Assembly: GCF_000265245.1 (NCBI RefSeq)
Contig: NZ_AJKS02000002.1
Coordinates: 1-64,000 of the forward strand
Reading direction: 5' to 3'
DNA length: 64,000 nucleotides
Origin: Halomonas smyrnensis AAD6
GTDB lineage: Bacteria > Pseudomonadota > Gammaproteobacteria > Pseudomonadales > Halomonadaceae
In this document: piece by piece, positions 1-64,000 of the stretch
Position numbering within the stretch: position 1 is the first letter of the stretch
How the letters are laid out: each line of letters begins with the position of its first letter
Notes under the pieces: model-generated
What the model was told of the DNA's origin: nothing
What the model saw: the letters and a program-made list of their open reading frames with translations, nothing else
The model's database searches: none
Made by a program: the position numbers and the translations under genes

Positions 1-474
1 CTCCAGGCGCAGGTCGGCGGGCACGTCGCGCAGCACCGGCGCCGGGCCGGCGTCCAGCGCCAGGCCCCACTTGTCCGGCAGCGCCGGCCAGTCGGCCAGT
101 CGGCGCTCCAGCAGGCGCGCCGCCTCGTGCGTCGCGTCGCCCTCTCGCCAGTCCGGGGCCAACAGCAGCGCCGGGCGGCGCTCGCCCTCGGCGTCCGGGG
201 CCGCCAGGCCGTGCTCGACCAGAAACGCCATCAGCTCGGGCCAGCCGGCCTCGGTCACGCCGCGCAGCTGCAGGTTGGCGCGACGGGTCAGTTCGATCAG
301 GCCGCTGCCCCAGGTCTCGGCGGCCTCGCACAGCGACAGCATCCGGGCCCGGGTGAGCCGACCCAGCGGCGGGCGCACCCGCACCAGCAGGCCGTCGCCG
401 GTGGCCATGGGCCGCCAGGCGCCGGGGCACCAGCCGTGAACCCGTGGCGAGGCGCTCAGACTCGTCTCCGTCAC
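1..474 (-). CDS. cobG: Precorrin-3B synthase CobG (N-terminal part, runs off the window)
   Basis: Reading the minus strand from a GTG at 474 gives an open frame to the window edge (158 codons seen). The N-terminus has the ferredoxin/sulfite-reductase half-domain signature of CobG: HGWCPGAWRPMATGDGLLVR near residue 12, then LGRLTRARMLSLCEAA and ELTRRANLQLRGV. CobG is the oxygen-dependent Fe-S monooxygenase that converts precorrin-3A to precorrin-3B, so its presence marks the aerobic cobalamin route. It starts 11 bases after the cobN stop and is the last gene of the riboswitch-led operon visible here. The iron-sulfur cysteines are C-terminal and outside the window. The start has no ideal ribosome binding site; a TTG at 489 is the other in-frame choice. 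Confidence 0.85.
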   Translation of the reverse strand, partial: MTETSLSASPRVHGWCPGAWRPMATGDGLLVRVRPPLGRLTRARMLSLCEAAETWGSGLIELTRRANLQLRGVTEAGWPELMAFLVEHGLAAPDAEGERRPALLLAPDWREGDATHEAARLLERRLADWPALPDKWGLALDAGPAPVLRDVPADLRLE

Positions 475-485
475 GCCCTGTTCTT

Positions 486-3400
486 TCAAGACATGCCCTC
501 CCGTCGCTCGTCGAACTCGAGCAGCAGGTCCTGCAGGGCCTCGGCGCGCTCGCCGGGCTCTTCCCACAGGCCGCGCTGGACGGCCTCGAGCAGCCGCTCG
601 GCCATCTCCTCGAGTGCGGCGGCGTTGTGCTCGCGCAGGAAGCGCTGGTTGGCGTCGTCGAACACCAGGGCATCGCTCACCTGGGCGTACTGGTGGTCGG
701 GCACCAGGTCGGTGGTGGCGTCATAGGCGAACAGATAGTCCACGGTGGCGGCCATCTCGAAGGCGCCCTTGTAGCCGTGCTCGCGCATGGCCTCGATCCA
801 CTTGGGATTGAGCACCCGGGAGCGCACCACCCGGGTGATCTCCTCCTGCAGGGTACGGATGCGCGGCCGCGCTGGGTTGGCATGGTCGGCATGGTAGACG
901 GCCGGCGCCTCGCCGCCGAGTGCCCGGCCGGCGTTGGCCATGCCGCCCTGGAAGGCGTAGTAGGTGCTGGAGTCGAGGATGTCGTGCTCGCGGTTGTCCT
1001 GATTGTGCAGCACCGCCTGCAGCCCCTCGAGCCGATGCGCGAAGGCGCGGCGCGCGGCGGCGCCGGACTCGGGGGACTGGCCGTAGGCGTAGGCGCCGGC
1101 CGCGACATAGGCCTCGGCCAGCTCGTCGGCATCGTCCCAGGCGCGCGTGTCGACCAGACGATCCAGGCCGGTGCCGTACTCGCCGGGCCTGCTGCCGAAC
1201 ACCCGGAAGCCCGCCTCCTGCTCGGCCGCCTCGGGCGAGAGCCCGGCGGCCTCCAGCTCGCCGCGGCGCGCCTCGACCGCGGCACGGATGGTGTTGCTAG
1301 TGCCCGGCTCGTGGTAGTCGGCCACCGCCCGCACCGCGGCGTCGAACAGCTTGATGACGTGGGGGAAGGCGTCGCGGAAGAAGCCGGACACCCGCAGGGT
1401 GACGTCCACCCGCGGCCGGCCCAGCAGCATGCTGGGAATGACCTCCACGTCGACCACCCGCTGCGAGCCCAGCGACCAGATCGGCCGCACGCCCATCAGC
1501 GCCAGGGCCTGGGCGATGTCGTCGCCGCCGGTGCGCATGGTGGCCGTGCCCCAGATCGACAGCCCCAGCCGACGCGGATAGTCGCCATGGTCCTGCAGGT
1601 AGCGCTCGACGAACGCCTGGGCCGAGGCCTCGCCCAGCGACCAGGCGGCGGGCGACGGCACGGCGCGATTGTCGACGCTGAAGAAGTTGCGTCCGGTGGG
1701 CAGCACGTCGAGCCGGCCGCGGCTGGGCGCCCCGCTCGGCCCCGGCGGCACGGCGAGGCCGTCGAGCCCGTCGATCAGCGCACCGATCTCGCGCTCGGCA
1801 CCGTGGCGCATTGCGGCCCAGAGGCCGTCGCGGGCATGGCGACAGAGCGCCGCGGTGGCCGGCCAGTCGCGGGCCAGCGCCTCGAGGTCGCCGTCTTCCA
1901 GCACATGGCCTTCGACCAGCCGCTCGGCCAGCCGCTCGAGGCGTTCGCGGGTGTCGGCGGCGCTGCGCCAGGGGGCGTCGTCCGGCTCGCTCAAAGCCGT
2001 CGGCCGCGGCCCCCGCCAGGGTTCGGCGCCGGCGGCCAGCGGATCGAAGCGAGTGCCCGCTTCGCCCGTGGCACCCGGCTCGCGCAGCCCCAGATCGTCG
2101 GCCAGGGCGTGCAGCAGGCCCTGGCGTTCGGGGCCCTCGCCTCGCGGCAGCCGCAGGATGGCGACCAGGGTCGCGGCCCGCTTGTCCGCCGGCGGCAGGG
2201 TGCCGAGCACGTGCAGGCCGTGGCGGATCTGGGCTTCCTTGATGTCGCAGAGGAAGGTGTCGAGCTCGTTCAGCAGGCGCTCGTCGACGCCCTGACAGGC
2301 CTCATCCCCTTCGCTCGCCGACGGCTTCAGCTCGGCGTCGATGCCGGTGCGCTTCAGGTGCTCGAGGATGCGCTCGCGCAGCAGGGCCTCGCGGCGCGGG
2401 TCCATGCCCAGCGCCTGGTAGTACTCGTCGGTCAGCGACTCGAGCTCGGCCAGCTCGCCGTAGAGCTCGGCCCGGGCCAGCGGCGGCATCAGGTGGTCGA
2501 TGATCACCGCCTGGCTGCGGCGCTTGGCCTGGGCGCCCTCGCCCGGGTCGTTGACGATGAAGGGATAGAAATGCGGCAGCGGCCCCAGCGCCACGTCCGG
2601 CCAGCACTCGGCCGAGAGCGCCGTGCTCTTGCCGGGCAGCCACTCCAGGTTGCCGTGCTTGCCGACGTGGATCACCGCGTCCACCCGGTAGTGCTCGCGC
2701 AGCCACAGGTAGAAGGCCAGGTAGCTGTGGGGCGGCACCAGCTCGGTGTCGTGGTAGCTCTTGATCGGGTCTGAGTCCGGACCGGCATCGATGTCGCGAG
2801 CCGGCTGGATGCCGACGAAGGTCTCGCCGAGGCGGATGCCGGCGATCAAGAGCCGACCCTGGCGGTGCTTGGGGTCGTCCTCGGGGGCGCCCCAGCGCCG
2901 CCAGACCGCCTCCTGCAGCGCCTCCGGCAGGGTGCGGAACCAGGCCAGGTAGTCGTCGACGCCGAGGCTCTGCCAGCTGCCGCGCCAGGCAAGCGACTGC
3001 GGATCGTTGGTCACGCTGCCCTGCAGCCGCCGGATCAGGTCATTGCCGTCCTCGGGCAGGTCCGCCAGCGGATAGCCGACCTCCTCCAGCGCGCGCAGCA
3101 GGTTGACGGCGGACGCCGGGGTGTCGAGGCCGACGCCGTTGCCGATGCGGCCGTCCCGGGTGGGATAGTTGGCCAGCACCAGCGCCAGGCGCTTGTCGGC
3201 GTTGTCGGTGTGGCGCAGCCGCGCGTAGCGCCGGGCCAATGCGGCGACGAAGGCGGCGCGCTCGGGATGCGGCGCATGGCGGGTCACCGACAGCTGGCAG
3301 CGCTCGCTGTAGTGGGCCTCGGCCTTGAAGCCCACCGCCCGGGTGATGACGCGCCCGTCCATCTCCGGCAGCACCACCTGCATGGCCACGTCGCGGCTGT

Positions 3401-4459
3401 GCAGGCCGGCGGCCTTGTCGCGCCAGTCATCCTCGGGGCTGCTGGCCAGTATCGCCTGCAGCACCACCGGGCGGCCGGCGAACAGGCCCGCCGCGTCATC
3501 CTCGTCTTCACCGAACGCGCCGGCGTCGATACCGCCCTGGTCGGGCTCGCGGTTGACCGAGAAGCCGGTGGTGTTGACCACCAGGCCGGCGCCGGTGCGC
3601 TCGATCAGGTGATCGACGAAGGCGACGCAGGCGTCTTCCTTCAGCGAGGCCACCGCCACCGCCAGCGGCGCCAGGCCCTCGGCCTCGAGCGCCGCGATCA
3701 GGCCGTCCAGCACCGCGGTGTTGGCCCCCTGCAGGTGGCTGCGGTAGAACAGCAGCAGGCAGACGGGGCGCGCGGGATCGCGCTGCGCCTCCCAGTCCGA
3801 AAGCGACACTTCCCGTCCGACCCTCGGCGCGGTATCGGGCGCCTGAGAGAGCGCGGATTCGGGCGCCTGAGAGAACGCGGATTCGGGCGCCTGAGAGAGA
3901 TAGACTAAAGCTGGGGGAATCGCCCGCGGCTCACGCCAGTCGAGCGGCGCCGCCGCGCGCGGTTCCAGGTTCAGACATTCCGCGCCGACGAAGCGCAGCA
4001 GCTGCTCGGCGTTGTCGGCGCCGCCCTCGCGCAGGTAGCGCCACACTCTACGGGCCGATTCGATCGGCACGCTGGAGGCCTCCAGCAGGGCATCGTCGGG
4101 AGCGTCGCAGCCCGGCACCAGGATCAGCTGCCGCGTCGGGTCCGCCGCCGCCCAGGCCCGCAGGCGATCGAAGCCGTACTGCCAGTAGGCGCTGCCGCCG
4201 AGCAGCGAGACGATCACCAGCCGCGCGTGGTCCAGCACCCGATCCTCGTAGAGGTCATAGGCGGCGGGCTTGACCAGGTTCATCCAGTTGGCGAGGCGCA
4301 CCGAGGGAAAGGCGTCGCCCAGCCGCTCGGCCGCCTGGGCCAGCGCCGACAGGCTGCTGTCGGCGGCCGACAGGATCACGACCTCGGCGGGCGTCTGCTG
4401 CAGGTCGACGATGCCCTCGTCGTCGACGAAGCCTCCGGGCTTGGCGGCGAACAGGTGCA

Positions 4460-4460
<1 letters not shown>
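486..4460 (-). CDS. cobN: Cobaltochelatase subunit CobN
   Basis: 1324 residues, close to the usual CobN length. CobN is the large corrin-binding subunit of the ATP-dependent aerobic cobaltochelatase, which inserts Co(II) into hydrogenobyrinic acid a,c-diamide. The family is recognised from the start MHLFAAKPGGFVDDEGIVD, the BchH/CobN core HVGKHGNLEWLPGKS near residue 597 and YYAFQGGMANAGRALGG near 1168. The ATG at 4460 shares one base with the cobW stop (TGATG), so translation is probably coupled; a longer frame to 4571 only overlaps cobW coding sequence. Around residues 187-208 there is an in-frame 8-residue tandem repeat (SQAPESAF, SQAPESAL, SQAPDTAP) from a 24-bp DNA repeat, in a region likely to be a surface linker. 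Partner AAA/VWA functions are supplied by the ChlI-ChlD fusion upstream. Confidence 0.95.
3837..3899 (-). repeat. 24-bp in-frame tandem repeat inside cobN
   Basis: Two full 24-bp units (3837-3860, 3861-3884) and a 15-bp partial third unit. The first two differ at one base. They encode SQAPESA-type octapeptides. The period is a multiple of three, so copy-number change would lengthen or shorten a linker without a frameshift. Confidence 0.9.
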
Positions 4461-5556
<1,096 letters not shown>

Positions 5557-5560
<4 letters not shown>

Positions 5561-6972
5561 GCGTGGCATTCCTTTGTCAGATCGCTCGGCGGAGCGTCGG
5601 AAGAAAATGACGAATCGTCAGCGACCGCGGCCGCGCCGAACAGGCGGGCCACGGCGGCGGGGTTGTCGGGGAAGAACAGGTGCAGGTAGGACGCGGTCAG
5701 GCCTCGTGCACGGTAGATCGCCTCGCCCGGCGCGGGATGGCGCTGGCGGCGACCGTGGGCGATGGGCTCGGGCGTGCCGCTGGCCTGGGAGCGATGATGG
5801 GCGTGGCCGCGCACCGGTCCTTCGGGCAGCTCGGCGGTCTGCATGCCCTGGCAGCCGCGACGCCCGCGCATGGCGCCGGCGCCGGGCAGCAGGCCCAGCA
5901 TGGCGTGGGTCTCGCCGTCCTGATCGGTCAGGGTTTCCAGGCAGTAGAGCAGCCCGCCGCACTCGGCGAGGATCGGCAGATCGTCCTCGAAGGCCCGCCG
6001 GAGGTCGTCGCGCAGCGCGGCGTTGGCGGCCAGGCCTTCGGCGTGCAGCTCCGGGTAGCCGCCCGGCAGCCACAGGGCGTCGCAGGCCGGCAGGGTGGTA
6101 TCGGCCAGCGGAGAGAAGAATCGCAGCGTCGCGCCCATGCGCTCGAGCAGGTCCAGGTTGGCCTGGTAGACGAAGCTGAAGGCGGCGTCGCGCGCCACGG
6201 CGATGGTGCGGCCGGCGAGCCAGGCCGGCGGCGCGGAGGCCTCGGTGGGCGCGGGAGTGAAGGCCACCGGCGGCAGCGCCAGCAGGGACTCGGCCAGGCC
6301 CTCGGCGGCGAGCGCCTCGGCGCCGGCGTCGAAGCGTGCCTCCAGGTCCTCGCGGATCTCCTCGGCCTGGACCAGCCCCAGGTGGCGCTCGGGCAGCGCC
6401 AGATCCGGGTCGCGGGGCACCGCTGCCAGCAGCGGCACGCTCGCCGGCAGCGCGCCCTCGATCAGCTCGCGATGGCGGGCCGAGCCGCAGGCGTTGGCGA
6501 TCAGCCCGGCGATGCGCACGTCGTCGCGGAAGCCGGCCAGGCCGGCCACCAGCGCCGCCGCGGTCTGGGCCATGCCCTTGACGTCCATCACGATCACCAT
6601 CGGCAGGCCGAACAGCGCGGCCAGATCGGCGCTGGAGGGCTCGCCGTCGAACAGGCCCATGGCGCCCTCGACCAGGATCAGGTCGGCCTCCCGGGCGGCC
6701 TCGAACAGCCGCTGGTGGCAGTAGGCCTCGCCGGCCATCCACAGGTCAAGCTGGTCCACCGGCTGGCCGGAGGCCTGGGCCAGCACCCGCGGGTCCAGGT
6801 AATCCGGGCCGGTCTTGAACACCCGCACCACCTTGCCCTGGCGGCGCAGCATCCGCGCCAGCGCCGCGGTCACGGTGGTCTTGCCCTGGCCCGAGGCCGG
6901 CGCGGCGACGAACACCGCCGGGCAGCTCACGGCGTCGTGCTCGTGCATCGCGTTCACTTCCTTGACGTTCAT
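5557..6972 (-). CDS. cobB: Cobyrinate/hydrogenobyrinate a,c-diamide synthase CobB
   Basis: 471 residues. The N-terminal dethiobiotin-synthetase-like ATPase has the P-loop APASGQGKTTV (near residue 24) and KTGPDYLDP. The C-terminal class I glutamine amidotransferase domain has the nucleophile in LAECGGLLY (near 337) and a late SYLHLFF segment with the partner His. It amidates the a and c side chains of the corrin ring using glutamine and ATP, immediately before cobalt insertion in the aerobic pathway. The ATG at 6972 overlaps the stop of the chelatase ATPase gene (ATGA); a second Met eight codons later is less likely. The stop overlaps cobW. Confidence 0.93.
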
Positions 6973-8795
6973 GTCGATGCCCCCGCCTCCAGGCCGGCCA
7001 GCGGCCGGTAATCGGCGCCCAGCGCCCGGGCGATGTCGCGGCCGCGGCCGCGCTTCACGGCGGCGGATTCGGTGTCGACGACCACGCAGTCGCCGAGCGG
7101 CGGCAGGCCGCTCAGCGGCTGGCGGGTGCGGCCGTCGGTGATCAGGTAGGTGCGCACCTGCAGGCTCGCGTCCTGGCGGCGCCAGCGGCGCACCAGCTGC
7201 GCGGCGTGGCCCACGGCCTCGCGCAGCGGCGTGCCGCCGCCGCCGGGCACGGCGTCGAGCCGTTCGAGCAGGTCCTTCGGCGCGCGGCGCTTGGGCTGGA
7301 GAGTCTCGATGCCGTCGTTGCCGAAGCCCAGCACCGCGATCTGCTCGCGGGCGGCGTAGGCCCGGCGCGCCAGGGCATCGACCGCGCCCTTGGCCCGGCC
7401 CAGCAGGCGCCGGCCGAGGGTCGAGGCGGAGGTGTCCAGCAGCACCAGGTGCAGCATCGGCTGGCCGGAGCGCGGGCGGCGATAGCACAGGCGGCGCCAG
7501 GGCCGACGGCCGCGATGCTCGACCAGGGTCGCGAACCAGTCCGGGCGTGGCGCGGGATCGCCAGGCTCGGCCTGGCGACGATCCCGGCGGCGGCCAAACT
7601 GGCGGCCGGGACGGCGGCTCGACGCGGCGAGCGACGACGGCGTCCCGCCGGCCTTGGGCGCGGGCGTCGACTCGGGCAGCGACGGCATCGGCGTGGTAAC
7701 GCTCGACTGCGCCATCGGCGGCATGGCGCCCCACTGGCCCTGCGGCTGTGAATCGGCCCCGGGGGCCTGGGCGCCGTGGGAGGCCGACCAGCGCGAATCG
7801 TCGCCGCTCGCCCCGCCGCGGCCCGAGTCGCTCTCGCCAGGCCCGTTCCCGCCTGAACCTGAGCCTGAGCCTGAGCCTGAGCCGGAGCCGGAGCCGCTGC
7901 CGTTGTCGTTGTCGTTGTCGTCGGCGGCGACGGTGCGGCGATGGGCCAGCACCCAGGGCTCGACGACGTCCAGGTCCTCACGCTCGACGCGCGCCGCGCC
8001 GCGCCAGGCCGCACGGGCCCGGGCGGCGCGGTGCCAGGTGACGTCGGCGCGCATTCCCTCGACCCCGGCGGCCTGGCTGCGCTCGGCGATGCGTTCGTAG
8101 GCGTCATCGTCGGCGACGATGTCGGGAAGGCGCTCGCGGGCCTCGGCCAGGCGCCGGGTCAGCGCCGCCTGCTCGGCCTCGTGGGCGCCGACGAAGGCGC
8201 GCGGGTCGCGGTCGAAGGCCTCGCGCTGGCGCAGGATCGCCACGCGCTCGGCCACGCCGGGGCTCGCCGCCTGTTCGACGCACAGGCCGAAGCGGTCGAG
8301 CAGCTGCGGGCGCAGCTCGCCCTCGTCGGGGTTCATGGTACCGATCAGGCTGAAGCGCGCCGGGTGGGCATGGCTCAGGCCGTCACGCTCGACGCGGTTG
8401 ACGCCGCTGGCGGCCACGTCGAGCAGCAGGTCGACCAGCGCATCCGGCAGCAGATTGACCTCGTCGACGTACAGCAGGCCACCGTGGGCGCGGGCCAGCA
8501 GGCCCTCCTGGAAGCGCGCCTCGCCGTCGGCGAGCACCCGCTGCAGGTCCAGGCTGCCGGTCAGGCGCTCCTCGCTGGCGCCCAGCGGCAGGGTCACCAG
8601 CGACGGCCGCCGGCCCTCGGCGTCGTGGGGCAGAATTTCCGCCAGCGCCCGGGCCAGGGTCGACTTGGCGCTGCCCTTGGGACCGCTGATCAACACGCCG
8701 CCGAGGCGCGGATCGACGACGCTGAGCAGCAGCGCGGTCTTGAGCGCCGGCTGGCCGACGACGGCGACGAAGGGAAATTCGGCAACGGCGGTCAT
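6969..8795 (-). CDS. Fused ChlI-ChlD-like chelatase AAA/VWA subunit (CobS/CobT equivalent)
   Basis: 608 residues. The AAA+ module has Walker A GPKGSAKST at 38-46, Walker B LLYVDEVNLL and TMNPDEGELRPQLLDRFGL. It is followed by a low-complexity linker (DNDNDN, then alternating Gly-Ser, then acidic/proline-rich sequence). A C-terminal VWA domain has a MIDAS motif (LDTSAST, near 450) and the late ITDGRTRQP. This single-chain ChlI/ChlD fusion serves as the ATPase motor for CobN where cobS/cobT are absent. The ATG at 8795 overlaps the stop of a 30-codon leader ORF and has no recognisable ribosome binding site of its own, so it may depend on coupling. A longer frame to 9047 runs into the riboswitch and is not coding. 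Confidence 0.9.
   Translation of the reverse strand: MTAVAEFPFVAVVGQPALKTALLLSVVDPRLGGVLISGPKGSAKSTLARALAEILPHDAEGRRPSLVTLPLGASEERLTGSLDLQRVLADGEARFQEGLLARAHGGLLYVDEVNLLPDALVDLLLDVAASGVNRVERDGLSHAHPARFSLIGTMNPDEGELRPQLLDRFGLCVEQAASPGVAERVAILRQREAFDRDPRAFVGAHEAEQAALTRRLAEARERLPDIVADDDAYERIAERSQAAGVEGMRADVTWHRAARARAAWRGAARVEREDLDVVEPWVLAHRRTVAADDNDNDNGSGSGSGSGSGSGSGSGGNGPGESDSGRGGASGDDSRWSASHGAQAPGADSQPQGQWGAMPPMAQSSVTTPMPSLPESTPAPKAGGTPSSLAASSRRPGRQFGRRRDRRQAEPGDPAPRPDWFATLVEHRGRRPWRRLCYRRPRSGQPMLHLVLLDTSASTLGRRLLGRAKGAVDALARRAYAAREQIAVLGFGNDGIETLQPKRRAPKDLLERLDAVPGGGGTPLREAVGHAAQLVRRWRRQDASLQVRTYLITDGRTRQPLSGLPPLGDCVVVDTESAAVKRGRGRDIARALGADYRPLAGLEAGAST
7852..7923 (-). repeat. Hexanucleotide microsatellite in the chelatase linker
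   Basis: CCTGAG/CCGGAG hexamers are repeated in tandem and followed by GTTGTC-type hexamers. They encode a Gly-Ser run and DN repeats between the AAA and VWA domains. Length variation would stay in frame. Confidence 0.9.
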
Positions 8796-8884
8796 GGCGT
8801 CACGGCCGGGATACGGCAGACGGACGCGGGACGCGCAACGCGGCGGAGGCTCCGCCGGGAGGGAGAATCGAAAAACACGGGCAT
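8792..8884 (-). CDS. 30-codon leader ORF between riboswitch and chelatase gene
   Basis: An ATG at 8884 has a strong ribosome binding site (AGAGGA, five bases upstream). It opens 30 codons (MPVFFDSPSRRSLRRV...), whose TGA overlaps the ATG of the chelatase gene (ATGA at 8792-8795). The ribosome binding site lies about 40 bases after the riboswitch, where expression-platform control would act. The chelatase start lacks its own site, so this ORF may carry translation into the operon. The peptide is Arg-rich and resembles nothing I know. It may be only a coupling leader. Confidence 0.55.
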   Translation of the reverse strand: MPVFFDSPSRRSLRRVARPASVCRIPAVTP

Positions 8885-8930
8885 GGTGATCCTCTCGGTG
8901 CCCACCGCACCGGCATGGAATGACTCGACG

Positions 8931-9130
8931 CGACAGGCCGGTCTCCGGGCTCAGAAGGGGCACTCGCCGGGGCATGGCCGTGGGCGTCGTGCCGTGATCC
9001 GCACCTTCCCGGCATGTCGCCAGTGGTCGTCGCGGATCGCGCTTCATTACCGTTGCGGGGGCAGCGCTGGGATCGGCCGTGGCCTCACCAGACTTCCCGA
9101 TTATCCCCTGGACCTCAGGGGCACCTGTCT
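8931..9130 (-). ncRNA. Cobalamin riboswitch of the cob operon
   Basis: On the minus strand the conserved cobalamin elements occur in order: GGTGCC, GGGAAGTCTGGTGAGGCC, the invariant core GCTGCCCCCGCAACGG, CCACTGG (B12-box region), CCGGGAAGG, and AGCCCGGAGACCGGCCTG. It lies directly after a plausible promoter and before the leader ORF and cob genes. Expected behaviour is repression by adenosylcobalamin. I see no clear intrinsic terminator, so control at the leader ribosome binding site is more likely. Confidence 0.93.
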
Positions 9131-9140
9131 TCGAACAAGT

Positions 9141-9170
9141 ATCCTAATGGACCGGACCTGTCCCGCGCAA
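9141..9170 (-). promoter_or_regulatory. Probable sigma-70 promoter of the cob operon
   Basis: On the minus strand TTGCGC (9170-9165) and TAGGAT (9146-9141) are separated by 18 bases. The predicted start, about 9134, coincides with the 5' end of the riboswitch. Confidence 0.5.
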
Positions 9171-9208
9171 TCGACCACGCACTCGCCCCGCGGCGGCGAT
9201 CAAAGCCC

Positions 9209-9241
9209 TTGCCGATCAATTTTGTTATGTTATAACATAAC
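9209..9241 (+). promoter_or_regulatory. Promoter with Zur-like operator for the FecBCD-type transporter
   Basis: A perfect 18-bp palindrome, GTTATGTTATAACATAAC, spans 9224-9241. A -35-like TTGCCG (9209-9214) and a -10-like TATAAC (9231-9236) are 16 bases apart, so the palindrome covers the -10 box as expected of a repressor site. The sequence resembles the gammaproteobacterial Zur (zinc uptake regulator) motif rather than a Fur box. Zur assignment is an inference from the motif. Confidence 0.65.
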
Positions 9242-9398
9242 TTATTATTTTCGCGGAAAAGCCTCCCGCACGCATCGTCGACCTCTCGTTGTTGCGGGCA
9301 TGGACACGGGCGTCGATAGGAGTGGAAAACGCCTCGAAAGTCGTGGCAATCTCCCGTCGCCGGCAGCCTCTTTCCCTCCCCCACCTGGACACCGACGC

Positions 9399-10415
9399 AT
9401 GACTCTCGCTCGCAGACTACTCGCAGTGCTCTCGCTCATTCCGGCGTCATCCGCCATGGCGGAGGCGACGCCTTATCCGCTGACGATAATGAATTGCGGC
9501 CGAGAAATTCACGTCGATGAGGCGCCGGATCGTACCGTCAGCGTCGGTCAGTCGGCGACCGAAATCCTCTATGCGCTGGGGCTCGACGATCGCGTCGTCG
9601 GCACCTCGGTCTGGTTCACGCCGGTGCTGCCGGAATTCCGCGAAGCCAATGCCGATATCGAGCGCATCGCCGACAATGACCCGAGCTTCGAAGCGGTCGT
9701 GAACAAGCGGCCGGACCTTGTCGCGGCCCAGTTCGAATGGCACGTCGGTCCCACCGGTAGCGTGGCGACCCGCGATCAGTTCCAGGGTCTCGGCATCGAC
9801 ACCTACATCCTGCCCGCCGACTGCGATACCAAGAACAATGCCACCGGCGGCGACGGCACTCGTACCGCCGCCTTCACCACCGGTTCGGTCTACAAGGGCA
9901 TCCGGGAACTGGCCACCATTTTCGACGTCGATGATGCCGGCGACGAGCTGATCGATGAGCTTAAAGAGCGCGAGGAAAAGGCCATCTCCCGTGCCGAATC
10001 GCTGTCGCTCCCCGACGATCTTTCGGCGGTCTTCTGGTTTTCCTCCCCCGACGGTTCATCGGATCCCTTTGTGGCCGGAAGGCTCGGTGCTCCCGGCTAC
10101 ATGATGGACAAGATCGGCATCAGAAATGTCATCCATTCCGACGAGGAATGGCCGACTGTGGGCTGGGAAACGATCGCCCGCGCCGACCCGGACCTCATCG
10201 TGATCGCGACCATGGATCGCCGCCGCTATGCGGCGGACAGCGTCGAGGCCAAGCGCGACTTCCTGCACCACGATCCCGTGGCGAGCCGGATGTCGGCGGT
10301 GAAAAACGGCCACATCATCGAGATGGATGCCCACGCCATGAGTGCGACGATGCGCACGATCCACGGCCTCGAGACGCTGGTGGATGCCCTGTCCGGGATG
10401 TCCTTCACGCGATGA
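9399..10415 (+). CDS. ABC transporter periplasmic substrate-binding protein (FepB/BtuF type)
   Basis: 338 residues with a Sec signal peptide (MTLARRLLAVLSLIPASSAMA, cut before EATPYP). It has the two-lobed metal-chelate binding fold typical of FecB/FepB proteins: RTVSVGQSATEILYALG, then DPSFEAVVNKRPDLVAAQFEW and WETIARADPDLIVI. It binds a metal complex in the periplasm for the permease and ATPase that follow with ATGA overlaps. The Zur-like operator upstream suggests zinc or a zinc-metallophore ligand. I recall a Zur-regulated FecBCD-like system in Pseudomonas aeruginosa (PA2911-PA2914) as a parallel. No TonB receptor gene adjoins this one. Ligand identity is not shown by the sequence. Confidence 0.8.
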   Translation: MTLARRLLAVLSLIPASSAMAEATPYPLTIMNCGREIHVDEAPDRTVSVGQSATEILYALGLDDRVVGTSVWFTPVLPEFREANADIERIADNDPSFEAVVNKRPDLVAAQFEWHVGPTGSVATRDQFQGLGIDTYILPADCDTKNNATGGDGTRTAAFTTGSVYKGIRELATIFDVDDAGDELIDELKEREEKAISRAESLSLPDDLSAVFWFSSPDGSSDPFVAGRLGAPGYMMDKIGIRNVIHSDEEWPTVGWETIARADPDLIVIATMDRRRYAADSVEAKRDFLHHDPVASRMSAVKNGHIIEMDAHAMSATMRTIHGLETLVDALSGMSFTR

Positions 10416-11500
10416 GTGGCGCCGTTCGACTGTCGCGCCCCTCCATGGCCGGGGTGAGCGTCTCGCGCTCCGCCTGGCACTGGGGCTGGCTGGCACCGCT
10501 GCTGCTGTTCGCCGCGGTGATGGCGGGCACCGCCATCGGCGAAACCGCGATTCCGCTCGACACCATCCTCAGGGTGCTGGCCAACCATCTCGGTGGCGCG
10601 GCCTTCGCGGTGGATCGCATCGATGCGGGCATCGTCTGGGAATACCGCCTGAGCCGCGCGGTCCTCGCCGCCTGCTGCGGCGCCGGTTTGGCGCTCGCCG
10701 GCGTGGTGCTGCAGGCGCTGCTGCGCAACCCCCTGGCCGACCCCTTCCTGATGGGCATCTCCGCCGGCGCCTCCACCGGCGCGGTGTCGGTGGCCATCCT
10801 CGGCCTCGGCGCCGGCACCCTGACGCTGTCGCTGGGTGCCTTCGCCGGCGCCGGCCTGGCCTTCGGCCTGGTGGTGGTGCTGGCCCATGCCGCCAGCAGC
10901 GGCACCGGCGGCGGCCGCGCGACCCAGGCCGCCGGCGCGATCATCCTCGCCGGCATCGCCGGCTCGCAGCTGTTCAACGCCCTCACCGCGCTGATCATCG
11001 CCAAGTCGGCCAGCGCCGAGCAGGCCCGCGGCATCATGTTCTGGCTGATGGGCAACCTCTCCGGCGTGCGCTGGGGCGACGTCGCCCTGGGGCTGCCCGC
11101 CGCCCTGGCGGGCCTGGCGATCTGCCTGTGGTACCGGCGCGCCCTGGACGCCTTCACCTTCGGCGCCGACAGCGCCGCCTCGCTGGGCATCCCCGTACGC
11201 CGGGTGCGCGGGGTGCTGATCGCCGCCATGGCGCTGGTCACCGCCGCCATGGTGTCGATGGTCGGCGCCATCGGCTTCGTCGGGCTGGTGATTCCCCATG
11301 CCATGCGTTTCCTGGTCGGCAGCCGCCACACCCGGCTGGTGCCCGCCTCGGCGCTGGCCGGGGCGGTCTTCCTGATCGGCGCCGACGTGCTCTCGCGCAC
11401 CCTGGTGGCCGGCCAGGTGCTGCCGATCGGCGTGGTCACGGCGCTGATCGGCGCCCCGGCCTTCGCCCTGATCCTGATCCGCGGGGCGAGGACGCGATGA
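10412..11500 (+). CDS. FecCD-family ABC transporter permease
   Basis: 362 residues, strongly hydrophobic, with about nine or ten membrane segments. FecCD landmarks include [54 protein letters not shown] and [16 protein letters not shown], the last near the ATPase-coupling helices. The ATG at 10412 overlaps the binding-protein stop (ATGA), and the stop overlaps the ATPase start in the same way, so the three subunits are translated as a unit. It is distinct from the btuC permease encoded on the other strand downstream. Confidence 0.88.
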
Positions 11501-12261
11501 GGCTCTGCGCCGAACGCGTCGACTGGCGGGTCCAAGGCCGCCGGCTGCTGGACGACGTCAGCCTGACGGTGGAACCGGGCGAGACCTTCGGCCTGGTCGG
11601 CCCGAACGGCTCGGGCAAGACCACCCTGCTGCGCGTGCTGGCCGGGCTGCGGCGGCCGAAGATCGGCCGCGCGCTGGCCGACGGCCGGCCGATGCATGCC
11701 ATGAAACCCCACGAGATCGCCCGCGCCATCGCCTTCGTCGAGCAGCAGGCGGACACCCTCGACCGCCTCGGGGTGCGCGAGGCCGTGGCGCTGGGCCGCA
11801 CGCCCTTCCTCTCGCCGCTGAGCCCCTGGACCGAGGAGGACGACGCCATCGTCGACCGGGCCCTGGCCGAGGTCGGCCTCGAGGCGATGGCCGAGCGCCT
11901 GTGGCACACCCTCTCCGGCGGCGAACGCCAGCGCGTGCACATCGCCCGCGCCCTGGCCCAGCGGCCTCGCGCCCTGCTGCTCGACGAGCCGACCAACCAC
12001 CTGGACATCCGCCACCAGCTGTCGATCCTGCGCCTGGTGCGGCGGCTGCCGATCACCGTGGTGGTCGCCCTGCACGACCTCGACCAGGCCATGGACTGCG
12101 ACCGCATCGGGGTGATGGACGGCGGCCGCCTCGTCGATATCGGCCCGCCCCGGGAGGTGCTGACCCTCGAGCGGCTCCGCCACACCTTCGGCGTGCACGC
12201 CGACTTCCTCGACGATCCCGAACAGGGTCGACCGGTGCTGCGCTTCCGCCGCGCCCTGTAG
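11497..12261 (+). CDS. FecE-type ABC transporter ATPase
   Basis: 254 residues. Walker [10 protein letters not shown] is near residue 38, a Q-loop lies in VEQQADTL, the signature is LSGGERQRV, Walker B is [12 protein letters not shown], and the H-loop is in [10 protein letters not shown]. It is the cytoplasmic nucleotide-binding subunit of the putative Zur-controlled importer. It overlaps the permease stop by ATGA. The next gene starts 40 bases later. Confidence 0.9.
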
Positions 12262-12300
12262 ATCGCTACCCTGCCACCCTTCACGATGAGAGAGCCCGAT

Positions 12301-12663
12301 ATGCTCGACAAGAAAGCCAGCCGGCAGATGGAACGCCGCCTGACCCAGGCCCTGACCGACGCCTGCGAGACCGCCAAGCCGCTGCTGCCGGGCTTCGCCT
12401 GGCTGACCCATCTGGTGGACTACCGCCGCTTCCCCGACAGCCTGCGGGTGGTCTGGGTGTTCGAGACCCAGGACGACCTGGCCCGCGCGCTCAAGGGCGA
12501 CGGCCGCCGCCGCATGCGCGAGCTCACCGAGGCCGCCCTGTTCGAGGCGGACGTGGAAATCCGCGACATCGACGCCCATCTGGACGCCGACAGCGAGGAG
12601 GAGTGCCGCCGCGTGCACGGCGGCGACTGGGAGCGGCGGCTGGCCGTGCTGGAGCGGCACTGA
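12301..12663 (+). CDS. Conserved hypothetical cytosolic protein
   Basis: 120 residues, no signal peptide or membrane segment. Recognisable conserved stretches are [38 protein letters not shown] and [12 protein letters not shown] remember this as a small Pseudomonas/Halomonas family of unknown function, sometimes mislabelled Fis-like. The ATG at 12301 is chosen over 12286 because GAGAG precedes it at good spacing. Its stop overlaps the start of the DUF1289 gene (TGATG), so the two are co-translated. Confidence 0.75.
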
Positions 12664-12839
12664 TGGCCAAGCGCATCGAGAGCCCCTGCGTCTCGATCTG
12701 CCAGCTGAAGGGAGGGCTGTGCGTGGGCTGCGGCCGCACCACCGAGGAGATCACCCGCTGGCAGTCGATGAAGCGCCCGGAGCGCATGAAGACCAACCAG
12801 CTCGCGACGCAGCGGCTGAAGAAGCTGAACAAGGACTGA
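12663..12839 (+). CDS. DUF1289 small cysteine-rich protein
   Basis: 58 residues. It shows the DUF1289 cysteine pattern SPCVSICQLKGGLCVGCGRTTEEI with four Cys in the first 25 residues, followed by a basic tail. Proteins of this family are small probable metal- or Fe-S-binding proteins of unknown role. The start overlaps the previous stop by one base. Its stop lies one base from the convergent btuD stop, leaving no room for a terminator between them. Confidence 0.85.
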   Translation: MAKRIESPCVSICQLKGGLCVGCGRTTEEITRWQSMKRPERMKTNQLATQRLKKLNKD

Positions 12840-12840
12840 G

Positions 12841-13619
<779 letters not shown>

Positions 13620-13620
<1 letters not shown>

Positions 13621-14630
13621 TATCGCCGGCTCCGCTGCAGCAGGAAGAGGAAGGTCGGCACCCCGATCAGCGCGGTGATCACGCCCACCGGCAGCTGCTG
13701 CGGGGCGATCAGGGTGCGCGCCAGGGTATCGGCCAGGGTCAGCAGGGCGCCGCCGGCCAGGAGGCTCGCCGGCAGGATGCGCCGCTGGTCGTTGCCGAGC
13801 CGCAGGCGCAGCATGTGCGGCACCATCAGGCCGACGAAGCCGACGCTGCCGGCGGTGGTCACCGCCACCGCGGTGACCAGGCTCGCCAGCAGGTAGAGGG
13901 CCCACTCCAGCGGCCGCACCGCCACGCCCAGCGCGGCGGCCTGCAGCCCGCCCCGGGCCAGCACGTTGAGCGTGCGGCCCAGCGGCAGCACCACGGCCAG
14001 CGCGGCCGCGGCCATCACCAGCACCGGCCAGGGGCTGCCGGCGTAGGCCAGGTCGCCCATCAGCCAGTAGAGCATGCCGGGCAGGCGCTCCACCGGGCTG
14101 ACCGCCAGCAGGAAGCTGATCAGCGCGCCCCAGCCCGAGGCCATCACCACCCCGGTGAGCAGCAGCCGGGTCGGCGTCCAGCTGCCGCCGCCGTGGGCCA
14201 GGCCGAACACGATCAGCGTCGAGGCCAGCGCCCCGGCGAAGGCCGCGCCGCCCACCAGGGCGGCGCCGAGCCCGGCCAGCATGGCGGCGAGCGCCGCCAC
14301 CGAGGCCCCGCCGGAGAGCCCCAGCACGTAGGGGTCGGCCAGCGGGTTGCGCAGCAGGATCTGCATCAGTGCCCCGGCCATGGCCAGCAGCGCGCCGGTG
14401 CCGAAGGCCGCCAGCGCCCGGGGCAGGCGCAGCTCCAGCACCAGGGTGCGATGCAGCGCCTCGCCGCCGCCGGTCAGCACCCGGACGAGCTCGTCCGGGC
14501 CGATCGCCACGCTGCCGAGGGACAGCGCCAGGCCCTGCGACAGCAGCGCGGCCAACGCCAGCCACACCAGCGGGTGGCGCCACCGTGGCGACAGGCCGGG
14601 CGACAGACCGCGCGCCCTAGCGCCGCTCAC
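13620..14630 (-). CDS. btuC: Cobalamin ABC transporter permease BtuC
   Basis: 336 residues, FecCD family, about nine or ten membrane segments. Markers are [52 protein letters not shown] and VGFVGLMVPHMLRL. The start is a GTG at 14630 with GGAGG seven bases upstream; it overlaps the end of btuF by 14 bases in another frame. Longer upstream frames run inside btuF. It moves corrinoids delivered by BtuF across the inner membrane. Confidence 0.88.
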
Positions 14631-15528
14631 GGGCGGCCTCCAGGTGGGCGCACAGCGCCCGGGTGCCCTCGACCAGCCGCGGCGTGGCGCGCTGAACCAG
14701 GTCGGGGTCGACGAAGAACAGGTTGTCGCGGCGCACCGCGGCAAGCTCGGGAAAGTCGCGCCAGGCCTCGAGCCAGGTGGAATCGGCCTTGCCCATGCCG
14801 CCGGTGATGATCGCCTCGGGATCGCGGGCCAGCACGGCTTCGCGGCCGATGCGCGGCACCAGCGGGCCCTCGTCGGCGAACAGCGTCTCGCCGCCGCACA
14901 GCGCCAGCGCCCGGCTGATCCAGTGCTCGCCGCTGACGGTCATCAGCGGCTCGTCCCAGACCTGGTAGAAGACCGACACGGGCGCGGCGTCGGCGTATCG
15001 GCTGCGCAGCTCGGCCACCTCGCCGCGCAGCCTGTCGGCCGCGGCCCGGCCTCGCGCCTCGCTGCCGGCCAGCGCGCCGAGGCGCGCAAGGCTCGTGGCG
15101 ATGGCGCCGAAGTCGCCGGCGTCGGAGAAATACACCGGCAGGCCGAGGGCGGCCAGGCGCTCGACCTGCTCCCGGGGATTGCCGCCGGCCCAGGCCACGA
15201 TCAGGTCGGGGTCGAGGGCCAGCAGCGCCTCGAGGTCGAGGCGGTCGTAGCTGCCGACCCGGGGCAGCGCCTCGGCCGCGGCGGGATAGTCGCTGAAGCT
15301 CACCACCCCCACCACCCGCTCGCCGGCGCCGGCGGCGAACAGGAGCTCGGTGACGCCGGGCGACAGCGCCACGATGCGGGTCGCCGACGCGTCCAGGCAG
15401 ACCTCGCGCTCGGCGTCATCGGTGACGCAGATCGGCTCATCGGCCTGAGCCTGGGCGTGCAACGTCCCGGCCGTCAGCCACAGCACGGCCATGGCGGCCA
15501 GCCGCGCCGGGTGTCGCCAGATCGTCAT
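14617..15528 (-). CDS. btuF: Cobalamin-binding periplasmic protein BtuF
   Basis: 303 residues with a signal peptide (first 28 or so, ending around LHAQAQA). The BtuF core includes RIVALSPGVTELLFAAGAGERVVG, DYPAAAEALPRVGSYDRLDLEALLALDPDLIV and the late HWISRALALCGG. It hands corrinoids from the outer-membrane receptor BtuB to BtuCD. The ATG at 15528 overlaps the btuB stop (ATGA). Two cysteines of the mature protein (in ICV and VCLDA) are close enough to form a disulfide, although I cannot verify it. Confidence 0.88.
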   Translation of the reverse strand: MTIWRHPARLAAMAVLWLTAGTLHAQAQADEPICVTDDAEREVCLDASATRIVALSPGVTELLFAAGAGERVVGVVSFSDYPAAAEALPRVGSYDRLDLEALLALDPDLIVAWAGGNPREQVERLAALGLPVYFSDAGDFGAIATSLARLGALAGSEARGRAAADRLRGEVAELRSRYADAAPVSVFYQVWDEPLMTVSGEHWISRALALCGGETLFADEGPLVPRIGREAVLARDPEAIITGGMGKADSTWLEAWRDFPELAAVRRDNLFFVDPDLVQRATPRLVEGTRALCAHLEAARERR

Positions 15529-17360
15529 CGGCCGCCGAAGCTCACGCTGACAAAGGCCGCGCGGCCCGGGCTGTTGTAGCCACGAACGGTCTGATACTGC
15601 TTGTCGAGCAGGTTCTCCAGCGTCAGGCGCGTCGACCAGCCCGGGGCGAAGCTCCAGCCGGCGCGCAGGTCGAGGGTGGCGAAGCCGCCCAGGCGCTCGG
15701 TGTTGTCCGCATCGGCGTAGCGCTCGCCCTGGGCGATCAGCGAGCCGCCCAGGCTCCAGTCGCCCAGCGCGCGGTCGGCGTCGAAGCGCAGGCTGCGCGA
15801 GGCGCGATTCGGTAGACGCTTGCCGGTCTCGCGGTTCTCGGGATCGGTGTAGGTCAGGGCCGCGCGCAGCGTCCAGTCGTTGACCTCGGCGCCGGTGGCG
15901 AGCTCGACGCCGCGAATCCGTGCCCGCTCGACGTTCTCGGGCGTGTCCACGAAGCCGTCGCCGTCGGTGTCGATATTGGTGATCAGGTCATCGACCTCAC
16001 TGCGGTATACCGCGAGATCCCAGAAGCCGCGGCCGAGCTGTCCCCTCAGCCCCAGCTCAAAGGTCTCCGAGGTCTCCGGGTCCAGATCCGGATTGCCAAC
16101 GAAATAGCCATCGTCCGGGTAGTAGAGGTCGTTGAAGGACGGCGCGCGGAAGGCGGTGCCGTAGCTGGCCCGTAGGGTATGAATCTCGTCCAGGGCGACC
16201 CCCAGCGCCAGGCTGCCGGTCGTCTCCTCCCCAAAGGCCTCGTTGTCGTCGTGGCGCAGCGAGGCCTGAACGCTCAGGGGCGAGAAGTCCAGCAGCGCCT
16301 GGGTGAAGACGGCGGTATTGTCGCGGCTGTCCTCGTCGAAGGCGGTGGTGGAGTCGACCTCGTCACGGGCATATTCGGTGCCGGCGACCAGCTCGTGGGG
16401 GCCGAGGGCCAGGGTGTTTTCCCAGCGCGCAGTGCGAGTCTGAGTATCGAAGACGCTGCCATACAACGGCGTTTCCTGCTCGTCACGGGCCTCGCTGAGC
16501 GTCAGGCGGCTGCGCCAGGCCTCGGTGATCGGCAGCTCGCCGTAGACGCCGGCCACCTGCTGGGCATAGTCGGTGTCGCCGGGCGTACCGTAGCCATCGA
16601 ACTCGGTATTGCCGCGGGCCCGCAGCGCCAGCACGCCCAGCTCGGCGCCGCCGGCGAAGGTGTGCGAGAGGCGCATCAGGCCGGTGGTGTTGTCGTAGCC
16701 CTTGTCGCCCTCACCGTCGACGATCTCGTAGCCGTCGCTCTCCAGCCGGCTGGCGGCCACGTAGTAGCGGGTGCCGCCCTCGCTGCCGGACAGCGAGGCG
16801 CTGGCGCGGCGGGTATCGAAGCTGCCGCCGCCGAGCGTGATGCGCGGGGTCGGCTCGCCCTCGCCCTCGGGCGTGAACAGCTGGACCACGCCGCCCACGG
16901 CATCGGCGCCGTAGAGGCTGCCGCGGGGGCCACGCACGATCTCGATGCGCTCGAACAGGCGCGGCTCGAGGAACTGCCAGGCCGGGGCACCATCGGTGGC
17001 GGAGCGCAGCCGGATGCCGTCGATCAGCAGCGGCGTGGACTCCCTGCCGGTGCCGCGCAGATAGACGCCGGTATTCTTGCCGAAGCCGCCGTTGGAGGTC
17101 ACGTCGACCCCGGGCTGGGCGCGCAGCGCATCGGTGATGTCGGTGGGGTCCTGACGGCGCAGCTGCGCCTCGTCGATCACGGTGACCGAGGCCAGGCTCT
17201 CGTCGGCGGTGCGCGGCGCCAGGGCGGCGGTCACCACCAGCGGATTGAGGGTCTCGGCGGCGGCGTCATCGGCGTCGGAAGCATGGCCCTGCGCCTGGAC
17301 GGCCAGCGGCAGCGCGGCCAGGGCAAACGCCAGGCCGCGGGAGGGATGGGACTTGTTCAT
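15525..17360 (-). CDS. btuB: TonB-dependent cobalamin receptor BtuB
   Basis: 611 residues. There is a signal peptide ending near VQAQGHA, a TonB-box-like NPLVVTA, then a plug domain (SVTVIDEAQLRRQDPTDITDAL, GFGKNTGVYLRGTG, RIEIVRGPRGSLYGADAVGGV). The beta barrel closes in an aromatic-rich C-terminus (NSPGRAAFVSVSFGGR). The length matches BtuB. It is first in the corrinoid uptake operon, about 90 bases downstream of a cobalamin riboswitch. AAGGA five bases before the ATG is the ribosome binding site the switch could mask. Confidence 0.92.
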   Translation of the reverse strand: MNKSHPSRGLAFALAALPLAVQAQGHASDADDAAAETLNPLVVTAALAPRTADESLASVTVIDEAQLRRQDPTDITDALRAQPGVDVTSNGGFGKNTGVYLRGTGRESTPLLIDGIRLRSATDGAPAWQFLEPRLFERIEIVRGPRGSLYGADAVGGVVQLFTPEGEGEPTPRITLGGGSFDTRRASASLSGSEGGTRYYVAASRLESDGYEIVDGEGDKGYDNTTGLMRLSHTFAGGAELGVLALRARGNTEFDGYGTPGDTDYAQQVAGVYGELPITEAWRSRLTLSEARDEQETPLYGSVFDTQTRTARWENTLALGPHELVAGTEYARDEVDSTTAFDEDSRDNTAVFTQALLDFSPLSVQASLRHDDNEAFGEETTGSLALGVALDEIHTLRASYGTAFRAPSFNDLYYPDDGYFVGNPDLDPETSETFELGLRGQLGRGFWDLAVYRSEVDDLITNIDTDGDGFVDTPENVERARIRGVELATGAEVNDWTLRAALTYTDPENRETGKRLPNRASRSLRFDADRALGDWSLGGSLIAQGERYADADNTERLGGFATLDLRAGWSFAPGWSTRLTLENLLDKQYQTVRGYNSPGRAAFVSVSFGGR

Positions 17361-17447
17361 GGGAGTCCTTGCTCACCGTGCTCACCCGCACGGCGTCTCG
17401 GTTTTTTTATCGAGCCGCGAGACTGCTTTGCGCGTCGCGGCGTGGGC

Positions 17448-17637
17448 TCTCGGGCCGGTCTCCGGGCTGACGAGCGAGGCGCCTGTGCGCCTCCACACCG
17501 CCGCCTTCCCGTGCGTGGCACAGTGGCATATGGCGGTGCGTGACTCGATCACCGTTGCGGGGGCAGCGTCGGACTGGATCACCGACTTCCCGTTTACCCG
17601 GGCCTGTTTGGGCAGGCTTCCGGGTCACCTGAGAGTG
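17448..17637 (-). ncRNA. Cobalamin riboswitch of the btu operon
   Basis: On the minus strand it shows CAGGTGACC, GGGAAGTCGGTGAT, the core GCTGCCCCCGCAACGGTGAT, TGCCACTGTG, CACGGGAAGGCGG and AGCCCGGAGACCGGCCCG. It is the second copy in the window and controls uptake rather than synthesis. It starts at the predicted transcription start and ends about 90 bases before btuB. Confidence 0.95.
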
Positions 17638-17643
17638 CGGCGT

Positions 17644-17672
17644 AAGCTAGCAATCGCCTACCGGGGCGTCAA
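17644..17672 (-). promoter_or_regulatory. Probable promoter of the btu operon
   Basis: On the minus strand TTGACG (17672-17667) and TAGCTT (17649-17644) are 17 bases apart. The predicted start near 17637 is the 5' end of the riboswitch. Confidence 0.55.
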
Positions 17673-17691
17673 CGCGGCATGGAGATGTTGG

Positions 17692-17893
17692 CACGAGGTG
17701 AGGGGCGCCGGGGACAGGTCGTAGAGGGGGTTTTTGCCATGGGTGCGGCGGATTCCGCCGAACGGGTTGGCCAGGATGGCCAACCCAGGCCCTGCAAGCG
17801 GTGCAGGATGCGAGAGCGCTGCAGGGCAAAAGTAGCGCCCAAGGATGGGTTCACAGCGCCCCTCAGAGACCTGTCGCCGGGAAGGCCCCGAGT
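17692..17893. repeat. Structured palindromic intergenic element
   Basis: The ends are imperfect inverted copies: GCCGGGGACAGGTC near 17706 against CCCGGCGACAGGTC on the other strand near 17882. Each is flanked by a GAGGGG-type run. Inside are several small hairpins, including GGGTTGGCC/GGCCAACCC (17764-17786) and CCTGCA/TGCAGG around 17800. Open frames through it are short and not gene-like. It looks like a dispersed, non-autonomous palindromic repeat; I have the impression of similar sequences in other Halomonas genomes, unverified. Confidence 0.6.
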
Positions 17894-17920
17894 GATGTCT
17901 CTGGGGCCGGAGCAAGGCCC

Positions 17921-18343
17921 TCACAATCTCCGCGCCAACCCATGGCGCACGTACCAGACCGATTCGGCGCGGGCGGCGGCGTCCTGGGCCAGCCAGCCGG
18001 CCAGGTCGCGCAGGCGTCGGTCCGCCGGGTCCATGGGCACGATGCCGCGGCCCATCTCGGGCAGGATCAGCACAACCTCCCCCCTCGCCTCGCGCTCGGC
18101 GTCCCTCAGCGCGTCGAGCGCCACGACCAGCCGCGCGCGCAGCCGGTCGTCATCGGGCTCCGTGACCAGCGCGCTTTCCAGCCAGCGCGTCCAGCCGGTC
18201 AGCACCCGCACCGTGCCCGGGCGCAGGTCATGTTCGCGGCCGTCGAGCCCCAGCTCGTCGATCCGAGTCCAGCCGGCGTCGGGGAAACGCGCCGCTATGA
18301 GATCGCGCTTGCCGGCGCAGGCACCGCCGATGAAGAGCTGCAT
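17921..18343 (-). CDS. CobU-like protein with altered P-loop
   Basis: 140 residues, clearly shorter than CobU (about 180). It starts MQLFIGGACAGKRD, aligning with the CobU P-loop, but the Ser/Thr after GK is Arg. The C-terminus (PEMGRGIVPMDPADRRLRDLAGWL, then VWYVRHGLA) matches the CobU end, while the middle is reduced. A full-length cobU lies upstream in the same operon. It may be a degenerate paralogue or have a regulatory or salvage role. The start overlaps the cobC coding end by 49 bases in another frame. Loss of the kinase motif is seen directly; loss of activity is inferred. Confidence 0.7.
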   Translation of the reverse strand: MQLFIGGACAGKRDLIAARFPDAGWTRIDELGLDGREHDLRPGTVRVLTGWTRWLESALVTEPDDDRLRARLVVALDALRDAEREARGEVVLILPEMGRGIVPMDPADRRLRDLAGWLAQDAAARAESVWYVRHGLARRL

Positions 18344-18936
18344 GACCAGCCGTCCTCCTCGAGTGTGAACGTGAAACGCCGCCCCTGGGCCTGGCCGACC
18401 ACGCCGTCCCAGAAATCCGCCGCCTCCAGGCGCCGGCGCAGCTCGCGAATGGCACCGCCGTGGCTGACCGCCAGCACCCGGCGATGGCCCGCCGCCCGCG
18501 CCTCGGCCATCACCTCCTCGAGCCAGGCCGAGAGCCGCACCCACAGATCGTCGGCGGACTCGCCACCGGGCGTGGCCAGCCGGCCCTGGCTGTCGACCCA
18601 GGCGCGATAGTCGGGATCGTCCTTGAGCTCGGCCCAGGTCCGCCCCTCGTAGTCGCCGAAGGCCAGCTCGCGCAGACGGGCATCGAGGCGCGGCGCAGGG
18701 TCGGCTCGCCCTTCGAGCACATGGGCCAGGGTCTGGCGGCAGCGGGTCAGGTCGCTGCAGTGCACGGCATCGAAGGCGACGTCGGCCAAGGCCTCGCGCA
18801 GCCGGTCGAGGTCCGGCTCGGCGTCCGGCAGCAGCAGCGGGATATCGCGATGGCCCTGATAGCGGCGCTCACGGTTCCAGCTCGTCAGGCCATGACGCAC
18901 GACGACGACGTCCACACGGTGCTCTTCATCTCTCAT
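18295..18936 (-). CDS. cobC: Alpha-ribazole-5'-phosphate phosphatase-like histidine phosphatase CobC
   Basis: 213 residues of the histidine phosphatase superfamily: catalytic RHG in VVVRHGLTSWNRERRYQGH near residue 14, ELAFGDYEGRTW in the middle, and the second His in VLAVSHGGAIREL. In cobalamin synthesis CobC removes phosphate from alpha-ribazole phosphate or adenosylcobalamin phosphate. The ATG at 18936 has GGGAG seven bases upstream. The first ~20 codons and the ribosome binding site are duplicated just upstream (83-bp tandem repeat). The last ~16 codons overlap the cobU-like gene, which is unusual and may mark a relocated stop. Confidence 0.82.
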   Translation of the reverse strand: MRDEEHRVDVVVVRHGLTSWNRERRYQGHRDIPLLLPDAEPDLDRLREALADVAFDAVHCSDLTRCRQTLAHVLEGRADPAPRLDARLRELAFGDYEGRTWAELKDDPDYRAWVDSQGRLATPGGESADDLWVRLSAWLEEVMAEARAAGHRRVLAVSHGGAIRELRRRLEAADFWDGVVGQAQGRRFTFTLEEDGWSCSSSSAVPAPASAIS

Positions 18937-19063
18937 CGACGCTCTCCCTCTTCACAGGCCCGGCTCGTCGGGCCATGACGCACAACGACGACGTCCACAC
19001 AGCGCTCTTCATCTCTCATCGACGCTCTCCCTCTTCACAGACCCGGCTCGTCAGGCCATGACG
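18881..19063. repeat. 83-bp tandem duplication at the cobS-cobC junction
   Basis: Unit 18881-18963 is repeated at 18964-19046 with only a few changes, and a third partial copy of about 17 bases begins at 19047 inside the end of cobS. Each unit carries the cobC ribosome binding site, start codon and about the first 20 codons including RHG. The duplicate yields a 28-codon ORF (18933-19019, minus) that ends in a TGA overlapping the real cobC ATG. Confidence 0.92.
18933..19019 (-). CDS. 28-codon mini-ORF duplicating the CobC N-terminus
   Basis: Starting at ATG 19019 with the same GGGAG site as cobC, it reads MRDEERCVDVVVVRHGPTSR and stops at a TGA that overlaps the cobC ATG. It is a product of the 83-bp duplication. 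It may act only as a translational relay into cobC. No independent function is suggested. Confidence 0.4.
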   Translation of the reverse strand: MRDEERCVDVVVVRHGPTSRACEEGERR

Positions 19064-19809
19064 AACGACCACCAGCTCCAGGCGATCAGCAGCAGCCATA
19101 GTTCTCCTCCCTCGATGGCGGCGCCGACGATGTCGCCGTTGATGCCGCCGAAGGCCCGGCGCACCGCCCGGCCGTAGATGATGACGAAGCCCGCGATTCC
19201 GGCAAGCAGCCAGCCCAGACCGGGCACGAAGACGAGACACGCCAGCGCCGGCAGCGCGGCCAGCATCAGGTCGCGCCGGCCGAGGCTCTGCTGCCAGGCG
19301 TGGGCCAGGCCCTCGGCGCGGGCGGCGGGCTGGCTCACCAGCAGGCCGACCGCGGCCAGCCGCCCCAGCGCCACCACCGGCACCAGCCACCAAGGGCTCG
19401 CCCCGGCCGCCAGCAGCGCCCACAGCAGTGCCGCCTTCCAGGCCAGCTGGAAGACCAGCGCCAGCATGCCGAAGCTGCCGACCTGCGGGTCCTTCATGAT
19501 CGCCCAGCGCTTCTCAAGCGGGGCATTGCTGCCGAGCGCGTCGGCCAGGTCCATCAGGCCGTCGAGGTGCAGCCCGCCGGTCAGCGCCACCCACAGGCTG
19601 AGCAGCGAAAGCGCCAGCAGCGGCAGGGGCAGCAGGCCCTCGAGCAGCGTGCCGACGACGGCCACGATCGCCCCCACCAGCGCGCCAACCAGCGGATAGG
19701 CCCGCGCCGCCCAGCGCCGGGTGGCCGGCGTCCAGGGGCAGGACAGCGTCACCGGCAGCCGGGTCAGGAACTGGATGGCCAAGAGCGCGCCGAAGCCCGC
19801 GTCCTTCAT
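19051..19809 (-). CDS. cobS: Adenosylcobinamide-GDP ribazoletransferase (cobalamin synthase) CobS
   Basis: 252 residues, integral membrane protein with several hydrophobic segments. The family motif GGLHLDGLMDLADALGS is near residue 75, with IMKDPQVGSFGMLALV and the late AFGGINGDIVGAA. It joins AdoCbi-GDP and alpha-ribazole (or its phosphate) in the last steps of cobalamin assembly at the inner membrane. The ATG at 19809 overlaps the cobU stop (ATGA). A longer frame to 19920 lies within cobU. Its last bases are near-identical to codons 14-19 of cobC, the seed of the adjacent duplication. Confidence 0.92.
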   Translation of the reverse strand: MKDAGFGALLAIQFLTRLPVTLSCPWTPATRRWAARAYPLVGALVGAIVAVVGTLLEGLLPLPLLALSLLSLWVALTGGLHLDGLMDLADALGSNAPLEKRWAIMKDPQVGSFGMLALVFQLAWKAALLWALLAAGASPWWLVPVVALGRLAAVGLLVSQPAARAEGLAHAWQQSLGRRDLMLAALPALACLVFVPGLGWLLAGIAGFVIIYGRAVRRAFGGINGDIVGAAIEGGELWLLLIAWSWWSFVMA

Positions 19810-20342
19810 GAATCGTCTCCTTTCCAGTCGATGGCGCGGCCGGCTACCACCTCGATCACGCGGTCCGACGCCGCGGCCAGGTCGCGATGCAGGGCCTGCA
19901 GGAAGGCCAGGTAGCGCCACACCAGGGCATCGCGGGGCGCCAGCTCCTCGTTGAGGTCGTTGGAGACCACCACCAGGGCGAGGTCGCGGCGGCGGGCCTC
20001 GTCGAGCCCCGCCGATAGCATCGCCCGCCCCTCGGCCTCAGAGAGATCGGCCTCGAACATCACCCGGCTGGCCCACAGGGTCAGGCAGTCGAGCAGCACC
20101 GTGCTGCCCGGGGGCATCGCGGCGAGCGCCTCGCCGAAGGCCAGCGGCGGCTCCAGGGTCAGCCAGCCGTCGCCGCGCTCGCGGCGGTGGCGGGCGATGC
20201 GGGCGGCCATCTCGTCGTCGCCGGGCCGGGCGGTGGCGAGATAGTAACGTGCGCCGCCGCGGGCCGACTGCCACTCGCCGACCAGCGCCTCGGCCACACC
20301 GCTCTTGCCGGAGCGGGCCCCGCCGGAGACGAAGGCGATCAT
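19806..20342 (-). CDS. cobU: Adenosylcobinamide kinase/guanylyltransferase CobU
   Basis: 178 residues. P-loop SGGARSGKSG lies near residue 5; RYYLATARPGDDEMAARIARHR contains the conserved YxAT and guanylylated-His region; VLLDCLTLW and VVVSNDLNEELAP follow. It phosphorylates adenosylcobinamide and adds GMP. The ATG at 20342 overlaps the cobD stop (ATGA) and gives the usual MIxFVxGGARSGKS start; an ATG at 20354 is four codons longer. This is the intact CobU of the operon. Confidence 0.92.
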   Translation of the reverse strand: MIAFVSGGARSGKSGVAEALVGEWQSARGGARYYLATARPGDDEMAARIARHRRERGDGWLTLEPPLAFGEALAAMPPGSTVLLDCLTLWASRVMFEADLSEAEGRAMLSAGLDEARRRDLALVVVSNDLNEELAPRDALVWRYLAFLQALHRDLAAASDRVIEVVAGRAIDWKGDDS

Positions 20343-21463
20343 GGCCGCCGCCATGCCGCCAGGGCCTCCAGCAGCCGGGCATTGTCGTCGCGGCCGCGCA
20401 GCGCCAGGCGCAGCCAGGCGCCGTCGAGCCCGGGGAAACCGTGGGTGTGGCGGGCCAGCAGCCCGCGCTCGAGCAGGAAGGCGAACAGCGCCCCCGCGTC
20501 CTCGGCGTCGTCTCCGCCGCGCAGCAGCAGGAAGTTGGCGTCGGTCTCCGGCACCGTGTAGCCCAGCGCCCGCACGCGCGCGGGAAGGTCGCCCTCGGCG
20601 GCGAGCCAGGCCCGGGTGCGGGCCAGATAGTCACGGTCGGCGAGCAGTGGCGCCGCCAGCCCCAGGGCCAGGGCATTGACGCTCCATGGCATCTGCAGCT
20701 CGGCCAGCCGCACGACGGCCTCGGGGGCACCGAGCAGGTAGCCGAGCCGGAGCCCTGGCACGTCGAACAGCTTGGTCAGCGAGCGCAGCAGCAGCAGGTG
20801 GCTCGAGCGCTCGAGCAGCGGCGTCAGCCGCTCCTCGGCCTCGGTGAAGTCGACGAAGGCCTCGTCCACCACCAGGGTGGTGCCGGTCTCGTCGGCCCGG
20901 GCCAGCAGCCGCTCGACGTCGGCGCGGGGGATCAGGGTGCCGCTGGGGTTGTTGGGTCGGCACAGGAAGGCGATCTCGACGCCGGCCAGGGCGGCCTCGG
21001 CGGCGTCGAGATCGAGCCGGAACTCGGGCATCGCCAGTCCCAGCCGCTCGACGGAAAGACCGTGCCGACGGCAGGCCAGGGCGTACTCGCAGAAGGTCGG
21101 CTCGATCACCAGCGCCCGGCCGCCGGCATGCCGCGCGGCGGCGAGATGGATCGCCTCGATGCCGCCGTTGGTGACCAGCACCCGCGCCGGCGCCACGCCG
21201 TCGTGGGCGGCGATGGCCCGGCGCGCCCGATCGTCGTCCGGGTCCGGATAGCGGGCCAGCGACGCGGCGCTGCCCGGCGACTCACTCATCCGATCGCTCA
21301 GCCAGTCGCCGAGCCAGGGCGGCGGCCCCAGCGGATTGAGGTTGGCGCTGAAGTCGATCACCGGGTGATCGGCGGGCAGGCCATGGCGCGCCAGCAGCGG
21401 CGCGATGCGCCCGCCGTGGGCCGGCCAGCCCGGCGCGTTTTCCGTTCTGACCGGTGCCGTCAT
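20339..21463 (-). CDS. cobD: Threonine-phosphate decarboxylase (PLP aminotransferase fold)
   Basis: 374 residues, class I/II aminotransferase fold. DFSANLNPLGPPPWL is near residue 37, RYPDPDDDRARRAIAAH follows, and the PLP lysine is in LLRSLTKLFDVPGLRLGY. It makes (R)-1-amino-2-propanol phosphate for the nucleotide-loop linker. The gene is named cobD in Salmonella and cobC in Pseudomonas denitrificans. The ATG at 21463 overlaps the cbiB stop (ATGA); a frame to 21772 lies inside cbiB. Confidence 0.9.
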   Translation of the reverse strand: MTAPVRTENAPGWPAHGGRIAPLLARHGLPADHPVIDFSANLNPLGPPPWLGDWLSDRMSESPGSAASLARYPDPDDDRARRAIAAHDGVAPARVLVTNGGIEAIHLAAARHAGGRALVIEPTFCEYALACRRHGLSVERLGLAMPEFRLDLDAAEAALAGVEIAFLCRPNNPSGTLIPRADVERLLARADETGTTLVVDEAFVDFTEAEERLTPLLERSSHLLLLRSLTKLFDVPGLRLGYLLGAPEAVVRLAELQMPWSVNALALGLAAPLLADRDYLARTRAWLAAEGDLPARVRALGYTVPETDANFLLLRGGDDAEDAGALFAFLLERGLLARHTHGFPGLDGAWLRLALRGRDDNARLLEALAAWRRP

Positions 21464-22440
21464 GCCAGCCACTCCCGCAGCAGCACCAGCGGCGCCAGCA
21501 GCGCCAGCACGCCCAGCCAGCCGCCGTGCATGTGGCGGATGGCACGCTCGATATGGGAAACCTTCAGCGGCGCCAGCGCCGGGCCGAGGACGGCGCGATG
21601 CGAGGGCCGACCCTCGTAGTGGTTGAGCCCGCCGAGCTGCACGCCCAGCAGGTGCGCCACCATGGCCTCGGGCCAGCCGGCGTTGGGGCTCGGGTGCCGC
21701 GGCGCCTCGCGGCGGGTGGCGGCCATGGCCCCCTGCGTGCGGCCGCCGACGACGAGCCGCGCGGCCAGCCACATGGCCAGGGCCGTGAGCCGCGCCGGCA
21801 CCCAGTTGACGGCGTCGTCCAGACGCGCCGAGGCGCGGCCGAAGTCCTCATAGCGCGGGCTGCGATAGCCGACCATGGAATCCAGCGTGTTGACCGCCTT
21901 GTAGGCCAGCGCCAGGGGCGCGCCGCCGATCAGCGCCCAGCACAGCGGGGCGGTGATGCCGTCCACGGTGTTCTCGGCCACGGTCTCCACCGCACCGCGG
22001 GAAAGCCCCGCCTCGTCCAGCGTGTCGGTATCGCGGCCGACAATGCCGCCCAGCGCGCGGCGCGCCGCCGGCAGGTCGCCCTGCCCGAGCGGCTCGGCCA
22101 CCGCCCGGGCCGCCTGGGCGAGCCCGCGGGTGGCGAAGGCCGTGGCCAGCAGCACGAGCTCGGCGGCGAGCGACAGCGCCGGCGACCACCAGGCCAGCAC
22201 CGTCAGCAGGCCCCACGCCAGCGCCCAGGTGCCGCCGACCACCACCGCCGCCAGCCATAGGCCCCGCCGACGGCGGGCCTCGGCGGGGCCATGGTTCCAG
22301 GCACGCTCGAGCCTGGCGATCGCCCGGCCGATGCCCACCACCGGATGCGGCAGCCAGGCCGGGTCGCCCAGCACGAGGTCGATGGTCAGCGCCGCAGCGA
22401 CCAGCGCCAGCAGCTCCCAGGACAGCGGGTCCAGCGTCAT
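21460..22440 (-). CDS. cbiB: Adenosylcobinamide-phosphate synthase CbiB
   Basis: 326 residues, membrane protein. Markers are LGDPAWLPHPVVGIGRAIA near residue 25, IVGRDTDTLDEAGLSRGAVE, ENTVDGITAPLCWALIGGAP and NTLDSMVGYRSPRYEDFG. It attaches aminopropanol (phosphate) to adenosylcobyric acid. It is coupled to cobT above and cobD below by ATGA overlaps. In Pseudomonas denitrificans nomenclature it is CobD. Confidence 0.92.
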   Translation of the reverse strand: MTLDPLSWELLALVAAALTIDLVLGDPAWLPHPVVGIGRAIARLERAWNHGPAEARRRRGLWLAAVVVGGTWALAWGLLTVLAWWSPALSLAAELVLLATAFATRGLAQAARAVAEPLGQGDLPAARRALGGIVGRDTDTLDEAGLSRGAVETVAENTVDGITAPLCWALIGGAPLALAYKAVNTLDSMVGYRSPRYEDFGRASARLDDAVNWVPARLTALAMWLAARLVVGGRTQGAMAATRREAPRHPSPNAGWPEAMVAHLLGVQLGGLNHYEGRPSHRAVLGPALAPLKVSHIERAIRHMHGGWLGVLALLAPLVLLREWLA

Positions 22441-23540
22441 GCTCGGGGCCTCTCGCCTTTTCCTTCACGATCGTTTTCTTCTTCACGATCGTTGTGCTCG
22501 CTGCGGTCGTCGACGCCGGCGCCGTCGAAGGTGGCCATCTCGGCGAGCATCGCCGTGGCCGCCTCGAGCAGCGGGAAGGCCAGGGCCGCGCCGCTGCCCT
22601 CCCCCAGGCGCAGCTCCATGGCCAGCAGCGGCTCGGCGTCGAGCGCCGCCAGGGCATGGGCATGGCCGGGCTCGTGGGAGCGATGGCCGAAGATCAGGTA
22701 GGGGCGCAGCGCCGGGTCGAGCCGGCAGGCGGTCAGCGCGGCCACGGTGGCGATGAAGCCGTCGACGAGGATCGGCAGGCGCCTCGCCGCCGCTTCCCGG
22801 TAGGCCCCGACCATGGCGGCGATCTCGAGCCCGCCGAGCTTCGCCAGCACGTCCAGCGGATCGGCGGGATCGGCCGCACGCGCGGCAAGCGCGGCCTCGA
22901 TCACCGCCCGCTTGTGGGCCAGCGCCTCGCCGGCCACGCCGGTGCCGGGGCCGACCAGTTCGGCGACGGGGACCCCGGTCAGCGCCGCCAGCATGGCGCT
23001 GCTGGCGGTGGTGTTGGCGATGCCCATCTCGCCGGCGATCAGGCAGCGGCAACCCGCCTCAGCGGCCCGCTCGGCGGCGCGCCGGCCGGCGGCGATGGCG
23101 GACAGCGCCTCGTCTCGGCGCATGGCGTCCTCGCGGGCCAGATTGCCGGTGCCTGGGCGGATGCGCTCCCGGACCACGCCCTCGGCGGGCAGCGCATTGG
23201 CCACGCCCACGTCGACCACCTCGAGCCTCGCGCCGATGCGCCGCGCGAAGGCGTTGATGGCCGCGCCGCCGGCGACGAAATTGGCCACCATCTGGGCGGT
23301 CACGGCCTGGGGGAAGGCCGAGACGTCCTCCGCCGCCACGCCGTGGTCGGCGGCGAACACCACCACCCCGGGCGGGCCGACGCGGGGGAAGTCCTCGCCG
23401 GTGATCGCCGCCAGGCTCACCGCCAGGGCCTCGAGACGCCCCAGGCTACCCGGTGGCTTGGTCAGGGTGTCGAGATAGCACGCGACGCGCCCGGCACGGG
23501 CGGTGTCGGGCGCGGGAATGGGCGGCATGGCGTCGGTCAC
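22437..23540 (-). CDS. cobT: Nicotinate-nucleotide--dimethylbenzimidazole phosphoribosyltransferase CobT
   Basis: 367 residues. LTKPPGSLGRLEALAV is near residue 30, VVFAADHGVAAEDVSAFP follows, then GEMGIANTTASSAML and the catalytic Glu in ELRLGEGSGAALAFPLLEAA. It makes alpha-ribazole phosphate from dimethylbenzimidazole. The start is a GTG at 23540 with GGAGA six bases upstream. A charged 20-residue C-terminal tail (NDREEE NDREGK) follows the normal domain end and derives from an 18-bp DNA repeat, so it is probably a recent extension. It is first gene of this operon; I see no riboswitch in the 117 bases before it. Confidence 0.92.
   Translation of the reverse strand: MTDAMPPIPAPDTARAGRVACYLDTLTKPPGSLGRLEALAVSLAAITGEDFPRVGPPGVVVFAADHGVAAEDVSAFPQAVTAQMVANFVAGGAAINAFARRIGARLEVVDVGVANALPAEGVVRERIRPGTGNLAREDAMRRDEALSAIAAGRRAAERAAEAGCRCLIAGEMGIANTTASSAMLAALTGVPVAELVGPGTGVAGEALAHKRAVIEAALAARAADPADPLDVLAKLGGLEIAAMVGAYREAAARRLPILVDGFIATVAALTACRLDPALRPYLIFGHRSHEPGHAHALAALDAEPLLAMELRLGEGSGAALAFPLLEAATAMLAEMATFDGAGVDDRSEHNDREEENDREGKGERPRA
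22463..22493 (-). repeat. 18-bp repeat forming the CobT C-terminal tail
   Basis: CTTCACGATCGTT occurs at 22463-22475 and again at 22481-22493. It encodes a duplicated NDRE-type hexapeptide after the conserved end of CobT. In frame. Confidence 0.85.
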
Positions 23541-23657
23541 GGGGCGTCTCCGGGCGTCCTTGGCGAGGCGCCCATCCTACCAGAGGCCCCGGCAAGGCGG
23601 AGGCCCATCGGCCGCCGCCCGCTCGGCCGGCCACCCGCGCCCCGGCGCGAGCTTCCC

Positions 23658-25262
23658 CTAGAGGTGCCCGGGATTGCGCAGCTTGCGCTCTTCGGCGGGC
23701 GGCGGCATCCACTCGTAGAGCCAGGTCTCGGTCAGAGGTTGATCGCCGCGCTTCAGGTAGAGCCGCAGGGTGATGGGCTCGGTGCCATCGTCGGGGGGCA
23801 CCACGTCGAACCTGGCGCGGTAGCCATCGATGGCGTCCAGCGGGCGGGCCGAGGCGATCTCGACGCGTCCATCGGAGGCATCGATGACGGGTTCGACCTC
23901 GGCATCCTCGCCCAGCGGCAGCGGCCCGCCCGCGAAGTCGACCACGAAGCGCCGGCTGTAATAGTCGCGACGCTGGCCGACCACGCCGCCGAGTCCGGTG
24001 CGGGTCGCCACGCAGCGCGCCAGCGACGGCCGGGCGGGCGAGGTGTCGCACCAGCTGAGCCGATAGCCGAACAGCAGCTCCTCGCCGGGCTCGGCGGGCC
24101 TGGCCGGGTTCCAGAAGGCGACGATGTTGTCGAAGGTCTCGTCGAGGGTGGGCAGCTCGACCAGCTGTATCGCCCCCTCGCCCCAGTCGCCCTTCGGCTC
24201 GATCCAGACGCCGGGCCGCCGGTCGTAGAAGACGCCGTCGTCCTGGTAATGGTCGAAGTCGCGATCCCGCTGCAGCAGCCCGAAGCCGCGCGGCGAGCGG
24301 TCGCCGAAGGCGTTGAAGCGCAGCCGGTCGGGGTTGGCGAGCGGTCGCCATAGCCATTCGCCATTACCCGAATGGATCGACAGGCCATCGGAGTCGTGGA
24401 TCTCCGGCCGCCAGTCCCAGTCGGCGCCGCGATCGTTCTCGCCGACCATGTACATGCTGGTCAGCGGCGCCACCCCGAGCCGCTCGATGGTGCGTCGCGG
24501 ATAGAGGGCGGCATCGATGTCCATGACCACGCCCTCGTCCTCGGTGATCACGAAGCGGTAGGCGCCGGTGACGCTGGCCGATTCGAGCAGCGCATGGACG
24601 ATGACCCGCGCCTCGCCGCCCTCGGGGCGCTCCAGCCAGAAGCGGGTGAAGTCGGGAAACTCCTCCTCGCCGGTGGCGGTGGCCGTGTCGATGGCCAGGC
24701 CGCGGGCCGACATGCCGTACTGCAGGGAGTCGCTCACCGCCCGGAAGTAGCTGGCCCCCAGGAAGGCGGCGACATCGCGCTGCCAGTCGTCACGATGGTG
24801 GAGCCGGAACCCGGCGTAGCCGAGATCCTCGGGCAGGCGCTCCGATGCGATGCCCGACTCGCCGAAATCGAAGCGCTCGGCGGCATAGGCGAGCTCATGG
24901 GCCCGGCCCTGGACGACCTCGTAGATGCGCACCGGCGTCCGGTAATGGAGCCCCAGATGGAACAGCTGGGCGCGGAACTCCGTTCCCGGGTCCCCGGCCC
25001 ACAGCGCCCGCTCGGGCCGATAGCGGATCGCCTGGTAGGCGTCCCAGTCGAGACCCCGGATCGGCGCGGGCAGCTCGATGGCATGTTCGCGCGGCGGCCG
25101 CGCGGATAGCTCCCGGGCCAGCCCCTTGAGCCAGGCATAGTCGAAGGGCTCGCCGTCACCGCTCGGCCGAGCCTCCCGCGTCGTCGCCAGCACGCCGCCC
25201 ATCGGCAGCAGGCCGCTGCCGCCGAGCGCGCCGGTGAGTTTGAGGAAATCGCGTCGCTTCAT
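23658..25262 (-). CDS. opgD: Periplasmic glucan biosynthesis protein OpgD
   Basis: 534 residues. The N-terminus MKRRDFLKLTGALGGSGLLP is a twin-arginine-type signal, which distinguishes OpgD from the Sec-exported OpgG. The MdoG domain follows (PRREHAIELP-like segment, FRAQLFHLGLHY, SMYMVGENDRG, HDSDGLSIHSGNGEWLWRPL). It acts in the periplasm in shaping osmoregulated periplasmic glucans. It stands alone, 117 bases upstream of cobT on the same strand, so some readthrough into cobT is possible. AAGGA precedes the ATG. Confidence 0.9.
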   Translation of the reverse strand: MKRRDFLKLTGALGGSGLLPMGGVLATTREARPSGDGEPFDYAWLKGLARELSARPPREHAIELPAPIRGLDWDAYQAIRYRPERALWAGDPGTEFRAQLFHLGLHYRTPVRIYEVVQGRAHELAYAAERFDFGESGIASERLPEDLGYAGFRLHHRDDWQRDVAAFLGASYFRAVSDSLQYGMSARGLAIDTATATGEEEFPDFTRFWLERPEGGEARVIVHALLESASVTGAYRFVITEDEGVVMDIDAALYPRRTIERLGVAPLTSMYMVGENDRGADWDWRPEIHDSDGLSIHSGNGEWLWRPLANPDRLRFNAFGDRSPRGFGLLQRDRDFDHYQDDGVFYDRRPGVWIEPKGDWGEGAIQLVELPTLDETFDNIVAFWNPARPAEPGEELLFGYRLSWCDTSPARPSLARCVATRTGLGGVVGQRRDYYSRRFVVDFAGGPLPLGEDAEVEPVIDASDGRVEIASARPLDAIDGYRARFDVVPPDDGTEPITLRLYLKRGDQPLTETWLYEWMPPPAEERKLRNPGHL

Positions 25263-25355
25263 AACCGGTTCCTTGTCGGATGGCGTCCATCAGGGCCCGG
25301 GGATCGCCCGAGGCACCTTCGCCTCCGTGTGGAACGCCGCCACCCCGCCCGAGTT

Positions 25356-25578
25356 CCCCGGCCAACGCTTTATCGGGATGACGGCAGACGCCCATGCCGT
25401 AACGGGCTACGCCACAGGAGCCCGACATGGCGACGCTTCCCCACCGCCGACGCTCCCTGGCCGCTGCGCGGCAGCCACCCGTCATCGCGCGATACCCCTC
25501 GCGGGGGAGCGTGGCTCGAGGTCGAAGCATGAGCCCGCGAACCGAGCCGACGCAGCCGGCCGACGGGGCGTGTAGATA
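25356..25578 (+). repeat. Decayed duplicate of the radical-SAM gene 5' region
   Basis: 25356-25384 and 25417-25440 closely match 27417-27446 and 27480-27504 upstream of and including the first codons of the radical-SAM gene: CCCCGGCCAACGCTTT, then GGAGCCCG and CATGGCGACGC. The segment matching the LexA box has been lost. The ATG at 25426 opens only 50 codons without further similarity. The rest of 25263-25682 holds no gene I can support, other than a -10-like TACAAT near 25598 before ybiT. Confidence 0.7.
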
Positions 25579-25682
25579 GCCACGCGGTCCGGCACGTACA
25601 ATGCGCCCTCCACTTTGGTCGAAGCCCCTTGCCGTGCCGGCCCAAGTCTCTCATTCATGTTCCTCCCGCGAGATACTCCGCC

Positions 25683-27272
25683 GTGCTCTCTACCGCCAAC
25701 ATCACCATGCAGTTTGGCCCCAAGCCGCTGTTCGAAAACGTTTCCGTCAAATTCGGCCAGGGCCACCGCTACGGCCTGATCGGGGCCAACGGCTGTGGCA
25801 AGTCGACCCTGATGAAGATCCTCGGGGGCGACCTCGAACCGACCAGCGGCCAGGTGATGAAGGAGGCCACCACCCGCCTGGGCAAGTTGCGCCAGGACCA
25901 GTTCGCCTTCGAGGACGAGCGTGTCATCGATACGGTGATCATGGGCAACGAAGAACTCTGGCGCGTCGCCGCGGAGCGCGAGCGCATCTACTCGCAGGCC
26001 GAAATGAGTGAAGAGGATGGCATGGCGGTCGCCGATCTCGAGGTGCGTTTCGCCGAACTCGATGGCTATACCGCCGAGGCCCGTGCCGGCGAGCTGCTGC
26101 TGGGCCTGGGCATTCCCCTCGAGCAGCACGACCAGCCGATGAGCGTTGTCGCGCCAGGCTGGAAGCTCCGCGTGCTGCTGGCCCAGGCGCTGTTCAGCGA
26201 CCCCGACGTGCTGCTGCTCGATGAGCCGACCAACCACCTCGACATCAACACGATTCGCTGGCTGGAGGACATCCTCAAGGCACGCTCGTCGACCATGATC
26301 ATCATCTCCCACGATCGTCACTTCCTGAACAGTGTCTGCACGCACATGGCGGACCTGGACTACGGCGAGCTGCAGTTGTTTCCGGGCAACTACGACGAGT
26401 ACATGACCGCCGCCACCCAGGCGCGCGAGCGCCTGCATGCCGAAAATGCCAAGAAGAAGGCGGAAATCGCCGAGCTGCAGCAATTCGTCAGCCGCTTCTC
26501 GGCCAATGCCTCCAAGGCCAAGCAGGCCACGTCGCGGCAGCGCAAGATCGACAAGATCCAGCTCGAGGAGATCAAGCCCTCCTCGCGCGTCAGCCCCTTC
26601 ATTCGCTTCGAGCAGAACAAGAAGATCCATCGCCAGGCGCTCTCGGTGGAAGATCTCTCCAAAGCCTGGGGCGATAACGTCCTGTTCGAGCGACTCGGCC
26701 TGCGCGTCGAGGCCGGCGAACGGATCGCCATCATCGGCCCCAACGGCATCGGCAAGACCACCCTGCTCAACTGCCTGGTGGGCAGCATGACGCCGGATGC
26801 CGGCGAAGCCAGATGGACCGATGCCGCCGACGTCGGTTACTTCGCGCAGGACCACGCGGCGGATTTCGAGGGCGGCGAGACGCTCTTCGAATGGATGCAG
26901 CAATGGACGACCGGCGGTGAGCAGACCGTGCGCGGCGCTCTGGGCCGGATGCTGTTCTCCAATGACGACATCGGCAAGTCGGTGAAGGTCATCTCGGGTG
27001 GCGAACAGGGGCGCATGCTGTTCGGCAAGCTCATCCTGCAACAGCCCAATGTGCTGATCATGGATGAGCCCACGAACCACCTGGACATGGAGTCCATCGA
27101 AGCGCTCAATCTGGCGCTGGAACACTATGCCGGCACGTTGATCTTTGTCAGTCACGACCGGGAATTCGTCGGCTCGCTGGCCACGCGCATCATCGAGATG
27201 AAAGACGACGGCATCGTCGATTTCAGTGGCAGTTATGACGATTACCTGCGCAGCCAGGGTGTTCCCGGATAA
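25683..27272 (+). CDS. ybiT: ABC-F family ATPase YbiT
   Basis: 529 residues, matching Escherichia coli YbiT (about 530) over its length. It has two ABC cassettes and no membrane domain. The first Walker A is [10 protein letters not shown] (near residue 34), followed by [11 protein letters not shown]; the linker [16 protein letters not shown] leads to the second Walker [10 protein letters not shown] and [20 protein letters not shown] proteins act on ribosomes. The start is a GTG at 25683 by homology ([12 protein letters not shown]); longer frames begin in noncoding sequence. The gene sits between two direct copies of the downstream gene's 5' region. Confidence 0.92.
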
Positions 27273-27295
27273 GTCTTCCCTCGCGCCGTCGGGAT

Positions 27296-27316
27296 GGGGG
27301 GCGCCCGCCGCCCCCC
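27296..27316 (+). terminator. GC-rich hairpin after ybiT
   Basis: GGGGGGCG (27296-27303) pairs with CGCCCCCC (27309-27316) around a five-base loop, 24 bases after the stop. There is no T-tract, so termination is uncertain. Confidence 0.35.
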
Positions 27317-27458
27317 CGCCTCATCGACACAGCCCTTCCACGACTCGCCCCTGGCGTCGCCTGCGCGACGGCAAGGGCGTCGCTCACCAACATCGAAGCG
27401 ATCGGCGGCCTAGCCGCCCCCGGCCAACGCTTTGTCGTGATGACGGGATCCCCTTATA

Positions 27459-27474
27459 CTGTATATAAATACAG
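27459..27474. promoter_or_regulatory. LexA (SOS) box
   Basis: CTGTATATAAATACAG fits the CTG-N10-CAG LexA consensus exactly, with an AT-rich alternating centre. It lies 15 bases before the ATG of the radical-SAM gene, where a repressor would block initiation. Confidence 0.8.
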
Positions 27475-27488
27475 ATAAGGAGCCCGGC

Positions 27489-28559
27489 ATGGCGACGCCT
27501 CCCCGACACGCCCTGGTCCGCAAGGGCCGCGGCGCCACCTTCGATCCCGACAATCGCTTCGCGCCGACGCGGGTCGAGGCCGTGGACGACGGCTGGTGGC
27601 AGGATGCCGTGCCCGAGCGGCTGGCCACCGAGGTCGCCGAGGAGCGGTCGCGCAGCGCCCTGGCCTGGAACCGTTCGCCGGACCTGCCCTTCGATCGCTC
27701 GCTTAACCCCTATCGGGGCTGCGAGCATGGCTGTATCTACTGCTATGCCCGCCCCAGCCACGCCTACTGGGACCTCTCCCCCGGGCTCGACTTCGAGACA
27801 CGGCTGATCGCCCGCCAGGGCCTGGTCGAGCGACTCGAGGAAGAACTGGCTCATCCCGGCTATGTGTGTCGCCCGATCAACCTGGCCGGCAACACCGATG
27901 CCTACCAGCCCCTCGAGGCCGAACGAGGCACCACGAGGCGCCTGCTGGAGAGCCTGCTCGCCTGCCGCCACCCGGTCACCCTGGTGACCAAGGGGGCGCT
28001 GATCCTGCGCGACCTGGATCTGCTGGGCGAGCTGGCCCGCCACCGCCTGGTCAGGGTGCTGGTCAGCCTGACCAGCCTGGACACCGACCTGAAGCGCAGC
28101 CTGGAGCCGCGCGCCGCCTCACCGGCGACGCGTCTGAGGATGATCGACCGGCTGGCCGAGGCCGGCGTGCCGGTAGGCACCCTGATCTCGCCGGTGATTC
28201 CGGGGCTGACCGATCACGAGCTGGAAAGGCTGATGGGCGCCGCCAGAGACGCCGGCGCCATGGATGCGCGCTGGATGCTGCTGCGCCTGCCCCGAGAGGT
28301 GGCGCCGCTGTTCGAGGACTGGCTGGCCCAGCACTACCCCGAGCGCGCGGCCAAGGTGATGAGCCTGATCCGCCAGTGCCGCGGCGGGCGCGACTACGAC
28401 GCCCGCTTCGGCCACCGCATGCGCGGCCAGGGCGTGTTCGCCGACCTGCTGGACCAGCGCTTCCGCCAGGCCCACCGGCGGCTTGATTTCCCCGGCCTGC
28501 CGTCCCTGGACTGCGCGTCCTTCCGGCCGCCGCGGCGCCAGGGCGAGCTGTTCGAGTAG
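27489..28559 (+). CDS. Radical SAM protein of the PA0069/SplB-like family
   Basis: 356 residues. The radical-SAM cluster motif is in NPYRGCEHGCIYCYARPSH (CxxxCxxC, near residue 80). SplB-like features follow: NLAGNTDAYQPLEAERGTTR, LVTKGALILRDLDLL, and ERAAKVMSLIRQCRGG near the end. The family resembles spore photoproduct lyase but occurs in non-spore-formers, and its substrate is unknown to me. GGAG sits six bases before the ATG at 27489. The LexA box just upstream places it in the SOS response, consistent with a DNA-repair role. I recall the Pseudomonas homologue PA0069 being listed in a LexA regulon. Confidence 0.85.
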   Translation: MATPPRHALVRKGRGATFDPDNRFAPTRVEAVDDGWWQDAVPERLATEVAEERSRSALAWNRSPDLPFDRSLNPYRGCEHGCIYCYARPSHAYWDLSPGLDFETRLIARQGLVERLEEELAHPGYVCRPINLAGNTDAYQPLEAERGTTRRLLESLLACRHPVTLVTKGALILRDLDLLGELARHRLVRVLVSLTSLDTDLKRSLEPRAASPATRLRMIDRLAEAGVPVGTLISPVIPGLTDHELERLMGAARDAGAMDARWMLLRLPREVAPLFEDWLAQHYPERAAKVMSLIRQCRGGRDYDARFGHRMRGQGVFADLLDQRFRQAHRRLDFPGLPSLDCASFRPPRRQGELFE

Positions 28560-28633
28560 CGCCAGTCGCCTTCACTCATGCATCCCCCCGGTAAAGCGAT
28601 CTCTGCTCACCCGGCCGGGCACGGGCGACCGGA

Positions 28634-30061
28634 TCAGCCCCTGGACCTTCCCGGCAGTGGACAGGGCGGCAGCCGATGTTCCAGCAGACGGGCGGCGTGC
28701 AGCACGTTCAGGTCCCGGAAGCGGGGCCCCACCAGGTGCAGGCCCACCGGCAGGCCCTGGTCATCCAGGCCGCAGGGCAAGGAAGCGGCGGGCTGCTGGG
28801 TGAGGTTGAAGGGGTAGCTGAAGGGCGTCCAGTCCATCCAGTCCCGGTAAGGTCCCTCCGGCGGCACATTGTGGCCCGCCTCGAAGGGTGCCAGCGGCAG
28901 GGTCGGAGTCACCAGCAGGTCGTATCGCTCGTGGAAGGCCTGCATGCGCGCGACGAGGCGCTCTCGCTCTCGCTGGGCGGCGAGATAGTCGCGCATCGAG
29001 ATGTCCTGGCCTCGCCGGGCGATATCCAGAAAACCAGGATCCAGGGCCGCCCGCTGCGCCTCATCCAGCCGCTCCAGCGCCTGGCTCGCACCGGCGAACC
29101 ACAGGGTGTCGAAGATCCTCCGGGGGTCCTCGAAGCCGGGATGCACCTCCTCCACGGTGGCGCCCAGCTCCCGCAACAGCCCGACGGCGCTTCGCACTCG
29201 AGCGGCGATATCCGGGGCGACGTTCACATAGCCCAGGTCCGGGCTGTAGGCGATTCGCCACCCCTTCAGGGAGGTCGGGGGCGGCGTCAGCCAGTCCTCG
29301 GTCCGAGGATTGCCCAGGTAGCCGTCGCGGGCGTCCGGCCTTGCCATGACGCTCAGCATCAGGGCACTGTCGGCCGCGGTGCGGGTCATCGGTCCAAGGT
29401 GGGAAAGGGTGCCCATGGCGCTGGCCGGCCACTGGGGCACCCAGCCGAAGGTGGGCTTGATGCCGAAGGTACCGGTAAAGCCGCAGGGAATACGGATCGA
29501 GCCGCCGGCATCGCTGCCCTGGTGCAGCAGGCCCAGGTTCAGGGCCGCCGCCGCCGCCGCGCCGCCCGAGGAACCCCCAGGCGTCAGGCGCGTGTCCCAG
29601 GGATTGCGCGTGATGCCGTGCAGGGGATTATCGGTGACCCCCTTCCAGCCGAATTCCGGGGACGTCGTCTTGCCGAGAACCACCGCACCGGCCTCCTTCA
29701 GGTGGCGACTGACCGGCGCATCGGTGTCCCAGGGCCCCTGTGGCGAGGTGGTGGTCGAGCCCAGTCGCGTCGGCATGCCTACCGTCAGGGTCAGGTCCTT
29801 GATGGTCGTCGGAACGCCATCGAGGGCGCCACAGGGGCGGCCGGCGTGCCAGCGGGCCTCGGCGTCACGAGCGGCGGCCAGGGCCCGCTCGCCATCCACA
29901 TGGGCGAAGGCGTTCACCGCCGGGTTGTCGCGCTCGATGCGTGCCAGGCAATCTTCTGTCAGCTCGACGGGCGAGAGGGCGCCACGCCGAAACAACGCCA
30001 GGGCCTCGCTGGCGCTCAGCTCGGCAAGCTCGGTGGGTGAGTCGTTGGTCGTCATGGGCAT
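28634..30061 (-). CDS. Amidase (amidase-signature family)
   Basis: 475 residues. The Ser-cisSer-Lys triad region is recognisable: VPTTIKDLT near residue 82 (Lys), then TPGGSSGGAAAAAA and GSDAGGSIRIPCGFTGTFGIKPT (nucleophile Ser). It hydrolyses an amide of unknown identity in the cytoplasm. The ATG at 30061 has AGGAGG six bases upstream and lies two bases from the previous stop, so it is the last gene of the symporter-regulator-amidohydrolase-amidase operon. Linkage with an N-carbamoyl/ureide amidohydrolase suggests a joint route for an imported nitrogen compound. Confidence 0.85.
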   Translation of the reverse strand: MPMTTNDSPTELAELSASEALALFRRGALSPVELTEDCLARIERDNPAVNAFAHVDGERALAAARDAEARWHAGRPCGALDGVPTTIKDLTLTVGMPTRLGSTTTSPQGPWDTDAPVSRHLKEAGAVVLGKTTSPEFGWKGVTDNPLHGITRNPWDTRLTPGGSSGGAAAAAALNLGLLHQGSDAGGSIRIPCGFTGTFGIKPTFGWVPQWPASAMGTLSHLGPMTRTAADSALMLSVMARPDARDGYLGNPRTEDWLTPPPTSLKGWRIAYSPDLGYVNVAPDIAARVRSAVGLLRELGATVEEVHPGFEDPRRIFDTLWFAGASQALERLDEAQRAALDPGFLDIARRGQDISMRDYLAAQRERERLVARMQAFHERYDLLVTPTLPLAPFEAGHNVPPEGPYRDWMDWTPFSYPFNLTQQPAASLPCGLDDQGLPVGLHLVGPRFRDLNVLHAARLLEHRLPPCPLPGRSRG

Positions 30062-30062
30062 G

Positions 30063-31337
30063 TCACTCCTCCTCGCTCGAGACAACGACCGCCTGTTCCA
30101 GCATGGCATGCAGCAGGACGTTACAGCCGTCATGCAGGTCCTCCGGGGTGGCGTTCTCGCTCTCGTTGTGGCTGATGCCGTTCTCGCAGGGCACGAAGAT
30201 CATCCCGGCTGGAGCGACACGCCCCAGGAAGATGGCGTCGTGGCCGGCGCCGCTGACGACCTCCAGGTGCGAGCAGCCGAGCGCCTCGGCGGCATGGCGC
30301 ACCGCCTCGACGCAGCCATCGGCGAAACGCTCGGGGGCGAAATCGGCGGTCGGCGTGAGCTCGGCGTCCAGGCCATGGCGCTGACTCGTCTCGTTCACCA
30401 CTCGGCGCAGTTCGTCGGCCATGCGCGCCAGCGTTCCGGGGTCGAGGTGACGCAGGTCGATGGTCATTCGGACCTCGCCGGGAATGACGTTGCGCGAGCC
30501 GGGATGCAGCTGCAGCGAGCCGACGGTGCCGCGGCCATGGGGCTGGTGGGCATTGGCGATGCGGTTGACGGCCTGGGTGATCTCGGCGGCGCCCAGCATG
30601 GCATCGCGGCGCAGGTCCATGGGCGTGGGGCCGGCATGAGCCTCCTGGCCGGTGAGCCTGAGGTCGAACCATTTCTGCCCCAGGGCCCCGATCACCACGC
30701 CCACGGTGTTGCCGGTATCCTCGAGGATCGGCCCCTGCTCGATATGCGCCTCGAAGAAGGCCTTGATGGCCCCGTGGTCCACGCGGTCGTCCCCGCGGTA
30801 GCCGATGGCTCCCAGGGCCTCATCGACGCGGACGCCATCGTCATCGACCTGGGCCAACATCTCGTCCAGCGCCAGCTGGCCGGTGAACGCCCCCGACCCC
30901 ATCATGCAGGGCGGGAACCGGCAGCCCTCCTCGTTGGTCCAGGCGACCACCTCGACCGGCGCCTCGGTCTGGACGCCATGGCGGTTGAGGGTACGAATGA
31001 CCTCGAGCCCGGCCAGCACTCCATAGCAGCCATCGAACTTGCCGCCGGTGGGCTGCGTGTCGATGTGGCTGCCGGTCATCACCACCGGGCTATTCGGGTC
31101 CCGCCCCGGACGCCGGGCGAAGATGTTGCCGATGGCATCGACACGAATGCTCAAGCCCTCGTCCCGGCACCAGCGAATGAACAGGTCGCGGGCCTGGCGA
31201 TCCAGCTCGGTGAGGGCCTGGCGATTGACGCCCCCCTTGGGGGTCGCCCCCAGGCTGGCGAGCTCCATCAAGGCCTGCCAAAGGCCTTCGCGATCGGTGC
31301 GCAGTGTCGCAACGGAGTCGAGTTGGGCGATAGTCAT
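30063..31337 (-). CDS. M20 family Zn-dependent amidohydrolase (allantoate/N-carbamoyl-L-amino acid hydrolase)
   Basis: 424 residues. Metal ligands are visible in TGSHIDTQPTGGKFDGCYGV (His/Asp near residue 89), NEEGCRF (Glu-Glu) and the late HNESE. The dimerisation-lid motif KAFFEAHIEQGPILE and GAGHDAIF also match the AllC/HyuC group. It cleaves a C-N bond in an N-carbamoyl amino acid or ureide, releasing ammonia. It sits between the GntR regulator and the amidase in one operon. The exact substrate cannot be read from the sequence. Confidence 0.87.
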   Translation of the reverse strand: MTIAQLDSVATLRTDREGLWQALMELASLGATPKGGVNRQALTELDRQARDLFIRWCRDEGLSIRVDAIGNIFARRPGRDPNSPVVMTGSHIDTQPTGGKFDGCYGVLAGLEVIRTLNRHGVQTEAPVEVVAWTNEEGCRFPPCMMGSGAFTGQLALDEMLAQVDDDGVRVDEALGAIGYRGDDRVDHGAIKAFFEAHIEQGPILEDTGNTVGVVIGALGQKWFDLRLTGQEAHAGPTPMDLRRDAMLGAAEITQAVNRIANAHQPHGRGTVGSLQLHPGSRNVIPGEVRMTIDLRHLDPGTLARMADELRRVVNETSQRHGLDAELTPTADFAPERFADGCVEAVRHAAEALGCSHLEVVSGAGHDAIFLGRVAPAGMIFVPCENGISHNESENATPEDLHDGCNVLLHAMLEQAVVVSSEEE

Positions 31338-31381
31338 GCATGTTCCTCGTTGTCATTGTGATGGGCAATCGGAGCGCGGCC

Positions 31382-32200
31382 TCAGCGCCCCGGATCGACG
31401 AGCCGCAGCAGGGGCGAGGCATCGGCCGCCGTGGTGAGAGCGTCCTGGGAAATCAGCATCTGGTCGGCCACTTCCGCCTCCAGGGCCGACATGTGGAACT
31501 CGGCATCGCGCATGTGCTCGTCCATCAGCCGCCGCACCCGCTCGACGTCCTCGGCACGGAAGGCCTCGACCAGCTCCCGGTGATAGCGGTGATTGGCCTC
31601 ATCGAACTGCTTGCGCTCGGGCAAGTAGGCCTTCTTGACCACCACCAGATCGCGCAGCATGTCGTTGAGGAAGCGGCACATGAAGGCCAGCAGCGGGTTG
31701 GGACAGGCTCGGGCCAACAGGTTGTGGAACTCCAGTTCGAGGAATCGCTGGCGTCGCTGATCCTCTTCGCCCAGCTGATGGCATTCGCACGCCGTCATGT
31801 TGTCCTCCAGGCGGGTCAGCGCTTCCTCGTTCAACCGGCCGACGACGGAGACCGCCATCTCCACCTCCAGCAAGCGGCGCAGCTGATAGACCTGATGGCC
31901 ATCCAGCGACCGGAAATGCAGGAAGTTACGCAGCATGCGACTGGCCGGCTCCATGCTCGGCGTGCGCAGGATCGCGCCGCCACCTGGCCCGGTCTTGAGG
32001 GCGATCAGGCCTTCCACCTCGAGGATCTTGAGAGCCTCGCGCACGGTTCCCTTGGCGCATCCATAGAGTTCCATCAGGGTCTTCTCGTTGGGCAGGCGGT
32101 CGCCCTCTGTCAGTCCCTCGGTGGCGATCCAGCGCTTGATATCATCGCTGATCAGCTCGGCCAGCTTCTGGCGACGACGCGGGGATGGCGTCTGACTCAT
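31382..32200 (-). CDS. FadR-type GntR regulator (FCD domain)
   Basis: 272 residues. The N-terminal winged helix contains GDRLPNEKTLMELYGCAKGTVREALKILEVEGLI (read in two parts: GDRLPNEKTLMEL and TVREALKILEVEGLI). The C-terminal helical FCD ligand-binding domain carries EFHNLLARACPN and the late HRELVEAFRAEDVERVRRLM with His/Asp metal ligands. It lies inside the operon, after the symporter and before the amidohydrolase, and so probably senses the transported compound or its product and controls its own operon via the palindrome at 34122. Confidence 0.88.
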   Translation of the reverse strand: MSQTPSPRRRQKLAELISDDIKRWIATEGLTEGDRLPNEKTLMELYGCAKGTVREALKILEVEGLIALKTGPGGGAILRTPSMEPASRMLRNFLHFRSLDGHQVYQLRRLLEVEMAVSVVGRLNEEALTRLEDNMTACECHQLGEEDQRRQRFLELEFHNLLARACPNPLLAFMCRFLNDMLRDLVVVKKAYLPERKQFDEANHRYHRELVEAFRAEDVERVRRLMDEHMRDAEFHMSALEAEVADQMLISQDALTTAADASPLLRLVDPGR

Positions 32201-32250
32201 GCAAGATTCCTTGTGATATGGGGCCTGCCGTCAGGCCCCTGGCTATGGGA

Positions 32251-33777
32251 TCAACGGGTCGAGACGGCCTCGCCGGCAGCATGGCCTTCGTCTTCGAGAC
32301 GTTCCGGGTGGAACTCGGCGTCGTAGTCCCGGCGCGCCTCGGCGAAGCGCTCGACCACCTCAGGATCGCGGCGCTCCAGCAGCAGGCTCAGGCCGACGAA
32401 CAGCCCACCGTTGACCAACAGCCCCCAGATGCCGGCGTGCAGGCCGAGAGGATTGCTGACGCTGGCGCCATAGGTGAGGACCAGCACGCTGGCGACACCG
32501 CCGATCAGCCCCCAGAAGGCGGCCATGGGGTGCGCCCGGCGCCAGGTGATGGCCCCGAGGGTAGGCACGATCAACTGGGCGGTGCCGGCCAAGGCGGCGA
32601 TGCCGATGGTCACCAGCAGACCGGGCACGGTCAGGGCCATGATGTAGGCGGCCAGCGAGAAGCCCACCAGCGACAGCCGGCCCACGGTGACGATGCGGGC
32701 CTGGGTCGCCCGACGGTTCACGTAGCGCTGGTAGATGTCCATGGTCACCACCGTGGACACCGCATGGATCTGTGAATTGGCCGTGGACATGGCGGCGGCG
32801 GCGCCGGCGGCCATGATCAAGGAGGCCAGCAGGTAGGGGGCATAGTTCATCAGCATGACCGGCAGGATCTGGTCGGCATTTTCCAGGCCCGGCTCGAGCA
32901 GCACGCCGGTATAGCCGGTCAGCACCGAGCCGAAGTAGGCCAGGGCGGCGAAGCCCAGCAGGAAGGGCATCAGGTTGAACAGCCGGCCGCTCTTCACCGA
33001 GTACATGCGCAGCCAGATCTGCGGCCCCATGAAGGCGCCGATGGCCACGATGACGAACAGCGAGAACCACATGCTGTAGCCCATGTTGCCGTTGGGCCCC
33101 GGCAGGGTCAGGTGTGCGGGCGACGACTGCTGCAACTGGGCGAACATCGCCGCGGGCCCTCCCACCTGGCCGGAGATGTAATAGCCGGCGAACATCATGC
33201 CGAAGAACAACAGGGCGCCGTAGATCACGTCCGTCCAGGCGATGGCGCGAATCCCGCCGATCCAGACATAGACGATGATGATGAAGTAGAACAGCAGGGC
33301 GGCGAGCCAGAAGGGCACGACCCCGCCGGAGGCGACCTCGATGAGGTAGGCCCCGCCGGTCAGCTGGATCTGCAGGTAGGGCACGGTGAACACCAGGGTG
33401 ATCACGGCGACCAGGACGCGCAGGGCCTCGCTGTTGTAGAAGTCGCCCATCAGGTCGGAGGGCGTCAGATAGTCGAAACGCTTGCCCAGGAACCAGACCC
33501 GCTTGCCGATCCAGTAGTACATGAAGCCGAACAGCAGGTTCCACGCCAGGGCCGTCAAGTAGACGGGGCCACTGGTGTAGAAGGTGGCATTGGATCCCAG
33601 GAAGGCGAAGGCGCTCCACCAGGTGGCGGCCACCGTGAAGAACACGGCGATGCTGCCCATGGCACGGCCCTGGACGAAGAAGTCCTCGCTGGTGTCCTGG
33701 GACTGCCGTGACGAGACGACGCCCACGATCAACGGGATGATCATGAAGGCGGCGATGATCAGGATGCTACCGGTCAT
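32251..33777 (-). CDS. Sodium:solute symporter (SSS family)
   Basis: 508 residues, about 13 membrane segments. SSS features are DTSEDFFVQGRAMG near the N-terminus, FTVAATWWSAFAFLGSNATF, and AAAAMSTANSQIHAVST, the sodium-site helix. It presumably imports the substrate of the downstream amidohydrolase and amidase with Na+. The ATG at 33777 overlaps the stop of the small upstream membrane gene (ATGA). Upstream extensions to 33879 belong to that gene's region. Confidence 0.9.
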   Translation of the reverse strand: MTGSILIIAAFMIIPLIVGVVSSRQSQDTSEDFFVQGRAMGSIAVFFTVAATWWSAFAFLGSNATFYTSGPVYLTALAWNLLFGFMYYWIGKRVWFLGKRFDYLTPSDLMGDFYNSEALRVLVAVITLVFTVPYLQIQLTGGAYLIEVASGGVVPFWLAALLFYFIIIVYVWIGGIRAIAWTDVIYGALLFFGMMFAGYYISGQVGGPAAMFAQLQQSSPAHLTLPGPNGNMGYSMWFSLFVIVAIGAFMGPQIWLRMYSVKSGRLFNLMPFLLGFAALAYFGSVLTGYTGVLLEPGLENADQILPVMLMNYAPYLLASLIMAAGAAAAMSTANSQIHAVSTVVTMDIYQRYVNRRATQARIVTVGRLSLVGFSLAAYIMALTVPGLLVTIGIAALAGTAQLIVPTLGAITWRRAHPMAAFWGLIGGVASVLVLTYGASVSNPLGLHAGIWGLLVNGGLFVGLSLLLERRDPEVVERFAEARRDYDAEFHPERLEDEGHAAGEAVSTR

Positions 33778-34031
33778 GATGCGGCCTCCTCGACGCGGGG
33801 ACGGGCACTCGGCGCGGAACGGCTGCTCCCCCAGTGAGTGAGATAGGCCACCAGGAACAGGGCGGTGAGAAAGGCCCACCAGCCGAGGCTCCAGAGCAGC
33901 AAGAAGGGTATGCCCATGACCATGGGCTCGATCTGGTTGGCTACCAGGATCATCGGACTCTCGAGCATCACGAAGCCCAGCAACATGCCGCCGTAGATGG
34001 CGAGCTTCCGGGAGCGGAAGGTCTTTCTCAT
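33774..34031 (-). CDS. Small two-helix membrane protein (DUF3311-like) paired with the symporter
   Basis: 85 residues with two hydrophobic segments (LAIYGGMLLGFVMLESPMIL and the PFLLLWSLGWWAFLTALFLV region). Small proteins of this kind often precede SSS symporters and may be accessory subunits. The ATG at 34031 has AGGGGA eight bases upstream; its stop overlaps the symporter start. It is the first gene of the five-gene operon. Assignment to DUF3311 is from memory of the pattern. Confidence 0.7.
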   Translation of the reverse strand: MRKTFRSRKLAIYGGMLLGFVMLESPMILVANQIEPMVMGIPFLLLWSLGWWAFLTALFLVAYLTHWGSSRSAPSARPRVEEAAS

Positions 34032-34360
34032 CGTGTATCCCCTTGTTCTGTTTGGATGGGACGGTGCGACCCCGATGGCCATGGCCGGTCGGGAGAGATC
34101 ATGCAGGCGATGAATCAATTATTGTATTTATACGAATAAATATAACAGTTAGTCACTCCCCCATTCCTTGTCAAGCAGGATGTGCGCAGGCAGGCGTGGC
34201 TCGAGGATCTGACCGCCCGGTCACGGTGACACCACGCCGACTCCCGGTGAAGCGACCGAAAGCGATGAATTCGGCCCCGGATACCCCAGCCAACGAGTCC
34301 AGATGCCCGGCTTGAGATGCCCTTCTGCCCTGCCAGAGTGACCACCGAACGACGGCGATC
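34032..34360. other. Intergenic region with AT-rich promoter segment
   Basis: A 329-base gap between two minus-strand genes. The AT-rich stretch 34110-34150 is the likely promoter and operator of the symporter operon. I see no ORF, RNA gene or convincing terminator in 34160-34360. Confidence 0.6.
34122..34136. promoter_or_regulatory. Candidate operator for the GntR regulator
   Basis: TTGTATTTATACGAA is a near-perfect inverted repeat centred on GTAT/ATAC, about 90 bases before the first gene of the operon. FadR-type regulators bind short palindromes with G-T and A-C half-sites; the link to the operon's own regulator is inferred from position. Confidence 0.45.
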
Positions 34361-35281
34361 TCACTGCCTCACCAAACGCCCCAGCTCCTCGAGGTAGCTC
34401 TCCAGCACCAGGTTGGGCGGCGCCCCCTTGCGGGTAATCGCGCTGTAGCGGGTGACATAGCGGCAGGACTCGGGATTCAGCGCCCGCATTCGCCCGTCGC
34501 GCACCCAGCGCGCGGCGTAATGGGTCGGCAGGTAGCCGATGTAACGGCCGGACAGGATCAGGAAGGCGATGCCTTCGCGATCGGTGGCCGAGGCGGTCGC
34601 CCTGAGCGGCTCATGCAGCGCCTTGATCTCCGGCGCCTGGGCGTAGGCCGGCACCACCGCATCGCAGTCGGCCAGCCGCTCCCGCGTCGCCTCGCCGGCC
34701 TCGAACAGCGGATGACCCGCTGCGCAATACAGCCGGGAGTGCTCCTCGTAGAGTGACAGATACTCGAGGCCGGGCAGGGTCTTGAGCGCCGGAATCACGC
34801 CGGTATGCAGGCGGCCGTCCAGCACCGCCAGCTCGATATCGCTGGGCGGAATCATGCGGATGTTGATGTGCACCTCGGGCCCGCGCTCCTTGAGCGCGCT
34901 GAGCGCATCGGTGATGTGCATCTCCGGCATGGTCACCAGGTTGTCGGTGATGCCGATGTTGAGCTCGCCCTTGAGCCGGGCATGCAGGCCATTGACCCGG
35001 GTGCGAAACCCTTCCACCGCGGCCTGCAGCTGCAGGGTGGCCTCATAGACCTCGGCGCCTTCGTCGGTCAGGGCGAAGCCGCTGCGGCCGCGCTGGCAGA
35101 GCCGCAGGCCGAGCCGCGCTTCCAGGTCGTTCATGGCCATGCTGATCGCCGCGCGGCTGATGTTGAGCTCCACCTCGGCGGCGGAAAAACCGCCACATTC
35201 CACGACCTTGCGGTATATACGCAGCAGGCGCAGATCGGCATCGCTGGGCTGGCCCGACAGGGCCTGTTTGCGGGTCGGCAT
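34361..35281 (-). CDS. LysR-type regulator, divergent from the transaminase genes
   Basis: 306 residues. The N-terminal helix-turn-helix is in VVECGGFSAAEVELNISRAAIS, followed by the effector domain from about residue 80 (LNIGITDNLVTMPEMHITDAL). The ATG at 35281 is chosen because GGAGA precedes it at eight bases; the upstream ATG at 35329 has no such site. Transcribed away from the transaminase/dehydrogenase pair, it is the likely activator of those genes. The arrangement resembles bauR-bauA of Pseudomonas aeruginosa, as I recall it. Confidence 0.85.
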   Translation of the reverse strand: MPTRKQALSGQPSDADLRLLRIYRKVVECGGFSAAEVELNISRAAISMAMNDLEARLGLRLCQRGRSGFALTDEGAEVYEATLQLQAAVEGFRTRVNGLHARLKGELNIGITDNLVTMPEMHITDALSALKERGPEVHINIRMIPPSDIELAVLDGRLHTGVIPALKTLPGLEYLSLYEEHSRLYCAAGHPLFEAGEATRERLADCDAVVPAYAQAPEIKALHEPLRATASATDREGIAFLILSGRYIGYLPTHYAARWVRDGRMRALNPESCRYVTRYSAITRKGAPPNLVLESYLEELGRLVRQ

Positions 35282-35337
35282 GGCACGGCTCTCCGGTGGA
35301 GGACGTTCGTCGTGGAGGGGATCGGACATCGAAGCAA

Positions 35338-35385
35338 AAGTTAACCAAATGCTTTCATGAGATTAAAGATATCCAGATTTAACTT
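35338..35385. promoter_or_regulatory. Divergent promoter with inverted AAGTTAA/TTAACTT
   Basis: AAGTTAA (35338-35344) and TTAACTT (35379-35385) are perfect inverted repeats 34 bases apart in the AT-rich region between the LysR gene and the transaminase gene. This is a plausible LysR binding region; internal T-N11-A motifs are too common in AT-rich DNA to decide. Confidence 0.45.
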
Positions 35386-35462
35386 ATCAACTCACGGACC
35401 TACCTTTGCCCTACCACGACCCGCAACGACCTGAAAACGGCCTATCGACGAGGGATGCCACC

Positions 35463-36806
<1,344 letters not shown>

Positions 36807-36840
36807 CGCCTTCACCACCACCGCTACCGAGAGGACCTCC

Positions 36841-38331
<1,491 letters not shown>

Positions 38332-38356
38332 ACGGCCCGAGCCATCCAGCGAGACG

Positions 38357-38386
38357 CCGAACCGGGACGCCCGGTTCGGCTTTCTT
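38357..38386 (+). terminator. Rho-independent terminator
   Basis: CCGAACCGGG (38357-38366) pairs perfectly with CCCGGTTCGG (38370-38379) around a three-base loop, followed by CTTTCTT. It ends the transaminase-dehydrogenase transcript, four bases before the stop of the convergent dehydrogenase gene. Confidence 0.85.
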
Positions 38387-38389
38387 GGG

Positions 38390-39421
38390 TCAGGGCACCA
38401 GCACGACGGCGCCGGACAGGCGCCCGGCACGCAGGTCGTCGAGGGCGCGATTGGCGTCTTCCAGCGGATAGGCGACGGTCTCGGTGCGAATCGGCACCTG
38501 CGGCGCCAGGGCGAGAAACTCCTCGCCGTCGCGGCGCGTGAGATTGGCCACCGACCTGACGCTGCGTTCCTGCCACAGCAGCCGGTAGGGAAAGGACGGG
38601 ATATCGCTCATGTGGATGCCGCCGGAGACCACGGTGCCGCCGGGGCGCACGTGGGACAGCGCGATCGGCACCAGCTCGCCCACCGGAGCGAACAGCAGGG
38701 CGGCATCCAGCGGCTCGGGCGGTACCTCGTCGCTGCCGCCCACCCAGGCGGCACCGAGGCGCCGGGCGAAGGCCTGAGCCTCGCGGTCGCCGGGGCGAGT
38801 GAAGGCGTAGAGGATCTGGCCACGGGAGTGCGCCAGCTGGGCCAGGATATGCGCCGCGGCGCCGAAGCCGTAGAGGCCCAGCCGGCGAGGTTCGTCGCCG
38901 CCGGCCAGCCGCCAGGTGCGATAGCCGATCAGGCCCGCGCACAGCAGCGGCGCGGCGGCCCGGGCATCTTCGACGCCGAGCGCGAAGCAGTAGCGGGCGT
39001 CGGCCACGCAGTACTCGGCGTAGCCGCCGTCGCGGGTGTAACCGGTGAACTCGGCGCGCTCGCAGAGGTTCTCGCGCCCGGCCCGGCAGGGCTCGCACAC
39101 GCCGCAGGTCCAGCCCAGCCAGGGCACGCCGACCCGCTGGCCTCTTTCAAGCCCGGTCTCAAGCCCTGTCTCGGGCCCTGTCTCAAGCCCCGAGACGCCC
39201 TCCCCCAGCGCATCCACCTCGCCGACGATCTCGTGGCCGGGCACCAGCGGCAGCCGGGGATGCTCGAGCTCGCCGTCGACCACGTGCAGATCGGTGCGGC
39301 ATACCCCGCAGGCCAGCACCCGGACCCTAACCTCGCCGGGGCCGGGCTCGGGCATCGGCACGCGCTCTAGGCGAAGCGGCTGGTTCGCGGCGTGCAGGCG
39401 CATGGCGCGCATCTCGCTCAT
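38390..39421 (-). CDS. Zinc-dependent alcohol dehydrogenase (MDR family)
   Basis: 343 residues. The catalytic zinc site is in LACGVCRTDLHVVDGE (near residue 37) and GHEIVGEV; structural zinc cysteines are in WTCGVCEPCRAGRENLCERAEF. A Rossmann motif GLYGFGAAAHI (one Gly replaced by Ala) is near 175. It probably oxidises a hydrophobic or aromatic alcohol. The ATG at 39421 has AGGA seven bases upstream. Between the catalytic GHE region and the structural zinc lobe is a run LETGPETGLETGLERG, from a 12-bp tandem DNA repeat, which enlarges a loop normally short in this family. Confidence 0.85.
   Translation of the reverse strand: MSEMRAMRLHAANQPLRLERVPMPEPGPGEVRVRVLACGVCRTDLHVVDGELEHPRLPLVPGHEIVGEVDALGEGVSGLETGPETGLETGLERGQRVGVPWLGWTCGVCEPCRAGRENLCERAEFTGYTRDGGYAEYCVADARYCFALGVEDARAAAPLLCAGLIGYRTWRLAGGDEPRRLGLYGFGAAAHILAQLAHSRGQILYAFTRPGDREAQAFARRLGAAWVGGSDEVPPEPLDAALLFAPVGELVPIALSHVRPGGTVVSGGIHMSDIPSFPYRLLWQERSVRSVANLTRRDGEEFLALAPQVPIRTETVAYPLEDANRALDDLRAGRLSGAVVLVP
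39148..39195 (-). repeat. 12-bp in-frame tandem repeat in the alcohol dehydrogenase
   Basis: Four imperfect copies of a 12-bp unit (AAGCCCGGTCTC, AAGCCCTGTCTC, GGGCCCTGTCTC, AAGCCCCGAGAC) encode TGxE-type tetrapeptides. Copy-number change would remain in frame. Confidence 0.8.
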
Positions 39422-39493
39422 GGCAGGTTCCTCGTGCGGCTCACCTCCCGAGCATAGCGCAGCCACCCATCCCCCCTCGGTCTTAGCGAGGTC

Positions 39494-39616
39494 TGAAAAG
39501 TCGGCGAGCGAAGGCTAGACAAGGCGAAAATCAGAGAAAGGCCGGAGTTTACGAGCCGTAAATGAGGACCTTGAGCTGATTTTTAACGCCGTATAGCCGA
39601 GCGCAGACACTTTTCA
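39494..39616. repeat. Dispersed palindromic repeat, copy 1
   Basis: About 123 bp bounded by TGAAAAGT and ACTTTTCA. Inside is a long imperfect palindrome: AAAATC pairs with GATTTTT, GGCTAGAC with GTATAGCC, and the centre is TTTACG/CGTAAA. It is about 85 percent identical by eye to 40793-40913, in the same orientation. It ends one base before the stop codon of the DUF2797 gene. It has the character of a MITE or REP-like element with no coding capacity. Confidence 0.85.
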
Positions 39617-39617
39617 C

Positions 39618-40448
39618 CTAGGCTTCGACCGTGACCTCATAGCCCGTAAACTTGCGCAGGTTGATCACGCCGCTGTCGAGAATCAGGTACTGGCCCTTGA
39701 TGCCGAGCAGGGTGCCCGCGACCTCGGGCTGCTTGTCGAAGTTGTGGGAGACCACCTTGGTGGGATGCTCGAGCACCGGGTACTCGAAGGCCCTGGGCGT
39801 GGCGTCGACCTCGCGGATGGCGTCATGACCGAAGCGCTCGCGCAGTGCGAGCAGCCCCGGCGCGAGGCGTTCGAGCAGGCGGTCGCGCTCGCCGGGAAGA
39901 TCCAGCTCCATGGCCTCGCCCTTGAGCATGGCGCGCCAGTTGGTGCGATCCGAGACCTCGTCCTTGAACAGCACCTCGACGAAGCCGGACTGCTGACGGG
40001 TATCGACCTCGAGGATCGGCAGCGCCTGGACGGCGCCCTGGTCGAGCCAGCGGGTCGGCACCTGGGTATCGCGGGTGATGCCGACCTTGAGCCCGGAGGC
40101 GTTGGCCAGATACACCACATGGGGCCGGAAGCAGTGGGTCTCGCCCCAGCTCGGCTCGCGGCAGGTGCCCTGGAAGTAGTGGCACTGCTCGGGCTTCATG
40201 ATGCAGCTGTCGCAGCGGGCGAGCTTCTTGAAGCAGGGATAGCAGTGGCCCTGGCCGAAGCTCTTCTTCGTCGCCCGACCGCAGTGGGTGCAGGCGATGG
40301 CGCCGCTCCAGGTCAGCCGCAGCGGCCGACCGAGCCGGGCATTGAGGTCGAGGCGCTCGTCGCCGGCGCGCAGCGTGTAGCGCACCGGGGCGCCCGGCTC
40401 GACGGCCATCTTGGTCAGACAGCCCGTCAGGGCGACGGCATCAGTCAC
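39618..40448 (-). CDS. DUF2797 zinc-ribbon protein
   Basis: 276 residues. A cluster of cysteines fills residues 53-100: ACTHCGRATKKSFGQGHCY, FKKLARCDSCIM, EQCHYFQGTC and ETHCF, typical of DUF2797. KVGITRDTQVPTRWLDQGA follows, which resembles a GIY-YIG-like nuclease fold segment. The function is unknown. The start is a GTG at 40448 overlapping the yeaC stop. The gene ends directly against a copy of the dispersed repeat. Confidence 0.8.
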   Translation of the reverse strand: MTDAVALTGCLTKMAVEPGAPVRYTLRAGDERLDLNARLGRPLRLTWSGAIACTHCGRATKKSFGQGHCYPCFKKLARCDSCIMKPEQCHYFQGTCREPSWGETHCFRPHVVYLANASGLKVGITRDTQVPTRWLDQGAVQALPILEVDTRQQSGFVEVLFKDEVSDRTNWRAMLKGEAMELDLPGERDRLLERLAPGLLALRERFGHDAIREVDATPRAFEYPVLEHPTKVVSHNFDKQPEVAGTLLGIKGQYLILDSGVINLRKFTGYEVTVEA

Positions 40449-40725
40449 GGCCGACGTCCCGACCGAGGCCGGCCTGCTCCGGGGAGACGCCGGCGCCGCT
40501 GCTGTCGGCGCCGCAGGTACGCCGCTCCAGATAGCCGACGCGCTCCTCGGCGGGCACGTTGTGCTCGGCTTCGAAGCGCATCACCGCCTCGAGGCACAGC
40601 TCGGTCTGCTCGGCCGTCAGGAAGCGGCCGTCCGGCCACTTGCGCAGGGCCACCGCCTGCTTGAGGCTCTCGTAGATGGCCGGCGTCATCTGCTGGATCA
40701 TGCGCTCGAAGGTCATATCGCTCAT
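40441..40725 (-). CDS. yeaC: YeaC family (DUF1315) protein
   Basis: 94 residues. MTFERMIQQMTPAIYESLKQAVALRKWPDG (two parts: MTFERMIQQMTPAIY, LKQAVALRKWPDG) and RFLTAEQTELCLEAVMRFE match the YeaC family of small proteins without known function. The stop overlaps the GTG of the DUF2797 gene, so the two are translationally linked. The C-terminal ~20 residues are not conserved. Confidence 0.85.
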   Translation of the reverse strand: MSDMTFERMIQQMTPAIYESLKQAVALRKWPDGRFLTAEQTELCLEAVMRFEAEHNVPAEERVGYLERRTCGADSSGAGVSPEQAGLGRDVGRD

Positions 40726-40792
40726 GGCGGAATCTCTCGGAAGAAACGGGTCGGACGAGACAGGTCATTCACTTGAGGCGTCTCTGAACTCG

Positions 40793-40913
40793 CAAAAGTC
40801 GGCGAGCGAAGGCTAGACAAAGCAAAAATCGGCGAAAGGCGGAGTTTACGCGCCGTAAATGAGCACTTTAAGCCGATTTTTAACGACGTATAGCCGAGCG
40901 CAGCCACTTTTCA
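40793..40913. repeat. Dispersed palindromic repeat, copy 2
   Basis: 121 bp matching 39494-39616 in the same orientation, with the same AAAAGTCGGCGAGCGAAGGC start and CACTTTTCA end. The last three bases supply the TGA stop of glpG on the minus strand, so the element defines the gene's end. Confidence 0.85.
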
Positions 40914-41774
40914 GCGCGACTTGGCGCGGCGGGAATGATACCAGCCCAATGCCAGCCCCACGACCAGCCCGCCCAGGTGCGCCTCGTTGGCCACGTTGCC
41001 GAAGCCGAACAGCTCGGCCACGTCGGTCATGGTGAAGACCATCCAGCCGAGCATGAACACGACCAGCATCTGGGGCACGAAGAAGCCGTCGCCCGGGCGC
41101 CGCCGCGACATCAGCCAGACGTAGCCGAGCAGCGCGAAGTCGACGCCCGACATGCCGCCGAACAACACCGTGCCGGTGGCGTACTGGGCCAGGTTGCCGC
41201 CGATGCCGGCGGCGAGCAGCAGCGTCAGCATGCGCCCGCGGCCGTGGAAGGCCTCGACCTGGCGGCCGAAATACCACAGCCACAGCATGTTGAAGACCAG
41301 ATGCATCCAACCGAAGTGCAGGAAGGCCGGCGACAGCAGCCGCCACACCTGGCCGGAGGCCAGCGTCTCGCCCAGCCCGCCGAAGACCAGCTGACCGCCC
41401 GACACTCCCACCGGAACGATGGTCAGGGCCGCGGTCACCAGATCACCCAGCACGCTCATCAGCGCGAACACCATCAGGCAAATCGCCATGGCGCCGGCGG
41501 TCACCGGCGCCTGGCGGAACGGGGCCAGCCAGCCCGGCAACCCGCCCCCGGCGCGGCGCATGCGGCGCGTCTTGCCGCCCTCGGGCATCAGCGGTTCACC
41601 GCGCTGCCAGCGCATCACCAGGCGCTGCATGGCATCACGCTGCTGGGGATCGACCAGCCACAGCACCTGGCCCTCTTCCTCGTCGGTGAAGAAGTGGCCG
41701 ATGCGTTCGGCCCACAGGGCCTTGCGCAGCTCGCGGGTGTCGGTGTCACGGGGCAGCAGCATCACCCGATACAT
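40911..41774 (-). CDS. glpG: Rhomboid intramembrane protease GlpG
   Basis: 287 residues. A soluble N-terminal domain (to about residue 85) precedes six membrane segments. The motifs are HFGWMHLVFNMLWLWYFG (near 153), the catalytic Ser in FGGMSGVDFALLGY (near 208) and the catalytic His in NEAHLGGLVVGLALG (near 265). It cleaves membrane proteins within the bilayer. The C-terminal stop lies inside a copy of the dispersed repeat, so the last residue or two may not be ancestral. Confidence 0.92.
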   Translation of the reverse strand: MYRVMLLPRDTDTRELRKALWAERIGHFFTDEEEGQVLWLVDPQQRDAMQRLVMRWQRGEPLMPEGGKTRRMRRAGGGLPGWLAPFRQAPVTAGAMAICLMVFALMSVLGDLVTAALTIVPVGVSGGQLVFGGLGETLASGQVWRLLSPAFLHFGWMHLVFNMLWLWYFGRQVEAFHGRGRMLTLLLAAGIGGNLAQYATGTVLFGGMSGVDFALLGYVWLMSRRRPGDGFFVPQMLVVFMLGWMVFTMTDVAELFGFGNVANEAHLGGLVVGLALGWYHSRRAKSR

Positions 41775-41825
41775 GGCATCTCCTCAGGGCGAATCAGGTG
41801 GGCGAACCGCGCCGGCCGGGCACAC

Positions 41826-41858
41826 AAAGAAAAAGTCCGGCGGAGGGGGCCGCCGGAC
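41826..41858 (-). terminator. Rho-independent terminator for the metallophosphatase transcript
   Basis: On the minus strand GTCCGGCGG and CCGCCGGAC (41858-41850, 41843-41835) form a nine-base stem, followed by TTTTTCTTTG. It lies about 95 bases after the metallophosphatase stop. Confidence 0.8.
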
Positions 41859-41951
41859 AAGAGCAAGGGATCGTTCAAGGGAACACTTACTCAGATGGCC
41901 CGACGGCCGACAAGTTCGCAACGTTGCTCGAGTTTTAGGTAACGTTTTGTA

Positions 41952-42953
41952 TCAGTCGAAATCGATTTCCCAGGGCTGCGGTCGGGCCTGCTCCTCCCGG
42001 GGCACGCGAATCCAGGCGAAACGGTCGGCATCGAGCCGCGCCTCGCCGCTCCAGCGATAGGCCACCAGGCGGCCGAACTTCACCGCGCTGTAGTCCAGGC
42101 AGGCGATGTTGGGCGCCGGCAGCGCCGGAATGCCCTCGCACCAGTAGTGGCCGATAAACAGCGGCGGCTCGTCGGGACCGTAGTGCGTCAGGCGCGCCGC
42201 CTCGGCCTCGCTCAGCGGGCGCAGCTCCAGGTCGCCCGGCAGGTTGTCGGGCTGAAACACCACGTCGCCCCAGGTGCGGGGCCGATGCGCCCAGAAATGG
42301 GCGCGGAAGCTGCGACGGGTGAAGCCGTCGCCGGACTGGATCTGCACACCCTCGGGCAGCGTGATGTGGCTGCCGCGGGTGAGGCGATCGAGGATCTCGA
42401 ACTCGCGGGTGCCGTGGCGCACGGCGGCGGTCAGGAAATCGAGGTCGATGCGGCCGTCCGGGCGCGAGGCGCGCAGCTCGTCGATCCGCGGCTGATCCCA
42501 GCAGGCGTGCACCACCCGCAGGCCGTCGAGTTCCAGGAACAGCGGAATGTCGAGGAACCAGGCCAGCGTCTCTTCCCACTCCTGGGGATGATCGCGGTAC
42601 TGCTCGAGGGTCTCGCGCACGATGCGGTTGTGGCGCGGGGTGTGCTCGCGCAGCCACTCGCGGCCGAGTGCGGCGGGGGCGCGATGATGGTAGGCCAGGG
42701 CGTTGATCTCGTGATTGCCCATCACGATCAGCGCCTCGCCTTCCTCCACCATGCGCCGGGCGATAGTCACGGCGAGGCGGATGCGCGGGCCGCGGTCGAT
42801 GAGGTCGCCGAGGAAGATCACCTTGCGCCGCGGATGGCGATAGACGCCGCCGCGCTGATGGTAACCGAGGCGTTCGAGCAGGGCCGCCAGCGTCGCGCCG
42901 CAGCCGTGCACGTCGCCGATCAGGTCGTAGCCTTCCAGGGGCGCTGTGCTCAC
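41952..42953 (-). CDS. Metallophosphoesterase (PrpE/ApaH-like)
   Basis: 333 residues. The dinuclear metallophosphatase motifs are all present: IGDVHGCGATL (near residue 12), FLGDLIDRGPRI (near 47), VMGNHEINALAYH (near 76) and late GHYWCEG. The first part resembles PrpE or ApaH, which hydrolyse dinucleoside polyphosphates; the substrate here is not proven. It starts one base after the nadK stop, so it is likely the second gene of a nadK operon. Confidence 0.85.
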   Translation of the reverse strand: MSTAPLEGYDLIGDVHGCGATLAALLERLGYHQRGGVYRHPRRKVIFLGDLIDRGPRIRLAVTIARRMVEEGEALIVMGNHEINALAYHHRAPAALGREWLREHTPRHNRIVRETLEQYRDHPQEWEETLAWFLDIPLFLELDGLRVVHACWDQPRIDELRASRPDGRIDLDFLTAAVRHGTREFEILDRLTRGSHITLPEGVQIQSGDGFTRRSFRAHFWAHRPRTWGDVVFQPDNLPGDLELRPLSEAEAARLTHYGPDEPPLFIGHYWCEGIPALPAPNIACLDYSAVKFGRLVAYRWSGEARLDADRFAWIRVPREEQARPQPWEIDFD

Positions 42954-42954
42954 C

Positions 42955-43866
42955 TCAGTCTCCCAGGCGGTTGCTCCAGCCCAGCTTGCTGCGCAGGACC
43001 TCGTAGAAATTGTGCCCCATCGGGTGAACGAGCTGCACGCGTTGTGGCTTGCGGCGGATCACCAGCACGTCGTCGGGCTTGGCCACGGCGCGGGTCTGGC
43101 CGTCGCAGCTGATGTGCGGGTAGGTCTGGTTGGTCTCGCCGATGTGGATGCGGATCTCGCTGGCCGCATCGACGGCGATCGGCCGGCTCGACAGCGTGTG
43201 CGGGAACATCGGCACCAGCGTCACGACCTCCAGCCGTGGATGCATGATCGGCCCGCCGCCTGACAGCGCATAGGCCGTGGAGCCGGTGGGCGTGGCGATG
43301 ATCAGGCCGTCGCTGCGCTGGCTGTGCACGAACTGGTCGTCGATGAACAGCTCGAACTCGATCATGCGCACCGCCTTGCCCGGGTGCAGCACCACCTCGT
43401 TCAGGGCGTCGCCGTCGCCGACCAGTGCGCCGTCGCGGTAGAGCTCGGCGTCGAGCAGGAAGCGCTCCTCGAGCTCGTACTGGCCGGCCAGCACCTCGCC
43501 GACGCGCTCCTCGAGCTCGTCGGGGGAGATATCGGTGAGAAAGCCCAGCCGGCCGCGGTTGACGCCCAGCACCAGGGTGCCGCTGTGGCACAGGGAGCGG
43601 GCGGCGCCGAGCAGGCTGCCGTCGCCGCCGACCACGATCACCAGATCGCACAGCTCGCCCAGGCGGCGGCGGCTGGCCTCGGGATGCCCATGGCCGAGCA
43701 GCACGGTGGCGGTGCGATCCTCGAGGATGACGTGATAGCCGGCGTCGTCGAGGAAGCGGCTCAGCCGCTTGAGGGTCTCGACCACCTTGGCGCTGCCCAG
43801 GCGGCCGATCAGGCCGATGTTCTTGAAAGCCTGCTTCTTGGAGGCCTGATGATTGGAGGCGTGCAT
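42955..43866 (-). CDS. nadK: NAD kinase
   Basis: 303 residues. The GGDGS motif is in VIVVGGDGSLLGAAR (near residue 75), then GVNRGRLGFLTDI, the NE/D motif DALNEVVLH, and ATPTGSTAYALSGGGPIMHP (NAD binding). It phosphorylates NAD to NADP. I take the ATG at 43866, with AAGGA seven bases upstream; starts at 43896 and 43923 are open but lack a site. Confidence 0.92.
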   Translation of the reverse strand: MHASNHQASKKQAFKNIGLIGRLGSAKVVETLKRLSRFLDDAGYHVILEDRTATVLLGHGHPEASRRRLGELCDLVIVVGGDGSLLGAARSLCHSGTLVLGVNRGRLGFLTDISPDELEERVGEVLAGQYELEERFLLDAELYRDGALVGDGDALNEVVLHPGKAVRMIEFELFIDDQFVHSQRSDGLIIATPTGSTAYALSGGGPIMHPRLEVVTLVPMFPHTLSSRPIAVDAASEIRIHIGETNQTYPHISCDGQTRAVAKPDDVLVIRRKPQRVQLVHPMGHNFYEVLRSKLGWSNRLGD

Positions 43867-43930
43867 GAGCGGGTCCTTCGCGTCGCGACGGCTCATTATG
43901 GCGACTGGCTGGCGGCCGGGCAAACCGCCG

Positions 43931-44800
43931 TCAGGCGCGGCGCGGGGCGTGACGGCGCTGCCACCACTCGTTGATCAGCAGCGAGGCCAGGATGATGGCC
44001 CCGCCCAGCGCCAGGCGCGGTAGATCGGCGTCGCGATTCCAGATCAGCAGGTTGACCAGCAGGCCCGCGGGCACCAGGGCGTTGTTCATGACCGCCAGCG
44101 CGCCGGCATCGACCCGGGTCGCGCCGATGTTCCACAGGAAGTAGCCCACGCCCGAGGCCACCAGCCCCAGCCACAGCAGCACGCCCCACTGCAGCGGCGT
44201 GGCGGGCAGCGCCGAGGCGTCGCCCCAGAGCAGGAAGGCCGGCAGCGCCACGCCCGCGGCGCCCAGGTAGAACCAGCCGAACACCGAGAGACGCGGCAGC
44301 TCGGCGGGCAGCCCGGCCGAGAGCCGGCGGTAGCCGACCTGACCCAGTGCGAAGCACAGGTTGGCGCCCTGGACCACCAGGAAGCCCGTCCAGTAGCCGC
44401 CGTCCAGGCCGCGATAGCGGATCACCGCCGCGCCCAGCACCGCCATCCCCGCCGTCAGCAGGTGAAACGGCGAGAAGCGCCGGAACATCAGGTCGTCGAG
44501 CACGGCGATGTACAGCGGCGTGAGCACCGTGAAGAGCAGCACCTCGGGCACCGAGAGCAGCAGGAAGGATTGATAGAAGAAGATGTACATCACGCCAAGC
44601 TGCACGGCGCCGAGCCCCATCAGGGCCAGCCGCTGGCGGCCGCGTAGCAGCCGCGGACGCAGCAGGGGCAGGAACAGCAGGGCCGCCAGCAGGATGCGGG
44701 TCATCACCGAGAAATAGCTGTCGACCTGGCCGGCCAGGTAGGCGCCGATCAGCGAAAACGATAACGCCCAGAGGACGGTGATGCCGACGAGATAGCCCAA
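43931..44800 (-). CDS. EamA/DMT family transporter
   Basis: 289 residues with ten predicted membrane segments in two EamA repeats. TRILLAALLFLPLLRPRLL and PLYIAVLDDLMFRRF are in the first half; GYFLWNIGATRVDAGALAVMNN is in the second. It belongs to the drug/metabolite transporter superfamily, near the carboxylate/amino acid/amine exporters. The start is a TTG at 44800 with GGAG seven bases upstream. The overlapping frame beginning ATG at 44813 is a shadow. Confidence 0.82.
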   Translation of the reverse strand: MGYLVGITVLWALSFSLIGAYLAGQVDSYFSVMTRILLAALLFLPLLRPRLLRGRQRLALMGLGAVQLGVMYIFFYQSFLLLSVPEVLLFTVLTPLYIAVLDDLMFRRFSPFHLLTAGMAVLGAAVIRYRGLDGGYWTGFLVVQGANLCFALGQVGYRRLSAGLPAELPRLSVFGWFYLGAAGVALPAFLLWGDASALPATPLQWGVLLWLGLVASGVGYFLWNIGATRVDAGALAVMNNALVPAGLLVNLLIWNRDADLPRLALGGAIILASLLINEWWQRRHAPRRA

Positions 44801-44867
44801 GGTTCCACTCCATTTGGAAAAGCGAGGCGCCGAGGATTATACCGGCGGCATCCGGCCTGCCAAGCGC

Positions 44868-45434
44868 TCAGCCGCGCGGCGCCTTCCGCAGGACATGCAG
44901 CGCATAGGCCGCGCCGGGCAGCCAGCCGAGCAGCGTCAGCCCCAGGGCGATCCACACGCGACGCGAGCCGCCGCCGGCCAGCCCCATCGCCAGCGGCGGC
45001 AGCAGCACCGCCAGCGCCACCAGGGCGGCGAAGGGCTCGGCGCGGCCGGCCGATGCTGACGGATGAGCCGACTCCGGCACCGGCGGCGTGGCCGGTTTCG
45101 CATCCGGCCGGGCGGGCTCGCGCGACGCCGCGGTCGGCGCCTCCGGGGTCCACTGGCCGACCTCGGCGGCCGTGGGCCGCGCGGGGCTCGGCTCATGGTC
45201 CAGGGCCTGACGGTGGGCCTCGTGGTCGATCTTCTGCTCCAGATCGTCGGCGCCGTCGGCGAGCTCGTCGTGATAGCGCTCCCAGTCCTCCCAGTCATGA
45301 GGTGTACCCGCCCGGGGACGATGATCCCCGGACTCCCGGGCACGCTCCCAGGCCTTCTCTTCCAGGGTATTGGGGCGTTCGCGGTCTCGCTCGCCGTCCA
45401 GCCCCTTGCGGGCCAGGTATTCACGGGCATCCAT
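44868..45434 (-). CDS. Charged protein with C-terminal Pmp3/YqaE-like membrane domain
   Basis: 188 residues. Residues 1-135 are strongly charged and Pro/Ala-rich (DAREYLARKGLDGERDRER at the start). Residues 137-186 form a two-helix hairpin, FAALVALAVLLPPLAMGL then VWIALGLTLLGWLPGAAYAL, matching the Pmp3/YqaE (UPF0057) pattern. Pmp3 proteins are normally about 50-60 residues and stress- or salt-related; here one is joined to a long hydrophilic extension. The ATG at 45434 has GGAGA six bases upstream. Confidence 0.72.
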   Translation of the reverse strand: MDAREYLARKGLDGERDRERPNTLEEKAWERARESGDHRPRAGTPHDWEDWERYHDELADGADDLEQKIDHEAHRQALDHEPSPARPTAAEVGQWTPEAPTAASREPARPDAKPATPPVPESAHPSASAGRAEPFAALVALAVLLPPLAMGLAGGGSRRVWIALGLTLLGWLPGAAYALHVLRKAPRG

Positions 45435-45685
45435 AGCGGCTCTCCATCGTTCGAAAGTGGCGGCATTGTGCCTCATTGGAGCGGCGTCTCCAGGACCGGG
45501 TTCCTGACGCAACACCAACCGTTGGTGGCTGCCGGCATGCAGCGCATCGGGAGTCGGCTATGATGAACGCGAGACACGCCACGGTCTCCGGCCGACCAGT
45601 GGGCGCAGCAGGCAGCAACGACACCGGACGTGCGCCCGGGCCGGGCCACCAGGCACGAGGTTCCACGAGGACGAGGAGAACCGCC

Positions 45686-46093
45686 ATGCCCAGCAAGGCT
45701 CCCACCATCGTACGCGAGATCATGTCGCGCGACTGCTATCGGGTCACCGGCAAGACGTCGGCCAGCACCCTGGCCCAGGGCCTGGCCCTGCACCGGCTGC
45801 CCGGTGCGCCGGTGGTCGACGAACGCGACCATCTGATCGGCTTCATCTCCGAACAGGACGTGCTCGGCAAGCTGCTGGAAAGCGCCTACCTCGATGACGA
45901 ACCGCCGCTGGTCAGCGAGCTGATGCGCAACGAGGTGCTCTCCGTGGCGCCGTCCAAGAGCATCACCGACCTGGCCCAGGAGATGCTGGGCGCCAAGCCC
46001 AAGATCTATCCGGTCACCGAGCAGGGGCGGCTCGTCGGCATCGTGACCCGGCGCGACGTGCTCAGCGCCATTCTGCGCATGCGCCACGCCTGA
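45686..46093 (+). CDS. CBS-pair protein
   Basis: 135 residues, two CBS domains and nothing else: MSRDCYRVTGKTSASTLAQG with GAPVVDERDHLIGFISEQDV, then LMRNEVLSVAPSKSITDLAQ with KIYPVTEQGRLVGIVTRRDV. Such proteins bind adenine nucleotides and act as energy sensors or regulatory subunits; the partner here is unknown. GAGGAG precedes the ATG, and a -10-like TATGAT lies near 45557. Confidence 0.85.
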   Translation: MPSKAPTIVREIMSRDCYRVTGKTSASTLAQGLALHRLPGAPVVDERDHLIGFISEQDVLGKLLESAYLDDEPPLVSELMRNEVLSVAPSKSITDLAQEMLGAKPKIYPVTEQGRLVGIVTRRDVLSAILRMRHA

Positions 46094-46116
46094 GCCACCG
46101 CTTCCGCCCGTTTCCC

Positions 46117-46143
46117 GACACCCGGCCCGCCTGGCCGGGTGTC
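46117..46143 (+). terminator. Hairpin after the CBS gene
   Basis: GACACCCGGCC (46117-46127) pairs perfectly with GGCCGGGTGTC (46133-46143) around a five-base loop, 23 bases after the stop. No T-tract follows, so it is a weak or Rho-assisted terminator. Confidence 0.5.
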
Positions 46144-46187
46144 GGCGTCTAGGGGGCACGAAGGCGCATGACGAAGACGGAGGTCAT

Positions 46188-46217
46188 AAAAAACCGCCTC
46201 ATCGAGGATGAGGCGGT
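46188..46217 (-). terminator. Intrinsic terminator facing the minus strand
   Basis: On the minus strand ACCGCCTCATC (46217-46207) pairs perfectly with GATGAGGCGGT (46203-46193) around a three-base loop, followed by six T. No annotated minus-strand gene lies upstream before the tRNA, so it may end a small RNA. The rest of 46094-46408 contains only the tRNA promoter. Confidence 0.6.
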
Positions 46218-46366
46218 GAAGGATCGAATCGCAAGCTAGATCAACAGTGCTAGCGACTGCCATCGCTACTGTCGTCTGCACCTGTTCTGACAGTGTTGGC
46301 AGGAAAAGTTCAGACGGCGACGAAAAAATTCCACGCTACCTATCCGGTGCCCGCTCACGACCGGGG

Positions 46367-46394
46367 TTGTCATCATTAAGCCATTGGCTATATT
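46367..46394 (+). promoter_or_regulatory. tRNA-Gly promoter
   Basis: TTGTCA (46367-46372) and TATATT (46389-46394) are 16 bases apart. The predicted start is about eight bases before the tRNA. Confidence 0.65.
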
Positions 46395-46408
46395 ATCGAA
46401 ATCGCCTC

Positions 46409-46482
46409 GCGGGTGTAGCTCAATGGTAGAGCAGAAGCTTCCCAAGCTTAAGACGAGGGTTCGATTCCCTTCACCCGCTCCA
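46409..46482 (+). tRNA. tRNA-Gly (anticodon CCC)
   Basis: 74 nt including an encoded CCA. GCGGGTG pairs with CACCCGC in the acceptor stem. The D-arm contains TAGCTCAATGGTAGAGC, the anticodon loop TTCCCAA carries CCC at 34-36, and the T-arm contains AGGGTTCGATTCCCT. The 3' end is the integration site of the adjacent island and is preserved intact. Confidence 0.95.
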
Positions 46483-46483
46483 T
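46462..46483 (+). repeat. attL (tRNA-Gly 3' end)
   Basis: CGATTCCCTTCACCCGCTCC followed by AT. It lies inside the intact tRNA gene and is identical to 54952-54973. Confidence 0.9.
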
Positions 46484-46629
46484 ATCTATCCTAACCTCCT
46501 GTTTTCAAAGAAAACTCCCACCTTTCATGGGGTTAGGTGCTACGGTAATGGCTACACAAGTGGCTACACCTCGTCCCCGCTCCACTGATACCCTCGCCCC
46601 ATCGAGCATCATGCGATTGGGGGATCATC

Positions 46630-46706
46630 ATGGCCAGGGGCAGACCTAACGACACCCGAAGCCTTCGCCAGCGTGGAAACGTCTGGTTCATCAACAAGCG
46701 CCTTGT
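46630..46706 (+). pseudogene. Integrase N-terminal remnant
   Basis: The ATG at 46630 opens MARGRPNDTRSLRQRGNVWF and INKRLV, resembling the N-terminus of a phage-type tyrosine recombinase. It is cut after about 25 codons by the left end of the IS3-family element. The sequence beyond the other IS end (from 49321) does not continue as a recognisable integrase, so the rest was lost. Confidence 0.55.
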
Positions 46707-47031
46707 TCTGGTCAAGTCAGAGCGGACACGTTTTCAAGCCGCAGTTGCCAGCTCAATCTCCCTCGGTGACTGGTAGCCGAGGGTCGAGTGGAGCCGGCAA
46801 CTGTTGTACTCCATCTCGATATATTCGACGACATCGCGCCGTGCTGCCTGGCGGGTCCCATATCGCTGGTTAGCCAGCCACTCGCTTTTCAGTGAACCGA
46901 AGAAGCGCTCCATCACGGCGTTGTCCCAGCAGTTTCCCTTGCGGCTCATTGATGCCTGGAACCCATGCCGATCCAACGTGGATCGGTAGTCATGCGACGC
47001 ATATTGGCTGCCGCGGACGCCCTTCTAAGTG

Positions 47032-48111
47032 TCAAGTAGCGATTTGCGTCTGATTGATCTCGCGGTAACGGTGGCGCAGCACGTAGTACAGCTCTCGGGC
47101 GATGTAGCGTTTCAGACAGCGAATAGCTTCCAGCTTGGAGTGCCCCTCCGTCACTCGCCGGGAGACATACGCCTGGGTTGTCGCATCCAGGCGCAGCCGC
47201 CCGATGGCGATGATATGCAGAGCACTATTGGCGGCTCTGTCGCCGCCCCGATTAAGGCGGTGGCGCTGTGTCTTGCCTGAAGAAGCGGGTATCGGGCTAA
47301 CACCACATAGCGCCGCAAAACTGGCTTCTGAACCAATACGATCCGGATTGTCGCCCGCCGTGATCAACAACTGTGCAGCTGATTCATAGCCTACCGCCGT
47401 TCGCGACACCAGCTCTGGTGCCAGCTCATCGACGATGGCCTTGATCATGACATTCAGATCGGCCACCTCGTCATGCAGCTCCAGGTAGCGCCGGGCAAGA
47501 GATTTCAAAGCGATGCGGTAGGCCATTGTGACGTCCCGATAGCCACTTAAGTCGGGGCGCCATGCGGCCAACGTCCGAATCAACTGCATCCGCGTCATAT
47601 TCCTCAACTGATCGCGCAGCTCCTCTGGCGCGGAGATCACCTGGGTCTGGATCATCTGAAGCGCCACACGGCGAGCTGCCACGGCGGTCTTCCGGCAGAC
47701 CTTCAGCACACGCAAGGCCTCGATCATGCCATCACGGGTCTTTGGGGTGACCGTACGAATGCCCGCGTAAGCCGCATGGGCGGCGTTCTCCGCATCGATG
47801 GTATCGTTTTTGCCCCGTTTGCGACGCACGGTCTTGTCGGGCGTGGTGACCTCCAGGGTAGCGATGCCGGTGCGCTGCAAGTAACGCAGCAGACCAGCCC
47901 CATAGGTCCCGGTGCACTCGATGCCTACTCGGCTCACTTCACCGAAGCCACGCATCCAGGCGAGCATGGCCTTGTAGCCATGCCGGGTGGTCGGAAAGCT
48001 GGCGGTACCAAGCACGCGATCGTGTTTATCCACGACAGCGGCCATATGCAGATCCTTGTGGGTGTCGACGCCACCGACAATGTCAGGGCGATCACGGTGA
48101 TGCTGAGTCAT
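47032..48111 (-). CDS. IS110-family DEDD transposase
   Basis: 359 residues. GVDTHKDLHMAAVVDKHDRV contains the first Asp, RVGIECTGTYGAGLLRYL the Glu, and KNDTIDAENAAHAAY the next Asp. The C-terminal transposase_20-type domain has AALCGVSPIPASSGKTQRH and NRGGDRAANSALHIIA with the conserved Ser. The frame is intact, so the element may be functional. Confidence 0.92.
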   Translation of the reverse strand: MTQHHRDRPDIVGGVDTHKDLHMAAVVDKHDRVLGTASFPTTRHGYKAMLAWMRGFGEVSRVGIECTGTYGAGLLRYLQRTGIATLEVTTPDKTVRRKRGKNDTIDAENAAHAAYAGIRTVTPKTRDGMIEALRVLKVCRKTAVAARRVALQMIQTQVISAPEELRDQLRNMTRMQLIRTLAAWRPDLSGYRDVTMAYRIALKSLARRYLELHDEVADLNVMIKAIVDELAPELVSRTAVGYESAAQLLITAGDNPDRIGSEASFAALCGVSPIPASSGKTQRHRLNRGGDRAANSALHIIAIGRLRLDATTQAYVSRRVTEGHSKLEAIRCLKRYIARELYYVLRHRYREINQTQIAT

Positions 48112-48406
48112 GACGTCTCTCCAGGCTATCAGGTCAAGGTGGCTTCACCGAGTGCGATAGCCTGGACACGACAGTAACGAGACAGGCGTCAGGCCCTTCT
48201 TGAGTCACATGCATCGACGAGGTGAGCCCTCGCCGTCAGGTATTCCCGGATCACCGACAGGTCCGTGGAAAGACACACTACCCGGGTCGATCAGAGTGGG
48301 AGTCAGGAGATCCGAGAACCCTTACGGCACCAGGTCTTTCAGCATAGGTCGATCGCTGTGTGAGTCAGGTCAACCCCGGAACACCTGGCATCTCCCAGTA
48401 TTACTG
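48112..48406 (-). ncRNA. Noncoding left end of IS110 element, candidate bridge RNA
   Basis: 295 bp between the element end and the transposase start, with no credible ORF. In the IS110 group, the region upstream of the transposase encodes a structured bridge RNA that pairs with target and donor DNA. An octamer TCGCTGTG at 48353-48360 is also found in the target right at the junction (48407-48414), as a target-guide segment would be. RNA status is inferred. Confidence 0.5.
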
Positions 48407-48971
48407 TCGCTGTGATGGATCAATCCGCTCTTGGGCTGCCGGCGACCTACGGCCATCTCCAGGGCGTCCAGAACCAACTGCGTGCGCATGTGGTCCGCCA
48501 TCGACCAGCCCACCAGTTTTCGGTCGTGGAGATCGAGCACCGCCGCCAGATAGAGCCAGCCCTCAAGCGTCCAGATTGCCGTGATATCGGCCACCCAGGC
48601 CCGGTTCGGCGCGGACACCATGAATTGGCGGTTTAGCAAGTTGGGTGCCACTGGCAGGGTGTGCTGGCTATCGGTCGTATGACGCCAGCGTCGCCGCTGC
48701 CGTGCCTCTATGCCGGCTTCCCGCATCAGTCTGCGGGCCTGGTAACGGCCGACCTCGTAGCCGCGGCGTCGCAGCTCTATGGCCATGCGGCGGCTGCCGT
48801 AGCTGCCGCGCTTTCGGCGATGGATCTCTCTGACCTCTCGAAGCAGGGCCCGTCGATGATCATCAGGGCCACGCCGTCGCCAAGCATAGAAACCGCTCCG
48901 GCTGACCCGCATGACGCGACACAACACGGCCACGGGATAGGTGGCCTTCTCCGACTCGATGAACTGGTATC

Positions 48972-49262
48972 TCAGCTCGACTCTTTGGCGAAGAAGGCCG
49001 CCTTTTTTAGAATATCCTTTTCAACCTGAAGCTTACGAACTTCTTCGCGGAGCTTCTTGATCTCGGCGTCGCGATCGTCCTCCTGCCGCTCCGGGGTGCT
49101 GGAAACCTGCTGATGGTGCTTGCGGCACCAACGATCCAGCACGCTGCGCTCCACTTCCAGGCGCCGGGCGGCCTCGGATACGGAATACCCCTGATGGGTC
49201 ACCAGGCTCACCGCATCCGCCTTGAATTCATCGGAATACCGACGTCGAGTCTTCTTGGTCAT
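48972..49262 (-). CDS. IS3-family OrfA (helix-turn-helix)
   Basis: 96 residues. RRRYSDEFKADAVSLVTHQG and YSVSEAARRLEVERSVLDRW form the helix-turn-helix, followed by a leucine-zipper-like coiled coil (EIKKLREEVRKLQVEKDILK). The ATG at 49262 has GGAGG five bases upstream. An AAAAAAG slippery heptamer (minus, 49008-49002) lies near its end and leads into OrfB by -1 frameshifting. Confidence 0.9.
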   Translation of the reverse strand: MTKKTRRRYSDEFKADAVSLVTHQGYSVSEAARRLEVERSVLDRWCRKHHQQVSSTPERQEDDRDAEIKKLREEVRKLQVEKDILKKAAFFAKESS

Positions 49263-49488
49263 GAACACCTCCATTGCCTCCATTATGAGGCTTATCGGGG
49301 TGTCCGCTCCAATTGGACCACTTCAGAATGCGGCATCACTGAAGAGGAGCGGCGGGCGCTCCGTGACAGCCGTTTGCAGCAGTTGACTCATGAACTACGC
49401 TGAAATCCGCAATGCAATGTGCATATCGCTATTTCTTTTTTTCCGATCTGTCTCACAAATTTAGGCTGGATCGTAGCGACCAAACATG

Positions 49489-49520
49489 AAAGCACCCCGG
49501 CCACATAACCGGGGCGCTTT
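49489..49520. terminator. Bidirectional hairpin terminator
   Basis: AAAGCACCCCGG (49489-49500) pairs with CCGGGGCGCTTT (49509-49520) with one mismatch. It lies about 75 bases past the stop of the light-sensor gene on the minus strand and has A/T-rich flanks on both sides. Confidence 0.7.
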
Positions 49521-49596
49521 GTATGGAAGGTGCTAATCGAAGAAACTTCAATTAACGAATTCTAATGCAATCCAGTGGGGCGCGAGGGAGCCCACC

Positions 49597-52500
49597 TCAG
49601 AATTCAGAAGTTCGAGCAAGCAACTGCTCCAGTTGTTCAATAGGCATCGGCTTTGCCAGCAAGAACCCCTGAAAGATCTCGCACCCATAATCAGCCAGGC
49701 ACTGCAACTGATCTTCCGTCTCCACTCCTTCGGCTACGACCTTCAGCCCCATGTGTTGGGCCATTGAGATGATACCCTGAACGATTGCCCTATCATTGTC
49801 ATCCTCAGTCAGGTCGCGGATGAAACTACGATCGATCTTGACCTTGCTGACCGGCAGTTGCTTCAGATAGCTAAGGCTGGAGAAGCCTGTGCCGAAATCA
49901 TCGATAGCTACGCCTACGCCCAAATCGCGAAGAGCATGCAGGATCGAGATGGCGACATGCTTGTCCTCCATCAATACGCCCTCAGTGACCTCTAGCTCGA
50001 GCCAATGCGGGGGAATGTGGCTTTCCTCTAACTGCTGTTCGAGGCGGCTAAGGAAGGTGGGACGTTGGAACTGCATGGGAGACAGATTGACGGCCACACT
50101 ACATTCCCCGCCCCCGAGTTGCTGCAGAATCGGCAAGTCTCGACAGACCTGTTCCAATACCCACTCACTGATAGGGATAATTTGACCAGTGATTTCCGCA
50201 ACCGGGATGAAGCTGCCGGGTGAGACCTGCCCCTTGGTCGGGTGCTGCCAGCGAATGAGCGCTTCGAAACCCAACACATCACCGTCATAACTCATCAGCG
50301 GCTGATAATGCAGGGAGAACTCTTCTCTCTCGATGGCCTCCTGAATGTCCTTTCGCAACTCCACACGCTCGGAGAGCTCAGGCTTGAAGTGGTTATGGTA
50401 CCAAATCGCCGTGTTACCGCCCTGCTTCTTGGCGGCATACATGGCGCTATCAGCCCGCATGATCAGTTGTTCGGGATGCTGTAACGACACCTCCCGGCTC
50501 GAGGCCATACCGATGCTGGCAGAGAGTCGGAAGACGTGATCGTCTACCTGGTAAGAGCGTGTCAGTTCTGCCAACAGTCGGTCGACAACTGCTTGCGCTT
50601 GATGCTCGCTCTTAAGGTTTGGCAACAACACCAGAAACTCGTCGCCTCCGAAACGCCCAAGGGTGTCACCGGGACAAAGCTCGGCGGCGAGGCGCTCGGC
50701 AACAGCAATCAGCAGGCGGTCTCCCATAGCGTGACCAAAAGTATCGTTGATCGGCTTGAAGTCATCGAGATCAATGAAGAACACCACCAGCAAGCCATTC
50801 CGGTGGCGGGCGATGTCAGCGTCGTGCTTCAGGCGCTCTTCAAACTTCGCGCGATTGTAGGCTCCCGTCAGAGGGTCGTGGCTTGCCTGGTGAGCCAGCG
50901 CAGCCTGATCGGCAATACTCTCGGTGACATCGTTAATCACCCCAATGTAGTGGGTAGTCTTCCCCTGTGCATCGCGCACCGGTGAGATATGCAGATCATT
51001 CCAGAACCACTCGCCACTCTTGCGATAGTTGCACACCGTTACGTGGACATCACGCTGATCGTCGAGTCCTCGCCGAATTTCCTGAACAACCTTGGGGTCG
51101 GTCTCGTGTCCCTGAAGGAAGCGACAGTTCCGCCCCTTGATCTCCGCGTTGCTATAGCCAGTGATGCGGCTAAAGGCATGGTTGGCGAAGATAATCGGCA
51201 TATCTGGAAGAGTGGCATCCACGATCAATATGCCATGGAGGCTGGCCTCAACGCTGCGCTCCAGTATATGTAACCGGGTTTCATCTGCCTTGCGCGCAGT
51301 AATGTCCTTGGCGATGCCAAAAACCCCAGTCACTCGATCGCCCATCGTGATGGGAATGGCCGTAACATCCAGCACGTGGAGAGCGCCGCGCACGTCCCGA
51401 CTCTGCAGCTCGTACCGGAGAGCATGACCGGCCCGGGCACTCTCGAGTAGCGCTTGCCCTTGGGGAATGTCGCCTGTGTCGACGAACTGTGAAAAGTGTT
51501 TGCCCAGCATCTCGCTGGTCGGCAGCCCCGTAATCTCCGCAGCTTGCGGGTTCAGGCTCAAGAACTGCCCTTCCAGATTCAACGAGAAGACCGCATCGGG
51601 GTGATGCGTAAACAGGGAACGATAGCGCTGTTCGCTATCGACAAGAGCCTGACGGTCACGGTGGCGCTCGATGGCCAGCGCGACAAGGTCCACGGCCTTG
51701 CTGGCCAACTGACGTTCCTCGTCACTTGGTGCACCCCGTTCAGAGTGATACAGCGCCACTGTCGCCAAGACTTGTCCACGAGACGAAATTACCGGAAATG
51801 ACCAGCAGGCGGCGAGCTCATGGTTTTTTGTCAGGCCTTGATAACCCGCCCAGCGAGGGTCAGTTGCCAGATCCTCGCAAACAACCAGCTCGCGTGAGTA
51901 GGCTGTACTGCCGCAGGCACCGATTTCTGGGCCGATCTTCACGCCAATGAGCGCTTGCAGGTAGCCGCTGGGCAAGCTGGGGCCAACAACGTCCTTGAAA
52001 TAGGTCTGTGTCTCATCACACAGCATGATCGAACAGTAGGCCCCCGGCACCTGGCGCTCCAGCATCCGGCAAACCGCTTCCAGCGACTTCTCTTGAGAGA
52101 CCTCTTTGGCAATCAGGGCCTGGGCCCGATACTGATGCTGGAGCTGTCGATTGGCAAGATCCAACTGCCGCGCACGAGCCTGGCTCAGTCTCATGACCCC
52201 GATACTGAAAGCCAGCAGATAGCTCAGGATCAGGCTCCCGGCCCCCACGCCGGTGGAAAGCAGCGATGAGGCCGACCAAGGACCAGGGGGGCCCCCGAAG
52301 ATGGCTAGGTGCAAGGAGGGCGCGCCAGAAAACTCGATGGCGCGCCTGGCAAGCGGGTGCCAGGCCTGATCGCTATCGTTATACGCATTGTCTAGCGCCA
52401 CCACTTCTCCCAGTAGTCGATCACCCTGCTCGACATGCAGCACATAGCCGTCCAGTTCGGAGCGCATCTCCCGAAGAAGCAGCATGTCCAGATCTAATAG

Positions 52501-53604
52501 AACGATCAGACGACCCGCCCCCAGGCCGTCAATAGGGAACACAATCAGCGCCTTCAATGGCTGATCTGGAGAGGGAAACAGCCACTTGAGTGAATTGCCT
52601 TGAGAAAACAGCCGCTCCATAACGTCATCGTCGTCAAGAAAGGCCTCTAAACGGGACAGCGCCTCAGTGTTCTGCGCTTTGCGCCAGCTTACGGTCCCCG
52701 CCCCATCAATGAAGGCGATGCCTTCCAGGGCCGAGAGATCGCGCAAGTAGCTATCTACCTCCTGTGCTTGCAATGAAGCCGTGGGCTGACCTCCCAATAC
52801 GTTCCAGCGCTCCCCCATACGCTGTAACGCCTGCTCATGGCGCTTGATGGCCGCTTCGCCGGTCAGCTCGGCCACATCCGCCACTTGGTGCGCTTGCTCC
52901 GCTTCGACCTGCTGTTGCTGCCAGCCGATAAGCAGCCAGCCGAGGGTGCTAAGGGTGACTCCGATCACAGCGGCGAAGCAGAGCCCCCGACCAAGTATGA
53001 GGGGAAAACGCTGCCAGTTTTTTGCCACATAGCACATCGCCAAGCCGAAGCATGAGTAGAAGCCACTGGACAGAGGGCTGCTCATCCGCTGCAGCTCATG
53101 CCATGTGTCGTAGCGTGTGGGTACCAGGACCACCAAGAGGCTGGCCAAGCCCACTAAGAAGAGCCCGCCACCAATGACCTTAAAATACCAGCGCCTGGCC
53201 TGCCCCCGCACGCCAAACCATAGGCCGACAGCGATCATCAGGGACACGGTGGCGGAGACGGCCTGCAAGCTTCCCTTCCCCGCTACGCTATCGAGGCTCA
53301 CTCGCTGCGGGGAGCCCCCCACGTCCTCGACCAGTAGATAAACGGCAAAGAAAGCCAGCAGGACTGACAGGCATAAGCGCCACCGCCGGTGATCCTGGAT
53401 CAACGCTAGAAGGCCAAGCCCGGCCAGCAGCCCTGACACAGCACTGCCAGGCGTGACCTGCAGGCCAGCCGGCAGATGAAAATCCAGCCCCAGTTGAGCT
53501 AAGAGTGCACCAAAAAATCCCATTGCGGTGGTGCCGGCAATCAGCATCAACAGCCCGGTATCCCCTGCCAGATGCTGATGCTGATACTTGTGTGCAGAAT
53601 CCAT
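49597..53604 (-). CDS. Membrane GAF-PAS-LOV-GGDEF-EAL c-di-GMP protein (probable blue-light sensor)
   Basis: 1335 residues. The first ~235 residues form several membrane helices, then a probable periplasmic domain (235-445) and another helix near 455. GAF (about 490-640), PAS (650-765), LOV (775-880), GGDEF (895-1060) and EAL (1075-1330) follow. The LOV core GRNCRFLQGHETD (near 825) has the flavin-adduct Cys, with NYRKSGEWFWNDLHISPV behind it. The cyclase motif RFGGDEF is intact, but the inhibitory RxxD position reads CPGD. The phosphodiesterase motifs EALIRWQHP, ELEVTEGVL, AIDDFGTGFSSLSYL and VVAEGVETEDQL are complete, so both activities are possible. It is the main cargo of the island. Start: ATG 53604 with AGGA ten bases upstream. 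Confidence 0.9.
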   Translation of the reverse strand: MDSAHKYQHQHLAGDTGLLMLIAGTTAMGFFGALLAQLGLDFHLPAGLQVTPGSAVSGLLAGLGLLALIQDHRRWRLCLSVLLAFFAVYLLVEDVGGSPQRVSLDSVAGKGSLQAVSATVSLMIAVGLWFGVRGQARRWYFKVIGGGLFLVGLASLLVVLVPTRYDTWHELQRMSSPLSSGFYSCFGLAMCYVAKNWQRFPLILGRGLCFAAVIGVTLSTLGWLLIGWQQQQVEAEQAHQVADVAELTGEAAIKRHEQALQRMGERWNVLGGQPTASLQAQEVDSYLRDLSALEGIAFIDGAGTVSWRKAQNTEALSRLEAFLDDDDVMERLFSQGNSLKWLFPSPDQPLKALIVFPIDGLGAGRLIVLLDLDMLLLREMRSELDGYVLHVEQGDRLLGEVVALDNAYNDSDQAWHPLARRAIEFSGAPSLHLAIFGGPPGPWSASSLLSTGVGAGSLILSYLLAFSIGVMRLSQARARQLDLANRQLQHQYRAQALIAKEVSQEKSLEAVCRMLERQVPGAYCSIMLCDETQTYFKDVVGPSLPSGYLQALIGVKIGPEIGACGSTAYSRELVVCEDLATDPRWAGYQGLTKNHELAACWSFPVISSRGQVLATVALYHSERGAPSDEERQLASKAVDLVALAIERHRDRQALVDSEQRYRSLFTHHPDAVFSLNLEGQFLSLNPQAAEITGLPTSEMLGKHFSQFVDTGDIPQGQALLESARAGHALRYELQSRDVRGALHVLDVTAIPITMGDRVTGVFGIAKDITARKADETRLHILERSVEASLHGILIVDATLPDMPIIFANHAFSRITGYSNAEIKGRNCRFLQGHETDPKVVQEIRRGLDDQRDVHVTVCNYRKSGEWFWNDLHISPVRDAQGKTTHYIGVINDVTESIADQAALAHQASHDPLTGAYNRAKFEERLKHDADIARHRNGLLVVFFIDLDDFKPINDTFGHAMGDRLLIAVAERLAAELCPGDTLGRFGGDEFLVLLPNLKSEHQAQAVVDRLLAELTRSYQVDDHVFRLSASIGMASSREVSLQHPEQLIMRADSAMYAAKKQGGNTAIWYHNHFKPELSERVELRKDIQEAIEREEFSLHYQPLMSYDGDVLGFEALIRWQHPTKGQVSPGSFIPVAEITGQIIPISEWVLEQVCRDLPILQQLGGGECSVAVNLSPMQFQRPTFLSRLEQQLEESHIPPHWLELEVTEGVLMEDKHVAISILHALRDLGVGVAIDDFGTGFSSLSYLKQLPVSKVKIDRSFIRDLTEDDNDRAIVQGIISMAQHMGLKVVAEGVETEDQLQCLADYGCEIFQGFLLAKPMPIEQLEQLLARTSEF

Positions 53605-53653
53605 CGAAGCTCATTCCTTCCTGGCTGACGAATGGCCGAGGCCCTGATTAATA

Positions 53654-53681
53654 CTTTTTGGAATATAAAAATTCCAAAAAG
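53654..53681. promoter_or_regulatory. Perfect 11-bp inverted repeat before the light-sensor gene
   Basis: CTTTTTGGAAT (53654-53664) and ATTCCAAAAAG (53671-53681) surround a six-base AT loop, 50-77 bases before the start codon in AT-rich DNA. It could be an operator or a leader hairpin. The small open frames in 53605-53792 are not convincing. Confidence 0.5.
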
Positions 53682-53792
53682 CTATAAAAAAATCACAATC
53701 CTGCGATACTTTGCACTGGCGCATGCAGCAAAGAAAAAAGAAACCAAGCAATATTAACACCATACACGAGAAAAGATGGTGTGCCGCATTCA

Positions 53793-54880
53793 TAAGTGGC
53801 TATTCAAAATTAATCGCGTGATCAGACCCGTAGCCACCGAGTAGGCGATAGACCTCGCTGCAGAGGCGATCAAACGAGAGGTAGGCACTCAGCGGCAGCC
53901 ATGCGTACTTCATCTGCCGCCACAGAATCTCTATCAGATTCAGCTCCGGCGAGTAAGCCGATAGGTAGACCAGGTGCACACGATGCGACATCCACTCCAC
54001 TATCTTCCTCCTGAAAGCCTTGGAGCGATGCATGCTGGCATTGTCGAGCACCACGATGGCGAAGGTATCGGGGTCTTTCTGGGCCACAAACTGATCAAAT
54101 GCTTCGATGACCGTCTCGGTCGTCACCGGTTCCGTGGAGGTGTGGTAGACCAGCTTCCCGGCTCGGCTGAGGAACCCCAGTACGTTCAGCCTTCGGCTAT
54201 GGGAGTAGGCGGTCACTTCGAACGGCTGACCGATGGGACTCCACGCGTATGGCACCGACGACGATTGTGAAAAGCCTGACTCATCAAAGTAGTAGACCTC
54301 GTGTTCGCCTTGGTCTTCCCGCTGCTGAAGCACCTTGAGAAGGCCTTGAGTGTTGCGGAAATCCGTTTCGTCACGCCGAGCCTTCAGGGAATGCCGAATG
54401 CGCTTGAAGCTGAGGTTATTTTTTTTTCAACGCCCGGCGAAGGGTCACCGTGCTGACCGTCTTGCCGGTCTCTTCTTGAAAACGAGCCTGCAAGGATCGA
54501 ATCTGGTGAGGCTGCTCGGCGACCATTTCCTGCAATCGCTGGTGGTCGTGCTCATCCAGGATTGGCGTGCGACCGCTGCGGGGCTTGTCGATAAGCCCGT
54601 CAAGCCCTGTCGCCTCCCACTGCTTGAGCCATCGAGATACGGCATCTCGGCGAACCTGCAATATCTCACTGATTTGGTTGATCGTATGGCCCTGATCACT
54701 CAGCAGGATGGCATGAGCGCGCCTGCGTAGGGGGCGCTTCTCACCATGGTGATAGGCAGAGGTCAGTGTTTGCTTTTCAGATTCAGTGAGAGAGGCAACG
54801 AAGCGGCGCCTTGCCATGGGTTCATCCGTGTCAGTGATCCAAATATCTATACTACACGAAAACTTCAGATCAGGCACTTA
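53793..54880 (-). mobile_element. IS630-family insertion sequence
   Basis: About 1.09 kb with TA at each end and short inverted ends (TAAGTGGCT at 53793, TAAGTGCCT on the minus strand from 54880). TA targeting is the IS630/Tc1 habit. It contains a two-frame transposase. Confidence 0.8.
53800..54817 (-). CDS. IS630-family transposase in two frames joined at an A9 run
   Basis: ORF1 (54817-54416, 133 residues) is a helix-turn-helix domain: RRRAHAILLSDQGHTINQIS, VRRDAVSRWLKQWEATGLDG, ending in RRALKKK at nine A. ORF2 (ending 53800) carries the DDE domain: VYYFDESGFSQSSSVPYAW (Asp), VVLDNASMHRSKAF (Asp) and YSPELNLIEILWRQMKY (Glu). The frames are offset so that loss of one A (or a +1 shift) at 54427-54419 fuses them. 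This may be programmed slippage or a real mutation. Confidence 0.8.
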
Positions 54881-54951
54881 CTGTAGCGGCTACAGATGAC
54901 TACTCCGATAACGTAAACCACTGATTTTAGTACTAATTGCGGAGAGAGGGG

Positions 54952-54973
54952 CGATTCCCTTCACCCGCTCCAT
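54952..54973 (+). repeat. attR (duplicate tRNA-Gly 3' end)
   Basis: Identical to 46462-46483. It is not part of a complete tRNA here, which marks the right edge of the island. Confidence 0.9.
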
Positions 54974-55027
54974 CGGCACATCCCGATACCTGCATTATCT
55001 TTCGGTTCAGAGCCCGGCTCTCCGCTG

Positions 55028-55297
55028 TCACTGCCCCGGACGTCCGCTAAGCGCACGCTGCCCCGAGGCGACGCGTCGCCCCGTGCTGCCATCGATGGCC
55101 ACGCCTCCGGCTACCCGGATGCTGTCGACTGCCCGGCGCTCAGCCCGCTCGCTCACCTCGACCAGCGCCGTCGGATCGAGGCGATGAATCTCTCGGCCGA
55201 CCACATGGATCGCCCCCTGTTGCTGAAAGCGAGCCGGCACGCGACGGATGGTCTCCAGGGCCAGGTCGAGATCGCTGCCGACATCCGCCCGGGTCAT
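55028..55297 (-). CDS. Hypothetical protein
   Basis: 89 residues, acidic to basic, no membrane segment. Third-position GC is high as in neighbouring real genes, and the frame is closed upstream by a stop near 55340. Segments such as LDLALETIRRVPARFQQQGA and LVEVSERAERRAVDSIRVAG suggest a folded protein, but I recognise no family. It could be the remnant of a longer gene beside the island edge. Confidence 0.45.
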   Translation of the reverse strand: MTRADVGSDLDLALETIRRVPARFQQQGAIHVVGREIHRLDPTALVEVSERAERRAVDSIRVAGGVAIDGSTGRRVASGQRALSGRPGQ

Positions 55298-55464
55298 CGA
55301 CAGCCGGGAGCCGAGCGGCGAGACCAGCGACCTGGCCCGTCATCGCCCGACGTCGTACAATCCGGGTTCGCCCTCGATAAGCGGCGACACGACCGGGAGA
55401 AACACGACCCTCCCCGCCCATTTCCGCCTCGCCCGCGCGAGCCGAACCGCCAGCGTCCTTCTCT

Positions 55465-55836
55465 ATGGCCCTGTTTCTGACCGTTCTGGCCGTCTGCCTG
55501 CTGATCATCGGTGGCATGGTCGCCATCCTGATGACCGCGCGCACGCCCCGCTATCGCACCGAGCCCGAGCATCTGCTCGAGCTGTTCGATCAGGCCCTGG
55601 AAAGCCGGGTCAGCGAGACGAAATGGAATGCCGTGATCGGCTATCCGATTCGCCACGACGACTATCTGGAAGGCGTCCGCCGGCGTGCCCAGCGGCTGAT
55701 GGACGAGCACGGCCGCCACGGGCGCGCGGCCCGTGGCAAGCCGCTGCTGGACGACGAGGGCCATGCCGACCTGACCGCCCTGCGTGCCCATCTCGCGGCC
55801 CGCACGGCGCTTCGCCGCGATGGAAAGCAGGAATGA
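55465..55836 (+). CDS. Small single-helix membrane protein
   Basis: 123 residues. The first 24 form a membrane anchor (LFLTVLAVCLLIIGGMVAIL), then a charged cytoplasmic or periplasmic tail: YRTEPEHLLELFDQALESRV, AVIGYPIRHDDYLEGVRRRA. It looks like a lineage-specific conserved hypothetical. No clear ribosome binding site precedes the ATG. Confidence 0.65.
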   Translation: MALFLTVLAVCLLIIGGMVAILMTARTPRYRTEPEHLLELFDQALESRVSETKWNAVIGYPIRHDDYLEGVRRRAQRLMDEHGRHGRAARGKPLLDDEGHADLTALRAHLAARTALRRDGKQE

Positions 55837-55896
55837 GCCTGCACGGCTAATTCGGTACACTGGCCCGTCTCGTGAACCCCGCGCCGGAGGGCGACG

Positions 55897-56697
55897 ATGA
55901 GCAGCGCGATCCGCCATTTTCCGCTCGATACCGTCATTCACCATCACGCCCACGACTTCCACCAGATCGTGATCGGGCTCCATGGTCAGGCGGAATTCGA
56001 GATCGAGGGCCTCGGCGGCGCCATCTCGGCACTATCCGGCTGCATCGTGCCGGCCAACCACATGCACTACTATGCCGGCACCGGCGACAATCATCAGCTG
56101 GTCCTCGACCTTCCCCATGACGCCCTGTCGCTGACCGGCCATCACCACGAGCTGGCCCGGCTGTTCGACGCGCCACGCTTCTTCGATCTGGACGCCTCCC
56201 TGGCCCGCTACCTGGACTTCGTGCTCCAGGAGCTGCGCCTGCTGTCCGGCCAGGGCGCGCTAAGCGACCTGCATCAGGACCGCCTGGCCGCCACGCTGCT
56301 CGGCTCGCTGCATGCGCGGCTGTCCGGCGATGACTCGCCGAAGGGGCGTCACCTCGACCTGACGGCCCTGGACCGCTACATCGATCACCACCTGGGCGGC
56401 CAGCTGCGAGTCGCCGATCTGGCCGCTCAGGCCTGCCTCAGCGAGGCCCACTTCACGGCCCGCTTCCGTGCCCAGACCGGCCTCTCGCCCTGGCGCTACG
56501 TGATGCGTCGGCGCCTGGAGACGGCTCGGCGGATGATCCACGAGAGCCATCTGCCGCTCTCCGAGATCGCCGCGCTGACCGGCTTCACCAGTCAGAGCGC
56601 CCTGTCCCGCGCCTTCCGCCGCGACTATGGCCATCCCCCCAGCCAGCTGCGCCGCGCCCCGAGGCGGCACCTCGCCAGCGGCATACCGACAACTTAG
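55897..56697 (+). CDS. AraC-family regulator of proline utilisation (PruR-like)
   Basis: 266 residues. The N-terminal cupin-like half (HHHAHDFHQIVIGLHGQAEF, CIVPANHMHYYAGTG) is followed by two helix-turn-helix motifs: LRVADLAAQACLSEAHFTAR and LSEIAALTGFTSQSALSRAF. It lies 186 bases upstream of putA on the same strand. In pseudomonads an AraC protein, PruR, activates put genes in response to proline. The PutA here lacks a DNA-binding domain, so an external regulator is needed. Function is assigned by position and family. Confidence 0.8.
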   Translation: MSSAIRHFPLDTVIHHHAHDFHQIVIGLHGQAEFEIEGLGGAISALSGCIVPANHMHYYAGTGDNHQLVLDLPHDALSLTGHHHELARLFDAPRFFDLDASLARYLDFVLQELRLLSGQGALSDLHQDRLAATLLGSLHARLSGDDSPKGRHLDLTALDRYIDHHLGGQLRVADLAAQACLSEAHFTARFRAQTGLSPWRYVMRRRLETARRMIHESHLPLSEIAALTGFTSQSALSRAFRRDYGHPPSQLRRAPRRHLASGIPTT

Positions 56698-56847
56698 ACG
56701 AAAGTCGAAAAGAGACTGTCTTCCAACGGCAACATCCGCGAATTCGTCAAATCCCCCAACGGTATCGACAAGCAGAGCCCACGCAGTCCCCCTACGCTTG
56801 CAAGATACCGTCATTTCGTCGAAGCCCCCGACGCAAAGACGAAATCA
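56697..56847. promoter_or_regulatory. TTCGTC half-sites in the putA control region
   Basis: TTCGTC-A/G-AA-T/G-CCCCC-A/G-ACG occurs at 56743-56761 and 56815-56833, 72 bases apart in direct orientation. GACGAAA, the reverse half-site, occurs at 56697 and 56838. Direct half-sites spaced by about seven helical turns fit an AraC-type activator. No other repeat of this length is obvious in the region. Confidence 0.55.
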
Positions 56848-56882
56848 CCCCCCTGTGACGACCGGCTCCATCGGGAAACGAC

Positions 56883-59800
56883 ATGCTCAATGCCAACAAC
56901 ATGCTGGAAGACGCCACCTGGCGTCAGGACCTCGACACCCTCTTCGCCCGCATCAGCGAGCACTACGTGGTCGACGAGAGCGACTTCGTCGAGGAGCTGA
57001 TCCAGGCACTCGGCGCGGGCCGCCAGGACTTCGCCCGCACCGCCGAGAAGACCGCCGAACTGGTGCGCGAGATCCGCGAAATGGACACGGCCGTCGACAC
57101 CATCGACGAGCTGCTCCAGCAGTACAGCCTGGATACCCATGAAGGCCTGATGCTGATGTGTCTGGCCGAGGCCATGCTGCGCATTCCCGACAAGGCCACC
57201 GCCGATGCCCTGATCGAGGACAAGCTCGGCCCCGCCGACTGGAAGGCACACCTCGGCAAGAGCGAATCCTGGATGGTCAACGCCTCGACCTGGGGCCTCT
57301 TGATGACCGGCCGCGTGGTGACCCTGGACAAGCCTCAGGAGGGCCGGCCGTCCGGCTTCATCAACAAGATGGTCAACCGCATGGGCGAGCCGGTGATCCG
57401 CCGCGCCATGGTCGAGGCCATGAAGGTCATGGGCAAGCAGTTCGTCCTCGGCCGCGACATCGACGAGGCGCTCAAGCGCTCCAAGCCGCTGTTCGACAAG
57501 GGCTACACCTACTCCTACGACATGCTCGGCGAGGCCGCCCGCACCCGACGCGACGCCAAGCGCTACTTCGACGACTACGCACGCGCCATCGAGCGGGTCG
57601 GCAAGACCAGCCGCTCGCTGTCGGCGAAGACGCCCACACCGTCGATCTCCATCAAGCTGTCGGCACTGCATCCGCGCTACGAGTTCGGCCGCCGCGAGCA
57701 GGTGCTGCGCGAGCTGGTCGGCAGCGTGCGCGAACTGGCCCAGATGGCCCGTGAGTGCGACGTGGCCGTGACCATCGACGCCGAAGAGGTCGACCGCCTG
57801 GAGCTGTCGCTGGAGGTGTTCCGCGCCGTCTACGAAAGCGAGACCTGCCGCGGCTGGGGCAAGTTCGGCCTGGTGGTCCAGGCCTATTCCAAGCGCGCCC
57901 TGCCGGTGCTGCACTATCTCAATCGCCTGGCCGAGCACCAGGGCGACGAGATCCCGTTGCGCCTGGTCAAGGGCGCCTACTGGGACAGCGAGATCAAGGA
58001 ATCCCAGCAGCTGGGCGTGGACGGCTATCCGGTCTACACCCGCAAGTCCGCCACCGACGTGGCCTATCTGGTGTGCTCGCGCTTCCTGCTCTCCGACGCC
58101 ACCCGCGGCCGGATCTTCCCGCAGTTCGCCACCCACAACGCCCACACCATCACCAGCATCCTCGAGCAGGCCAACGCCGCCGACCGGGCCTTCGAGTTCC
58201 AGCGCCTGCACGGCATGGGCGAGGCGCTCTACGACGCGGCCCTCAAGCGCGCCCCCCAGGGCACCTACTGCCGCATCTACGCGCCTACCGGCGCCCACAA
58301 GGACCTGCTGCCCTACCTGGTGCGCCGGCTGCTCGAGAACGGCGCCAACTCGTCGTTCGTCCACCAGCTGGTCGATCCCAAGGTGCCGGTGGAATCGCTG
58401 TGCGTGCACCCGGCGGAGACCCTGCGCCAGTACGATGGCCTGGCCAACCCCCAGATTCCCCTGCCCCGCGATCTCTACGGGCCCGGTCGCCCCAACTCGA
58501 AGGGCGCGAACCTCAACATCCGCAGCCAGTACCAGCCGCTGATGGATGCCATGGCGAAGCACATGGACACCGTGTACGAGGCGCGCCCGCTGCTGGCCTT
58601 CGACGTGGCCGGCGACCCGGCGCAGACCCACGAGGTGACCGCGCCCTACGACCGCCGCCAGCGCGTCGGCACGGTGCTGTGGACCACCAAGGCTCAGGCC
58701 GAGCAGGCTTTGGACGCCGCCTGGGCGGCCTTCCCGCGCTGGGAAGCGACGCCGGTGAGCGAACGCGCCGACATCCTGCGTCGCTTCGCCGACCTGATGG
58801 AGGCGAACATGGCGGAGCTGATGGCGCTGTGTTCCCGCGAGGGCGGCAAGCTGCTCACCGACGGCGTCGACGAGATCCGCGAAGCGGTGGACTTCTGCCG
58901 CTACTACGCCGTGCGCGCCGAGGAGCTGTTCGCCGAACCGACCCGCCTGCCGGGGCCGACCGGCGAGTCCAACGAGCTGATGATGGGCGGCAAGGGCGTG
59001 TTCGCGGCGATCAGCCCCTGGAACTTCCCGGTGGCGATCTTCTGCGGCCAGATGGTCGCCACCGCCGTGGCCGGCAACACCGTGCTGGCCAAGCCCGCCG
59101 AGCAGACCTCGATCGTCGCCCATCGGGTCGTCGAGCTGCTGCGCGAGGCCGGCATGCCCCGCGACGTGGTGCAGCTGCTGCCCGGCGACGGTCCCACCGT
59201 GGGCAGCGTGCTGACCAGCGATCCGCGCGTCACCGGCGTGGTGTTCACCGGCGGCACCGACACCGCCCAGATCATCAATCGCGCCCTGGCCAACCGCGAG
59301 AACGCCGCGCTGCCGACCCTGGTGGCCGAGACCGGCGGCATGAACGCCATGATCGTCGATTCCACCGCCCTGCCCGAGCAGGTCGTGGCCGACGTCATCC
59401 ATTCGGCCTTCCAGAGCGCCGGCCAGCGCTGCTCGGCGCTGCGCGTGCTCTACCTCCAGGACGACGTGGCCGACCGCGTGATCCAAATCCTCGAGGGCGC
59501 CATGGCCGAGCTGCACGTGGGCGACCCGCGCGACCTGGGCACCGACGTGGGCCCGGTGATCGACGAGGACGCCCGCCGGGGGCTGCAGGCGCACATCGAC
59601 CGGCTCAAGGGCGAGGGTCGCCTGCTGGCCGAGACCCGTCTCGATCCGGCGCATACCGCCGAGGGCACCTTCATCGCCCCCAGCGCCTTCCAGATCGACG
59701 GCATCGACGCCCTGGAGCGCGAGCAGTTCGGCCCGGTACTGCACATCGTGCGCTACAAGGCCCAGGACCTCGACCGGGTGATCGAATCGATCAACGGACG

Positions 59801-60074
59801 CGGCTATGGCCTGACGTTCGGCGTGCACAGCCGCAACGAATCCTTCGCCGAGGAGATCGCGCAGAAAATTCGCGTTGGCAACGTATACGTCAACCGCAAT
59901 ATCATTGGGGCCGTCGTCGGGGTCCAGCCGTTCGGCGGCCAGGGCTTCTCCGGAACGGGCCCCAAGGCGGGTGGACCCCACTATCTACTGCGGTTCGCCA
60001 CGGAAAAGACGGTGACGATCAATACCGCCGCCCTCGGCGGCAATGCGTCACTGCTTGCGCTGGGAGACGAGTGA
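56883..60074 (+). CDS. putA: Bifunctional proline dehydrogenase / P5C dehydrogenase PutA
   Basis: 1063 residues. There is no ribbon-helix-helix domain at the N-terminus. The arm region is followed by the FAD-dependent proline dehydrogenase barrel (KTPTPSISIKLSALHPRYE, LRLVKGAYWDSEIKESQ near 360, YRIYAPTGAHKDLL-like). The P5C dehydrogenase half (about 575-1050) has AISPWNFPVAIFCGQMVATA, ETGGMNAMIVDSTAL and the catalytic Cys in SAGQRCSALR (near 847). It oxidises proline to glutamate in two steps. Without the DNA-binding domain it cannot repress its own operon as enteric PutA does. Confidence 0.95.
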   Translation: MLNANNMLEDATWRQDLDTLFARISEHYVVDESDFVEELIQALGAGRQDFARTAEKTAELVREIREMDTAVDTIDELLQQYSLDTHEGLMLMCLAEAMLRIPDKATADALIEDKLGPADWKAHLGKSESWMVNASTWGLLMTGRVVTLDKPQEGRPSGFINKMVNRMGEPVIRRAMVEAMKVMGKQFVLGRDIDEALKRSKPLFDKGYTYSYDMLGEAARTRRDAKRYFDDYARAIERVGKTSRSLSAKTPTPSISIKLSALHPRYEFGRREQVLRELVGSVRELAQMARECDVAVTIDAEEVDRLELSLEVFRAVYESETCRGWGKFGLVVQAYSKRALPVLHYLNRLAEHQGDEIPLRLVKGAYWDSEIKESQQLGVDGYPVYTRKSATDVAYLVCSRFLLSDATRGRIFPQFATHNAHTITSILEQANAADRAFEFQRLHGMGEALYDAALKRAPQGTYCRIYAPTGAHKDLLPYLVRRLLENGANSSFVHQLVDPKVPVESLCVHPAETLRQYDGLANPQIPLPRDLYGPGRPNSKGANLNIRSQYQPLMDAMAKHMDTVYEARPLLAFDVAGDPAQTHEVTAPYDRRQRVGTVLWTTKAQAEQALDAAWAAFPRWEATPVSERADILRRFADLMEANMAELMALCSREGGKLLTDGVDEIREAVDFCRYYAVRAEELFAEPTRLPGPTGESNELMMGGKGVFAAISPWNFPVAIFCGQMVATAVAGNTVLAKPAEQTSIVAHRVVELLREAGMPRDVVQLLPGDGPTVGSVLTSDPRVTGVVFTGGTDTAQIINRALANRENAALPTLVAETGGMNAMIVDSTALPEQVVADVIHSAFQSAGQRCSALRVLYLQDDVADRVIQILEGAMAELHVGDPRDLGTDVGPVIDEDARRGLQAHIDRLKGEGRLLAETRLDPAHTAEGTFIAPSAFQIDGIDALEREQFGPVLHIVRYKAQDLDRVIESINGRGYGLTFGVHSRNESFAEEIAQKIRVGNVYVNRNIIGAVVGVQPFGGQGFSGTGPKAGGPHYLLRFATEKTVTINTAALGGNASLLALGDE

Positions 60075-60117
60075 TCCCCGCTCGTCCGTAACGACAACAA
60101 ACTGAAGGAAGTCCCTC

Positions 60118-60237
60118 ATGGTCGAAAACAACGCCACCCATGGCCTCAGGTGCCTACGCTCTCTGGACGTGATCCTCGCCACCCGCGTGGCGGCCGGCAT
60201 GCCCACCAGCCACCCGCTGGATATTCATCCGGCCTAA
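60118..60237 (+). CDS. 39-codon small ORF between putA and putP
   Basis: The ATG at 60118 follows AAGGA at eight bases. It reads MVENNATHGLRCLRSLDVIL, then ATRVAAGMPTSHPLDIHPA, and stops 17 bases before the putP start. High third-position GC and the strong ribosome binding site favour translation. It has no membrane segment and resembles nothing I know. It may be a real small protein or a leader that couples putP to putA. Confidence 0.45.
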   Translation: MVENNATHGLRCLRSLDVILATRVAAGMPTSHPLDIHPA

Positions 60238-60254
60238 CCAACAGGAGAGTTCAT

Positions 60255-61745
60255 ATGGCTATTGGTGTCTGGATCAGTCTCTTTGCGTACTTTGCGCTGA
60301 TGATCGCCATCGGTCTCTATGCCATGCGCAAGTCAACGTCGACCTCGGAAGGCTACATCCTGGGGGGGCGGTCCCTGAGTCCCAAGGTGGCGGCCCTGTC
60401 CGCCGGCGCCTCGGACATGAGTGGGTGGCTGCTGCTGGGCCTGCCCGGGGCCATGTTCGTCTCGGGGCTGGGCTCGGCCTGGATCGGCATCGGCCTGCTG
60501 GTCGGGGCCTTCTTCAACTGGCTGCTGGTGGCGCCGCGCCTGCGCGAGCAGACGGTGCACTACGGTAACGCCATCACCATTCCCCAGTTCCTGGCGAATC
60601 GCTTCCCGACCCAGGCGATCCCGTTGAGAACGGTCTCCGCCATCGTCATCGTGGTGTTCTTCGCGGTGTACACGGCATCCGGCCTGGTCGCGGGCGGCAA
60701 GCTTTTCGAGAGCGCGTTCTCCGGCGTGATCAACATCGGCGGCATGAGCGACTACGGCACGGGCATCATCATCACGCTGGGCGTGGTGCTGGCCTACACC
60801 GTGGTCGGTGGTTTCATGGCCGTGAGCATGACCGACTTCGTGCAAGGCTGCATCATGATGCTGGCCCTGGTGATCATGCCGGCGGTGGTGCTGTTCGGCG
60901 AGGGCGGCGGCGGCTTCGGTCAGGCGTCCCAGACCCTGAACGAGGTCGATCCCACCCTGCTGTCGTGGACCGACGGCCTGACGCTGATCGGTTGGCTGTC
61001 GGCGGTGACCTGGGGCCTGGGATACTTTGGCCAGCCGCACATCATCGTGCGCTTCATGGCCATCCGCACCCTCAAGGATGTGCCCATTGCCCGCAACATC
61101 GGCATGAGCTGGATGCTCATCTCGCTGATCGGCGCGGTCTCGCTGGGCATCTTCGGCCGCGCCTACGCGGTGCGCAACGGCATGAATGTCGAGGATCCTG
61201 AAACGATCTTCATCATCCTCGCCGACCTGCTGTTTCACCCGCTCATCACCGGCTTCCTCTATGCCGCGCTGCTGGCGGCCGTCATGAGCACCATCTCCAG
61301 CCAGCTGCTGGTGGCCTCCTCCTCGCTGACCGAAGACTTCTACCGTCTGTTCCTGCGCAAGCAGGCGACGGAGAGAGAGACCGTCACCGTGGGCCGCGTC
61401 TGCGTCGCCCTGGTCGGCCTGGTGGCCGCCGTCATCGCGTCCGATCCGGACTCCCAGGTCCTGGGGCTGGTCAGCAACGCCTGGGCCGGCTTCGGTGCGG
61501 CCTTCGGCCCGCTGATCATCCTGTCGCTGATGTGGTCGCGCACCAATGGCGCGGGCGCCATTGCGGGCATGATCGCGGGCGCCGTCACCGTGATGCTCTG
61601 GATCTCGCTGGGCTGGAACGGCTCCTTCCTGGGTGGCCCCGGCGTGTACGAGATCATTCCCGGCTTCATCGCCGCCTTCATTGCCATTCTGGTGGTGAGC
61701 AGCGTGACCGCCGACGCCGGCGAATATCAGCACATCACTCGATAA
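60255..61745 (+). CDS. putP: Sodium/proline symporter PutP
   Basis: 496 residues, about 13 membrane segments, matching PutP in length. SEGYILGGRSLSPKVAALSA and GASDMSGWLLLGLPGAMF (Na+ site, near residue 55) are diagnostic, followed by SAVTWGLGYFGQPHIIVRFM and STISSQLLVASSSLTEDFYR. It imports proline with Na+, supplying PutA and possibly osmoprotection. GGAGAG precedes the ATG, and a strong terminator follows. Confidence 0.95.
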   Translation: MAIGVWISLFAYFALMIAIGLYAMRKSTSTSEGYILGGRSLSPKVAALSAGASDMSGWLLLGLPGAMFVSGLGSAWIGIGLLVGAFFNWLLVAPRLREQTVHYGNAITIPQFLANRFPTQAIPLRTVSAIVIVVFFAVYTASGLVAGGKLFESAFSGVINIGGMSDYGTGIIITLGVVLAYTVVGGFMAVSMTDFVQGCIMMLALVIMPAVVLFGEGGGGFGQASQTLNEVDPTLLSWTDGLTLIGWLSAVTWGLGYFGQPHIIVRFMAIRTLKDVPIARNIGMSWMLISLIGAVSLGIFGRAYAVRNGMNVEDPETIFIILADLLFHPLITGFLYAALLAAVMSTISSQLLVASSSLTEDFYRLFLRKQATERETVTVGRVCVALVGLVAAVIASDPDSQVLGLVSNAWAGFGAAFGPLIILSLMWSRTNGAGAIAGMIAGAVTVMLWISLGWNGSFLGGPGVYEIIPGFIAAFIAILVVSSVTADAGEYQHITR

Positions 61746-61766
61746 GGACGCGTATCAAGCGCCGAG

Positions 61767-61793
61767 AAGGGCTCCTGCGGGAGCCCTTTTTCG
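61767..61793 (+). terminator. Rho-independent terminator of the put operon
   Basis: AAGGGCTCC (61767-61775) pairs with GGAGCCCTT (61780-61788), with T-run 61787-61791. It is 21 bases after the putP stop. Confidence 0.88.
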
Positions 61794-61816
61794 TGTCTCG
61801 CCGACCCCGCCCGGAC

Positions 61817-62122
61817 TCAGCCCAGCAGGCTACGCCCCACCAGCGCCAGCGCAAAGAGCGGCAACAGCGCCCGGCTCCAGGTCGCGGCGGAGAGCCGCCA
61901 CAGCCCCCGCCCGCCGACCGACATGGCCAGCGGCCGCGCGAAGGCGCAACCCAGCGCCCACATGCCCAGCAGCACCAGCACTGCTCGCCAGGGCCAATCG
62001 AGCCCCTGCACCAGCGCGGGTTGATACAGCAACCATACCGACAGCCCCGCCGCCGTCAGCAGCGCGACCAGCGGCCTGTCGCCCGGCCTCGGCCTGGCGG
62101 GAAAGCGCCTCCCGACGCGCAT
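61817..62122 (-). CDS. Small membrane protein of unknown function
   Basis: 101 residues with three hydrophobic segments: PLVALLTAAGLSVWLLYQPA, WRAVLVLLGMWALGCAFARP and the C-terminal ALLPLFALALVGRSLLG. The ATG at 62122 has AGAGGGA about six bases upstream. It converges with putP across the terminator. No family recognised. Confidence 0.6.
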   Translation of the reverse strand: MRVGRRFPARPRPGDRPLVALLTAAGLSVWLLYQPALVQGLDWPWRAVLVLLGMWALGCAFARPLAMSVGGRGLWRLSAATWSRALLPLFALALVGRSLLG

Positions 62123-62311
62123 GACCATTCCCTCTCGCTGTCGCCTGTCTCACCGATTCAGTGAAGCCGAAAACCCCGAGATCGGCGAATTCCATGCAGG
62201 AAATGTGAAAGCTATACCCGACCTATACGAGATAAGGCCCTGTCAGTGAAGCACTTCATCATGATGCGACCAGATCAGCCATCTCGTGATAGAAAAATTC
62301 TACAAGACATT

Positions 62312-62328
62312 TAGAAACAGTGTTTCTA
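62312..62328. promoter_or_regulatory. Perfect palindrome upstream of the first OmpW gene
   Basis: TAGAAACAGTGTTTCTA has eight-base arms around one base. It lies about 85 bases before the start codon, in an AT-rich stretch. It resembles a dimeric repressor or activator site; the regulator is unknown. Confidence 0.55.
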
Positions 62329-62410
62329 TGCTCTAGGCACGCGATGCAAGGACGCCGAAGACGCCGAATCACTCGGCGCCGGCATTCAGGAACACAACGG
62401 GAGGCTTCCC

Positions 62411-63019
62411 ATGAAAATGACTCGCCTGATCACCGCTACCGCCCTCACCGCTGCCGGCCTCGTCGGCGCCCAGTCCGCCATGGCCTACCAGGCCGGCGAT
62501 TTCTACGTGCGCGGCGGTATCGCCAAGACCGAGGTCAAGGATGACAACGGCCGCGTGGCCGGTGCTGATCTGGATATCTCCGACGAGCGCGGCTTCGCCT
62601 ATGGCCTGGGCTACCAGTTCCACGACAAGTTCGGCGTCGAACTCAACGGCACCGAGTCCTTCGAGCACGACCTGGCCCTCGACGGCGCCGGCATCGGCAG
62701 CGTGGAGCGCATGCCGCTCAACCTGATGCTCAACTACTACCCCATGGGCGGCACCGACTCACGGATTCAGCCCTACGTGGGCGCCGGCCTGAACTACACG
62801 CACTTCTCCGACGAGGAACTGTCCGGGCTGGAGATCGAGGAATCCTACGGGCCCGCCGCCCAGGCAGGCGTGGACTTCGCCCTGACCGATCACCTGCTGA
62901 TCGGCGCCTTCGCCCAATACGCGGACGTGGACGCCGACGCCAAGCTCGACGGTACCGACATCGGAGAGGCCGAAGTGGATCCGGTCACCGTCGGCGGCAG
63001 CTTCACCTACCGCTTCTGA
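62411..63019 (+). CDS. ompW: OmpW-family outer membrane protein (first copy)
   Basis: 202 residues. A signal peptide ends at QSAMA before YQAGDFYVRGGIAK. The eight-stranded OmpW barrel follows: YGLGYQFHDKFGVELNGTES, MPLNLMLNYYPMG, RIQPYVGAGLNYTHF, and a C-terminal Phe in GGSFTYRF for BAM insertion. OmpW proteins form small hydrophobic channels. GGGAGG lies seven bases before the ATG. It is a paralogue of the gene 164 bases downstream, and a terminator separates the two. Confidence 0.88.
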   Translation: MKMTRLITATALTAAGLVGAQSAMAYQAGDFYVRGGIAKTEVKDDNGRVAGADLDISDERGFAYGLGYQFHDKFGVELNGTESFEHDLALDGAGIGSVERMPLNLMLNYYPMGGTDSRIQPYVGAGLNYTHFSDEELSGLEIEESYGPAAQAGVDFALTDHLLIGAFAQYADVDADAKLDGTDIGEAEVDPVTVGGSFTYRF

Positions 63020-63043
63020 TGCTCGACGCCGAGATGATCGCCA

Positions 63044-63076
63044 TGACGCCGGGCCCCGTGCCCGGCGTCATCTTTT
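63044..63076 (+). terminator. Rho-independent terminator after the first OmpW gene
   Basis: TGACGCCGGGC (63044-63054) pairs perfectly with GCCCGGCGTCA (63060-63070), followed by TCTTTT. It overlaps the FNR box by two bases. Confidence 0.88.
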
Positions 63077-63088
63077 GATGTGCATCAA
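63075..63088. promoter_or_regulatory. FNR/Anr box
   Basis: TTGATGTGCATCAA is a perfect TTGAT-N4-ATCAA site, centred at 63081.5. A start about 41 bases downstream (near 63123) would suit class II activation of the second OmpW gene, whose ATG is at 63184. Confidence 0.75.
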
Positions 63089-63183
63089 TTCGAGCCGCGA
63101 ACGATTTTGCCTTGAGTCAAATCGGCGCCGCGGCGCACCCCGTAGACTGGGGCCCTCGCTTACTTCACCGAGGAGCCAGCCCC

Positions 63184-63798
63184 ATGCGCCGCCCCCTGAT
63201 CTCCACCCTGATCGTCGCCACCGGCCTCGTCGCCAGCAGCCAGGTGCTCGCCTACGGCGCCGGCGATATCTACACCCGCGTCGGCGTGGTCAAGGTCGCG
63301 CCCAAGAGCGATAACGGCGATCTCGCCGGCGGCACCTACGACGTCGACGTGCAGGACGACAACGGCTTCGCCTTCACCCTGGGCTATCGTTTCACCGACA
63401 AGCTGGGCGTGGAACTGCTGGCCGCCGAGCCCTTCGAGCATGATATCCGGCTCAACGACGCCAACCTCGCCTCCACCAAGCACCTGCCGCCGACCCTGAC
63501 CCTGCAGTACTATCCGTTCGGCGGCACCCAGGCGCGGGTGCAGCCCTATGCCGGGGTGGGCGTCAACTACACCCACTTCTCCGACGAACACATCGACGGC
63601 GGTGATCTGGAGCTGGACGATTCCTGGGGCGCGGCCGCCCAGCTGGGCGTCGACCTGCTGATCGACGAACACTGGGCCTTCAATGCCGCCGCCTGGTACC
63701 TCGACATCGACACCGATGCCGAGCTGAACGGCACCGACATCGGCAACGTCGAGATCGACCCGCTGGTGGTGATGGGCGGCATCAGCTTCCGCTTCTGA
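63184..63798 (+). CDS. OmpW-family outer membrane protein (second copy)
   Basis: 204 residues. A signal peptide ends at SSQVLA before YGAGDIYTRVGVVKVAPKS. The barrel resembles the first copy (TLGYRFTDKLGVELLAAEPF, LQYYPFGGTQARVQPYAGVG) and ends in GGISFRF. GAGGAG lies eight bases before the ATG at 63184; longer frames to 63112 begin in the promoter. It has its own control region with a perfect FNR box, so the two paralogues are regulated separately. Confidence 0.88.
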   Translation: MRRPLISTLIVATGLVASSQVLAYGAGDIYTRVGVVKVAPKSDNGDLAGGTYDVDVQDDNGFAFTLGYRFTDKLGVELLAAEPFEHDIRLNDANLASTKHLPPTLTLQYYPFGGTQARVQPYAGVGVNYTHFSDEHIDGGDLELDDSWGAAAQLGVDLLIDEHWAFNAAAWYLDIDTDAELNGTDIGNVEIDPLVVMGGISFRF

Positions 63799-63818
63799 GC
63801 CGCTTCGACATGCCCTGC

Positions 63819-63850
63819 AAGAAAGGCCCGCCGAATGGCGGGCCTTTCTT
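63819..63850. terminator. Bidirectional Rho-independent terminator
   Basis: AAGAAAGGCCCGCC (63819-63832) pairs perfectly with GGCGGGCCTTTCTT (63837-63850) around GAAT. It serves the second OmpW gene and the convergent gene at the right edge. Confidence 0.9.
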
Positions 63851-63882
63851 GTGTGCAAGCGACATGACGAGTGCCGGGGCCG

Positions 63883-64000
63883 CTAGCAGGCGATATGGCG
63901 CGACAGCCCCAACGCCTTGAGCGTCTCGTCGTCGAGCCCCTCGATGGCTTCCACCTCGGCCAGGCGGGCGTGATAGTCGGCACTCAGGAAGGGCTTGCCG
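63883..64000 (-). CDS. 3' end of a small protein gene (DUF1127-like C-terminus), runs off the window
   Basis: On the minus strand the open frame from the window edge reads GKPFLSADYHARLAEVEAIE and ends ETLKALGLSRHIAC before TAG. The ending LKALGLSR resembles the C-terminus of DUF1127 proteins, small basic bacterial proteins, though the diagnostic Arg-rich part is not in the window. Weak assignment. Confidence 0.5.
   Translation of the reverse strand, partial: GKPFLSADYHARLAEVEAIEGLDDETLKALGLSRHIAC

Follow-up and report, generated by a model that had tools for sequence, protein, structure and literature searches.

A candidate blue-light c-di-GMP enzyme with a glutamine-free LOV domain on a tRNA-Gly island of Halomonas smyrnensis AAD6

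The window, that is, the whole stretch of 64,000 nucleotides analyzed here, contains an 8.5-kb island at a tRNA-Gly gene. The island and its immediate surroundings comprise the following features.

46409..46482, plus strand: tRNA-Gly (CCC), attachment site of the element (ARAGORN, Rfam)
46462..46483, no strand: attL, 22-bp direct repeat equal to the tRNA 3' end, exact copy of attR
46484..46703, no strand: left border of the element, matching the G021 element at 220/220 positions
46630..46707, plus strand: integrase N-terminal remnant, 26 aa, interrupted at the IS3 element
46709..49320, minus strand: IS3-family element, in pieces (rve, HTH_21, HTH_Tnp_1)
47032..48111, minus strand: IS110-family transposase inside the IS3 element (profile match)
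49597..53604, minus strand: multi-sensor c-di-GMP enzyme gene, ATG start, uninterrupted ORF, 1335 aa
53648..53659, minus strand: AAAAAGTATTAA, located 43 bp before the start codon and present in three homologues as well
53793..54890, minus strand: IS630-family copy, 99% identical to another copy in the same genome
54883..54974, no strand: right border of the element, with 91% identity to the element of G024
54952..54973, no strand: attR, 22-bp direct repeat, exact copy of attL
55031..55297, minus strand: Crp/Fnr-like fragment in the native locus, beyond the island (HTH_Crp_2, E 1e-5, slightly under the cut-off)

The 3' end of the tRNA is thus directly repeated at both borders, and this repeat also bounds the element of G019 on both sides (21/22 bp there). 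Across the 1-kb bins of 46001-55000, GC content is 0.53-0.61, compared with 0.67-0.70 in the adjoining bins. Between the repeats lie the IS110, IS3, and IS630 copies (the IS3 element with inverted ends at 46709-46729 and 49300-49320, 81% identity), the integrase remnant, the LOV gene, and a 25-codon open-frame tail at 49326-49403. The island is real, as attested by its att repeats, its ends in common with elements of other Halomonas, its truncated integrase, and an empty site in the closest relative, in agreement with the original prediction of a tRNA island with this gene as its only substantial non-IS cargo; the predicted halophile-like host is likewise supported, as a Halomonas type. The first 25 residues of the integrase remnant are identical to the start of the intact 441-aa integrase of G021. 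Because only the 26 N-terminal residues of the integrase are left, the element is a non-autonomous remnant.

Two further candidates in the region were rejected. The frame at 49326-49403 shows no similarity to intact integrases and was discarded as an integrase C-terminus, and an 18-nt inverted repeat around the gene (49318-49335/53782-53799) was discarded because equal or better pairs occur elsewhere in meaningless places. Upstream of the LOV gene, a promoter scan found no sigma-70-like promoter. Genes like the Crp/Fnr-like fragment lie at the same place in G022 and G023, as judged by eye.

The encoded protein has the order 7TM-dCache-TM-GAF-PAS-LOV-GGDEF-EAL. Its domains and key sites, all on the minus strand, are as follows.

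52273..52920: periplasmic dCache/PDC-like domain, residues 229-444 (AlphaFold2 mean pLDDT 87.4)
51667..52083: GAF domain, residues 508-646 (Pfam GAF_2)
51289..51627: PAS domain, residues about 660-772 (Pfam PAS/PAS_4)
50905..51267: LOV domain, residues 780-900 (Pfam PAS_9 at 791-895)
51124..51126: Cys827, adduct cysteine in GRNCRFLQ (alignment to LOV structures, clade table)
50935..50937: Ile890, replacing the LOV active-site glutamine (aligned to Q in 9vf7 and 3t50; clade table)
50413..50886: GGDEF domain, residues 907-1064 (Pfam; GGDEF motif intact)
50665..50676: I-site position, CPGD at the canonical RxxD (alignment)
49648..50352: EAL domain, residues 1085-1319 (Pfam EAL, 266 bits; key residues kept)

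Pfam and AlphaFold2 together recover the membrane helices, periplasmic domain, GAF, PAS, LOV, GGDEF, and EAL that had been read from the sequence. Residues 229-444 are modeled as a double PAS-like fold with a membrane helix on either side, the helices themselves being taken from the model. The best structural match to this domain is 2p7j (Z 14.9, rmsd 3.2, 199 residues aligned), and KinD, LuxQ, and AHK4 also match (Z 13.8-14.7). The structural matches listed span residues 222-449 only, and none identifies the fold of the 7TM part. In Pfam, the periplasmic region reaches the cut-off of no sensor family. Among the 25 listed of 45 matching NCBIfam families, all equivalogs fall below the cut-off, and two domain models pass. 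The C-terminal structure model has a pLDDT of 84.2 and a pTM of 0.42, and in view of this pTM its domain arrangement was left out of account.

Genome contigs scanned with this protein alone yielded no relative, and a scan with a GAF-PAS alignment gave 327, of which the best 80 were kept. Viral contigs held no relative of the protein; none of the best 5000 plasmid records covers at least 80% of it, and its N-terminal 500 aa had no match in plasmids. The closest homologue, 83% identical, adjoins the same tRNA in Onishia taeanensis. The gene is not confined to this island, since two homologues, nearly identical to each other and 83% identical to the island protein, lie next to this tRNA in two O. 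taeanensis-group genomes. In O. taeanensis, where the copy lies 47 bp from the tRNA, and in G188, locus, order, and orientation are as here, and a second att copy was not found at either locus. These likenesses would suit an old inherited resident of the tRNA-Gly locus, lost in relatives, beside which the element inserted. We regard such a history as very improbable, as the gene here lies between attL and attR and nothing occupies the site in G026, where some 20 bp separate tRNA and flank, in G016, or in 3/7 Onishia-group genomes.

Composition and trees also speak against long residence. The GC3 of the island gene is 0.67, compared with 0.82-0.93 in five nearby native genes, and resembles that of the Onishia copy (0.67, with 0.64-0.74 in five neighbor genes). 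In the trees the island protein falls within the Onishia genus group, next to O. taeanensis. AU tests reject both a join of the Onishia-group rows without the island protein (p-AU 1.5e-6) and its pairing with H. icarae (1.7e-57), values that are optimistic because both tests were picked, and the groups named, with the first tree already known. The 67-row tree leaves out 19/86 aligned proteins (no LOV, other family or wrong frame, truncated, oversized, or near-duplicate Pseudomonas proteins), and the 23-row tree is a hand-picked subset. Composition and tree indicate an Onishia-like Halomonadaceae donor. O. taeanensis itself did not donate the gene recently, since dS to its copy (0.58) is only modestly lower than for PutA (0.75) and CBS (0.71). 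The gene is under purifying selection, with dN/dS against O. taeanensis of 0.16 overall, 0.135 in LOV, 0.11 in GGDEF, and 0.055 in EAL. A point against the proposed capture of the gene by the element is that, between Onishia and the island, the alignment covers only the ORF plus 19 bp, besides the upstream 12-mer AAAAAGTATTAA.

The att repeats, GC3, and trees therefore uphold the proposed horizontal acquisition. The accompanying claim that a light switch was acquired goes too far, since at least one 874-aa GAF-PAS-LOV-GGDEF-EAL protein that retains the glutamine is resident in the genome, which also encodes a 165-aa short LOV protein. Two weaker PAS/LOV-like matches lie on contigs C22 and C25 of the host genome.

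In the PDB, the LOV segment is matched best by LOV proteins: 9vf7 (E 4e-38), 3t50 (8.5e-34), aureochrome, and phototropin. All nine LOV markers are present (G824, N826, C827, R828, F829, L830, Q831, N859, and N869), as defined by G, N, C, R, F, L, Q, N, and N at YtvA 59, 61-66, 94, and 104 (PMC9098866). By sequence, the domain is a true flavin-type LOV, as proposed from its GRNCRFLQ flavin-cysteine motif. It is not the ordinary PAS domain without flavin contacts that the original prediction had set against its own reading, although one canonical contact, the glutamine, is absent. This replacement, which had been overlooked, is the main oddity of the protein.

Ile890 occupies the position of AsLOV2 Q513 and YtvA Q123. 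In sequence terms, a LOV-dQ protein has at least eight of the nine LOV residues and no glutamine at the Q123 position; the island protein has nine of nine and isoleucine. Since about 350 natural LOV proteins without the active-site glutamine are described in PMC9098866, we assign it to this subgroup. Its clade (support 100/100 in the 23-row tree) lacks the glutamine in 6/6 members, which have I, V, V, I, I, and A at the site.

Such a clade-wide loss would also fit a LOV domain that is degenerate or reads redox state, in an enzyme run by its dCache, GAF, or PAS domain and indifferent to light. The dCache-like sensor is confidently modeled, and light sensing can be abandoned in this family, as the adduct cysteine is lost in 5 rows of the 67-row tree, by 3 changes, elsewhere in the tree. 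However, the cysteine and the eight other markers are kept in 6/6 clade members, the LOV domain is under the purifying selection noted above, and LOV proteins without glutamine can signal, though often in attenuated form, according to Dietler et al. (PMC9098866). On balance, we find an irrelevance of light doubtful.

In the output module, both the intact GGDEF and the fully conserved EAL named in the original prediction were recovered by Pfam and motif alignment. The alignment likewise bears out the replacement of RxxD by CPGD, through which product inhibition may be lost. The RxxD site is common in GGDEF diguanylate cyclases and not obligatory. The EAL metal and catalytic residues listed from RocR work are all present (E1114 A L, N1173, E1205, D1235, D1236, K1256, E1292, and Q1312). 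The closest PDB GGDEF-EAL structures are 5m3c ('Diguanylate cyclase', E 1.2e-113) and 4rnh ('Motility regulator', E 3e-102), the latter presumably MorA; they share the module with residues 904-1330 only, and not the sensor parts.

The intact GGDEF motif leaves room for a different output, in which light, or darkness, mainly drives c-di-GMP synthesis unrestrained by the CPGD I-site. The LOV-GGDEF fragment of a Mesorhizobium loti protein, the only part covered by the test, was indeed a cyclase that blue light represses (PMC9098866). We consider a mainly cyclase output unlikely: EAL is the most constrained domain, its listed residues are kept in 6/6 clade members, and the loss of RxxD is not a group property, because 4/6 members retain it.

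Our preferred reading, to which we give a probability of roughly 60% as a whole, is that of a membrane-anchored LOV c-di-GMP enzyme with glutamine-independent signaling and EAL-led output, arrived on an element from an Onishia-like donor. The intact membrane protein probably uses blue light to tune a messenger of biofilm and motility. The periplasmic dCache-like, GAF, PAS, and flavin LOV domains would feed a single GGDEF-EAL output module. Blue light would most likely produce a Cys827-flavin adduct, and, because the site holds Ile890, the change at flavin N5 would be passed on without glutamine via water molecules, the route that Dietler et al. put forward for glutamine-free receptors (PMC9098866). 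Signaling helices would carry the shift to the GGDEF/EAL balance, with c-di-GMP hydrolysis by EAL as the expected main output, next to possible cyclase activity freed from I-site control. The 8.5-kb integrative element that brought the gene in is specific for tRNA-Gly and comes from a Halomonadaceae donor resembling Onishia, and later IS insertions have deprived it of a working integrase.

More tentatively, and with rather less confidence than an even chance would express, we extend this reading to the clade. The glutamine may have been lost once, after which the site drifted among the aliphatic residues I, V, and A with the cysteine and other markers under selection. This receptor line, fixed in nature and spreading horizontally, would signal independently of glutamine, with an altered polarity or lifetime suiting a hydrolase of c-di-GMP that has a periplasmic ligand as a further input, and would add to, rather than replace, the glutamine-type LOV-GGDEF-EAL of the host.

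Precedents exist for each piece. A LOV photoreceptor, a histidine kinase, was reportedly found on a Pseudomonas syringae genomic island by Moriconi and colleagues in 2013, and is thus island cargo as here. SXT/R391 ICEs are said to carry cyclase cargo. Like these, an island diguanylate cyclase of Vibrio alginolyticus, which alters recipient biofilm and motility and is described with no mention of a light sensor (PMC10672970), is a c-di-GMP enzyme on a mobile element. The M. loti LOV-dQ-GGDEF-EAL protein (WP_140774521.1, PMC9098866) shares a LOV domain without glutamine and the GGDEF-EAL module; it has Met rather than Ile. Unlike it, the island protein has a 7TM-dCache-TM-GAF-PAS front and a mobile-element location. 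The same full-length domain order is found in other Halomonadaceae proteins, such as L063, L068, and L078; these relatives differ in having the glutamine, at about 44% identity, and gene GC lies within 0.08 of the flanks in ten checked. Judged by title and opening of the abstract, the open-licence papers that turned up on Halomonas LOV and blue-light proteins do not concern this gene.

LOV proteins have long been assumed to need the active-site glutamine, and evidence to the contrary comes mostly from mutants. A naturally glutamine-free clade, together with glutamine-bearing relatives of the same architecture and others without the cysteine, allows direct comparison and residue swaps, and would be of use as a collection of LOV proteins from which nature has removed the glutamine. 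It also presents a candidate light- and ligand-responsive c-di-GMP enzyme that moves from one genus to another by way of a single tRNA site.

The gene at 49597-53604 is a real, intact, horizontally acquired LOV-GGDEF-EAL gene whose LOV domain lacks the active-site glutamine (LOV-dQ). The locus comprises the following features:

46409-46482, plus strand, tRNA-Gly(CCC), attachment site
49597-53604, minus strand, multi-sensor GGDEF-EAL gene, intact open reading frame of 1335 aa

The 3' end of the tRNA is duplicated exactly, over 22 bp, at 54952-54973, and bins between the two att repeats have a GC content of 0.53-0.61. Past attL, 220 bases agree at every position with the left end of an element from genome G021 that encodes an intact integrase of 441 aa. 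At the other end, 54883-54974 shares 91% identity with the right border of the G024 element, and much of it shares 76% with that of the G019 element. The island integrase retains its first 26 residues, ending at an IS3 (46709) that carries an IS110; the start of this G021-type integrase is present in 12 of 90 genus genomes, including H. smyrnensis AAD6. An IS630 beside attR has another, 99% identical copy elsewhere in the genome. The closest relative at the tRNA site is G026 (96% across 295 bp there); its tRNA is followed by about 20 bp and then by the flank that in the window begins at 55428, which makes this locus an empty site. The exact repeat, the element ends common to other genomes and the empty site support the original prediction of a tRNA island. 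The LOV gene is, as also proposed, its sole substantial non-IS gene, alongside IS genes, the integrase remnant and a 25-codon open-frame tail (49326-49403).

The tRNA-Gly(CCC) locus (L173, L174, L175, L191, L192) is a hotspot of insertion whose content varies. The G021, G019 and G024 elements all encode the integrase along with an apparent serine recombinase, and the tRNA intervals of G189 and G186 hold different genes, with zero matches to the G021-type integrase.

Pfam identified GAF, PAS, a PAS_9 region corresponding to the LOV domain, GGDEF and EAL, with zero families at cut-off in the N-terminal 500 residues. Among 57 aligned homologues of the N-terminal region, each Pfam family matched at most three at E 0.1 (best E 7e-4). 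An AlphaFold2 model of this part, built from the 57-row alignment (mean pLDDT 87.4), shows seven membrane helices (counted by eye from the list of helices), then a domain spanning 229-444 and one more helix starting at 445. As modeled, domain 229-444 aligns with sensor domains of the dCache/PDC type (2p7j, Z 14.9, rmsd 3.2, 199 aligned; KinD, LuxQ and AHK4, Z 13.8-14.7); the best Foldseek E was 2e-4. Pfam and the model together recover the predicted series of membrane helices, periplasmic domain, GAF, PAS, LOV, GGDEF and EAL. At E 1e-20 or better, 111 of the 275 family genomes contain a match to the 7TM plus dCache-like N-terminal sensor (52105-53604).

The best structural matches of the isolated LOV segment are LOV structures, namely 9vf7 (4.3e-38), 3t50 (8.5e-34), aureochrome and phototropin. 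In our alignment table, the protein keeps all nine residues that served Dietler et al. for recognizing LOV proteins (PMC9098866). These results argue against an ordinary PAS domain without flavin contacts and uphold, by sequence, the proposed flavin-type LOV, except that the active-site glutamine is absent: pairwise alignments place isoleucine opposite the glutamine of 9vf7 and 3t50. In a first alignment, all 11 same-genus full-length homologues kept the glutamine. In the larger table, the clade of the window protein has six members, which carry I (window protein, G185, G184), V (O. taeanensis, G188) or A (H. icarae, G107) at this position, and all six retain the nine LOV residues. O. taeanensis and G188 are not independent, because they are identical in the compared columns. 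In a 67-row tree (86 aligned rows minus 19 left out), 11 rows lack the glutamine (five changes), five lack the cysteine (three changes) and none lacks both. The adduct cysteine is lost and the glutamine kept in L074, L075 and L139 (Cys to Ala) and L077 and L080 (Cys to Gly), members of the same Halomonadaceae protein family; this is the reverse of what the window clade shows.

With respect to output, the alignment table confirmed the predicted intact GGDEF motif, conserved EAL domain and replacement of RxxD by CPGD. The EAL residues E, N, E, D, D, K, E and Q are retained by all six clade members. At the I-site, the sequences are CPGD (window), RAGD (O. taeanensis and G188), RPDD (G185), RPGD (G184) and GPDD (G107); RxxD loss is not a clade-wide property, since four of six members keep it. 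Against O. taeanensis, dN/dS is 0.16 for the whole gene, 0.37 for the membrane part, 0.29 for the periplasmic part, 0.135 for LOV, 0.11 for GGDEF and 0.055 for EAL. These values point to a working enzyme with EAL most constrained. Synonymous divergence from the homologue L061 varies along the gene, with 0.29 for the N-terminal membrane segment and 1.0 for EAL; past recombination may have left this pattern. One family branch has GSDEF instead of GGDEF; its members L066, L072, L081, L087, L131 and L136 also carry DPGD at the I-site. Judged by these motifs, the six proteins have probably lost cyclase activity; their EAL residues are intact.

In a profile search of named genomes with the GAF-PAS region, the top match among the best 80 of 327 was Onishia taeanensis (87%); over the whole gene, identity is 83.5% for DNA and 83% for protein. 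The N-terminal search of 275 family genomes gave 79% in O. taeanensis (G187) and G188 and 53-55% in G107, G184 and G185; the other matches listed do not exceed 36%. In O. taeanensis, 47 bp separate the gene from the same tRNA-Gly, with the same order and orientation, and a single att repeat was found at that locus. GC3 of the window gene is 0.668, versus 0.82-0.93 for five native genes near the island, and that of the O. taeanensis copy is 0.672, versus 0.64-0.74 for its five neighbours. In a 23-row tree, the window protein joins O. taeanensis/G188 (support 100/100) within the Onishia group, the seven-genome genus group of O. taeanensis. AU tests, with groups picked after the first tree had been viewed, reject an Onishia group without the window protein (p-AU 1.5e-6) and a window-H. 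icarae pair (p-AU 1.7e-57). The donor-like GC3, this placement and the empty site in G026 substantiate the suggested horizontal acquisition. Measured against O. taeanensis, dS is 0.58 for the LOV gene, 0.75 for PutA, 0.71 for CBS, 1.27 for mem and 2.29 for AraC; because 0.58 is not far below PutA and CBS, the gene came from a relative of O. taeanensis, not from that strain itself. In the Onishia group, three genomes have a tRNA-to-flank interval of 26-51 bp, two have one of about 6.3 kb that includes the LOV gene, and the other two have one of about 10-12 kb that lacks it. The H. icarae clade member (L165, 8353-12722) ends about 300 bp from a tRNA-Thr CGT, likewise tail-to-tail.

Upstream of the window gene, AAAAAGTATTAA lies 43 bp from the start codon; it recurs at 37-38 bp in O. 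taeanensis, G188 and G185. Apart from it, these three upstream regions hardly align with that of the window gene. The window contains a single copy (0 of 100 shuffles), and 10 of 194 loci contain it, all 10 being, by coordinates, copies of these gene fronts. It is absent from the G184 and H. icarae loci.

The host genome encodes nine EAL domains above cut-off, including this one, and two PilZ proteins. At least two further host proteins have a LOV-type motif with the glutamine: an 874-aa GAF-PAS-LOV-TGDEF-EAL protein and a 165-aa short LOV protein, with domain names assigned by eye from sequence. Two cobalamin riboswitches also lie in the window, at 8919-9143 and 17436-17647 (minus strand), scoring 98.8 and 90 bits.

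About 350 natural LOV proteins lack the glutamine, most with L or I; the light response of YF1 survives most glutamine substitutions, and a Mesorhizobium LOV-dQ-GGDEF-EAL protein (Met), assayed as LOV-GGDEF, is a cyclase repressed by blue light (PMC9098866). GGDEF or GGDEF plus EAL occurs on about 18% of bacterial LOV proteins, and a Pseudomonas syringae genomic island with a LOV photoreceptor is named in the reference list of the same article (PMC4844311). An island-borne cyclase altered biofilm and motility of its recipients (PMC10672970), and LOV-activated cyclases reach fold changes above 10,000 (PMC12805367). Each element of the window gene is thus already known, since LOV-dQ, LOV-GGDEF-EAL, island LOV and island cyclase all have precedents. 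No report of the clade was found in the literature searched, and the supplementary LOV-dQ list of PMC9098866 may include it. The window gene is ordinary in kind, unusual by its missing glutamine, and testable.
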